Shown: positions 1 to 38,159 of the stretch, piece after piece | How the letters are laid out: the number at the start of each line of letters is the position of its first letter | Numbering within the stretch: the first letter of the stretch is position 1 | DNA from: Bryobacterales bacterium | GTDB taxonomy: Bacteria > Acidobacteriota > Terriglobia > Bryobacterales > Bryobacteraceae | Assembly (NCBI GenBank): GCA_003167255.1 | Contig: PMTR01000140.1 | Coordinates: 80,967-119,125 of the forward strand | DNA length: 38,159 bases | Reading direction: 5' to 3' | Notes under the pieces: model-generated | What the model saw: only the letters and a program-made list of their open reading frames with translations | Database searches by the model: none | What the model was told of the DNA's origin: nothing | Program-made: the position numbers and the translations under genes

Positions 1-85
1 AGCCGGCTTCCCGTGCTGCCCCGTCCGGCGGCATCCAGGCTCCTCCACTTTTTCATGAAATGTCGCGGGCCGCAGGCCCACTGCA

Positions 86-116
86 ACAGGCCACAGAAAA
101 CGATGGCCTGTCCCAC
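86..116. repeat. Dispersed 31-nt palindromic repeat, copy A
   Basis: An inverted repeat with 8-bp arms (ACAGGCCA / TGGCCTGT) around a 10-nt centre, followed by CCCAC. It lies just past the stop of the minus-strand TIGR03435 gene and could also act as its terminator hairpin. A second copy at 30936-30966 matches at 28 of 31 positions, with all differences inside the loop. The first 122 bases hold no other feature I can support. Confidence 0.6.
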
Positions 117-122
117 CCAAGT

Positions 123-986
123 CTAGTTTGCGGTCGGGGTTTTGTCGATGTGATCGATCACCAGAATATCCAGCGGGGCTTTGCGCGGTTCCAGCTTGAG
201 GCCGACGGCTTCGAGCGAGCCGAAAATCGAAATGGTGGGATCCATACCCGGAATGTCGGGGATCTGCCTGGGGTCTGTCCCCGAGGCTCTGACCAGGTTG
301 CGCAATTCCTCAATCGAGTATTCGAGCGTAAGGTCATACCTCGCCGTCAGATTGGTCATGTCGACCACCGGGCGGTCCACGAAGCGCGAGATCGAATCCA
401 CCAGATTGGCCATGGGCACTTTTTTGCCCTCGAGCTTGTTCAGCCCGTAACTGATGTAAGAGCCCGGGCCGAGATTGACCACGGTGCCGCCACGGCCGCC
501 GGCCACATCCACGTTGACGTTGCTCTTACCGGGCACGCCGTCGGTTTCGGCGTCGGGCGCGGACTCCTTCAGCTTCAGCCCGTTCTTTCCCACCACCAGG
601 GCGTAGACCGGAAACTCCTTGCTGTCCTTGTGCAGCACCAGTTTGAAGCGGTCGGCCAGCAGCGATTGAATCATGGTGCGAAGCTGATCGCGCCCTCCCG
701 TTGGCAGTTTGGCCACGATGTCGAACTTTTCCGAATCCAGCCATTCCGGGCCGTTGATGCGGGTGTCGGGCACCTGGTATGCCATGGAGATGTAGCTTTT
801 CAACGACAGGTAGGTGCAACTGACCATGGCGCCGTCGATGTGCACGCCCATGTTGAACTGGCCCGGCTCGGGTGTCGCGGACTTTTTGACGGACGCCACT
901 TCGAACTCCGCGCGCGGCGGTTGATCCTGGCCGAACGCCACGGCCGCCGCAACAATTGTGAAGAACACACCTCTGGTCATTTTCAT
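123..986 (-). CDS. TIGR03435-type secreted protein of acidobacteria
   Basis: A 287-residue protein of the TIGR03435 family, a large paralogous group found in Solibacter-like acidobacteria; function is unknown. The start is the ATG at 986, which gives a short signal peptide (about residues 1-19, ending in AFGQ) followed at once by the family's FEVASVKKS motif. The middle (LLADRFKLVLH, FPVYALVVGKNGLKL) and the end (GLKLEPRKAPLDILVIDHIDKTPTAN) are typical of the family. The open frame runs further upstream to 1403 but there it is only a shadow of the ferredoxin gene. Probably exported. It is separated by 46 bases from the ferredoxin gene upstream, so co-transcription is possible but not evident. 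Confidence 0.88.
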   Translation of the reverse strand: MKMTRGVFFTIVAAAVAFGQDQPPRAEFEVASVKKSATPEPGQFNMGVHIDGAMVSCTYLSLKSYISMAYQVPDTRINGPEWLDSEKFDIVAKLPTGGRDQLRTMIQSLLADRFKLVLHKDSKEFPVYALVVGKNGLKLKESAPDAETDGVPGKSNVNVDVAGGRGGTVVNLGPGSYISYGLNKLEGKKVPMANLVDSISRFVDRPVVDMTNLTARYDLTLEYSIEELRNLVRASGTDPRQIPDIPGMDPTISIFGSLEAVGLKLEPRKAPLDILVIDHIDKTPTAN

Positions 987-1032
987 ATCAGAAAAGAAGT
1001 ACGACTTACTATACGGGAAAGTTCCGCGAAGG

Positions 1033-1398
1033 TTACGCTCCACTGAGCGGGCCACGGGCAAAAGCGAACTCCTCCACCACACGGCCGGCGATGAGATGTT
1101 CCTGAATAATGCGCTCCAGCACGTCAGGCGTCGCCGAGTGGTACCAGATGCCCTCGGGATAGACCAGCGCAATGGGGCCCTGCTCGCAGATGCGCAGGCA
1201 GTTGGCTTTGGTGCGGTAGACGCTGTCGAGCAGGCCGAGCTCGGCCAGGCGGCGCTTGAGATACTCCCAGGATTCGAGGCCCGCTTCCTTGGAGCAACAC
1301 TTGGGCTTGGTCTGGTCGCAACACAGGAAGATATGGCGGCGCAGGCCGGCAATGTGCAAGCCCGCGGCGATTTCCGCCAGCCGTCCGAGATCCGCCAT
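1033..1398 (-). CDS. Thioredoxin-like [2Fe-2S] ferredoxin
   Basis: A 121-residue protein of the thioredoxin-fold [2Fe-2S] ferredoxin family, which carries electrons as a small cytoplasmic protein. The early cysteines are in [14 protein letters not shown] (residues about 22-35) and the second pair in [11 protein letters not shown] (about 65-75), followed by the usual VYPEGIWY segment. These are the cluster ligands of the family. It is the last gene of the run LemA-aldehyde dehydrogenase-ferredoxin but is separated from the dehydrogenase by 84 bases holding tandem repeats and two hairpins, so it may have its own transcript. Its electron partner is not evident from the context. Confidence 0.85.
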
Positions 1399-1411
1399 GG
1401 CACTCCTGACT

Positions 1412-1481
1412 TAACTTCTAACTTCTGACTTCTGACTTCTAACTTCCATATCCCGAAGGGATATCAAGGGCGAAGCCCTTG
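1412..1481. repeat. Five heptamer tandem repeats plus twin GAA-loop hairpins
   Basis: Positions 1412-1446 hold five tandem heptamers of the form TAACTTC or TGACTTC. Immediately after come two perfect 7-bp hairpins with GAA triloops: ATATCCC/GGGATAT at 1448-1464 and CAAGGGC/GCCCTTG at 1465-1481. The hairpins end one base before the stop codon of the minus-strand aldehyde dehydrogenase gene, so they could terminate or stabilise that transcript. The combination could equally be a dispersed genomic repeat. Confidence 0.7.
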
Positions 1482-1482
1482 C

Positions 1483-2928
1483 TCAATATTTCAGATAGAC
1501 GGTTTTGTAATCGCTGTAGAATTCGAGCGCGGCCGGACCCTGCTCCTTGGGGCCGAAGCTGGAATCCTTGGCGCCGCCGAAGGGCAACTGATACTCGACG
1601 CCGGCGCTGGGCAGGTTGACGGTGAGCAAGCCGGCCTCGGCGCGGTAAATGAATTCGAAGGCGCGCGAGAGATTGGTGGTTTGAATCGACGAGGAGAGGC
1701 CGAAGGGGATGTTGTTGGCAATGCGCATGGCGTCTTCGAAATCCTTGGCGCGCATAATCGCGAGCACCGGGCCGAAGATCTCTTCGCGGGCGATGGTGTG
1801 GCTCTCTTCGACGCCGGCGAAGACCGTGGGCTCGACGAAGTAGCCGTTGGCCAGAGCGCCTTCGGTGAGACGGCGGCCGCCGCAACGGGGCTCGCCCGAT
1901 TCCTGGCGGCCGATCTCGATGTAGCGCAGGTCGGTTTCCATTTGGCCCTCGTCGACGCAGGGGCCGATGTCGATGCCGGGTTGCATGCCGTCGCCAACTT
2001 TGAGCTTCTTCGTGCGCTCGACCACAGCGGCTACGAAGCGATCGTAGATGGCGTCCTCGACGATGGCGCGGCTGGTGGCGGTGCATTTCTGGCCGGTAGA
2101 AAAGAACGCGGCGTTGACCACGTTTTCAACGGCGGAAGAGAAGTCCGCATCGGCGAGGACGATGGTGGGGTTCTTGCCGCCCATTTCGAGCTGGATGCGG
2201 AGGTGGCGCGCCGAGGCTTGCTGGTGAAGCCACTGCCCAACTTCGCAAGAGCCGGTGAAAGAGACCGCCTTGAGCGGCGCGGCGTTGACCAATGCCTGGC
2301 CGAGCGTGCCGCCGGAGCCGGCCACGAAGTTGACCACGCCTTTGGGAATGCCGGCTTCGTGGAGCGCTTCCACGATGCGCCAGGCGCTGAGGGGCGCGGC
2401 GGAGGCCGGCTTCATGAGCACGGTGTTGCCGCAGATTAGCGCCGGGGCAAGCTTCCAGGCGGGGATGGCGCTGGGGAAATTCCACGGAGTCACCAGGCCG
2501 ACTACGCCGATGGGTTTGCGTAGTGCGAACATATGGACGCGGTCGCGCTCGGAGGGCACCAGCATGCCGGGCATGCGCGAGCCCTCGCCGGCGAAATAGC
2601 GGAGGATATTGATGGCGCGGCGTACTTCGCCCTTGGCTTCGGGCAGCGTCTTGCCTTCCTCGCGCGTCATGTCGGCGGCCACCTGCTCGAATTTCTTGTC
2701 GAGGATGTCAGCGGCTTTGAAGAGGATGTTGCCACGCGCGGGGCCGCTCATGGCGCTCCAGGCGGGCAAGGCGGCGGCGGCGGCAGCGGCGGCGTCGTTG
2801 ATGTCCTGCGCCGTGCCCTTAACGAAGTTGCCGATTAGCTCATTGGTGTTGGCGGGGTTGCGGTTCTCAAAAGTCTGGTCGCGCGAAACCCATTCGCCGT
2901 TGATGTAATTGGAAAAGAGCTGGGCCAT
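1483..2928 (-). CDS. NAD(P)-dependent aldehyde dehydrogenase (YcbD/ketoglutarate-semialdehyde DH-like)
   Basis: A 481-residue cytoplasmic aldehyde dehydrogenase of normal full length. It oxidises an aldehyde to the acid with NAD(P)+. Visible motifs are TPWNFPSAIPAWKLAPAL (about 147-164), the cofactor-binding FTGSCEVG, the LEMGGKNP segment carrying the general-base Glu, and the catalytic Cys in STGQKCTATSR. From memory the sequence most resembles Bacillus YcbD-type 2-oxoglutarate-semialdehyde dehydrogenases, for example in the TREEGKTLPEAKGE stretch. The true substrate is not shown by the context. The start ATG at 2928 lies nine bases after the LemA stop, so it is translated from the TPM-NTase-LemA operon. 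Confidence 0.93.
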   Translation of the reverse strand: MAQLFSNYINGEWVSRDQTFENRNPANTNELIGNFVKGTAQDINDAAAAAAAALPAWSAMSGPARGNILFKAADILDKKFEQVAADMTREEGKTLPEAKGEVRRAINILRYFAGEGSRMPGMLVPSERDRVHMFALRKPIGVVGLVTPWNFPSAIPAWKLAPALICGNTVLMKPASAAPLSAWRIVEALHEAGIPKGVVNFVAGSGGTLGQALVNAAPLKAVSFTGSCEVGQWLHQQASARHLRIQLEMGGKNPTIVLADADFSSAVENVVNAAFFSTGQKCTATSRAIVEDAIYDRFVAAVVERTKKLKVGDGMQPGIDIGPCVDEGQMETDLRYIEIGRQESGEPRCGGRRLTEGALANGYFVEPTVFAGVEESHTIAREEIFGPVLAIMRAKDFEDAMRIANNIPFGLSSSIQTTNLSRAFEFIYRAEAGLLTVNLPSAGVEYQLPFGGAKDSSFGPKEQGPAALEFYSDYKTVYLKY

Positions 2929-2937
2929 GGAGTCTTC

Positions 2938-3504
2938 TTAAAACTGCACTTTGGGCGCCTGGTCGGCCCCTGGAGCGGTCTTGAAGTAGGCGTCGTTGCG
3001 GGTGAAGCCCGACATGGAGGCGACGATGTTCTCGGGGAACAATTGCAGAGTCGCGTTGTACGTCTGCAGCGCTTCGTTGTACTTGCGGCGTTCCACGGAG
3101 ATGCGGTTCTCGGTGCCGGCGAGTTCGTTCTGAAGGTGCATGAAGTTTTCGTTGGACTTGAGCAGCGGATAATTTTCGACCACTACCAGCAGGCGCGAGA
3201 GCGCGCCGGAAAGCTGATCGTTGGCGGCGATTTTTTCCTGCGGCGTGCGGCCGCTGATGAGCGCGGCGCGCGCGTCGGCGATGGATTTGAAGACTTCGGT
3301 TTCGTGCGCTGCGAAGCCCTTCACGGTGGACACCAGGTTGGGGATGAGGTCGGAGCGGCGCTGCAGCACCACTTCGACGTCGGCCCACTGGGCTTTCACG
3401 GCTTCCTGCTGAACCGCCAGTTGATTGTGGATGCTGACGAACTTGCCGCCGATTCCCAGCAGGATGACCAGGACGATGGCGATAACGATCAGAGCGATTT
3501 TCAC
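2938..3504 (-). CDS. lemA: LemA family membrane-anchored protein
   Basis: A 188-residue LemA protein. It has a single N-terminal membrane anchor (about residues 3-21) followed by a long helical domain with the family hallmarks WADVEVVLQRRSDLIPNLVSTVKG and, near the end, FPENIVASMSGF. LemA proteins are envelope proteins of poorly known function and often sit beside TPM-domain proteins, as here with one gene between. Gaps to both neighbours are nine bases, which makes a tight operon. The start at 3504 places the anchor at the N-terminus. Confidence 0.92.
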   Translation of the reverse strand: MKIALIVIAIVLVILLGIGGKFVSIHNQLAVQQEAVKAQWADVEVVLQRRSDLIPNLVSTVKGFAAHETEVFKSIADARAALISGRTPQEKIAANDQLSGALSRLLVVVENYPLLKSNENFMHLQNELAGTENRISVERRKYNEALQTYNATLQLFPENIVASMSGFTRNDAYFKTAPGADQAPKVQF

Positions 3505-3513
3505 GGTAGTCTC

Positions 3514-4224
3514 CTATTTTTCCAGCCGGTCTACGGCGTCGATCACCAGGGAGATGCATTGCAGGAACGAATCGAGCAGGGCCACCGGTTCGATCTGGCG
3601 CGGCTTGATGCGTTCTTCACGGACGTCCAGAAGCTGGTTGCAGGGTTGCGGGTCGAAGCCGAACTGTTCCGCGGCGCGCTGGACGACTTCGCGCTTTTTC
3701 GAGGGCGCGTCGATGCCGTGCAGGATCAAGGCGTGGCGGAACAGCACGCAAAACGTTGAAACGGAATCCAGCAGCAGGCGGCGCAGCAGGTTGTCATCGG
3801 AAAGCATGCCGGAGGCTTTTTGGCGCAGGCGGAGGACTTTGGCGCGGAGGTCATGCTCCACCTGCGCGCGATAAAAGGAATTGTCGACGACCAGGGAAGT
3901 GATGACGTCGCGGCCGAAGAGCAACTGGTTGTTGCGCTTGATGTCGTTGAACTCGATGGCGAAGCAGTCGGTGGAGGTGGCCACTTCGTGTTCGGTCAGC
4001 AGCAGCGGCGCAGGGCTGCCTTGTTCGCGCCACCAGCGGAAGACGTCTTCGCCGGCGCCGAGCTGGCGGGAAGTGATTTCACTGAGCACGCACAGGACGT
4101 TGTAATCGGAGAAATGGGGGTGATGGTCGCCGGCCACGGCCGAGCCATAGAGGACCACGGAGACCAGACGGTCGCCGTAGGCCTTCTGTAATTTCTCCAC
4201 CAGTTGGGTTAGCACCTTATCCAT
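3514..4224 (-). CDS. Nucleotidyltransferase-fold protein with altered active site
   Basis: A 236-residue protein with an N-terminal nucleotidyltransferase (pol-beta-like) fold and a helical C-terminal half (from about residue 115) that could be HEPN- or KNTase-C-like. The motif is LYGSAVAGDHHPHFSDYNVL at about residues 25-44. The GS helix is intact, but the usual DxD metal pair reads D-Y-N, so one metal ligand is replaced. An acidic FAIEFNDI at about 89-96 may supply a further carboxylate. It is inserted between TPM and LemA genes with nine-base gaps on both sides, which suggests a role tied to that envelope pair. Substrate unknown; it may be inactive or use an unusual metal site. Confidence 0.75.
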   Translation of the reverse strand: MDKVLTQLVEKLQKAYGDRLVSVVLYGSAVAGDHHPHFSDYNVLCVLSEITSRQLGAGEDVFRWWREQGSPAPLLLTEHEVATSTDCFAIEFNDIKRNNQLLFGRDVITSLVVDNSFYRAQVEHDLRAKVLRLRQKASGMLSDDNLLRRLLLDSVSTFCVLFRHALILHGIDAPSKKREVVQRAAEQFGFDPQPCNQLLDVREERIKPRQIEPVALLDSFLQCISLVIDAVDRLEK

Positions 4225-4233
4225 AGATGGTCC

Positions 4234-5025
4234 TTACCAGTCTCCGGATGCGCCTCCGCCGCCGGAATCGCCGCCGCCAAAGCCTCCGAAGCCACCACCG
4301 GAATCGGGCCCGCCGAAGCCGCCAGAGCCGCGGCCGCCCCAGGTGGACCGGCCCATCACGTTGCCGAGAATCAGCCAGGGCAGGAAGCCGCCGCCGCGCC
4401 CGCCGAAGCCGCGCGGGCCGGCGAAACGCATCAGCCACGAAACAAGAACGAAGAAGCCGATCACCACCGGCCACGGGAAACCCTCGGACGTGGAGGGCTG
4501 GACGCGGCGGGGCGGCAGGTGCGCCAGCAGTTGCACGTTCTTGGAACGGGCGATGACATCACCCATGCGCTGCGCGGCGGCCATCATGGCGTCGCCATAG
4601 TCTTTCTGGCGGAGAGCCGGCCGCATATCGCGCAGGATGTCGCCATCCAGACCATCCGGCAGGATGGGTTCGAGGCCGTAGCCTACTTCCAGGCGGCTGC
4701 GGTGGTCGTTGATGACAAGCAGCAGCAGGATGCCTTCATTCTTGCCCTTCGGGCCGACGCCCCAGGCGCGGAAAATGGTGTTGGCGACGTCTTCGATGGG
4801 CTCGCCTTCGAGCGATGGGATGGTGACGAATGCCATCTCGGCGCCGGTGGAATCCTGGACAATCTTGCCGTAGGCTTCGAGTTGGCTCTTGGCGGCGGGG
4901 TCGATGACGCCCGCGAAGTCGCTGACGTAGCCTTCGGGGTGCGGGTAGCGTGCTTTCCAATCGACCGCGCGGCCGGCCGAAGCGCCCATGAGCAGCACGA
5001 GGCCCAGCCGCAACCACTTGTTCAT
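4234..5025 (-). CDS. TPM-domain protein (YgcG/DUF477) with Gly-rich tail
   Basis: A 263-residue envelope protein. Residues 1-20 form a signal peptide, followed by a TPM domain (about 30-150) recognised by VSDFAGVIDPAAKSQLEAYGKIVQDSTGAEMAFV and IEDVANTIFRAWGVG...NEGILLLLV. A membrane segment (about 185-200) follows, then a tail made almost entirely of Gly with interspersed Phe, Asp and Ser, ending ASGDW, as is usual in this family. TPM proteins are linked in the literature to photosystem repair in plants; in bacteria the role is unknown but they co-occur with LemA. First gene of the operon that continues through the nucleotidyltransferase and LemA. It starts 76 bases from tRNA-Gln, which is divergent. 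Confidence 0.9.
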   Translation of the reverse strand: MNKWLRLGLVLLMGASAGRAVDWKARYPHPEGYVSDFAGVIDPAAKSQLEAYGKIVQDSTGAEMAFVTIPSLEGEPIEDVANTIFRAWGVGPKGKNEGILLLLVINDHRSRLEVGYGLEPILPDGLDGDILRDMRPALRQKDYGDAMMAAAQRMGDVIARSKNVQLLAHLPPRRVQPSTSEGFPWPVVIGFFVLVSWLMRFAGPRGFGGRGGGFLPWLILGNVMGRSTWGGRGSGGFGGPDSGGGFGGFGGGDSGGGGASGDW

Positions 5026-5101
5026 GTTGATTTTTCAGTGTACTACGGGCGGGAGTCTGGATTCGCGGAGGGCAGCTCTGCTAAAATAGAGATCGTCGCG
5101 T

Positions 5102-5175
5102 TGGGACGTCGTCTAACGGTAAGACTGCGGCCTCTGGAGCCGCGTATCGGGGTTCGAATCCCTGCGTCCCAGCCA
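5102..5175 (+). tRNA. tRNA-Gln (anticodon CTG), CCA encoded
   Basis: A full cloverleaf folds by eye. The acceptor stem TGGGACG (5102-5108) pairs with CGTCCCA (5165-5171), the D stem is GTC/GAC, and the anticodon stem is GCGGC/GCCGC with loop CTCTGGA and anticodon CTG at 5134-5136. The T arm has the GTTCGAATC core. Discriminator G and an encoded CCA follow. It is divergent from the TPM operon. Confidence 0.95.
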
Positions 5176-5234
5176 CCTCAGTTTCCTGCATCTTTCCCCA
5201 AACCTTGATGTCAATATGATCAGTACCAGGTCAG

Positions 5235-6170
5235 ATGAGCCACTTTGGGATCACGCAAGCCATTCATTTCGTTGAGCGCTATGGGTATGCGCTGCTGTTC
5301 TTTTGGGTACTTGTCGAACAGGGGGCGCTGCCGATTCCTTCGGCTCCGCTGCTGGTTGCCGCGGGGGCGCTGGTGCGCACGGGGCGGCTGAACGCGGTGC
5401 TGGCGGTCGCGTGCTGCGTGGCCGGTGCTCTGGTCGCGGACAGCGTCTGGTTTCATCTCGGGCGCCGGCACGGCAAGAGCGTACTGCGGTTCCTCTGCCG
5501 CGTGTCACTCGAGCCCGATTCCTGCGTGCGCCAGACTGAGAACGCTTTCCTCAAATACGGCCTGAACACGCTGCTTTTTGCCAAATTCATTCCGGGGTTG
5601 AACGCCGTGGCGGCTCCTCTGGCCGGCGATTCCGGAGTCGGCGCCGTCCGCTTTCTGGCGGTCGACACGCTTGGGATTGTAGTCTGGAGCGCCACCTATA
5701 TCAGCGTCGGATTCATCTTTAGCGACCAATTGGAGCTAGTGCTCGCCTATGCCCAGCGGTTGGGCTCCGGACTTGTGATCCTGGTGGTTGGCCTGTTCGC
5801 AGCGTGGATCCTCTGGAAGTTCATGCAGCGACAAAGATTCCTCAAGCAGATCGAAGTGGCCCGCATCGCGCCCGAAGAACTGCGCGAGCGAATGGACGCC
5901 GGCGAAGACTTTTTCATCGTGGACGTTCGCAGCAGCCTGGCAAGCGACTCGAGCACCCTGCCCGGTGCGATCCGCCTCTCCACCGCGGATCTGACCGTCA
6001 ACTGGCAACAGGTTCCCCGCGACCGCGAAATCATTGTCTTTTGCAGTTGACCGAACGAAGCCTCCAGCGCCCGTGTGGCGCTGCTCTTGAAATCGCAGGG
6101 CATCACGCGGGTGCGCCCGTTGCGGGGCGGTGTTGAGGCGTGGGAGAGAATGATGCAGGCTCGGGGCTGA
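5235..6170 (+). CDS. DedA-rhodanese fusion, candidate selenoprotein (in-frame TGA = Sec272)
   Basis: Residues 1-200 are a DedA/SNARE-associated multispanning membrane domain (VEQGALPIPSAPLLVAAGAL, FAKFIPGLNAVAAPLAG). From about 205 a cytoplasmic rhodanese domain begins (PEELRERMDAGEDFFIVDVRS). The frame meets TGA at 6048-6050 directly after the strand IIVFCS, in the active loop. It then stays open with clear rhodanese sequence (PNEASSARVALLLKSQG, RVRPLRGGVEAW) to a TGA at 6168-6170, giving 311 residues. In relatives I recall this loop as C-S-C-P-N-E, so TGA replaces the second Cys; the usual rhodanese nucleophile would be C270. A SECIS-like hairpin follows the TGA. Without recoding the product is 271 residues and lacks the end of its active loop. 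The alternative is a point nonsense mutation (TGC/TGT to TGA). The start ATG at 5235 gives a typical DedA N-terminus. Confidence 0.7.
6065..6083 (+). promoter_or_regulatory. Candidate bacterial SECIS hairpin in DedA-rhodanese gene
   Basis: A perfect 7-bp stem CAGCGCC / GGCGCTG with a five-base loop CGTGT, starting 14 bases after the TGA at 6048-6050, so the apical loop begins 21 bases after it. The general bacterial SECIS model asks for a stem-loop just downstream of UGA, about 16-37 bases from UGA to the loop, with a G among the first two loop bases; here the second loop base is G. GC-rich coding DNA makes chance hairpins common, so this is supportive only. Confidence 0.5.
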
Positions 6171-6301
6171 AGCTACCCCATCGCTTTCAGTTCGGAGGCG
6201 GAAGCCACTCCCCTATCAGGCGGGTTCCCGTCCTTTCCGTTAAGAAGCAGGAGCACCCATCGCTCGCCCAATATTATCGGGGGGTGCGAGAATGGGAGTG
6301 C

Positions 6302-6586
6302 ATGACCGTTGATCAGTTGGGCAAACGTGACGCGATTCTCGCCCTAGCGGCCAGGCACGGCGTTCAGCGTGTGCGTGTGTTCGGTTCCTTTGCCAGGGGT
6401 GACGCCCGCGAGGATAGCGACCTGGATTTGCTGATAGAGGCCGGCCCGCGCACGCCGCCTTGGTTTCCGGGGGGATTGCTTGTCGATTTGGAAGAAGAAC
6501 TGGGCCGTAAAGTCGACATCGCTGAAGTGAGTACCCTTCATCCGTTGATCCGGGACCGCGTTCTCCTTGAGGCGATTCCGCTGTGA
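6302..6586 (+). CDS. MNT-type nucleotidyltransferase antitoxin
   Basis: A 94-residue minimal nucleotidyltransferase with the full motif VFGSFARGDAREDSDLDLL (about residues 26-44), both metal-binding Asp residues present, and the second conserved strand ending KVDIAEV with its Asp (about 73-79). Proteins of this size are normally the antitoxin of HEPN/MNT modules, in which they AMPylate the HEPN RNase. The ATG at 6302 is chosen because the longer frame back to 6140 has no family-like sequence. The gene overlaps by four bases the start of what should be its HEPN partner, of which only 11 codons remain. An orphan antitoxin is the best reading. Confidence 0.85.
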   Translation: MTVDQLGKRDAILALAARHGVQRVRVFGSFARGDAREDSDLDLLIEAGPRTPPWFPGGLLVDLEEELGRKVDIAEVSTLHPLIRDRVLLEAIPL

Positions 6587-6618
6587 AGGACGACCGCCTC
6601 TACATCCCGCCCGAGTGA
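6583..6618 (+). pseudogene. Remnant of HEPN (DUF86) toxin gene
   Basis: A GTG overlapping the MNT stop opens a frame reading MKDDRLYIPPE and then stop. The first seven residues match the N-terminus usual for DUF86 HEPN toxins paired with MNT genes (MKDDRLYL-like). The rest of the roughly 110-120-codon gene is absent; the DNA that follows to 6694 shows no HEPN sequence and leads into the end of the convergent NRAMP gene. I read this as a deletion that removed the toxin body and left the translational junction. The match is short, so chance cannot be excluded. Confidence 0.5.
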
Positions 6619-6694
6619 AATGTCGCGCTTGGCCGTGCAATCGCAGACCAAGTCCGAAACGAACCAAGCCGGCCAGGATGCCAGGCCCAAAGAC

Positions 6695-7939
6695 CTAACC
6701 GCCGCGGATGGAGATGCCGACCAGAGCGAGTGTCAGGCCGATCATCACTACCACGGTGGTCCAGGAGATGGCATTGAACCACCGGGAATTGGTCCATTCT
6801 CCCATGAGGTCGTGCTTGTTGATGAGCTTGATCATGAAGATCAGGATGAACGGCAGGAGCGCACCGTTCAGCACCTGCGACAACAGGATCATGCGGATCA
6901 GCGGGAAGCCGGGGATCAGGATCACGCCGGCGCCCACCACGATGAGCAGGGTGTAGAGCAGGTAGAAAACGGGGGCTTCGCGCATGCGCTTGTTTACGCC
7001 GGCTTCGAAGCCCAGGCCCTCGCACACGGAGTAAGCCGTGGAGAGGGGAAGAATGCAAGCGGCGAAAACCGAGGCATTGAGAAGGCCGGCGCTGAACAGC
7101 AGGAAGGCATACTGGCCGAAAGGCTTGAGCCCCTGGGCGGCCTCGGCGGCGTCCTGGATGTCGCGGGGGTGCACGCTGTAGATGGCGCCGGCGCAGGCGA
7201 CGATGATAAAGAAGGCCACTACGTCGGTCATGATGCAGCCGACGATGACTTCGAGGCGCGAGGCGGCGTATTCCTTGACCGTGATGCCTTTTTCGACAAC
7301 GGCCGACTGCAGATAGAATTGCATCCACGGAGCAATGGTGGTTCCTACCATGCCAATCAGCATGTAGATGTAACCCGAATCCAGCATCACCTTGGGAGTG
7401 ACGCTGTAGATAGCCGCTTCCTTCCAATCGGGCTTTACCAGGAAGCCGGAAATGATGTACGTGACGTAAATCAGGCAGCCAAGCAGAAAGACTTTTTCGA
7501 CGCTCTTGTAATTACCTTTTACCACCAGAAGCCAGACGCCTATGGCGGCCAGTGGAACCGAGATATAGCGGCTGACGTGGAATAACTCGAGCGAGCTGGC
7601 GACGCCGGCAAACTCGGCCATCACGTTGGTCATGTTGGCGAGGACCAGCAGGGTCATGATGAAGAATGTCATGCGCAGGCCAAATTCCTCGCGGATCAGG
7701 TCGGAAAGGCCCTTGCCGGTGACGGCGCCCATGCGCGAGCACATTTCCTGCACGATGATGAGCACCAGGGTGATGGGCAGCAAGGTCCACAAAGGCAGAT
7801 AGCCGTACTTGGCGCCGGCGGCGGAGTAAGTGAAGATACCGCCGGAATCGTTATCCACATTGGCGGTAATGAAGCCCGGTCCGATAACGGCAAAAAAAAC
7901 CAGTATGTGGTAGCGAAAACGGCTGAAAAATTGCCGCAT
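6695..7939 (-). CDS. NRAMP-related divalent metal (probably Mg2+) transporter
   Basis: A 414-residue inner-membrane protein with about 11 hydrophobic segments and the NRAMP fold. The two metal-site motifs are not canonical. Helix 1 reads IGPGFITANVDNDSGGI where classical members have DPGN, and helix 6 reads GTTIAPWMQF where they have MPH, so the soft Met ligand for transition metals is replaced by Ala. Loss of that Met is known for NRAMP-related magnesium transporters (NRMT). The gene lies two bases downstream of a PRC/MgtE_N/CBS protein whose domains normally gate MgtE magnesium channels, which supports Mg2+ as substrate. Mn2+ remains possible. Confidence 0.85.
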   Translation of the reverse strand: MRQFFSRFRYHILVFFAVIGPGFITANVDNDSGGIFTYSAAGAKYGYLPLWTLLPITLVLIIVQEMCSRMGAVTGKGLSDLIREEFGLRMTFFIMTLLVLANMTNVMAEFAGVASSLELFHVSRYISVPLAAIGVWLLVVKGNYKSVEKVFLLGCLIYVTYIISGFLVKPDWKEAAIYSVTPKVMLDSGYIYMLIGMVGTTIAPWMQFYLQSAVVEKGITVKEYAASRLEVIVGCIMTDVVAFFIIVACAGAIYSVHPRDIQDAAEAAQGLKPFGQYAFLLFSAGLLNASVFAACILPLSTAYSVCEGLGFEAGVNKRMREAPVFYLLYTLLIVVGAGVILIPGFPLIRMILLSQVLNGALLPFILIFMIKLINKHDLMGEWTNSRWFNAISWTTVVVMIGLTLALVGISIRGG

Positions 7940-7941
7940 CC

Positions 7942-9186
7942 CTATTTCTGCCTCAACACGGAGATGACGTCATCGGCGGTGATGACTCCGGCCAGCCTGC
8001 CGTCTTCGTCCACAACGGGTAAAGTCAGCAGGTTGTATTTATCGAATAACTCGGTAAGACGATCCTGGGATTCGTCGACGTTGACCTGGATCAGGGTATC
8101 GCTGGCCAGCGACTGCAGTTTCGCGCCGGGCTGGGCGAGGAAGAGGCGGGCGAGCGGAATGGCGGCGGTGAGGCGCTCCTCGGCGTCGATCAGGAACAGG
8201 GTATTGAGACTCTCCAGCAGGTGCTCGTTGCCGCGCAAACCGGCCAGGGCGTCGGCGACCAGAGCGTTCTGGTGCAGAGCGACATACTCGGTGTTCATCA
8301 TGCCGCCGGCGGTGTCCTCTTCGAATTCCAGCAACTCACGCACCTCGGACTTGGGTTGGGAGTCCATTTCGTCGAGGATCTCTTCGGAGGTTTCGTCCTG
8401 GAGTTCGGAGAGGGCGTCGGCGGCTTCATCGGGAGCCATCTCTTCGACGATGTCGGCGGCCTTTTCGGGCTCGAGGGATTCGAGGATGCTGGCCTGCATT
8501 TTGGGCTCGATTTCGGAGAGGGCGTCGGCGGCGGCTTCGTTGTCGATGGTTTCGAAGATGGATTCGCGCTCGGCGGGACTCAATTCCTCGACGATGTCGG
8601 CGAGGTCGGCCGGGTGCATGTCTTCGAGCTTGCTGTAGGAGATGTTGAGGCGCAGGCGGCGGAGCGGGTCGGGTTCGAGCACGTTGGCGAATTCCCAGCG
8701 TATGGAGTTGGGGGGAATGGGCTGTTGCAGGCGGCGGATCCAGGCGGGCGGCAGCAGGCCCTGGGCGAGGCGCCGGAAGATGCTGCGAAGGCCGATATCG
8801 ACCTCGAAGACGGTGAGGATATCGCGTTGGCCGTCATGGTGGATGCGCATGGTGACATCGGTAACGCGGACGACTTTGCGGCCGGTGACGTCGATGATCT
8901 GCTGATCGAGCAGGTCGCGGCCGATGCGCAACATGTACTCGTCGTCGTGGTAGGGGAGCAGTTGCTCGTCGCAGAGTTGAATGCCGCGGCCGAGGGTGAT
9001 GGAGCGGATCTGGTCTGCGCGGACGGTGAGCCAGGTGTAGCCGCCGCCCACCAGAAAGCGATCGATGCGCGCGGCGTCGGCGACCGGCACGAGGGCGGCA
9101 TCCTTGACGCGACCGATGCGCCGGCCCTTGATGTCCAGCACCGGCATGGACACCAGTTCGGTATAAAAAAGCAGGTTGTCCGCCAT
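7942..9186 (-). CDS. PRC-barrel/MgtE_N/CBS regulatory protein without transport domain
   Basis: A 414-residue soluble protein. Order of domains: a PRC-barrel-like N-terminal region (VLDIKGRRIGRVKDAALV, about 14-31, and a second half IDVTGRKVVRVTDV, about 95-110), an MgtE_N helical superdomain rich in Glu/Ala/Asp repeats (about 185-285; HPADLADIVEELSP, EAADALSELQDE) and two CBS motifs (about 290-410, ending LLTLPVVDEDGRLAGVITADDVISVL). The MgtE membrane domain is absent. The ATG at 9186 is preferred over 9288 because the domain homology begins there. It probably senses Mg2+ or nucleotides and controls the NRAMP-related transporter encoded just downstream. Confidence 0.87.
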   Translation of the reverse strand: MADNLLFYTELVSMPVLDIKGRRIGRVKDAALVPVADAARIDRFLVGGGYTWLTVRADQIRSITLGRGIQLCDEQLLPYHDDEYMLRIGRDLLDQQIIDVTGRKVVRVTDVTMRIHHDGQRDILTVFEVDIGLRSIFRRLAQGLLPPAWIRRLQQPIPPNSIRWEFANVLEPDPLRRLRLNISYSKLEDMHPADLADIVEELSPAERESIFETIDNEAAADALSEIEPKMQASILESLEPEKAADIVEEMAPDEAADALSELQDETSEEILDEMDSQPKSEVRELLEFEEDTAGGMMNTEYVALHQNALVADALAGLRGNEHLLESLNTLFLIDAEERLTAAIPLARLFLAQPGAKLQSLASDTLIQVNVDESQDRLTELFDKYNLLTLPVVDEDGRLAGVITADDVISVLRQK

Positions 9187-9442
9187 CGAAAACGCCCCGG
9201 CGACAGACAAATAGGAGCGCGATTTCGTGCGGCCGTCGACTTGAGTCCTGCCAGTGCGCTCTACACAGCTTTCCGTCGCCACTCCCAATATGGCGCATCC
9301 ACTTGTAAACCCGCAAGCAAAAAGTGTTTTTTCGGACGGCCGGATGCAAAATTACGGTTGGGAGGCAGGTTCGGGCTGAACCAGCGTAAAATCTCGCGGA
9401 AATCGGGAACGGCGGGGTTGGAGGCAGTATCATTCTGTCTAT

Positions 9443-10387
9443 ATGGTTCGCGCCGCGATTGCCGCCGCACTGCTGCTGCCGTTTCCGCTGGTTGTGGCCG
9501 TGGCGCAGGGCCAACCGCCGCCGGCGGCGCCGCCATCGGGGTACGTGGGATCGAACGCCTGCAAGACTTGCCACGCCGACGTGTGGCTGAATTTCTACAA
9601 GAACCCGCACTTCAAGAGTGTGGCTTCCGGAAAGGAACCGCCGGAGCGCACCGGTTGCGAAGGCTGCCATGGGCCGGGGCAGGCGCACATTGCGGCCGGG
9701 GGCGGCAAGGCCACCATTCCGCGGGCATTCTCCCTGCTGAGTCCCAAACAGGCTCTGGAGGCGTGCCTGACGTGTCACGAGCGCAATTTCGATAAAGCCA
9801 ACATCCAACGGTCCGAGCACACCCAGCACGATGTGGCCTGCACCAGTTGCCATTCCATCCACCACGCCGCGACGCCGCAGCGTCTGCTCGCCAAGAAGCA
9901 GAACGAGCTTTGCTACTCCTGCCACTCGGGGATTCGCGGGCAGTTCGAGATGCCTTCGAAGCACCGCGTCAACGAAGGATTCATGCAATGCAGCGATTGT
10001 CACAATCCGCATGGCTCTTTCGCGGCGACGTGGGGCATGGGACAGCGCTCGCACCTGGTGGAGCAGGCGCTGGACAACGAGAGCCCCTGCCTGAAGTGCC
10101 ACGTGGACAAGCGCGGGCCGTTCGTTTACGAGCATCCCTCGGTGGCTGTGGAAGGCTGCCCGATGTGCCACAACCCGCATGGTTCCATGAATGCGAAGCT
10201 ACTGAAGCGGCCGGTAGTTTTTACGCTCTGCCTGGAGTGCCACAACGCGGGCGGCTCGGGGACGCGCAACCTGGGGGTGGATCTGCAATCGGCGCGGCAT
10301 AACCTGCTCGATCCGAAGTTCCAGAAGTGCACCACCTGCCACGTGCGGATACACGGCTCGAACGCCGACCAATACTTCTTGAGATGA
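9443..10387 (+). CDS. DmsE/MtrA-like periplasmic decaheme c-type cytochrome
   Basis: A 314-residue exported protein with a signal peptide (about 1-22) and exactly ten CxxCH haem-binding motifs: CKTCH, CEGCH, CLTCH, CTSCH, CYSCH, CSDCH, CLKCH, CPMCH, CLECH and CTTCH. That count, the size and the spacing fit the DmsE/MtrA family of decaheme cytochromes, which carry electrons through the periplasm and into an outer-membrane barrel. The next gene starts inside its stop codon (ATGA overlap at 10384-10387) and encodes such a barrel. A divergent promoter region lies between 9187 and 9442. No outer-surface cytochrome (MtrC/OmcA type) is next to it. Confidence 0.92.
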   Translation: MVRAAIAAALLLPFPLVVAVAQGQPPPAAPPSGYVGSNACKTCHADVWLNFYKNPHFKSVASGKEPPERTGCEGCHGPGQAHIAAGGGKATIPRAFSLLSPKQALEACLTCHERNFDKANIQRSEHTQHDVACTSCHSIHHAATPQRLLAKKQNELCYSCHSGIRGQFEMPSKHRVNEGFMQCSDCHNPHGSFAATWGMGQRSHLVEQALDNESPCLKCHVDKRGPFVYEHPSVAVEGCPMCHNPHGSMNAKLLKRPVVFTLCLECHNAGGSGTRNLGVDLQSARHNLLDPKFQKCTTCHVRIHGSNADQYFLR

Positions 10388-12405
10388 CCGCCATGTCCAA
10401 ACTACTGCTTCCGATTTTCGCGGTTGCCGGCACCCTGGCGGCGCAACAAGTGGTGGCGCCCACGCCCGACACGGTGGGTTCCCCGCGCGGCGACGGCTGG
10501 GGCGGCTACAACGTCACCCAGTCCTTCGAAACCGGCTACCGTTTTCACCTGGTGGGCGGCGACATGGGGGAGTATCGCAGCGACGCGAATTACGGCAACG
10601 GCCTGCGGTTGCTGGGCAGCAGTTTCGCGATGAATTCGAAAGACGGCCACGGCCGCTGGTTCGACCAGATCACGCTCAACACGAGCGGCCTGGGCAACGA
10701 CCCCTACCAATCGGCCATTTTACATGTAGAAAAGAACGGCCTCTACCGCTATGACATGAGTTGGAGATTGAGCGATTATTTCAATCCGGGACTCACGGTG
10801 GCGGGAGGCGAACATCTGGCGGACACCAGCCGTCGCCTGCAGGATCACGACCTGACACTGCTGCCGCAGTCTCACGTGCGCTTTCATTTGGGTTACAGCC
10901 GCAATACCGAGGACGGACCAGCGCTTTCCACCGCGCAGGAGTTCAATCTGAGCGGCTCGGCATACCCGATCTTTACCAACGTGCGGCGCCAGTGGAACGA
11001 GTACCGCGTGGGCGCCGAGGCGCACTTTGCGGGCTTTCAATTCACGGTGGAGCGGCGCTGGGACTTTTTCAAGGACGACACGCCGGCTACGGCCGACGGC
11101 GTCATCGCGGCCGGAACGCTCACGGACCAGACGGTGCTGCAGCAGTTCAACCGCTCGCAGCCGGTGCACGGTTCGAGTCCGGGGTGGCTGGGGAACCTGC
11201 ACACGCGGCGCAAGCGGTGGGGCCTGAACGCGCGTTTGACCTACGTGATGGGGCGGAACGATTTTGCGCTGAGCGAATCGGCGCTGGGGGTGGATCAATT
11301 CGGCAGCCCCGCCAACCGCCAGATCGTGGTGGGCGGCGACGCCAGCCGTCCGGACCTGGCTGGCGACCTGAGCCTGAGTTACTTCCCGACGGACCGCCTG
11401 ACGATTGTCAATAATACGTCGATCTCCAACAATCGGATCGACGGGGCCTCCACTTACTCCGAGTTATTGACGGGCAGCAACCTCGGAACGACTATCTATT
11501 TCCGCTATCTGGGGATTCGCACGATTACCAACTCGACGGATGTGAATTACCGGGCGGCGGACTGGATCGGTTTCTACGGCGGCTATCACTACGCCGACCG
11601 CCGGGTGGACACGGTGGAAGGGTTCACGCTTCCGGCCTTCGCCAATTCCACGGAAAACAACGTCTACGAAGTCGGCAACCAGCTCCAATCGGGCCTGGCG
11701 GGGGTGCGCGTGCGGCCGTGGAAGCCGTTCACGATCAACTTCGACTACGAAGTCGGCCGAACCAATCACCCGCTCACGACGGTCAGCGACAAGAACTTCC
11801 AGACGTTGGGGGGGCGCGCGCAATACCGCGTCCGCAAGGTGCAGCTCTCGGCGTCTTACCGCGAGTCCTACGACTTCCAGCCGGCGTTTTCGTTGTTCAG
11901 CTCGCATTCGCGCGGCTATAGCGCCAACGCGTCCTGGGCGCCTCGCGACTGGTTCTCGATCGACGCATCGTACAACAAGCAGCATCTCGACAGCTCGTCC
12001 TTCCTGGCCTTTTTTGCGGGTTTGAGCCGTTCCACTCTGCAGGCCAAATACCGGTCGATCTACATCAGCAACGTCCACGCCGCAAACCTGGGCGTGCGCT
12101 TCGCGATCCGCCGGCGCGCCGATCTATACCTGGGCTACAGCATTACGAAGGATACGGGCGACGGCCGCGCAACCGCAGTGCCCGCGGGCACGACCGATCC
12201 GATTCAGGCCTTGCTCGACTCGGTGCAGACATTTCCGCTGACTTACCAGTCGCCACTGGCGCGGCTGTCGATCCGCATCAGCCCGAAAGTCCGGTGGAAC
12301 GCGGGCTATCAATACTACGGCTACGGGGAAGCGTTCGGAGTGCTGGGTTACTATCAGAATTTCCACGCACACACGGGTTATACGAGCGTTCTGTGGTCCT
12401 TCTGA
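10384..12405 (+). CDS. MtrB/PioB-like outer-membrane beta-barrel
   Basis: A 673-residue protein with a signal peptide (MSKLLLPIFAVAGTLAAQ) and then alternating polar/aromatic strands throughout, ending in an aromatic strand with C-terminal Phe (TSVLWSF), as outer-membrane barrels do. Repeated RxxxGxxY/F strands with Asn/Asp-rich turns resemble MtrB/PioB proteins, the sheath for a decaheme cytochrome. I do not see the CxxC near the N-terminus known in Shewanella MtrB. The start ATG at 10384 overlaps the cytochrome stop; the ATG at 10393 is also possible. The assignment rests mainly on barrel features and the partner gene. Confidence 0.75.
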   Translation: MTAMSKLLLPIFAVAGTLAAQQVVAPTPDTVGSPRGDGWGGYNVTQSFETGYRFHLVGGDMGEYRSDANYGNGLRLLGSSFAMNSKDGHGRWFDQITLNTSGLGNDPYQSAILHVEKNGLYRYDMSWRLSDYFNPGLTVAGGEHLADTSRRLQDHDLTLLPQSHVRFHLGYSRNTEDGPALSTAQEFNLSGSAYPIFTNVRRQWNEYRVGAEAHFAGFQFTVERRWDFFKDDTPATADGVIAAGTLTDQTVLQQFNRSQPVHGSSPGWLGNLHTRRKRWGLNARLTYVMGRNDFALSESALGVDQFGSPANRQIVVGGDASRPDLAGDLSLSYFPTDRLTIVNNTSISNNRIDGASTYSELLTGSNLGTTIYFRYLGIRTITNSTDVNYRAADWIGFYGGYHYADRRVDTVEGFTLPAFANSTENNVYEVGNQLQSGLAGVRVRPWKPFTINFDYEVGRTNHPLTTVSDKNFQTLGGRAQYRVRKVQLSASYRESYDFQPAFSLFSSHSRGYSANASWAPRDWFSIDASYNKQHLDSSSFLAFFAGLSRSTLQAKYRSIYISNVHAANLGVRFAIRRRADLYLGYSITKDTGDGRATAVPAGTTDPIQALLDSVQTFPLTYQSPLARLSIRISPKVRWNAGYQYYGYGEAFGVLGYYQNFHAHTGYTSVLWSF

Positions 12406-12451
12406 AGCTGAGCGGGCACGGGTGAAGACGCTGAAATTGGCATGAATGGCG

Positions 12452-12490
12452 TCCTTGTAAATTGAACGTGCTATGCTCAATTTACAAGGA
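12452..12490 (+). promoter_or_regulatory. 14-bp perfect inverted repeat upstream of DUF4143 ATPase
   Basis: TCCTTGTAAATTGA (12452-12465) and its exact complement TCAATTTACAAGGA (12477-12490) flank an 11-base spacer and end eight bases before the ATPase start. The AT-rich repeat contrasts with the GC-rich flanks. It may be an operator, or a hairpin in the leader that would place the SD-like AGGA in its 3' arm and so affect translation. Confidence 0.7.
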
Positions 12491-12498
12491 TCGCACTT

Positions 12499-13659
12499 AT
12501 GGTTGTGAAGCGCGTTGCGCTTTTCGAAAGGATTCGCGGGGCCATCCGGGCCAATCCGGTGACGGCGCTCTACGGGCCCCGGCAGTGCGGAAAGACGGCC
12601 GCGGCGAGGCAGATCGCCGGGGAGACGGGCGCCGAGTATTTCGACCTCGAAGACCCGGTCAGCCAGAGGCGGCTCTCGGAGCCGATGACCGCGCTCGGTT
12701 CGCTGCGCGGCCTGGTGGTGATCGACGAAGTGCAGCGGCAACCGGATCTCTTCCCGGTGCTGCGCGTACTGGCCGACCGCAAGCCTCTCCGCGCGCGGTT
12801 CCTGGTATTGGGCAGCGCGTCCCCGGAACTGCTCCGCCAGGGTTCGGAATCGCTCGCGGGCCGCATCGCGTTTGTGGAGATGGGTGGATTCGATCTTTCC
12901 GAAGCCGGCGCGGCGGCTCTCCGGCGCCTGTGGTGGCGCGGCGGGTTCCCGCGGTCTTTTCTGGCGCGGAACGACGCGGACAGCCGGGCCTGGCTGGAAA
13001 ACTTCATGCGCACGTTTCTGGAGCGCGACATCCGCGAGTACGGGGTTGCCATCCCACCGGCGGTGCTGCGCCGGCTATGGAACATGCTGGCCCACTACCA
13101 CGGGCAGATCTGGAACGCTTCGGAAGTCTCGCGGTCACTGGGCGAATCTCACACCACCGTGAAGCGGCATCTCGATCTGCTGACCGGAGCTCTGATGGTG
13201 CGGCAGCTTCAGCCGTGGCACGAGAATCTTGCGAAGCGGCAGGTGAAGTCGTGCAAAATCTACTTGCGGGATAGCGGGATACTGCACGCCCTGCTGGGCA
13301 TCCCCTCGTTCCGGGATCTCGAAGGGCATCCCAAGATCGGCGCTTCCTGGGAAGGATTCGCGATTGAGGAAATCGTCCGCCGGGCGGGCGAGCGCAACTG
13401 CTATTTTTGGGCGACGCAGTCGGGTGCCGAGCTGGATCTTCTGGTGATGGCGGGAGGGCAGCGCTATGGAGTGGAAGTGAAGTACAGCGACGCGCCGGGC
13501 ATGACCAAGTCCATGCGCGTGGCGTTGGAGGATTTGCGGCTCAAACGCCTGCTGGTAGTCTATCCCGGCGCCAAATCGTACGCTTTGGATGAGAGAACCA
13601 TGGTGATCCCGTTGGCGCGCATCTGGTCGGAGTTGCCGTTGGGGGGCAAGGCGCGGTAG
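12499..13659 (+). CDS. AAA ATPase with DUF4143 domain
   Basis: A 386-residue protein of the ATP-binding/DUF4143 family. Walker A is LYGPRQCGKTAAARQ (about 24-38) and Walker B is LVVIDEVQRQPDLF (about 73-86). A winged-helix-like segment (about 180-235, NASEVSRSLGESHTTVKRHLDLL) follows, and the C-terminal domain (about 275-345) contains a restriction-like ELDLLV...YGVEVKYSD motif with the E-D-ExK arrangement of PD-(D/E)xK nucleases. Family members are common accessory genes of unclear role. It stands alone behind a long inverted repeat and just upstream of a hairpin-rich intergenic region, which suggests autonomous regulation. Confidence 0.88.
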   Translation: MVVKRVALFERIRGAIRANPVTALYGPRQCGKTAAARQIAGETGAEYFDLEDPVSQRRLSEPMTALGSLRGLVVIDEVQRQPDLFPVLRVLADRKPLRARFLVLGSASPELLRQGSESLAGRIAFVEMGGFDLSEAGAAALRRLWWRGGFPRSFLARNDADSRAWLENFMRTFLERDIREYGVAIPPAVLRRLWNMLAHYHGQIWNASEVSRSLGESHTTVKRHLDLLTGALMVRQLQPWHENLAKRQVKSCKIYLRDSGILHALLGIPSFRDLEGHPKIGASWEGFAIEEIVRRAGERNCYFWATQSGAELDLLVMAGGQRYGVEVKYSDAPGMTKSMRVALEDLRLKRLLVVYPGAKSYALDERTMVIPLARIWSELPLGGKAR

Positions 13660-13818
13660 TGTCGGCGCTTCGGGCTTACATTGGTTGCGGCTTTGCCGCG
13701 CTGTGGGGCGGCCAATCCTGGCCGCAGCCGCCTTTAGGCGGCCCTCTGGCTGGAAAGCCCGCTCCACGAGCGAAACGAAATCTTCGCGGCGACAGACGAC
13801 AGAAAGCGATCGTCCGCC
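13660..13818. repeat. Hairpin-rich intergenic repeat
   Basis: This gap between convergent genes holds successive perfect hairpins: GCGGC/GCCGC near 13687, GCGGCCA/TGGCCGC at 13708-13725, and GCCGCC/GGCGGC with a TTTA loop at 13727-13742. They are followed by ACGAAATCTTCGC and GACAGACGA stretches that recur near 30880-30990. It fits a dispersed palindromic repeat that may also end transcription of both flanking genes. Confidence 0.55.
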
Positions 13819-14379
13819 CTACTGGAACATCGAAATGCCGGCGATGCCGCCGGCTCCGGCGGCCAGGCACTCGGGGGCGCGGGCCGCTGTGATGCCCCCG
13901 AGCGCCAGCACCGGGATCGAGGCGGCGCTCGTGGCTTCCCGCAGGCGGTCGAGGCCTTGCGGGGGGCCGTAGGCGGCTTTCGATGCGGTGAAAAAGATCG
14001 GGCCAAAGACAGCGAAATCGGCGGACTCCCGTTCCGCGGCGAGTAACTCGTCGAGCGAGTGGGCCGAGACGCCGATTAAGAAGCCGGGGGGCGTGATGGC
14101 GCGGAGGGCGAGCGGCGCAATGGAGTGCGCGGGAAGATGCACGCCGTGAGCGCCCGAAGCCAGCGCGACATCGGCGCGGGAGTTCACCAGGATGCGCGTC
14201 GAGCGCGGGTTGGGCAGGGCCAGCGCGTGACGCACCAGATAACAAAGATCGCGGGCGGGGAGATCTTTTTCGCGGATCTGAATGAAATCGACGCCGTTCT
14301 GGAGCGCGCGGGAGATGGAATCGAGCAGGCCCGCGGCGCCGCCGGCGGCGAGGCGATCGGTAATGTAGCAGCGCAACAT
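13819..14379 (-). CDS. thiE: Thiamine-phosphate synthase (ThiE/TenI family)
   Basis: A 186-residue TIM-barrel enzyme that would join HMP-pyrophosphate and THZ-phosphate to thiamine phosphate. Visible motifs are [10 protein letters not shown] (about 31-40), [21 protein letters not shown] (about 63-83), [24 protein letters not shown] and the phosphate-binding [11 protein letters not shown]...[11 protein letters not shown] at the C-terminus. It is slightly short for ThiE (about 210) and could be a TenI-like paralogue; no other thi genes are nearby. The ATG at 14379 gives the usual N-terminal strand (LRCYITD). Confidence 0.85.
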
Positions 14380-14403
14380 TTAGCAGGTTGATGAACTTGA
14401 CTT

Positions 14404-14479
14404 AGCCGCCGATGAACACCGATGAACGCGGATTGAAAAGCCAATAATTATCTGCGTTGATCTGTGTTTATCGGCGGCC
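14404..14479. repeat. Imperfect 30-nt inverted repeat (GCCGCCGATGAACAC type)
   Basis: AGCCGCCGATGAACACCGAT... at 14404-14433 is the near-complement of the segment at 14450-14479 (ATCTGCGTTGATCTGTGT...), with a 16-base AT-rich centre. It lies upstream of thiE and downstream of fmdE, both on the minus strand. Repeats of this sequence type recur in many unrelated bacterial genomes as dispersed palindromes; here only one copy is seen. It may serve as a terminator for the fmdE transcript. Confidence 0.6.
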
Positions 14480-14509
14480 AGAGACTTGGAGAAGTTTTTC
14501 AGCATTCTG

Positions 14510-15097
14510 TTAGAGCGGCGTATAGTAGCACTCGCCGGCGCAGGCGCGGCAGAGAGCGAGGCCATCGCGGAGGACTTCGCGTTTGAAGCTGACGGCCTCG
14601 TGGCATTGGGCGCAAATCACGCGCGGGGCTTTGTAACCGGGAAGGTCCTCGGGGGCCAGCGCGACACGCACCCATTGGATCTCGAAGAGATCGTCGTCGG
14701 GCATGTCGCGATAGGCGCGCATCTGCTGTTGGTTCCGGCTTTCGATTCCGGGATACAGCTCGCGGGCGCGGTCCCGGGCGCTCTCGCGGGCGATAATGCG
14801 GACGGCGCGGTCTTCGCGGAGATCGCAGAAGGTGGCCGCGACTTTGCCGAAATCGCGGAACTTGAGGGCGCGCTTGCCGAGGCGGCAGCCCGTCACCACG
14901 GGGATGGCGTCGGTGACGCAGCGGTCGATTTCGACGAAGGTGACCAGGCGTTTGCGGTCGGCGCCGCCGGGGTCGGCCAGCGAAAGCAGATTCATGGCAT
15001 AGAGCGCCATGCGGAGACCCAGGATCTGGCCGGCGCAGAGGTGTCCGTGGGCCTGTTCGGCCAGTTGTTCGTACTCGGGGAGCGACTTCAGCGGCAT
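14510..15097 (-). CDS. FmdE family protein linked to molybdate uptake
   Basis: A 195-residue FmdE-like protein. The N-terminal domain has HGHLCAGQILGLRMA (about 17-31) and EIDRCVTDAIPVVTGCRLGKRAL (about 56-78) with conserved His and Cys residues, followed by KFRDFGKVAATF. The C-terminus carries a zinc-ribbon (CAQCHEAV...CRACAGECYY, about 160-192). FmdE proteins were named from molybdenum formylmethanofuran dehydrogenase operons, but in bacteria they appear without that enzyme and their function is unsettled. The gene starts three bases after modC, so metal (molybdenum or tungsten) handling or a molybdoenzyme-related role is a fair inference. Confidence 0.88.
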   Translation of the reverse strand: MPLKSLPEYEQLAEQAHGHLCAGQILGLRMALYAMNLLSLADPGGADRKRLVTFVEIDRCVTDAIPVVTGCRLGKRALKFRDFGKVAATFCDLREDRAVRIIARESARDRARELYPGIESRNQQQMRAYRDMPDDDLFEIQWVRVALAPEDLPGYKAPRVICAQCHEAVSFKREVLRDGLALCRACAGECYYTPL

Positions 15098-15100
15098 GAG

Positions 15101-16126
15101 CTAAAGGACCCGCAGCGCCTCGGGCGGGAATTCCACCTGCCAATCCCTATTATCCTTCCGGCGGGCGAACTCTTCGTGGGAGACGGTGACGAAGATGCCG
15201 AAGGAAAACTCGAGCAGGACGGAATGGGCGCGGTGGGAAGCGCAGATGAGTTCAACTGCCACGGTATTCGGCGGCTGCGGCGAGCCCGACTGAAGCCGGA
15301 GAGATTCGGCGGCGGCGGCCACCCAGACACGGTCCCCTTTGAGGTGGCCTGGAATGTAAGGACCGGTCAGAGAGAAGTGATCGAACTCCAGGCGGCTGCT
15401 GTTGCGGACGGGATCGAGCGCGGCGATGGAGACCTGGAACAGATTGGGGACGCCGAGGAGACGGGCGGCTTCGAGGGAAGCCGGCCGGTCGAGCACCTCG
15501 CGCGGGGCGCCCCGCTGCAGGACGCAGCCGGCATCGAGGAGGAGCAGTTGGTCCGCGGCGGCGCAGCAGAGGTCAAGATCGGCGGTGGCAAACAGGATGG
15601 GGGCTTGGGTGATTTCGCGGATCTGGCGGAGGAGCGATTCACCGGCGCCGCACTCATCCAACAGCAGGAGCCGGGGCTCGGCGACCAGAGCCCGGGCGAT
15701 GGAGCAGCGGAGTTTGGCGGGCGCATCGAGACCGCGCGGGCGGGTGGAGGCGTCGGCGGAGAGCTGGAATCTGTCGAGCATCTCAGCGACGCGGCGGTGA
15801 CGCTCCAGGCGCGGCCATCGCCGGGCGGCGAAAACCAGATTCTGCCGCACGGTCATGTATGGGAAGAGCGAATCGGATTGGGAGACGTAGCCGCAAAATC
15901 GGCGGCGAGGCGGGAGCTGAACGTGGGAGACAGCGTCGAAGAGGATGGCATCGTCGAGCAGGATGCGGCCGGAATCGGGGCGGGCGAAGCCGGCGATGGT
16001 TTCGAGGAGCACGGTCTTACCGGCGCCGGAGCAGCCGTAGACGGCCGTCACGCCGGGGCCAATGGGGAAATCGACATCGAGCGAGAATCGCGGCGGGACT
16101 CGGCGGACAATGCGAACGTGGGTCAT
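15101..16126 (-). CDS. modC: Molybdate ABC transporter ATP-binding protein, degenerate signature
   Basis: A 341-residue ABC ATPase energising molybdate uptake at the inner membrane. Walker A is YGCSGAGKTVLL (about 30-41), the Q-loop is in GYVSQSDSLFPYMTV, and Walker B is LLLLDECGAGE. The C-terminal part (about 225-341) fits the ModC regulatory region. Two motifs are unusual: the LSGGQ signature is replaced by LDAPAK before LRCSIARAL, and the H-loop His is missing (FATADLDLC where THD is expected). Either the ATPase works with an altered site or activity is impaired. The start overlaps the modB stop (ATGA at 16123-16126). Confidence 0.82.
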   Translation of the reverse strand: MTHVRIVRRVPPRFSLDVDFPIGPGVTAVYGCSGAGKTVLLETIAGFARPDSGRILLDDAILFDAVSHVQLPPRRRFCGYVSQSDSLFPYMTVRQNLVFAARRWPRLERHRRVAEMLDRFQLSADASTRPRGLDAPAKLRCSIARALVAEPRLLLLDECGAGESLLRQIREITQAPILFATADLDLCCAAADQLLLLDAGCVLQRGAPREVLDRPASLEAARLLGVPNLFQVSIAALDPVRNSSRLEFDHFSLTGPYIPGHLKGDRVWVAAAAESLRLQSGSPQPPNTVAVELICASHRAHSVLLEFSFGIFVTVSHEEFARRKDNRDWQVEFPPEALRVL

Positions 16127-16710
16127 GGGCGGGTCCGTCCTTCGTGTTCCAGACGGTTGGAGAGGTACACGGCCCCGAGCGCGATGATGACGATGACGGA
16201 CACCAGCGCCACCGGGAACGGCGAAATGCCGGTAGTCAGGGCGAAGGCGATCAACACCACGGCGGCGAATTCCGTGAGCACGCGCGCAAAGGCGATGGCG
16301 GCGGCGGCCAGAATCGGCTCATACGCGAGAGGCAGCGCGATGTACCAGAAGACCCGCCATTCGGAAGCGCCCAGGCTGCGGGCGGCATTTTCGTAATTGA
16401 GGTTGCGGGTCTGGAACGCGCGGCGCGAGCCGCGGACCATCAGGGGAAAGACGCCCACCGCGCCGGCCAGCACGCCGATATGCCAGGTGAACGCGTACTG
16501 GCTGTGCGCCAGCGTCAGGATGCAGTAGGTTCCGGCGATCAATGGCGGCAGCGCGTAGGGAAATGTGGCGACCGCCTGGATGATCTCTCTACCAGGAAAG
16601 TTGCGCCTGGCCAGCACCCATGCCAGCCAAAGCCCGAGGATCAGCGAGATCACCGTCGCGCAGAAGGCGACGCGCAGGCTGAGCCAAAGCGGAAACCAAT
16701 CGACAGGCAT
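16123..16710 (-). CDS. modB: Molybdate ABC transporter permease
   Basis: A 195-residue inner-membrane permease with about five hydrophobic helices and the EAA loop ENAARSLGASEWRVFWYIALPL (about 110-131) that contacts ModC. YALPPLIAGTY (about 52-62) fits the ModB/CysT class. It is somewhat shorter than common ModB (about 225), with the shortening spread over loops rather than as one obvious truncation. No periplasmic binding protein (modA) is in this window, so the transporter must use one encoded elsewhere or the identity is only approximate. It lies 13 bases after the tryptophanase gene. Confidence 0.82.
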   Translation of the reverse strand: MPVDWFPLWLSLRVAFCATVISLILGLWLAWVLARRNFPGREIIQAVATFPYALPPLIAGTYCILTLAHSQYAFTWHIGVLAGAVGVFPLMVRGSRRAFQTRNLNYENAARSLGASEWRVFWYIALPLAYEPILAAAAIAFARVLTEFAAVVLIAFALTTGISPFPVALVSVIVIIALGAVYLSNRLEHEGRTRP

Positions 16711-16723
16711 TCGGGACCTTCAA

Positions 16724-18070
16724 TTATAACGGTCGGAAGCGCGCGCTGAAATGGCGCAGGGTGGGTGGCTCCTCCAGGATCTCCATGCCGCGGATTTCCT
16801 GCTTGCGGGCGTTGACTTCGAGAATGGCCTCCACCACGTAATCGATGTGGCTCTGGGTATAGACGCGGCGGGGAATGGCGAGGCGCAGCAATTCATGTTG
16901 CGCCGCGGCGCCGAACATCACGGAGCCGATTTCGACCGACCGGATGCCGGCGTGACGGTAGAGCTCCACGGCCAAAGCCTGGCCGGGAAACTGGTGCGGC
17001 GGAATGTGCGGCAGCATGCGGGCGGCATCGATATAGATGGCATGACCGCCGGGCGGTTCCACGATGGGGACGCCGTGGTCGGCGATGTGGCGGCCCAGAT
17101 AGTCGGTGGAGACGATGCGGTATCGCAGGTAGTCGGGATCGAGGACTTCTTCTAGGCCCACGGCGATGGCGTCGAGATCGCGGCCCGCCAGACCGCCGTA
17201 AGTGGGAAAGCCTTCGGTGAGGATGAGCAGATTGGTTTCGAGCTGGGCGACGCGGTCGTCGTTGGTGGAAAGCAGGCCGCCGATATTGGCGAAGGCATCT
17301 TTCTTGGCGGAGAAGGTGCAGCCGTCGGCGAGAGAAAACATTTTCTGCGCGATGCGTTTGGGCGACCAATCGGCATAGCCGGGCTCGCGCTCGCGGATGA
17401 ACCAGGCGTTTTCGGCGAAGCGGCAGGCGTCCAGGTAAAAGGGAATGGAGTGGCGCGCGGTGACGCGGCGCACTGCCTCGATATTGGCCATGGAGACGGG
17501 CTGGCCGCCGCCGGAATTATTGGTGATGGTGAGCATCGCCAGCGGGATGTTGGCGGCGCCTTCGCGGGCGATGAGCGATTCGAGAGCGGCCACGTCCATG
17601 TTGCCCTTGAAATCCAGGCGCGCCTGCGTGTCGGCGGCTTCCGGAATGGGGAGATCGACGGCTCGGGCGCCGGTGAATTCAATGTTGGCGCGAGTGGTAT
17701 CGAAGTGGGTGTTGGAGGGAACCACGTGCCCCGGCTTGCACATCACGGTAAAGAGGATGCGCTCGGCGGCGCGGCCCTGGTGCGTGGGGATCATGTGGCG
17801 GAAGCCGGTAAGCTCGTCGGCCACACGTTTGAGGCGAAAGAAGCTCTCGCTGCCGGCGTAGGATTCGTCGCCGCGCATGATGGCGGCCCACTGTTCGGTG
17901 GACATGGCGCTGGTGCCGGAATCGGTGAGGAGATCGATGAGGATGTGGCGCGCGGCGATGAGGAAGAGATTATACCCGGCTTGTTCGAGGAAGCCTTGGC
18001 GCTCCGCGGGCGTGGTGTGACGGAGCGGTTCCACGCTCTTGATGCGGAAAGGTTCGATGATGGTGTTCAC
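16724..18070 (-). CDS. tnaA: Tryptophanase (tyrosine phenol-lyase-like backbone)
   Basis: A 448-residue PLP-dependent beta-eliminating lyase; the PLP Lys is in TFSAKKDAFANIGG (about 256). The N-terminus (EPFRIKSVEPL, LLTDSGTSAMSTEQWAAIMRGDESYAGSE) and PIVEPPGGHA resemble tyrosine phenol-lyase. Three substrate-site positions instead match tryptophanase as I recall it: HFDTTR (Asp, Thr in TPL), RSVEIGS (Val and Ile, Met and Arg in TPL) and LRHFSARF at the C-terminus (His, Phe in TPL). Best call: tryptophanase, releasing indole, pyruvate and ammonia. No TnaC leader or TnaB permease was seen. It is the first gene of a minus-strand run into modB. Confidence 0.85.
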   Translation of the reverse strand: MNTIIEPFRIKSVEPLRHTTPAERQGFLEQAGYNLFLIAARHILIDLLTDSGTSAMSTEQWAAIMRGDESYAGSESFFRLKRVADELTGFRHMIPTHQGRAAERILFTVMCKPGHVVPSNTHFDTTRANIEFTGARAVDLPIPEAADTQARLDFKGNMDVAALESLIAREGAANIPLAMLTITNNSGGGQPVSMANIEAVRRVTARHSIPFYLDACRFAENAWFIREREPGYADWSPKRIAQKMFSLADGCTFSAKKDAFANIGGLLSTNDDRVAQLETNLLILTEGFPTYGGLAGRDLDAIAVGLEEVLDPDYLRYRIVSTDYLGRHIADHGVPIVEPPGGHAIYIDAARMLPHIPPHQFPGQALAVELYRHAGIRSVEIGSVMFGAAAQHELLRLAIPRRVYTQSHIDYVVEAILEVNARKQEIRGMEILEEPPTLRHFSARFRPL

Positions 18071-18171
18071 TGAAGCAGATTATCGCACCAGGCTCGGGGG
18101 AACTGCGCTCAGCACGCTTCCTGGCGGGTGCGCGAAATAGCCGCCAATGGAGAAAATCCTAACGTAAAAGT

Positions 18172-18263
18172 ACACCAATCAGAGCCGCGACCGTTAGGGA
18201 GCGAATGCGGCACCCGCGCGCGGAGATCAGGCGCTCCCTTACGGTCGCGGCTCTGATTGGTGT
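18172..18263. repeat. Long inverted repeat, 32-bp arms with one mismatch
   Basis: Arms at 18172-18203 and 18232-18263 (beginning ACACCAATCAGAGCCGCGAC and its complement) pair at 31 of 32 positions around a 28-base GC-rich centre. No ORF lies inside. The structure resembles a MITE or a large REP-type palindrome, and it marks the left border of the accessory island. Between it and the tryptophanase start (18071-18171) I see no gene. Confidence 0.8.
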
Positions 18264-18428
18264 CCAGCCTGCTTCACTTCTGTGTCCTGCACCCCTTCCT
18301 GGCTTGTCTAGCGCGGTCGGATTGGCTACCATACAAGCTCCCTTTTTATGAGCGAAATCGCGCCCCTGGTCAACGGTGCCGCCCGGAACATTCGAATGGG
18401 ATTCGGAATTCAGAATTAGGAAGCCTTC

Positions 18429-18641
18429 ATGAAATGCATGCACTGCCAAGGGAAGATGAAGAAAGGTCAGGCGCCTTTTCATATTGACCGCAAGGGGTAT
18501 CATCTGTCATTAGAAGCAGTGCCCGCCTGGGTATGCGGCCAATGCGGTGAACCGTATTTCGAGGAATCCGAAGTGAAGACGATTCAACGTTTGCTGCTTC
18601 AGTTGGACAGGCAAACCGCGAATCTGGCTTCAGTTGCATGA
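18429..18641 (+). CDS. YgiT-type zinc-finger protein (MqsA-like N-domain), antitoxin-like
   Basis: A 70-residue protein with two CxxC pairs, MKCMHCQGKM (3-6) and WVCGQCGEPYF (about 36-39), the zinc-binding fold of the MqsA/YgiT N-terminal domain, followed by a short helix (about 45-65) where the HTH of full MqsA would be. Such short proteins are usually the second gene of a toxin-antitoxin pair with a DUF4258 toxin upstream. Here the 160 bases upstream have no recognisable toxin, so it is an orphan. An SD-like AGGA sits about eight bases before the ATG at 18429. Confidence 0.8.
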   Translation: MKCMHCQGKMKKGQAPFHIDRKGYHLSLEAVPAWVCGQCGEPYFEESEVKTIQRLLLQLDRQTANLASVA

Positions 18642-19050
18642 CACAGGGGAACCGCGGCGCCGGTTCCTCCCGATCAAACGCCGTAGGGCCTGCGATCCAC
18701 ATGGCGGTGTCGCCGCCAAAGCATCCGCAGAGTATACACTCAGCGGGGTTTGGAGGTGAGCGCCTCCGTTGCGATTTCGGCGCGTCGTCGCCTGCGTTTC
18801 ACTGTGTCGAACGCCTTGGTCGAGAGGCACAAGGAACAAACGGGCGTTACGCGGCCAAGTGGACTGTTCCCGGCCAATCGCGCAAGTCGTTCGCTTTCAC
18901 AAGCCTAAGAAAATACACCAATTAGCTGCCTAATGGGCTGAAGTCCGCGGGGCAAACCGCTGATCTGCCGTTCTAGGTAGCGAGAGCAGATGTGATCCCT
19001 GCTATTCTCCTGCTATTCTGATGTACTTCGAGCGTGCAACTGCTACACTG
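18642..19050. other. Intergenic region without a recognisable gene
   Basis: About 400 bases between the zinc-finger gene and the methyltransferase. Short open frames exist on both strands but none resembles a known family or has a convincing ribosome site. The only signal is the promoter-like element at its right end. The region may hold decayed genes. Confidence 0.5.
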
Positions 19051-19056
19051 TATAAT
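19027..19056 (+). promoter_or_regulatory. Candidate sigma-70 promoter of methyltransferase operon
   Basis: A perfect TATAAT at 19051-19056 with a poor -35 candidate (TTCGAG at 19027-19032, 18-base spacer). It lies upstream of the methyltransferase/HNH pair in an AT-richer stretch. The -10 match is exact but the -35 is weak. Confidence 0.45.
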
Positions 19057-19159
19057 GTGGCCGTGAACAATATATGCCCAAAATGTTTTGGCCCCGTTTC
19101 TCCAGTCGCGCCTGGGATCTGAGCTTGGTCGCAGTGACCGGCTGAAAAGAACCAAGAGG

Positions 19160-21796
19160 ATGGGTGCCGCCTTGTTGACGCCAACTTCCATCAAAGCTCC
19201 ACTCCGCGAATGCGGATATCGCCCCGATTTGCTCCGGACCGATTTTCTGCTCGGGGAAGGCCAGACCATACCGTTGGTGGCATTTGCCCAGTCGCCAGCG
19301 GACTCCCGGTCGGCCTGTGTGGCCGTCCTATCAGAAACAAGCGGTCCGCGCTCGGCCGTGGAGGCATGCAGACCCTTGGGAGCGCCTTTAGTCTTCGTTT
19401 GTTTTCAGGACACGCTTCAGTGGTGGAAGCAAGGAGCTCAGTCTCCGGAATATCGAGAGAGCATTCCCGCAAATAACGTTGAGCGATTCTTTCAGGACAA
19501 CCTCGGAAAATTCAAACCGGACGCGGTCTACCGGGCAAAAACTTGGGGGCGTTTCCGACCGGAGTATCAACTCAGCTTCGTCGACCTCGGACTCCTGCCG
19601 CTCGTTGAGGAGCAGGTAGGCAAATCGCTCGGGACACTCGTCGAAAGGAACGTGGCCGAACTGAAGAGTTCCATCGGCTGGGAAGACGTGACTGATGACC
19701 AGGGCCACTGGCTACTACAAACGGTCTTCTGGCTCGTTTCGGGGAAGATCCTCCGGGACAAGCGGGTCGAAAGGTTCGCAGACCTGAACCTGAACGATGT
19801 TGAGGAGGTTTTCCGGAGGCTCGGCAGGCACTATGGCACGGAGCCACTGGCAGTCGACTCAAAGAAAAAGCTTGAAGGCCTGCGGGAATCGGCTCGCATT
19901 ATCGACCAGTTCAGCAGTCTGGCACTCACAACAACCGAGTCTCTCGCATACGTTTACGAGAACACGCTCATTTCGAAGGAGACCAGGTCGGCCTTCGGAA
20001 CACACAGGACGCCTTCTTTCATTGTTGATTATGTGGTCGGCAACCTGACTGACTGGCTAGAAGAGATTCCGGTCAACGACCGAAGCGTGTTCGAACCAGC
20101 ATGTGGGCACGCCGCTTTTCTCGTCTCCGCGATGCGACTGCTCACAGAGATGCTACCGTCTGAGAAGGCAATACCTAGCCGGCGTGGACCATATCTGCGC
20201 AGTCGAATGCACGGCACGGACATTGAACCATTTGCGCTTGAATTGGCCCGTTTGTCGCTCACGCTTACGGACATTCCTAATCCTGACGGATGGGATTTAG
20301 AAGTCCAGGATATGTTCCTTAGTGATTGTCTCGCGGTGCAGGCAAGGAAGAATACAATTCTGCTTGCCAATCCGCCGTTTGATAACTTCACGCCGCAGGA
20401 ACAACAGCAGTACCGGGACCACGCCTCGAGCGTGCGCTTCGTCAATAAATCCGCTGAAATGCTTTGGCGAACTCTGCCCAATCTGCCGGAAGGTGGCATA
20501 TTCGGCGTTGTGCTTCCTCAGACTGTCTTGCATAGCGACAACGCCAGGGATCTTCGCAAGTTTTTGGTCAGCGAGTGCGAGTTAAGGGAGATTTGCCTTT
20601 TCCCTGACAAGGTCTTTTCGTTTTCGGACGCCGAGTCGGCGGTTCTAGTTGGGCGGCGCAAGACGGTCAGCGGCCAGAACGAAGTTCGCTATCGGCGTAT
20701 TCGCGAACGCGAACTCCCCCGCTTCAGATCCGACTACATCGCCTCGACCACGCGAACCGATTGCCAGTCGCGATTCTCGGTTGACACTTCATTTTCTTTG
20801 CGCCTGCCCGAGTTGGAAGAGGTCTGGAGTGCATGTGCCGACAATCCGACGCTCTCCGATATTGCTGTGGTCGAGCAAGGAATTATATATCATGGACAGC
20901 ACCTACGGCGGGGCGCCACGGCGTACTCAACGGAGAAGTTTCCCGGGAGCCAGCCCGGCTTCGCGTTATTTGACCGTGACATTCAGTTGCATCAGTTACC
21001 CCAGCGTTACTGGTTGAACTTGGCCCCGGCGGTGATTCGTTGGGCGGGCAGTCGGCCCGCCGGAGGCATTTCCCAGGTTCTCGTTAACTACGCCCCCGCG
21101 AGTCGCGGCCCCTGGCGACTAAAAGCGCTAATTGATAAGCAGGGGCACCCACTCACAAGCCGATTCATTCCGGTACGTCCAACGACGTCCTCATACTCAC
21201 TTGAGACCCTTTGGGCACTGCTCAACTCGCCGCTCGCGAATGCTTATGCCTATTCGCATCTAGGTAAACGCGATAACATGGTCGGCGACATCCGAAAGAT
21301 ACCTATCCCCAAAATGCGTTCCTTTGAAGGAGTCGAACGTGCGGCGACTGCGTATCTTGCAGCAGCTTCGTCCGAAACGGCTTCGGCGAAGCTGGAAAGG
21401 CTCCTACTGCGCGTCGACTCCGAGGTTCTCAAGCTGTATGGCCTGCCACTCCACATCGAGCACCGACTGCTTGGATTATTCAATGATTGGAAACGTGTCG
21501 GGGTGCCATTCGCACAGACCAGATTTCTACCGCAGGAACTCGAGGGCGTGATACGCTTTTCCGACTTCCTTCAGTTCGAGGAGGACTGGTCAATCACAAA
21601 TCGCGAGCGGGGCATGCTCATCGACAAGAACATTTCAGGGAGGCTGAACGCGGAGGAACGGACCCGTCTTGCCGCATTGCAGGCATACACCGACTATCAC
21701 ATTGAAAGGGCGGCTCCGCGCCCTACCCACACCATCGATGAACTTGAGAATCGGTTGTTTTCGGGCTCCCAGACGAAGGGCAAGAAAGCCCGATGA
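19160..21796 (+). CDS. N6-adenine DNA methyltransferase (type I/IIG-like)
   Basis: An 878-residue protein. About 290 residues of unassigned N-terminal domain come before the methyltransferase core: SAM-binding motif I FEPACGHAAFLVSAM (about 315-329), HGTDIEPFALELARLSL and catalytic motif IV LLANPPFDNF (about 405-414). A target-recognition-like region follows (from about 560; VVEQGIIYHGQHLRRG) with a helical C-terminus. It would methylate adenine in a specific DNA site. The ATG at 19160 is preferred because family-like sequence begins at LLTPTSIKAPLRECG; a TTG at 19088 would add 24 residues. Its stop overlaps the HNH gene (ATGA), which suggests a two-gene restriction-modification unit. Lower GC and different codon use than the flanks suggest horizontal transfer. 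Confidence 0.87.
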   Translation: MGAALLTPTSIKAPLRECGYRPDLLRTDFLLGEGQTIPLVAFAQSPADSRSACVAVLSETSGPRSAVEACRPLGAPLVFVCFQDTLQWWKQGAQSPEYRESIPANNVERFFQDNLGKFKPDAVYRAKTWGRFRPEYQLSFVDLGLLPLVEEQVGKSLGTLVERNVAELKSSIGWEDVTDDQGHWLLQTVFWLVSGKILRDKRVERFADLNLNDVEEVFRRLGRHYGTEPLAVDSKKKLEGLRESARIIDQFSSLALTTTESLAYVYENTLISKETRSAFGTHRTPSFIVDYVVGNLTDWLEEIPVNDRSVFEPACGHAAFLVSAMRLLTEMLPSEKAIPSRRGPYLRSRMHGTDIEPFALELARLSLTLTDIPNPDGWDLEVQDMFLSDCLAVQARKNTILLANPPFDNFTPQEQQQYRDHASSVRFVNKSAEMLWRTLPNLPEGGIFGVVLPQTVLHSDNARDLRKFLVSECELREICLFPDKVFSFSDAESAVLVGRRKTVSGQNEVRYRRIRERELPRFRSDYIASTTRTDCQSRFSVDTSFSLRLPELEEVWSACADNPTLSDIAVVEQGIIYHGQHLRRGATAYSTEKFPGSQPGFALFDRDIQLHQLPQRYWLNLAPAVIRWAGSRPAGGISQVLVNYAPASRGPWRLKALIDKQGHPLTSRFIPVRPTTSSYSLETLWALLNSPLANAYAYSHLGKRDNMVGDIRKIPIPKMRSFEGVERAATAYLAAASSETASAKLERLLLRVDSEVLKLYGLPLHIEHRLLGLFNDWKRVGVPFAQTRFLPQELEGVIRFSDFLQFEEDWSITNRERGMLIDKNISGRLNAEERTRLAALQAYTDYHIERAAPRPTHTIDELENRLFSGSQTKGKKAR

Positions 21797-22389
21797 TAGG
21801 ATTTGAGTATCCAACCTCGCCGCACGCGAGGCGGCATGGCCCCGCGGGCTACAAGGACTACAGCAGCTATCGGGATTGGCTGCGCGACGAGTTTACTTTC
21901 CGCTGTGTGTACTGCCTTCATCGTGAACTGTGGAATAGCCGCGGCGGGGCGTTTCATGTGGAGCACTTCATGCCGGCCAGTGTGGATCCGGATGGCGAGT
22001 GCGAGTACTCAAATCTTCTCTACGCATGTGCAACCTGCAACGAAACGAAGGAAGCCATCCTTGGCCTTCCGAACCCTTGTCTAGTGGCGTTCAACGATTG
22101 CCTTCGGATCATGGCTGATGGCCACATTGACGCGTTGAACTCTGATGGCGAGAAGCTCAAACAGGTGCTGCGATTGGACAGTGAGAAGAATGTCCGCGAT
22201 CGCTACCGGTGGATGCGAGCCCTTGAGGCGCTCAGGACGAGTGACCCCGACCTCTACCAAGAATACATGTCGTTCCCTGGGGACCTGCCCGACCTCCGGA
22301 CTAAGCGAGTCCCAAACACTAGGCCCGACGGAGTCGTGAACTGCTACTTCGTTCTTCGAGAACGCGGCGAGTTGCCGCCGACTTACTAG
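21793..22389 (+). CDS. HNH endonuclease partnered with methyltransferase
   Basis: A 198-residue protein with a zinc-ribbon HNH nuclease domain at about residues 36-95. The first Cys pair is FRCVYC, the catalytic block is FHVEHFMPAS, and NLLYACATCNETK carries the Asn and second Cys pair. The C-terminal half (about 100-198) is unassigned. Overlap with the methyltransferase stop means coupled translation. The most likely role is DNA cleavage in a restriction-modification system; recognition is probably supplied by the methyltransferase subunit. A small hairpin (CGGTCG/CGACCG, 22396-22409) follows the stop and may help terminate. I see no gene between 22390 and 22527. Confidence 0.87.
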   Translation: MIGFEYPTSPHARRHGPAGYKDYSSYRDWLRDEFTFRCVYCLHRELWNSRGGAFHVEHFMPASVDPDGECEYSNLLYACATCNETKEAILGLPNPCLVAFNDCLRIMADGHIDALNSDGEKLKQVLRLDSEKNVRDRYRWMRALEALRTSDPDLYQEYMSFPGDLPDLRTKRVPNTRPDGVVNCYFVLRERGELPPTY

Positions 22390-22527
22390 AAAGATCGGTC
22401 GAGCGACCGCTGGCCGGGGTTACACAGCCCCGATAGATGGCGCCCGGTATGGTCCTGTCACTTTGACGGTTTGTCGCCATCGCCGACGATGACGTTGCTG
22501 ATTGGCCGCTGGGGCAGACTCGATCCG

Positions 22528-22875
22528 CTAGAGTTGCAGGACCGTGCGCAACCCTTCATCGACGGAGCGCTGCAGACGCGGCGATAGAGTACCGGCATGC
22601 TCGGTCAGGAAGGTGCGGTCGAGCGTCAAGAGTTGCGAGACATTTACGACCGAGTCGCGGGGGAGACCCACCGAGCGCGCCGGCAACAAGACATTCCCTG
22701 GGGCGTCGGCGAGTTCCAGGTTTGTGGTGATCGCGGCTACGATTGCGGTTTGGATTCGGCTGAGGTTGAAGAAGTCCTCCTGGACCACAAGCACAGGCCG
22801 CTTGTATCCGGGCCCGGAGCGACGAGGCGCACGCAGGTCTGCCCACCAGATCTCCCCTCGCTGAATCCCGGCCAT
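22528..22875 (-). CDS. MazF/PemK-type mRNA interferase toxin
   Basis: A 115-residue toxin of the MazF/PemK fold, an RNase that cuts mRNA. Typical are the opening IQRGEIWWADL (about 4-14), RPVLVVQ (about 26-32), the loop VAAITTNLELA, and VNVSQLLTLDRTFL (about 78-91) near the end. The ATG at 22875, two bases after the antitoxin stop, is preferred to the TTG at 22884 that overlaps it. It is paired with the ribbon-helix-helix antitoxin upstream and points toward the convergent HNH gene. Confidence 0.9.
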   Translation of the reverse strand: MAGIQRGEIWWADLRAPRRSGPGYKRPVLVVQEDFFNLSRIQTAIVAAITTNLELADAPGNVLLPARSVGLPRDSVVNVSQLLTLDRTFLTEHAGTLSPRLQRSVDEGLRTVLQL

Positions 22876-22877
22876 CT

Positions 22878-23114
22878 CTACCAAGCGTCCTTTTCGAGAG
22901 ATTTCAGTTGGGCCCGGTGCAATCCGGAATCCACTTTCGCGGGGCGCCGCGAATACACGGCGTTCAGGCGTTCGGTGACCGCATTTCCGTTCTGACCTTT
23001 CAGAAACTCCGCAATCGCTTTAGAATACAGCGCGCTTCTCGAAACTCCAAGGCGCCGGGCGGTTGCTTCCGCCAAGCGGAAAAGATCGTCAGGCATCGAG
23101 ACGGCGGTCTTCAT
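22878..23114 (-). CDS. Ribbon-helix-helix antitoxin (MazE-like)
   Basis: A 78-residue protein. Residues 1-40 form a CopG-like ribbon-helix-helix DNA-binding domain (KTAVSMPDDLFRLAEATARRLGVSRSALYSKAIAEFL); the rest is the flexible tail expected to cap the toxin. It precedes the MazF-like toxin with a two-base gap. A strong SD (TGGAGGA) sits directly before the ATG, and a palindromic operator lies seven bases upstream of the start, which fits autorepression. Confidence 0.88.
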   Translation of the reverse strand: MKTAVSMPDDLFRLAEATARRLGVSRSALYSKAIAEFLKGQNGNAVTERLNAVYSRRPAKVDSGLHRAQLKSLEKDAW

Positions 23115-23121
23115 TCCTCCA

Positions 23122-23139
23122 GTATAACCCGAGTTATAC
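23122..23139 (-). promoter_or_regulatory. Palindromic operator/-10 of toxin-antitoxin pair
   Basis: GTATAAC-CCGA-GTTATAC, a perfect 7-bp palindrome seven bases upstream of the antitoxin ATG. On the minus strand it contains TATAAC and TATACT, usable as -10 elements. A ribbon-helix-helix antitoxin bound here would cover the promoter. Confidence 0.65.
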
Positions 23140-23149
23140 CCGGGCCGTC

Positions 23150-23240
23150 TTTCGCCCCGTTCCGGGGCTCCTCAATTTGCTATGCGGACCCAGGGCTCAC
23201 GCCCTGGGCTATGCTCTGTCGCCCTCCGGGCTTTGGGAAC
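23150..23240. repeat. Dispersed hairpin repeat, CCCAGGGC copy
   Basis: CGCCCCGTTCCGGGG is followed by CCCAGGGC-TCAC-GCCCTGGG (23189-23208) and CTATG. The same layout recurs at 37163-37225, where the stem reads CCCACGGC/GCCGTGGG, again followed by CTATG. The stem base differs on both sides, keeping the pair. It sits between the antitoxin operator and the end of the alginate-lyase-like gene. Confidence 0.65.
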
Positions 23241-23261
23241 ACCCGTTTACAGGCAACCCAC

Positions 23262-24482
23262 TTAGTGGCGGGTCTGGTGGGCGGCGGCTTCGAAGCGGCT
23301 GACCATGAGATCCACCAGACTCATCCAGGCGCTGTCGGGATGTTCGAGCTTGCGAAACAGGTCGAGGTATTCGGGCTTCTTCAGTCCCATCCCGGCGAAG
23401 GCCAGAAATGCCAGAGAGTCGGCGGGAATCTCGACGGCTTGTTCCTTGCTCCACTTCTTGGGATCGACCAGGTATGGGGAAAGATAATCGATTACAGTGC
23501 TGACGGTGGCGCCGTTCCTGGCCCGGATGTTCCAAAGGTCGGCCGTTGCGGAGGCGCCATGCACTTGAGCCATGCGGCATAGCAGGGTGAATGCCTCCAG
23601 GTTGAAGGCGGAAAGCGTGAGGGAACGGGACCGAACCTCTTCGCGCGGCGCGCTGCCGTTGGGCCGGATCTGGCGCGGGAAGATGCGGTCGCGATAGTAA
23701 TTGAAGGCCATCTGCTGGGTGGGGCCGTCTTCCACGAAACTGGCCACGGCGGCCACTTGGGCGGTCCACCAGGAGGCGTGGTTGTTGCCGCTTTTTTTCT
23801 CGTCGGTGGCGTTCTTGCTGGTGGTCAGCCAGAGCAGGTACTCTTCGAACCACTTGCGGACGGCGGCTTGTTCGGCGGGAGCCCAGAATGAAGTCTGCGA
23901 CAGGAACTCCATGCCTTGGATGGCCCGGATGAAGGGCCGGCCATCGATGACGCCGGCGCCCTGCCCGTTATTGAGGCCGGGGACGGCTTGGGCAAAATCG
24001 AGACTGGGGTTCATGCGGGTCTTGGGATTGAGGAACCAGGCGCGGATATCGGCCGCGGCGCGCTGCCCGTAAGCGGGGTTGTCGAGAAGAAAAGCGGCGG
24101 CGCCCAGCGACAGCACGGAGTCGCACGTGGCAATCAGCGCCGTGCGGTTGGCGGTGAAGCGGGAGGGATTGGTCTGGCCGTCTTTGCGGAGGAACGGGCC
24201 GGAGGGATTATCGGGATTGGGCCAGTAGTAGGGCGCTTCGCTGTAGTAGTCGTGAGAATCGAGATCGACGCCTTTGGGGCGGTCGGTGGTGACGGTCCAG
24301 GGGCCTTCCTTCATGCGCTTGTCGGCGTCGGCGCGGAGGCGGCGGACGGGATCGAGCGTCCAGGCCTCCTTACGGACGATGGCGCTGTGAATCGGCTCGG
24401 CCTCGTCTTCCGAGACCAGCGTCATCGGTATATCCGCCTGGGCAAGAGTCGCAACCAGGAGGAGGGCGACTGGAATCTTCAC
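23262..24482 (-). CDS. Secreted alginate-lyase-family protein
   Basis: A 406-residue exported protein. A GTG at 24482 gives a signal peptide (VKIPVALLLVATLAQA), then the alginate lyase fold: HDYYSEAPYYWPNP (about 76-89), FIRAIQGMEFL and the catalytic-region GNNHASWW (about 224-231). It would depolymerise a uronate-containing polysaccharide by beta-elimination; family members act on varied substrates, so alginate itself is not certain. The start overlaps the YihY stop by one base (TAGTG), so the genes are co-translated. The long open frame upstream to 25061 is a shadow of YihY. Confidence 0.87.
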   Translation of the reverse strand: MKIPVALLLVATLAQADIPMTLVSEDEAEPIHSAIVRKEAWTLDPVRRLRADADKRMKEGPWTVTTDRPKGVDLDSHDYYSEAPYYWPNPDNPSGPFLRKDGQTNPSRFTANRTALIATCDSVLSLGAAAFLLDNPAYGQRAAADIRAWFLNPKTRMNPSLDFAQAVPGLNNGQGAGVIDGRPFIRAIQGMEFLSQTSFWAPAEQAAVRKWFEEYLLWLTTSKNATDEKKSGNNHASWWTAQVAAVASFVEDGPTQQMAFNYYRDRIFPRQIRPNGSAPREEVRSRSLTLSAFNLEAFTLLCRMAQVHGASATADLWNIRARNGATVSTVIDYLSPYLVDPKKWSKEQAVEIPADSLAFLAFAGMGLKKPEYLDLFRKLEHPDSAWMSLVDLMVSRFEAAAHQTRH

Positions 24483-25363
24483 TATTGCGATTGTAGCGGA
24501 TGCGCGGCGGGACCAGCAGCAGCGCGCTCGTACTCGGCGTTGAATTCGCAGCCGATGAGCGAGATCGCCGCCATGATGTACATCCAGACCAGCAGGGCGA
24601 TTCCGGCGCCCACCGAACCGTACATGACGTTGTAATGAGCGAGGTGCCGGACGTACCACGCGAAGCCCGAGGTGGCCGCCAGCCACAGGACGCTGGCGAG
24701 CATGGCGCCGGGCCAGACGTAACGCCACCGCTGGTTGCGAAAGGGGCCGACGTAATACAGGACGCAGGCCACCAGCCCCGAGGTGGTGAAGGCCAGCGTG
24801 TAGCGCGCTCCACGGCTCACCAGCCGGGCCACCCAGGAGAGCGGGCTCAGAAACGGATCGACCTTCATCCAGTGGAGCACGGTGCTCTCCACCTGGCTTC
24901 CAAAGAAGATCACGAACGCGGCGCAGACCAGAGGCACGGCGGAGAGCAGCACGATCCCGATGGAAACGCACGACAAATGGAAGAAACCGCGATCGCGAGG
25001 GATGCGATAGGCGATCTGAAAACCTTCGATGAGGCTTTTGACGGCCGAGGAAGCGGCCCACAGGGAGATCAGGCCGGCCACGACCAGCACGGAAAGCGGC
25101 CGCGCGCCGGTGATACGGAACTGTTGCACCACCAGATCCTCGGTTCCGGGCGGAACGATTTCGGAAACGAGGTTCTCAATGGTCTTGGAGACGAACTCGG
25201 TGCGGGTCTGCACCAGGATGGCGGCGGAGGAAGCCAGCACGGGGAAAAACGAGAGCAGCGCCGAATAGGCGGCGCCTTTGGCGGTGGAGAAAGAGTTGTC
25301 GTCGAAAGCGGCGAAAAAGCTTCGCCGGATCAGCCAGGCAAAGATTCGCAGATTGAGCCGCAC
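24482..25363 (-). CDS. YihY/BrkB family inner-membrane protein
   Basis: A 293-residue protein with about six membrane helices. Family marks are AAYSALLSFFPVLASSAAIL (about 31-50), the LWAASSAVKSLIEGFQIAY stretch (about 101-119), WRYVWPGAMLASVLWL and NVMYGSVGAGIALLVWMY (about 243-260). The family was once annotated as RNase BN and its role remains unclear. The start is a GTG at 25363. Overlap with the lyase gene downstream suggests one transcript. Confidence 0.9.
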   Translation of the reverse strand: MRLNLRIFAWLIRRSFFAAFDDNSFSTAKGAAYSALLSFFPVLASSAAILVQTRTEFVSKTIENLVSEIVPPGTEDLVVQQFRITGARPLSVLVVAGLISLWAASSAVKSLIEGFQIAYRIPRDRGFFHLSCVSIGIVLLSAVPLVCAAFVIFFGSQVESTVLHWMKVDPFLSPLSWVARLVSRGARYTLAFTTSGLVACVLYYVGPFRNQRWRYVWPGAMLASVLWLAATSGFAWYVRHLAHYNVMYGSVGAGIALLVWMYIMAAISLIGCEFNAEYERAAAGPAAHPLQSQ

Positions 25364-25407
25364 TAGGGGTAGTGTGGCACATCGCGGGCGGGCGATTCAG
25401 CCCGGCA

Positions 25408-27687
25408 CTACTTCAGAAGGATCTTGGCCAGGCCGGTGTTGTTGGCGCTGTCGGCGGCGCGGATGACCAACAGGTGCTCGCCCGAGGTCAGGCCTTTGAG
25501 GTCGAGCGCAAATTTCTCGCGCGGAGAATCGATCACGCCATCGGCGGCCTCCACCGGCACCCACTCGCCGGCATCCAGCGAGTATTCGCAGCGGCGTAGC
25601 GCGGAAGCGGCGTCGGCGGCTTCCCATTCGATGTGCGCGGCGCCGGCGGAATAGCGGACCGCACCGATCGAGATGACCGGCGGCGTGTTGTCGATCAGCA
25701 CCGGGGCGCTGGTCAACTGGGCCTCGCGCGCCGTGGCCGGCGGGTTGGCTTCGCGATCGGAGGCCACCACCCGGAAATAATATTTCCCGTCGGCCAGGAC
25801 GTCGGCGTCCAACGTGAGCGAGTTGTCGTGGAGGTTGGTGCGAAGCGGCATCCACTGGATTTGATCGTCGGCCCGGAAATACACGTTGTAGAGCAGGCGG
25901 TCGCCGTCGGGATCGTCGGCCTGCCAGGTGATATTGATCTGCTGGGAGGTGGCGCGCGTCAGGGTTTGCGTGGGAGTACCGGCGGATGTGGGCGAAGCGT
26001 CGGCGGTATCGCTGACGGTCACACTGTACGCGGCGGACGACGAAGATGAAGCCGCAGCGGAGCTCTTGGATGCCCCGGTCTGCGCCGCCTGAGTGGTGAC
26101 GTTGATGCTCCGCACCACCGGCGGAGAGTTCTGCGGCAGGTAGGCCAGGGTTACGCTGTCGAGCATCGGCGTAGATCCGGAACCGGCGGCGACTCCCGCC
26201 ATTTCCACTTTCCACTGAATGTAGCGCGCGTTGGGGCTAATGATGCGGGAGGCGGCCGATTGCGTGAGCGGCGCCGACCAGTCGCTCCAGGTGCGGTCGG
26301 GCTTGGCGGAGTTGCCGGAGCGCGTGCGGAACGCGAGGGAGCAGCCGGCGGGCACATCCGCGCGCCAACTGAGGCTGCCCCAGCGCGAGGCCGTGCCGGA
26401 ATCGTGCACGGGGGCTTCATAGGAGCCTGTGGAGCCGGGCTTCTCACCCATGCGGAAGATGCGGCCGGTGTTGCCGGTGGCCGCCAGAATGGAATGCTCG
26501 GCAGGCAGCAGGCGGGTGGTTTCGCCTTCGTTGGTTTCCGTGACCAGGGTTACGCGGAGGTCGGGGCCGAGGCCGTAGATGCGGCCGTTCTGATCGGTGG
26601 AAAAGAGAATCTGTTTTTCGAGCGGCAGCACGTCGTAGACGTTCTCTTCTTTGGAACTCCACAGCGTCTCCACGGTGTTATCGGGATTGATGCGATAGAC
26701 GGCCGACTTGTCGACGCCCGGCACTTCCACCACGGGCGTGGATTGCGTGCTGCCCTGAGCCACCGCGGCGGGCTGCTGCGGTTTGGATTCGGGCGGCTTG
26801 ATTTCACCCCCGGGGCCGGCCTGTGCCTCCACCGTAATGGTTGTGGTGACCGTAGGCAGGACGCCGCCGGACATTCCTTGCGCGGCCTGAGCGGCGCTTT
26901 GGGCGCGCTTGGCAACCGAGCCGCCCAGCGCGGCGGCGTACACCGTGCCATCCGGCATGGGAACAATGGAGCGGATCTCCGGCAGCGGGGAGTCGTAAAG
27001 CACGAAGGCCTGGTCCTTCGCCGTAATTCGATAGAGAATGCCGTTGGGCCCGGAGCCAGCCAGCAGGCGGCCCTGCGAATCTACCGCCAGGCCGGTGATG
27101 TGCGATTGACCGGTATCATAATAGAGTTCGCCCTTGCCGGGGCCATCCACGCGGAAGATCTTGCCTTGATCGCCGGTGCCGACGTAGAGCGCGCCATCGG
27201 GCCCGACGGCGAGCGACCAGATGTAGCGGGCCCCCGGCGCGAAGTATTCCTCGGCCTTGCCGTTGACGATGCGATAGACCTTGCCGTCGGGCGACGTGCC
27301 GGCGTAGACCGCGCCTTTGGAATCGGCGGCGATGGCGAAAACTTCGGGCTGTTCGGCCGTCCAGAGCAGCGACGACTTGCCGGCGGCGTCGATCGCATAG
27401 ACCCGGCCCCGGTGGCCGGTTGCGGCATAGATGGTTCCATCGGGCGCCTGCGCGGCCGCCCAGATGACGGGCTGGCCGGAACTGAAAAGCGTGTCCACCT
27501 TGGGCGCGAGCGAGAGGCGGCCATCGCGGCTGAGCGATGTGCCGTTGAAGTGCCCGCGCAGAAAATCGGCGTAGGAATTCATCTCCCAGGTCGCGGTACC
27601 GCTGGCCAGCAGAACCAGCGTGAGAGCCGTCGCGAGCGCGGCCAGAGCAATTGCGAAGCGGGCAAACGGGCGCAGGGAAGGCATCAT
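25408..27687 (-). CDS. Secreted or anchored beta-propeller protein with C-terminal Fn3-like domains
   Basis: A 759-residue protein with an N-terminal signal or anchor (about 10-30). Residues 70-270 hold repeated propeller strands of the form DGTIYAATGHRGRVYAID, KGAVYAGTSPDGKVYRI and DGALYVGTGDQGKIFRV. A low-complexity linker (about 270-330, rich in Ala, Gln, Pro, Ser) follows, then more propeller-like repeats and, from about 430, beta-sandwich domains (SWRADVPAGCSLAFRTRSG; NITWQADDPDGDRLLYNVYFR). The pattern fits an extracytoplasmic scaffold or sensor; no enzyme motif is evident. The start overlaps the S55-type peptidase stop (ATGA), which suggests the two act together. Confidence 0.75.
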   Translation of the reverse strand: MMPSLRPFARFAIALAALATALTLVLLASGTATWEMNSYADFLRGHFNGTSLSRDGRLSLAPKVDTLFSSGQPVIWAAAQAPDGTIYAATGHRGRVYAIDAAGKSSLLWTAEQPEVFAIAADSKGAVYAGTSPDGKVYRIVNGKAEEYFAPGARYIWSLAVGPDGALYVGTGDQGKIFRVDGPGKGELYYDTGQSHITGLAVDSQGRLLAGSGPNGILYRITAKDQAFVLYDSPLPEIRSIVPMPDGTVYAAALGGSVAKRAQSAAQAAQGMSGGVLPTVTTTITVEAQAGPGGEIKPPESKPQQPAAVAQGSTQSTPVVEVPGVDKSAVYRINPDNTVETLWSSKEENVYDVLPLEKQILFSTDQNGRIYGLGPDLRVTLVTETNEGETTRLLPAEHSILAATGNTGRIFRMGEKPGSTGSYEAPVHDSGTASRWGSLSWRADVPAGCSLAFRTRSGNSAKPDRTWSDWSAPLTQSAASRIISPNARYIQWKVEMAGVAAGSGSTPMLDSVTLAYLPQNSPPVVRSINVTTQAAQTGASKSSAAASSSSSAAYSVTVSDTADASPTSAGTPTQTLTRATSQQINITWQADDPDGDRLLYNVYFRADDQIQWMPLRTNLHDNSLTLDADVLADGKYYFRVVASDREANPPATAREAQLTSAPVLIDNTPPVISIGAVRYSAGAAHIEWEAADAASALRRCEYSLDAGEWVPVEAADGVIDSPREKFALDLKGLTSGEHLLVIRAADSANNTGLAKILLK

Positions 27688-29447
27688 TCCTTGATTTCCA
27701 CCTGGATGGTCTTGGAGCCGGATATCATCACGTCACCCGCGTCGATCACCATTTCGGCGATTTTGGAATTGCGCGTCTGAGAGATGCCGCCGAAAGTCGA
27801 TTGGGTTCCGGCCAGAATGAGCGCGGCCGAGGGCGGCGGATCCGGCAGGTCGGCGCCTTCCAGTTGGAATGCCGGGTCGGTGCGCCACACGCGGACATAG
27901 GCGCGGGTGTTGGGATGCAGATTGTTGACGGTTGCAATCAATTGCGCCGCGCTCCGCGGATTGGCGCCGAGCGTCTGGCGGAAATCGGCGAGGTTCGCGG
28001 TATTGGCATCGGACACGGTGAAGTAGAGAACACCCGGTTCGGCGCCGATGGGCACCTGGTATTCCACCTGGCGCATGGTCTCCGCGCCATTCTCACCCAC
28101 CAGCGAAACGTTGAGCCGTACCTTGTCGCCGGCTCGCACTTCCCGGCGCGCCACGGAGATGCCGTCGATGGTTAGTTCCTTCTTCTGGTCGAAGGCTTCG
28201 ATGCGGAAGTCGATGCTTTTCAGCCGCAGCGAATCGAAGCCGCTCTGCATGACGTATGCCACCGGAAAAGCCGTGGAGATGGAAGCCTGCATGGCGGAGC
28301 CGTTTTCGGAGGCAAACATGTTCTGGATGCGAACCGGCGCGGAGCCGTTCTGAAACTGGATTTCGCCGGTGACGCGAACCGTGGCGGCGCCCACGCTGCG
28401 CTCAGTGGCATCGATGGCGGAGAAAACGGCCATCTGCGCCAGCAGCGGCGAAAGCAGCGGATCGTCCACCATCTGCATCTGATACGTTTCGATGCGCGTC
28501 GAGCCGCGCGAGACGGCGAGCGAAACCGGCACCATGGCGGCGCGCTTGCCGAGCTCGCCCGAAACCGCGGTGTTGCCATCCAGGTTGATAGCTCCCATCC
28601 ATTCCCGGGGCGCGGACAGTTTGAACGACGTGTTGGTGTTGGGGACCAGCGCGATCACGTCGGAAAGGGCGAATGGCATCGAGGTGACTCCGAGATCGAG
28701 GAAGCGATGGCCGAAGGCGTAGACCTGGTTGCCGTCGATGTAGGTGACCGTGCCATCGGCGCCGACGTTGTAGTCGCCGGCCAGAAGTTCCACGCTGATC
28801 ATGGAGCCGGGCTTCAGGTTGGCCGGATTGCCCATGGCGGAATCGAGCTTGCCGCCGGAGCTCATGCCCTGGCGGGGTTCCAGGCCCAGGGCGCGGAGTT
28901 GCGGCGCGAAAATCTCCAAGGTGGCGCGGGTGAAACCGCCGAACGAAAGCGGAGTGGCGATGTCGGCCATTTGCGCTCCGGCGCCCAAAGCCGGTTCGGG
29001 CCTGGGGATGCCACGCGTGAAATCGGAATCGGCCAACGCGATGGGCGTTCTGCGCGGGGCCGCGGCGGCGCGCGTGGTGGCCGGTCGAATCATATCCTCA
29101 ATGGGGCGGATGCCGGCGATGGGTTCCTTGGAGTAGGCGAACCCGAGCGCAATCGCGCCGACCAGTTTGCCGTCGATGTAGACGGGGCTACCGCTCATAC
29201 CCTGCAAGACGCCGGTTTGCTCGAGCGGCCCGCCCGAGAGGCGCGCCAGGATGATGGATTCCCTGGGCCCGATGTTCTCGAGCACGCCGAGGATTTCCAC
29301 CTGAAATTCGTCGATGTGCCCGCCGGAGAAAACCGTTCGGCCGGTGCCGTGCATGCCGGCCCGGATGTCCTTCAGCGGAAACAGCGTGGGTTGAGCGGAC
29401 AAGGCAGCGGCCAGCGCCAGCGCCGCCGGGACCAACAATCGAGGCAC
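27684..29447 (-). CDS. SpoIVB/S55-type serine peptidase-like protein
   Basis: A 587-residue exported protein. The GTG at 29447 gives a signal peptide (PRLLVPAALALAAALSAQ); an ATG at 29498 would put 17 polar residues before it. Residues 30-85 contain the S55 hallmarks IRAGMHGTGRTVFSGG and GVLQGMSGSPVYIDGKLVGAIA with the candidate nucleophile Ser. YAFGHRFLDLG (about 235) carries a conserved GH. The C-terminal 250 residues are beta-rich and not part of SpoIVB. In Bacillus S55 acts in sporulation signalling; acidobacteria do not sporulate that way, so a different envelope role is likely. TACAAT at 29454-29459 (minus strand) lies so close to the GTG that a leaderless mRNA is conceivable. Confidence 0.82.
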   Translation of the reverse strand: MPRLLVPAALALAAALSAQPTLFPLKDIRAGMHGTGRTVFSGGHIDEFQVEILGVLENIGPRESIILARLSGGPLEQTGVLQGMSGSPVYIDGKLVGAIALGFAYSKEPIAGIRPIEDMIRPATTRAAAAPRRTPIALADSDFTRGIPRPEPALGAGAQMADIATPLSFGGFTRATLEIFAPQLRALGLEPRQGMSSGGKLDSAMGNPANLKPGSMISVELLAGDYNVGADGTVTYIDGNQVYAFGHRFLDLGVTSMPFALSDVIALVPNTNTSFKLSAPREWMGAINLDGNTAVSGELGKRAAMVPVSLAVSRGSTRIETYQMQMVDDPLLSPLLAQMAVFSAIDATERSVGAATVRVTGEIQFQNGSAPVRIQNMFASENGSAMQASISTAFPVAYVMQSGFDSLRLKSIDFRIEAFDQKKELTIDGISVARREVRAGDKVRLNVSLVGENGAETMRQVEYQVPIGAEPGVLYFTVSDANTANLADFRQTLGANPRSAAQLIATVNNLHPNTRAYVRVWRTDPAFQLEGADLPDPPPSAALILAGTQSTFGGISQTRNSKIAEMVIDAGDVMISGSKTIQVEIKE

Positions 29448-29513
29448 ATCATTATTGTACCCGGCGCTGTAACGGAAATTTGACCGGAGCGGTGCCATGC
29501 GCTACGATGGGAT

Positions 29514-29590
<77 letters not shown>

Positions 29591-29612
29591 ATCTCCCCAC
29601 CCGTTAGCCACT

Positions 29613-29759
29613 TCAATTGAGGAATTTGTCATCGGTATCGTCACCGGCCATTGGGATGGGGTCTGAGGCCACTGTGCTCGGAAACAAGCGGCGAAACTTG
29701 GCATCGCGCATGGCCTTCTGCACCAGCAAGCATTCCTTAATGGACCCGAACATTGGCAT
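29613..29759 (-). CDS. Small hypothetical protein, 48 residues
   Basis: A short frame starting MPMFGSIKECLLVQKAMR and ending DDTDDKFLN. An AGGGAGGG ribosome-binding site sits about seven bases before the ATG at 29759. The product is a basic N-terminal helix with an acidic tail. I do not recognise a family. It lies downstream of the RES toxin gene on the same strand (123 bases) and is convergent with the initiator tRNA. The strong SD is the main reason for calling it. Confidence 0.45.
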   Translation of the reverse strand: MPMFGSIKECLLVQKAMRDAKFRRLFPSTVASDPIPMAGDDTDDKFLN

Positions 29760-29881
29760 GCGGCGACCCTCCCTGTTCTATGAATTAGAGGTCCTTTTGC
29801 CAATTCGCCGGCGAACGAAGCTCCGGCTTCAGGCACCCTTCGCATCCCTCGAAATTCCGGGAATCATCGCCCCCTGGCCAG

Positions 29882-30370
29882 CTATCTATCGATTCGAGGA
29901 CTCTTCCAAAAACGCGCACCCCAGCGCACGGGCACTGCTTGGCTGGCCCGCACCAGGGGAAATTCGGGATGTTCCTGGTTGATCAATACATTCCGTTCCA
30001 CACGCGTCACCACGGAAGGCACGATCAGTACCGGCGTGCGGCGCTCGTCATACCATCGATCGCCAAAGGCTTGGGTGGCTTCAAATGATCGTGCATCCCA
30101 CCGCGGCAAATCGTCCTGTGTGATTTCTTCGATGGACAAGCCCGACGGAATCTCGATCTCGACATAGCCTTGACTTTGGGGGACGCTGCCGGAAGCGTGG
30201 ACCAGAATCTCCAATAACGCGCCCGCGTAAGTCTCGGCTGCATATATGACGCGTCGCCCGGGAGAATTCCAGCGGGCACCGTGAAGCATTGCCCCACTCC
30301 CGTCGAAGATGGTATGCCGCATATCGGCGATGCGGAACGCCCGCAGCGGTCCGCTACGCCGGGAGGCCAT
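29882..30370 (-). CDS. RES-domain toxin (NAD+ phosphorylase family)
   Basis: A 162-residue RES protein. The N-terminal AFRIADMRH supplies the conserved Arg, followed by HGARWNSPGRRVIYAAETYAGALLEILVH (about 30-58), the family core with Tyr and Glu. WDARSFEATQAFGDRWY and LINQEHPEFPLV complete the fold. RES toxins deplete NAD+ by phosphorolysis and are neutralised by an Xre/MbcA-type antitoxin. Its ATG at 30370 overlaps the antitoxin gene by 17 bases, the usual arrangement. Confidence 0.9.
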   Translation of the reverse strand: MASRRSGPLRAFRIADMRHTIFDGSGAMLHGARWNSPGRRVIYAAETYAGALLEILVHASGSVPQSQGYVEIEIPSGLSIEEITQDDLPRWDARSFEATQAFGDRWYDERRTPVLIVPSVVTRVERNVLINQEHPEFPLVRASQAVPVRWGARFWKSPRIDR

Positions 30371-30788
30371 AGACGATACGGGCCATGACCTCTTCAGCCT
30401 GCCGCGCGCCCAATTCCGTCAGAGCCGCATCGAGCGGTGTTTTGCCCCCAATCTCCGGATGAGGGGTCGTTAGAAAACGCCGGGCTTGCTCGCGATCCTG
30501 CCAGACGTCTTCGGCCGTGGCGACGACCCGCGCCAATCGCTCCGTCCGTTCGCTTTCCGCGGGACTCAGACGTTCCCGCCGCCGTTTGAACGTCGCCTCC
30601 GGGACGATCCTGTACATCATGGCGCGCTGTTCGGCGCCATCCGAAAAGACGTGCCGTGCCACGTTGCGAAGGGTTGCCTTGGGCAAACCGCGCTCGACGG
30701 CGTCATTCAGTTCCAACAAGGATGTGACCGGCTTACCCAAAACGCGGTGGCCGCCCAGGACCTCTCCAATATTGCGTGGCTGAAGCAT
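30354..30788 (-). CDS. Xre/MbcA/ParS-type antitoxin of RES toxin
   Basis: A 144-residue antitoxin. The N-terminal part is the Xre-like helical domain (GLPKATLRNVARHVF, about 36-50) and the C-terminal part is the toxin-binding DUF2384 domain (ARVVATAEDVWQDREQARRFLTTPHPEIGGKTPLDAAL). The ATG at 30788 is preferred. A frame-compatible ATG at 30797 lies inside a perfect TATAAT (30801-30796, minus strand), and transcription from that element would begin about at 30788, giving a leaderless message. Confidence 0.88.
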   Translation of the reverse strand: MLQPRNIGEVLGGHRVLGKPVTSLLELNDAVERGLPKATLRNVARHVFSDGAEQRAMMYRIVPEATFKRRRERLSPAESERTERLARVVATAEDVWQDREQARRFLTTPHPEIGGKTPLDAALTELGARQAEEVMARIVYGLPA

Positions 30789-30789
30789 G

Positions 30790-30827
30790 AGTATCATTAT
30801 ACCCTACATTCCGGATCAGATGATACT
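30790..30827 (-). promoter_or_regulatory. Operator and promoter of RES/Xre module
   Basis: AGTATCAT (30790-30797) and ATGATACT (30820-30827) are exact 8-bp inverted arms 22 bases apart, flanking and overlapping the TATAAT at 30796-30801. This is a plausible antitoxin-binding operator. No good -35 is visible. Confidence 0.5.
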
Positions 30828-30881
30828 GCCCTCAAAGGGATTGTGCCCCCTAGCCGCAACCAAGCTGCGTGGTGACAGTGG

Positions 30882-30966
30882 GACAGACGATCGGTTTTTG
30901 TCGTCTGTCGGGCCTTTGCGCTTTGGCGAGGCAAGACAGGCCACAAAAGGCGATGGCCTGTCCCAC
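30882..30966. repeat. Dispersed palindromic repeat, copy B
   Basis: Two hairpins in tandem: GACAGACGA/TCGTCTGTC (30882-30909) and ACAGGCCA/TGGCCTGT (30936-30961) followed by CCCAC. The second matches the element at 86-116. The following ACGAAATCTTCGC also occurs near 13776. The gap 30798-31037 holds no gene that I can support. Confidence 0.65.
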
Positions 30967-31037
30967 GAGGAGCACGAAATCTTCGCAGCGGTCGAAGAAG
31001 CTGAGCTGGTTGCAATACTCCAAAATGCCCCACTCCT

Positions 31038-32062
<1,025 letters not shown>

Positions 32063-32066
<4 letters not shown>

Positions 32067-33082
32067 GCTTGACTCCTTCGCTGGTCACTCACTCCATCGG
32101 CGGCGCCCGCGCGGAACCGCCGCCCGGGCGCGGGCTTGGCGCTTGCCAGTTGGATGTACGCCTGAATGATCTTCTGCTTCTGAACGGGATCCACCATCAA
32201 GTACCGATGGTTGCCTTTTTCAGAAGCTGTAAACGAAGTCCGGCCACCCTCGTCCACGCCGATCCTACCCGGATCGGAAACCTGGAAATAGCCTTCCTTG
32301 GGCCTCGCGGCGTAGAGGGCCGCGGCCATGGCCCACGACGGCGCGTCATACGGCATCGCCTGGTAGGCGCGATACGCGTCGGCAACGGGGTTGTCCGGCT
32401 CCGCCGCCGCGAATTCCTTATCGATGCTTGCGCCGGGGAACTCGAGCGCGGCGCCGACCTCAAACCCCGAGGCGACGATCGGGGTGGGCCATTCGGCGAA
32501 TACCCTCCTGGCGGCGGGAATATCGGCCTGGACGCGAGCCTCCGCCGGACCGGCCGGAAAGGCTCCGCCCGCCACTACCAGGTACTTGACTTTGACCGCG
32601 ATCAGGTCCCTCATCCCCGGGAATGCCAGGGCTGCCGCCAGATTCGTCGCCGGTCCGCCCAGAACGAAGAAGGCGGTCTGATCGTTCTGCGCCTCGAGAT
32701 AGTTCCGAAACAGCGTATTCGGGTCTCCGGTATCGATGACGGTCCTGACTTGATTCCTGTATACGGGTGTTCCATCCGGCTTCTTCCTCTGAAAAGGCGC
32801 GACGAATGCGGGCGACGTCTCGCCCGGCGAACCATTCGTGTTCATCCCGATCGGCGGAACCTGGGCGAAATTGCCTGCCGGTCCGTGATAGAAACGCTCA
32901 ACCATGTCCGCAAAACCGGCCACGGCGAGATTCGGGCGGCTCATCGCGATGATGGCTACGCGGCAATCGTTGTTGCCCTGGAGGCCGAAAAGGAGAGCCG
33001 TTGCAAGGACGCTGTCAATGGTCGAAAAGTCCGTATCGAAAAACGCTCCCGCCGATGATCTTCCCGCTCCGGGCTGTGGCAT
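32063..33082 (-). CDS. Nucleoside hydrolase-like protein
   Basis: A 339-residue protein of the inosine/uridine-preferring nucleoside hydrolase fold. The N-terminal Asp cluster is [14 protein letters not shown] (about 14-27), one residue different in spacing from the classical DxDxxx[14 protein letters not shown] (about 142-153) and [10 protein letters not shown] are family marks, and [13 protein letters not shown] carries the late Asp. The ATG at 33082, just after the DUF1552 stop, is preferred over 33106 which would overlap it. No clear signal peptide. The altered Asp motif means the substrate may not be a normal nucleoside. Confidence 0.82.
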
Positions 33083-33086
33083 CCAA

Positions 33087-34457
33087 TCACCCCAGATCCA
33101 GGCCATTGAAGCGGCCCGTGGAATCGCCGAAGCGCTCCGTGCGGACGCCCATGCGGTCCATCATGGTCAGGAAGAGATTGCACATGGGGGTCTCGCGGCG
33201 CGCCACGATACGGCGCCCGGTCTTGAAGTAGTTGCCTCCGCGGCCCACCATTAGCGTGGGCAGATCCTCATGAAGGTGGGCGTTGCCGTCCGAGAGGCCC
33301 GCGCCGTAAACGATCATGCAGTTGTCGAGCAGGCTGCGGTCGCCTTCCTTCGCGGCCTTCATTTTTCCGACGAAGCCGGCGAACTGCTGCACGTGATACT
33401 CGTTGATCTTTCGCACCTTCTCCATCAGGTCCGGCTGGTTGCGGTGGTGCGTGAGCGGGTGATGGCCGTCGGAAATGCCCAGCTCCCGGTACGGACGCGA
33501 GGTGCCTTCGCGGGTCACAAGGAAGGTGACGATCCGCGTCAGGTCGGCCTGGAAGGCGATCGCGATCATGCTGGACATCAGACTGAAATGCTCGGCGAAA
33601 TCGGCGGGGATGCCGTACGGCTTGTCCATTTGCGGATCGATCTGCCGGTTGTCCGTCTCGGCACGCTGGATCTGGCGCTCGACTTCGCGGATGGCGGAGA
33701 GATACTCGTCGAGTTTGCGCCGGTCGGTAGGCCCAAGGTTCGATTCCAGCTTGCGGGTATCCTCGGTAATGAAGTCGAGGATGCTGCGCCGGTATTTCGA
33801 TTGGCGCGCACGTTCCGCCGCCGTCATAGGCTGGCCCGCGCCGAACAGCCGCTCAAACAGCGCGCGCGGGTCCAGAGTCGGAGGCAGGGGCTGCGTCCCG
33901 CTGCGCCAGGCGAGATTGTTGGTGTAGGCGCAGGAATAGCCGGAATCGCAGTCACCCGCTTGGCGGGCGTCATCCATGCCGAGTTCGAGTGAAGCGAAAC
34001 GCGTCTGGCCGCCGATTTCCTTGGCCACGATTTGATCGAACGAGACGCCGTTCTTGATCTCCACGAGCGACTTCTTAACTTGAATGCCGGTGAGATACGA
34101 TCCGGAGCAGCGCCCGTGGTCTCCCGCGCCATCGAGCAACGCCCGGCCGGTATTGTGCGTCAGGTTCCCGATCTGAAGGACGTCTTCTTTGAATGGCTCG
34201 AGCGCTCTTAAAGAGCGGGGCAACTCAGCCAACTTGCCCTCGTAGCCGGGGTTCCAGGCATCCATGATCATGCCATTGGGCAAATAAAAGAACGCCATGC
34301 GGACGGGAGGCGTTCCCGGAACCGAGCTGGCGGCAAATGCCGGAGTCATCGCGTCAAGGAAAGGGAGCGCGACGGCGGCGGTTCCTAAACCTCGTAGAAA
34401 CGTGCGCCTGGGCAGCGAGCTACCCTGGATGAATCCTGGCGCTTTGCGCGTAGTCAT
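33087..34457 (-). CDS. DUF1552 Tat-exported protein
   Basis: A 456-residue DUF1552 protein with a twin-arginine signal (SLPRRTFLRGLGTAAVALPFL, about 14-34). Further marks are MAFFYLPNGMIMDAWNP (about 54-70) and SDGHHPLTHH (about 318). DUF1552 proteins are found beside DUF1592-type cytochromes in planctomycetes and acidobacteria; function is unknown, though they resemble sulfatase-like or DUF1501 periplasmic proteins. The ATG at 34457 overlaps the upstream cytochrome stop (ATGA), so translation is coupled. The open frame to 34805 is a shadow. Confidence 0.9.
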   Translation of the reverse strand: MTTRKAPGFIQGSSLPRRTFLRGLGTAAVALPFLDAMTPAFAASSVPGTPPVRMAFFYLPNGMIMDAWNPGYEGKLAELPRSLRALEPFKEDVLQIGNLTHNTGRALLDGAGDHGRCSGSYLTGIQVKKSLVEIKNGVSFDQIVAKEIGGQTRFASLELGMDDARQAGDCDSGYSCAYTNNLAWRSGTQPLPPTLDPRALFERLFGAGQPMTAAERARQSKYRRSILDFITEDTRKLESNLGPTDRRKLDEYLSAIREVERQIQRAETDNRQIDPQMDKPYGIPADFAEHFSLMSSMIAIAFQADLTRIVTFLVTREGTSRPYRELGISDGHHPLTHHRNQPDLMEKVRKINEYHVQQFAGFVGKMKAAKEGDRSLLDNCMIVYGAGLSDGNAHLHEDLPTLMVGRGGNYFKTGRRIVARRETPMCNLFLTMMDRMGVRTERFGDSTGRFNGLDLG

Positions 34458-36829
34458 TTCCGGGATATCTCCTTCGATTTTTCGCTGTTCGCGTCTTTCT
34501 GGCCGGCGGCCAGCTCGCCGCGGCGCGATTGGAACGGCAGGCTCTGTACTGCCTCGTGGATCAAGGTCTGAAAGTGGTAGCCATCGGCGGCCAGCGCCTT
34601 GTTGATAAGGTCCAGAGCCCGTTTGTCGTAGGGTTCCATTCCGCGCCCGAGCGCGTAGGTCATGATCTTTTCGGTCAGGCAACGCGACACCTCGGGCATA
34701 CTGTGGACAAGCACCGCTCGCATTCCGGCCGCCGTCGAGAAGGACTGGCCGCCCGGTATCGTGCCGGCTGCGTCTATGGGAAATTTTCCATCTTGGGTCC
34801 GCCATTTGCCAATCGCGTCATAATTCTCGAGGCCGAATCCAAGCACGTCCATCTTGCCGTGGCAAGACGCGCAGACCGGGTCCGAACGGTGAGCTTCGAG
34901 CTGCTTCCGAAGGGACACATCGCTGCCGACCTTCGAATCGTCGAGAGGCGGAACGTCGGGCGGCGGCGGGGGTGGCGGGGCGCCCAGGAGATTGTTCAGG
35001 ATGTATTTGCCGCGGATGGTCGGCGAAGTGCGGTTCGGGTAGCTCGACACCGCCAGCACGCTGCCCTGCGTAAGAATGCCGCCACGCTGATCGGTAGCCA
35101 ACTCGACTTTGCGGAAGTCGGGGCCTTTCACGCCGTCGATGCCGTAGTACTTTGCCAGATGCTCGTTCAGGAACGTGTACTTCGCATCGATAAAGTCGGC
35201 AATCGGCCGGTTTTCGCTCAGGACGTATTGGAAGAACAGCGCCGTTTCAGTGCGCAACTCTTCCTTGATTTGCGGTGTCCACGCGGGGAATTTCTTCGGG
35301 TCCGGGTTGAGCGAGTCCAGATTACGAACCTCAAGCCACTGGCCCGCGAAATTGTCGGCGAAGGAGGCCGCTTTCTTATCCGTCATCATCCGCTTCACCT
35401 GCGCGTCCAGAACGGCTGGCTCGTGTAGTCTGTTGGTTGCGGCGAGGTTCAGCAATTCGTCGTCGGGCATCGAACTCCAAAGGAAATAGCTCAGCCTGGT
35501 GGCAAGTTCGACGTCGGACAGTAGGTGCGACTCGGGGTCCGCCGGGTTGGGATCGCGCTCGATCCGGAAGAGGAATTCGGGAGATACGAGCATGGCCTCA
35601 ATTGCGAGCTGGATGCCCTGCTCGGTGGATTGCCCCTCCCCTTTCGCCAGGGTCACGAACTTCATGAGTCCCGCCACTTCAGCCTTCGTCACAGGGCGGC
35701 GGAAGGCGTGATGCGCGAGGTTGGTCACGATCCTTTCGACGCAGGCCTGCCCGGTAGAGGGGTCGCAGATGAGGATTTTCTTCCGGCTTGCCTTCTCGAC
35801 TTTGGCCGCGAACGGGCCGATAAAAGAAATGGAGCCGATGAACTTGTTCTTTTTGTCGTCGTACGCGTCTTTGTCGCTGGTGATTTTGGCGGCGAACTCG
35901 TCATTCACGAAGGCGGCGCGGAAGACGTGATCGCCCTCGGGCAAAAAGACCCGCATCTCTCCATCCGAGAACGGATTGAAATAGACGAGTGTCGAGGGTT
36001 TGGTCTCGACGTCCATGGTGTTGAGAAGCTGGCCGTCCATGAAGAACGCCAACTGGACCGGTTTGGCATCGGGTCCGCGCTCGCCGGGAAAGCCGAAATG
36101 AATCGTATATTCCCCGTCGAAATCGATGCGCTGACTCCCTTCGACCGTGCTGTAGTCCAGGCGCCGGAGCGTCCTGGTCTGGAGGTCGCAGGTCACCGTG
36201 ATCGGCGTCTTCGGCAGCGGGTCCGCCCCCATGGCGCGCGATGAGATGGCTTCGGCAGCGTTGAGATACTTCTCCATCAGCACCGGAGAGACGGTCAGGA
36301 TTTCCGCAATGTTGTCGAAGCCGTAGCCGGAATCGTCGGTCGGGAAGTCCCTCTCGGCGCGGAAGTCGACGGCTAACAGATCCCGGATCGTGTTGCGGTA
36401 TTCGTTCCGGTTCAGGCGTTTCGCAGTGACGCGGCCAGGGTCCGGCGGGATTGCGGCGTCGGCCTTATCGAACTCCCCCTCGATAAACTTCACCAGCGCC
36501 GTCATCTGATCCTGGGGCGGGCGCGGGATGCCCTTGGGTGGCATATCGCCGGATTCGATCTTCCGGGTGATCTTCTCCCACGAAGCCCGGTCCCAAAAAA
36601 CTGTGGCGGGATCAAGATAGAGCAGCAGGTTGAGGTCCCCCGACATAACGGTTGCGTTATGACAGTTCGAGCAGACGTCCTTCAGAATTGGCTTGACCTT
36701 GGCTTCGAAGCCGGCAGCATCGACCACGGGCTTCGGCGCCACCGGCGTGGCGGGCACAGCCAGTATGTGGGCTGCGGTAAACAAAGCTGCGCACACCAGC
36801 GTTGGCGTGAGTCCAACTGAGTATCGCAA
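34454..36829 (-). CDS. DUF1587/1592/1588/1585 planctomycete-type cytochrome c protein
   Basis: A 791-residue exported protein. A first CxxCH haem motif is in DVCSNCHNATVMSG (about residue 54), then DUF1587 (RLNRNEYRNTIRDLLAVD), a carbohydrate-binding-like beta domain (about 215-350), DUF1595/1592 (HHAFRRPVTKAE; TRLSYFLWSSMPDDEL), DUF1588 (RGGILTQGSVLAVSSYPNRTSPTIRGKYILNNLLG, a poly-Pro run, then a second haem motif CASCHGKMDVLGFGLENYDAIGKWR) and DUF1585 at the end. Likely periplasmic redox or polysaccharide-related. A TTG at 36829 with SD AGGGGAG gives a signal peptide directly; a TTG at 36889 is the longer option. Confidence 0.88.
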   Translation of the reverse strand: MRYSVGLTPTLVCAALFTAAHILAVPATPVAPKPVVDAAGFEAKVKPILKDVCSNCHNATVMSGDLNLLLYLDPATVFWDRASWEKITRKIESGDMPPKGIPRPPQDQMTALVKFIEGEFDKADAAIPPDPGRVTAKRLNRNEYRNTIRDLLAVDFRAERDFPTDDSGYGFDNIAEILTVSPVLMEKYLNAAEAISSRAMGADPLPKTPITVTCDLQTRTLRRLDYSTVEGSQRIDFDGEYTIHFGFPGERGPDAKPVQLAFFMDGQLLNTMDVETKPSTLVYFNPFSDGEMRVFLPEGDHVFRAAFVNDEFAAKITSDKDAYDDKKNKFIGSISFIGPFAAKVEKASRKKILICDPSTGQACVERIVTNLAHHAFRRPVTKAEVAGLMKFVTLAKGEGQSTEQGIQLAIEAMLVSPEFLFRIERDPNPADPESHLLSDVELATRLSYFLWSSMPDDELLNLAATNRLHEPAVLDAQVKRMMTDKKAASFADNFAGQWLEVRNLDSLNPDPKKFPAWTPQIKEELRTETALFFQYVLSENRPIADFIDAKYTFLNEHLAKYYGIDGVKGPDFRKVELATDQRGGILTQGSVLAVSSYPNRTSPTIRGKYILNNLLGAPPPPPPPDVPPLDDSKVGSDVSLRKQLEAHRSDPVCASCHGKMDVLGFGLENYDAIGKWRTQDGKFPIDAAGTIPGGQSFSTAAGMRAVLVHSMPEVSRCLTEKIMTYALGRGMEPYDKRALDLINKALAADGYHFQTLIHEAVQSLPFQSRRGELAAGQKDANSEKSKEISRK

Positions 36830-37084
36830 TATCCGCTCCCCTCTGAGAATGGCTTGGGAGAGCACCTGGAAATCCTTGGCCCTCGCCAACCCTCAGGCAC
36901 TCCTCTAACGCTCTGCCAGCTTGGAAACAGCTTATCACAAGCATCAAAGCTCCGCGAACTCCTGGTTACACTGGGGTGCGCGACTTGGAAGTGGTGGGTT
37001 TGCGGATTCCAAGAGAATTCGCGGGGATCTTTGCGTAGCAGTACGCAAGGACGCTTCTCCAGCCCGTAGGGCGCAAGATATTAG

Positions 37085-37225
37085 CCCACGGCGTGAGCCG
37101 TGGGAATGGGGCGTGCAGGGAAGAGCCCCCGGAGGGGGCGGAAGATGGCGCCGCCGCAATCTTCCGCCCCGTTCCGGGGCTTCGTGAATCTCGCGCTTCA
37201 CCCACGGCTTGCGCCGTGGGCTATG
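37085..37225. repeat. Array of perfect hairpins in a 450-base intergenic gap
   Basis: In the gap 36830-37287 five hairpins follow one another: CCCACGGC/GCCGTGGG (37085-37104), GCCCCC/GGGGGC (37125-37139), GGGGCGGAAGA/TCTTCCGCCCC (37135-37170), GCCCC/GGGGC (37166-37180), and CCCACGGC/GCCGTGGG (37201-37220) followed by CTATG. Some are mutually exclusive. The right half has the same layout as 23150-23240. No gene is recognised here. Confidence 0.7.
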
Positions 37226-37287
37226 TTCTTCCGCTCTTACGAGCTTTGGTTAGCAAGCGATTTTGGATACGTTAGCGAACTTCTGAG

Positions 37288-37536
37288 GTGACCGGGAATC
37301 TTTGCCTTGGTTTGCCCTGGACGGGACCAAATGACTGGAACGTTGCTAGGAGATTCGGGCAGGCCATTGCGCCCTCATACGGTACACTGTTTGTATTCCA
37401 CGTGGTGTTCGGCCAGTTCATCGCGCTGGCTACTGTAAGCACGTCGCGTGGGATCGGCCTCTACATGAAGGCTTTCCCGAAAAGCCGGGCGGCGGCCGAA
37501 ACGATAACGAAGGGAATGGAACTGGAGCATGCATGA
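37288..37536 (+). CDS. Doubtful ORF upstream of AhpD-like gene
   Basis: An 82-residue frame from a GTG, with one hydrophobic stretch (SYGTLFVFHVVFGQFIALATV, about 30-50) and a polar tail. It ends two bases before the AhpD-like ATG at 37538, which would fit a coupled gene, but I recognise no family and the first half lies next to the hairpin repeat. It could be the decayed end of a membrane protein. Confidence 0.25.
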   Translation: MTGNLCLGLPWTGPNDWNVARRFGQAIAPSYGTLFVFHVVFGQFIALATVSTSRGIGLYMKAFPKSRAAAETITKGMELEHA

Positions 37537-37537
37537 A

Positions 37538-38134
37538 ATGGAGCCGATGTTTCTACCCGGAGTGGAGCGGAACGCCCAGCCCGGACCCTATCGCGACCTC
37601 ATCCAGATGATGCGCGCGAAAGGGGCGGAATACCCGCAGATCTGGCACATGTTCGCCTTCCTGCCCCAGGCCACGCAGCATCTGAGCCGCTTCACGGAGG
37701 AGATCATGCGCGGTCCGGCACCGCTGACGCCGGGCATTCGGGAGTTGATCGCGGCGTATACTTCGTATCGCAACGATTGCCCGTTTTGACTGAAATCCCA
37801 CGCCGCAGGTGCGGCGGAACTGTTGGGCGACGAGGCGTTGGTGTGGGCGGTTCTGCGCGACCTGGAGAGTTCGCCGCTTGACGAAAAGCACAAGGCGTTG
37901 TTCCGTTTTGTGGATAAGGTCAACCACGATTCGCCGCGTATTACGCCGGAAGACATGCAGCCGGCATACGCCGCGGGATGGACCGACGATGCGATTTACT
38001 TTGCCATTACGGTGTGCGCGCTGTTCAATTTCTACAATCGCTGGATCGATGCCAGCGGAGTGCACGCCATGTCCGGCGAGGCTCACCGCGAAGGCGGGAA
38101 GCGCATCGCCACGCAGGGATACGCGGGAAGCTGA
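37538..38134 (+). CDS. AhpD-like peroxidase-related protein, candidate selenoprotein (CxxU)
   Basis: A 198-residue carboxymuconolactone decarboxylase/AhpD-fold protein if the TGA at 37787-37789 is read as selenocysteine (residue 84 from this start). The active-site helix reads SYRNDCPF-U-LKSH: C-x-x-U followed by His four residues later, matching the family C-x-x-C-x-x-x-H, with Sec in place of the second, reactive Cys. The frame stays open and family-like after the TGA (AAGAAELLGDEALVWAVL, KALFRFVDKVNHD, WTDDAIYFAITVCALFNFYNRW). A SECIS-like stem-loop follows the TGA. AhpD-like CxxU selenoproteins are, to my knowledge, described in bacteria. The alternative is a nonsense mutation. The ATG at 37538 has a GGAG ten bases upstream; an ATG at 37529 would add three residues. 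Confidence 0.75.
37801..37816 (+). promoter_or_regulatory. Candidate bacterial SECIS hairpin in AhpD-like gene
   Basis: A perfect 6-bp stem CGCCGC / GCGGCG capped by AGGT, starting 11 bases after the TGA, so the apical loop begins 17 bases after it. The loop has G at its second position, and GCAGGT resembles the GCAGGUCUGC tip of the E. coli fdhF SECIS. It meets the general distance and loop rules for bacterial SECIS elements. Confidence 0.55.
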
Positions 38135-38159
38135 CCGGAGCGCCGGCCGAGTGGGGCGG

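Follow-up and report, generated by a model that had tools for sequence, protein, structure and literature searches.

Near the end of the window (the whole 38,159-nt stretch of Bryobacterales DNA analyzed here) lies an AhpD-like reading frame that is seemingly broken by a stop codon, and the question that this locus raises is whether it is a disabled gene or a single gene whose TGA is read as selenocysteine (Sec). The preliminary description, made from the window sequence, favored the second answer. It reported a TGA within CPF-TGA-LKSH with an open frame on both sides and a hairpin 11 bases behind it, proposed that Sec replaces the second Cys of the AhpD CxxC motif, and predicted that gene callers would split the gene. 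As checks, it named SECIS folding, a search for selC and selB, and the conservation of the TGA in related genomes, with random stops in relatives or missing Sec-decoding genes counting against Sec. Both the frame and the hairpin are exactly where they were described (Table 1). Translation from the ATG through the TGA gives ...SYRNDCPF-U-LKSHAAGAAELL..., with the motif CPF-U-LKSH. As foreseen, the list of open reading frames (ORFs) of 100 aa or more has this frame cut at the TGA and contains, in the frame of the gene, just the downstream part, 37823-38134 (103 aa, with a TTG start). The readthrough protein matched the Pfam CMD domain (E 8.4e-8) and, at 88.4 bits, exceeded the cut-off (81.8) of the TIGR01926 peroxidase-related enzymes, its redox motif being CxxU (CPFU). 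The contig ends 25 nt past the stop codon of the gene.

Table 1. Features of the window discussed in the text, with positions counted from its first nucleotide
Feature	Position	Strand	Details
AhpD-like (peroxidase-related, TIGR01926) gene, predicted selenoprotein	37538..38134	+	ATG at 37538; ordinary TGA stop at 38132-38134; 198 residues, predicted Sec at 84
In-frame TGA at the second CxxU redox position; putative Sec codon (U84)	37787..37789	+	Frame reading; conservation among relatives
TGC codon of Cys81, putative resolving residue of CxxU	37778..37780	+	Invariant in the relatives' alignment
GAG codon of Glu69, 12 residues before Cys81	37742..37744	+	Invariant; cf. Glu118/Cys130 of M. tuberculosis AhpD
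CAC codon of His88, 4 residues after U84	37799..37801	+	Invariant; cf. His137 after Cys133
Bacterial SECIS-type hairpin CGCCGC-AGGT-GCGGCG	37801..37816	+	6 bp; CGCCGC 37801-37806, AGGT 37807-37810, GCGGCG 37811-37816
VTT (DedA-like) membrane domain-rhodanese fusion gene	5235-6170	+	In-frame TGA at 6048-6050; C-S-U-P-N; CSUPNEASSAR
Acido-Lenti-1 RNA element (Rfam RF01687)	23189-23232	+	
Acido-Lenti-1 RNA element (Rfam RF01687)	37061-37104	-	
Acido-Lenti-1 RNA element (Rfam RF01687)	37201-37245	+	

The conservation of the TGA was assessed in two surveys. A search of genome contigs yielded 28 related loci (65-89% identity), and all 28 carry TGA at the U84 codon. The search could not have favored TGA, since of its six patterns one had Cys at residue 84 and the other five lay elsewhere in the protein. 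When 151 genomes of the class were searched with a profile, 75 gave matches; at the orthologue level (>160 bits, a cut chosen for the present analysis), the TGA form was present in 22 genomes and a form without TGA in 5. Instead of random stops, each TGA-form orthologue match holds exactly one internal stop, which is always TGA. Among the non-TGA orthologues, the codon is TGC (Cys) in genomes G080, G020, G123, and G050 and TCC (Ser) in G057; listed by locus, it is TGC in L060, L062, L063, and L070 and TCC in L071. In this family, then, homologues have Cys at the redox position where the in-frame UGA is conserved. A further AhpD-like homologue, more distantly related and likewise with one internal TGA, was observed in 41 acidobacterial genomes (class-wide profile matches, 43-83 bits); in G020, such a homologue shares a contig (C258) with selB and tRNA-Sec.

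Decoding of UGA as Sec requires a dedicated machinery, and the search for selC and selB was positive: the window's genome (98.85% complete) encodes SelA (498.9 bits), SelB (342.2 bits), and SelD (367.3 bits), all above their cut-offs, together with SelC, a tRNA-Sec of 73.2 bits with the ARAGORN anticodon tca. Across the class, SelB is above cut-off in 115 of 151 genomes, and it accompanies the TGA form in 22 of 22 genomes and the Cys/Ser form in 2 of 5 (Fisher p = 0.003, relatedness ignored); three of the five Cys/Ser orthologues hence sit in genomes without detected SelB. A tRNA-Sec match above 58 bits was found in 20 of the 22 TGA-form genomes, the exceptions being G148 (77% complete) and G051 (97%), both with SelB. 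When distant homologues are included, 57 of the 59 genomes with any TGA-bearing match have SelB, and the two without it, G092 (84% complete) and G132 (91%), each gave a tRNA-Sec match above 72 bits. The count of tRNA-Sec over the Rfam cut-off (124 of 151 genomes) is overstated, because the Rfam gathering score lets tRNA-Ser through; a 48-bit match in the window's genome is tRNA-Ser according to ARAGORN.

The hairpin downstream of the TGA fits the published model of bacterial SECIS elements, which has an apical loop of 3-9 nt with G in one of its first two positions, an upper stem of 4-16 bp, a UGA-to-loop distance of 16-37 nt, and a minimum free energy (MFE) of -7.5 kcal/mol or lower (PMC13188914, in the part of that source describing the model). 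In the window, the loop AGGU is 4 nt long with G at position 2, the stem has 6 bp, the gaps from the TGA to stem and loop are 11 and 17 nt, and the 50 nt from the UGA onward fold with an MFE of -15.9 kcal/mol. Such a stem would arise in the window alone with a chance of P = 0.19 under synonymous recoding, and the SECIS claim therefore rests on comparison across genes. The folding set comprised 55 rows: the window and 54 loci (L017-L072, leaving out the window's own copy L045 and the distant homologue L046). L070 and L071 were not recognized by the motif used and were read separately, so that 50 TGA and 3 Cys genes remained; merging four repeats reduced the former to 46 distinct TGA genes. In these 46 genes, chosen for having TGA, the TGAs share one alignment column. 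The third base of the His88 codon doubles as the first hairpin base, and third-codon bases of the stem pair with one another: His88.3-Ala93.3, Ala89.3-Ala92.3, and, at the loop, Ala90.3-Val/Gly91.3. Pair 88.3-93.3 is CG in 37 genes, TG in 5, TA in 2, and mismatched in 2; pair 89.3-92.3 is CG in 41, TA in 3, TG in 1, and GG in 1; and pair 90.3-91.3 is GC in 27, AT in 15, GT in 1, and CT in 3. Val at residue 91 (38 genes) is never encoded by GTG, although this is the commonest Val codon elsewhere in the genes (43%). The loop is GGTC in 26 genes, AGTT in 12, AGGT in 3, CGGT in 3, GGGT in 1, and GGGC in 1, so that the window carries one of the rarer types.

Of the 46 TGA genes, 41 have all six stem pairs, whereas 9.4 would be expected from family codon usage (the sequences being related and not independent); the remaining 5 lack one stem pair. 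In one alignment of the 44 distinct 33-nt stretches from these genes, 97.4% of 308 cells pair, at most 79% do so when the partner is slid out of register, and both sides are changed in 18 cells, a number reached by none of 500 shuffles (5.5 +/- 1.6). Two of the five covariation measures computed were weaker: as many pairs with both sides changed (3) occurred in 40 of 500 shuffles and as many further pair types (7) in 38 of 500. The loop-closing pair switched at least 9 times on a quick tree of 53 rows; with only 4 independent comparisons on well-supported branches, this covariation does not reach significance. Because this tree is unrooted, a direction of change between Sec and Cys, either way, is a matter of inference. 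The non-TGA orthologues keep 4 (L060), 5 (L062), 4 (L063), 3 (L070), and 3 (L071) stem pairs; none of the 5 Cys/Ser orthologues thus has the full stem, in contrast to 41 of the 46 genes with TGA (Fisher p = 0.0001, without correction for relatedness). The Cys form L063 appears telling in this comparison, since its residues are nearly unchanged (CMKAHAAVSA) while its stem is incomplete (4 of 6 pairs). Folding energy relative to synonymous recoding was also tried as a discriminator and rejected; the mean z of the 46 Sec genes (-0.70) is hardly separated from the values of the three Cys genes (-1.07, -0.24, and -0.18), and pair counts in a fixed register were therefore used.

Two other explanations of the interrupted frame were weighed against Sec. 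A nonsense mutation or a sequencing error may have split an ordinary Cys AhpD-like gene, as the cut ORF and the position of the gene at a contig end could suggest. Such damage would hardly recur at one codon in all 28 of the other records, and the sequence behind the TGA does not look like that of a decaying gene: in each of the 46 distinct TGA genes the frame remains open there for 100 codons or more, and the median pairwise dN/dS is 0.213 upstream of the TGA (413 pairs) and 0.219 downstream (391 pairs). These ratios were computed for pairs with dS under 1.5 on genes cut at the first stop, for which reason openness was judged by counting codons behind the TGA. The open codons and the almost equal purifying selection (dN/dS) on both sides argue that the downstream part is kept as protein, and we regard the split gene as an extremely improbable account. 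An open frame, by itself, would also fit a UGA that is read as Trp under a reassigned code or leaks through near-cognate readthrough. The gene itself, however, terminates at an ordinary TGA, the TGA-form orthologues hold a single internal TGA each, and Trp occupies this position in none of the five non-TGA orthologues, of which four have Cys and one has Ser; moreover, the genome has the full Sec machinery, the TGA form goes with SelB, and the hairpin covaries. Non-Sec decoding of this kind is therefore very unlikely. Most likely, then, the seemingly broken gene is one gene with its stop read as Sec, and from these sequence comparisons we conclude that the UGA would be decoded as Sec in place of the second Cys of AhpD. 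The locus as a whole can be assigned with high confidence to an AhpD-like CMD-fold selenoprotein, with UGA-84 decoded by means of SelB and the hairpin and an AhpD-type chemistry attributed by analogy.

AhpD acts as the reductant of AhpC via a lipoylated partner. In the 28-row alignment of relatives, which leaves out the partial L039, Glu69, Cys81, residue 84, and His88 are invariant, and the spacing E-x11-CxxU-x3-H is that of Glu118, Cys130, Cys133, and His137 in Mycobacterium tuberculosis AhpD. U84 matches Cys133 by this spacing, which bears out the proposal that Sec takes the place of the second CxxC Cys. The AhpD proton relay consists of Glu118, Cys130, His132, Cys133, and His137, of which His132 is not absolutely conserved among AhpD proteins, being Tyr in PA0269 (PMC3141380, in the passage on the relay). 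The classical five-residue relay is incomplete in the window protein, in which E69, C81, U84, and H88 fit but residue 83 is Phe instead of His or Tyr. An AlphaFold model built from the 28-row alignment was of moderate quality (pLDDT 74.8, pTM 0.76), with residues 1-60 poorly modeled. It resembled peroxidase-related AhpD proteins, among them 3c1l (Z 15.9, rmsd 2.2 over 138) and 6k40 (Deinococcus radiodurans; Z 15.4); these two, like 2prr, 2oyo, and 2pfx, share sequence family and fold with the window protein (Z 14.7-15.9). The Sec of the window protein corresponds to Cys in 2pfx and 3c1l, and its Phe to Tyr (CxYC). M. tuberculosis AhpD (1knc, 1gu9) shares the residue spacing and gave Z 10.4 with rmsd 2.8-2.9 over 129, which is not strong on its own for a helical fold; unlike the window protein, to which it is 12-14% identical over the aligned part, it has Cys133 for Sec and His132 for Phe. 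The debrominase Bmp8 and sestrin appeared in the fold search too; as the CMD fold holds these as well, it does not settle the substrate.

By these comparisons, SelB carrying Sec-tRNA(Sec) would bind the hairpin 17 nt downstream of UGA-84, which would then be read as Sec to give CPFU. By analogy to AhpD, Sec84 would be the attacking, "peroxidatic" residue, whose selenolate reacts with a hydroperoxide or another oxidized or electrophilic substrate; Cys81 would resolve it as a selenenylsulfide, Glu69 and His88 may assist proton transfer, and a thiol or dithiol partner would reduce the selenenylsulfide. A peroxidase function is the one that this analogy would predict.

Selenoproteins of this kind are already known. 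AhpD-like CxxU selenoproteins of COG2128 have been catalogued since 2005, with 27 sequences in the Sargasso Sea set (PMC1088965) and 299 "AhpD-like 1" selenoproteins in the GOS set (PMC2398784), and reviews list them under COG2128 or TIGR01926 (PMC9312934, PMC13188914); the comparative evidence in the present case is unusually good. The passages on AhpD-like selenoproteins in these accounts and reviews name no acidobacterial member. Acidobacteria have been credited with four selenoproteins of three families (PMC1794560) and the acidobacterium Occallatibacter riparius with three known selenoprotein genes (PMC12013277), none of them named in the respective passages. Our search of the open-licence literature on acidobacterial and Solibacter selenoproteins found no study of this gene. 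The Sargasso/GOS proteins share with the window gene the TIGR01926 family, the CxxU motif, and a SECIS-like hairpin behind the UGA; the window gene differs, as far as descriptions alone can set them apart, in belonging to an acidobacterial soil lineage and in its CPFU motif. The alkylhydroperoxidase-related (seleno)protein family NF041238 (AhpD_rel_CFYUT) is homologous over residues 68-179 and has CxxU, but the window protein, at 30 bits versus a cut-off of 175, is not a member.

The genomic neighborhood was inspected for hints at the substrate. As far as the contig extends, the window's copy stands by itself, with no MFS transporter gene beside it. The ~650 nt upstream of the gene contain two inverted Acido-Lenti-1 RNA elements, and a blastn search of 36501-37537 against the relatives' loci gave no match outside the window's own contig. 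These two elements form an inverted pair inside an imperfect inverted repeat of ~188 nt (72%). Among the 50 loci with at least 800 nt downstream, an MFS transporter gene follows on the same strand in 25 (24 TGA, 1 Cys), and its estimated distance is within 40 nt or overlapping in 24 of these 25; it lies directly behind or overlaps the Sec-AhpD gene in L021, L024, L027, L035, L053, and others. Four loci (L047, L048, L050, and L052) are second copies of the same genomes with identical proteins, without which the count is 21 of 46. The best named relatives of the MFS neighbor are lactate and oxalate/formate transporters (monocarboxylate-type), matched below their cut-offs. Counting second copies, 17 of 49 loci have a TonB/outer-membrane-receptor-type ORF upstream.

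The recurrent MFS neighbor hints at a dedicated substrate. Rather than a general peroxidase, the Sec protein might be a redox enzyme devoted to one substrate together with the MFS transporter and the TonB-type receptor, for example reducing a single imported or exported hydroperoxide or halogenated acid. Besides the two neighbors, the listing of the CMD-fold debrominase Bmp8 in the fold search is compatible with such a role. Against it, four of the 25 MFS loci are the genomes counted twice, the closest relatives of the window (L017-L020) lack the MFS gene, no close MFS relative was found in the window's genome (best E 2.1e-6, 31% identity), and neighborhood is not function; we hold this role to be possible but rather unlikely. 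Still more tentatively, the acidobacterial Sec-AhpD could be, instead of a general antioxidant, the redox enzyme of an uptake/efflux cassette made up of a TonB-type receptor, Sec-AhpD, and a lactate/oxalate-type MFS transporter, reducing or detoxifying one organic-acid hydroperoxide or a related compound, with the lineage of the window having kept the enzyme alone.

The preliminary description counted the AhpD-like gene as the second of its kind, and the first that this implies is most likely the VTT-rhodanese gene with its TGA at 6048. Of 20 loci fetched for the latter, 17 were recognized by motif scan; TGA occupies the same codon in 14 (own copy included) and Cys in 3. The protein scored 71.6 bits against the rhodanese_LYCAU (seleno)protein family NF041203, below the cut-off of 115. 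A GCGCC...GGCGC repeat follows many of the TGA forms and, by eye, looks disturbed in the Cys forms. A Sec reading of this gene has support similar to that for the AhpD-like gene. Elsewhere in the window, a stretch at about 18000-22400 has a G+C content of 0.56-0.57 versus 0.59-0.66 in the other 2-kb blocks and contains a 902-aa ORF with an NPPF motif, which we take to be DNA-methyltransferase/type II restriction-like, and a 198-aa ORF with CVYC/HVEH motifs, presumably HNH-like; it is possibly a mobile restriction-modification island.

Collectively, the orthologues with Sec and hairpin, set beside Cys/Ser orthologues without an intact hairpin, several of them in genomes without detected SelB, amount to a natural experiment, and the three third-codon pairs of the hairpin point to the SECIS positions on which selection may act. 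For the substrate of AhpD-like selenoproteins, the recurrent transporter neighbor provides a lead that can be tested. Because a standard ORF call cuts the gene in two, this AhpD-like enzyme may have been missed or misannotated in many soil acidobacterial genomes.
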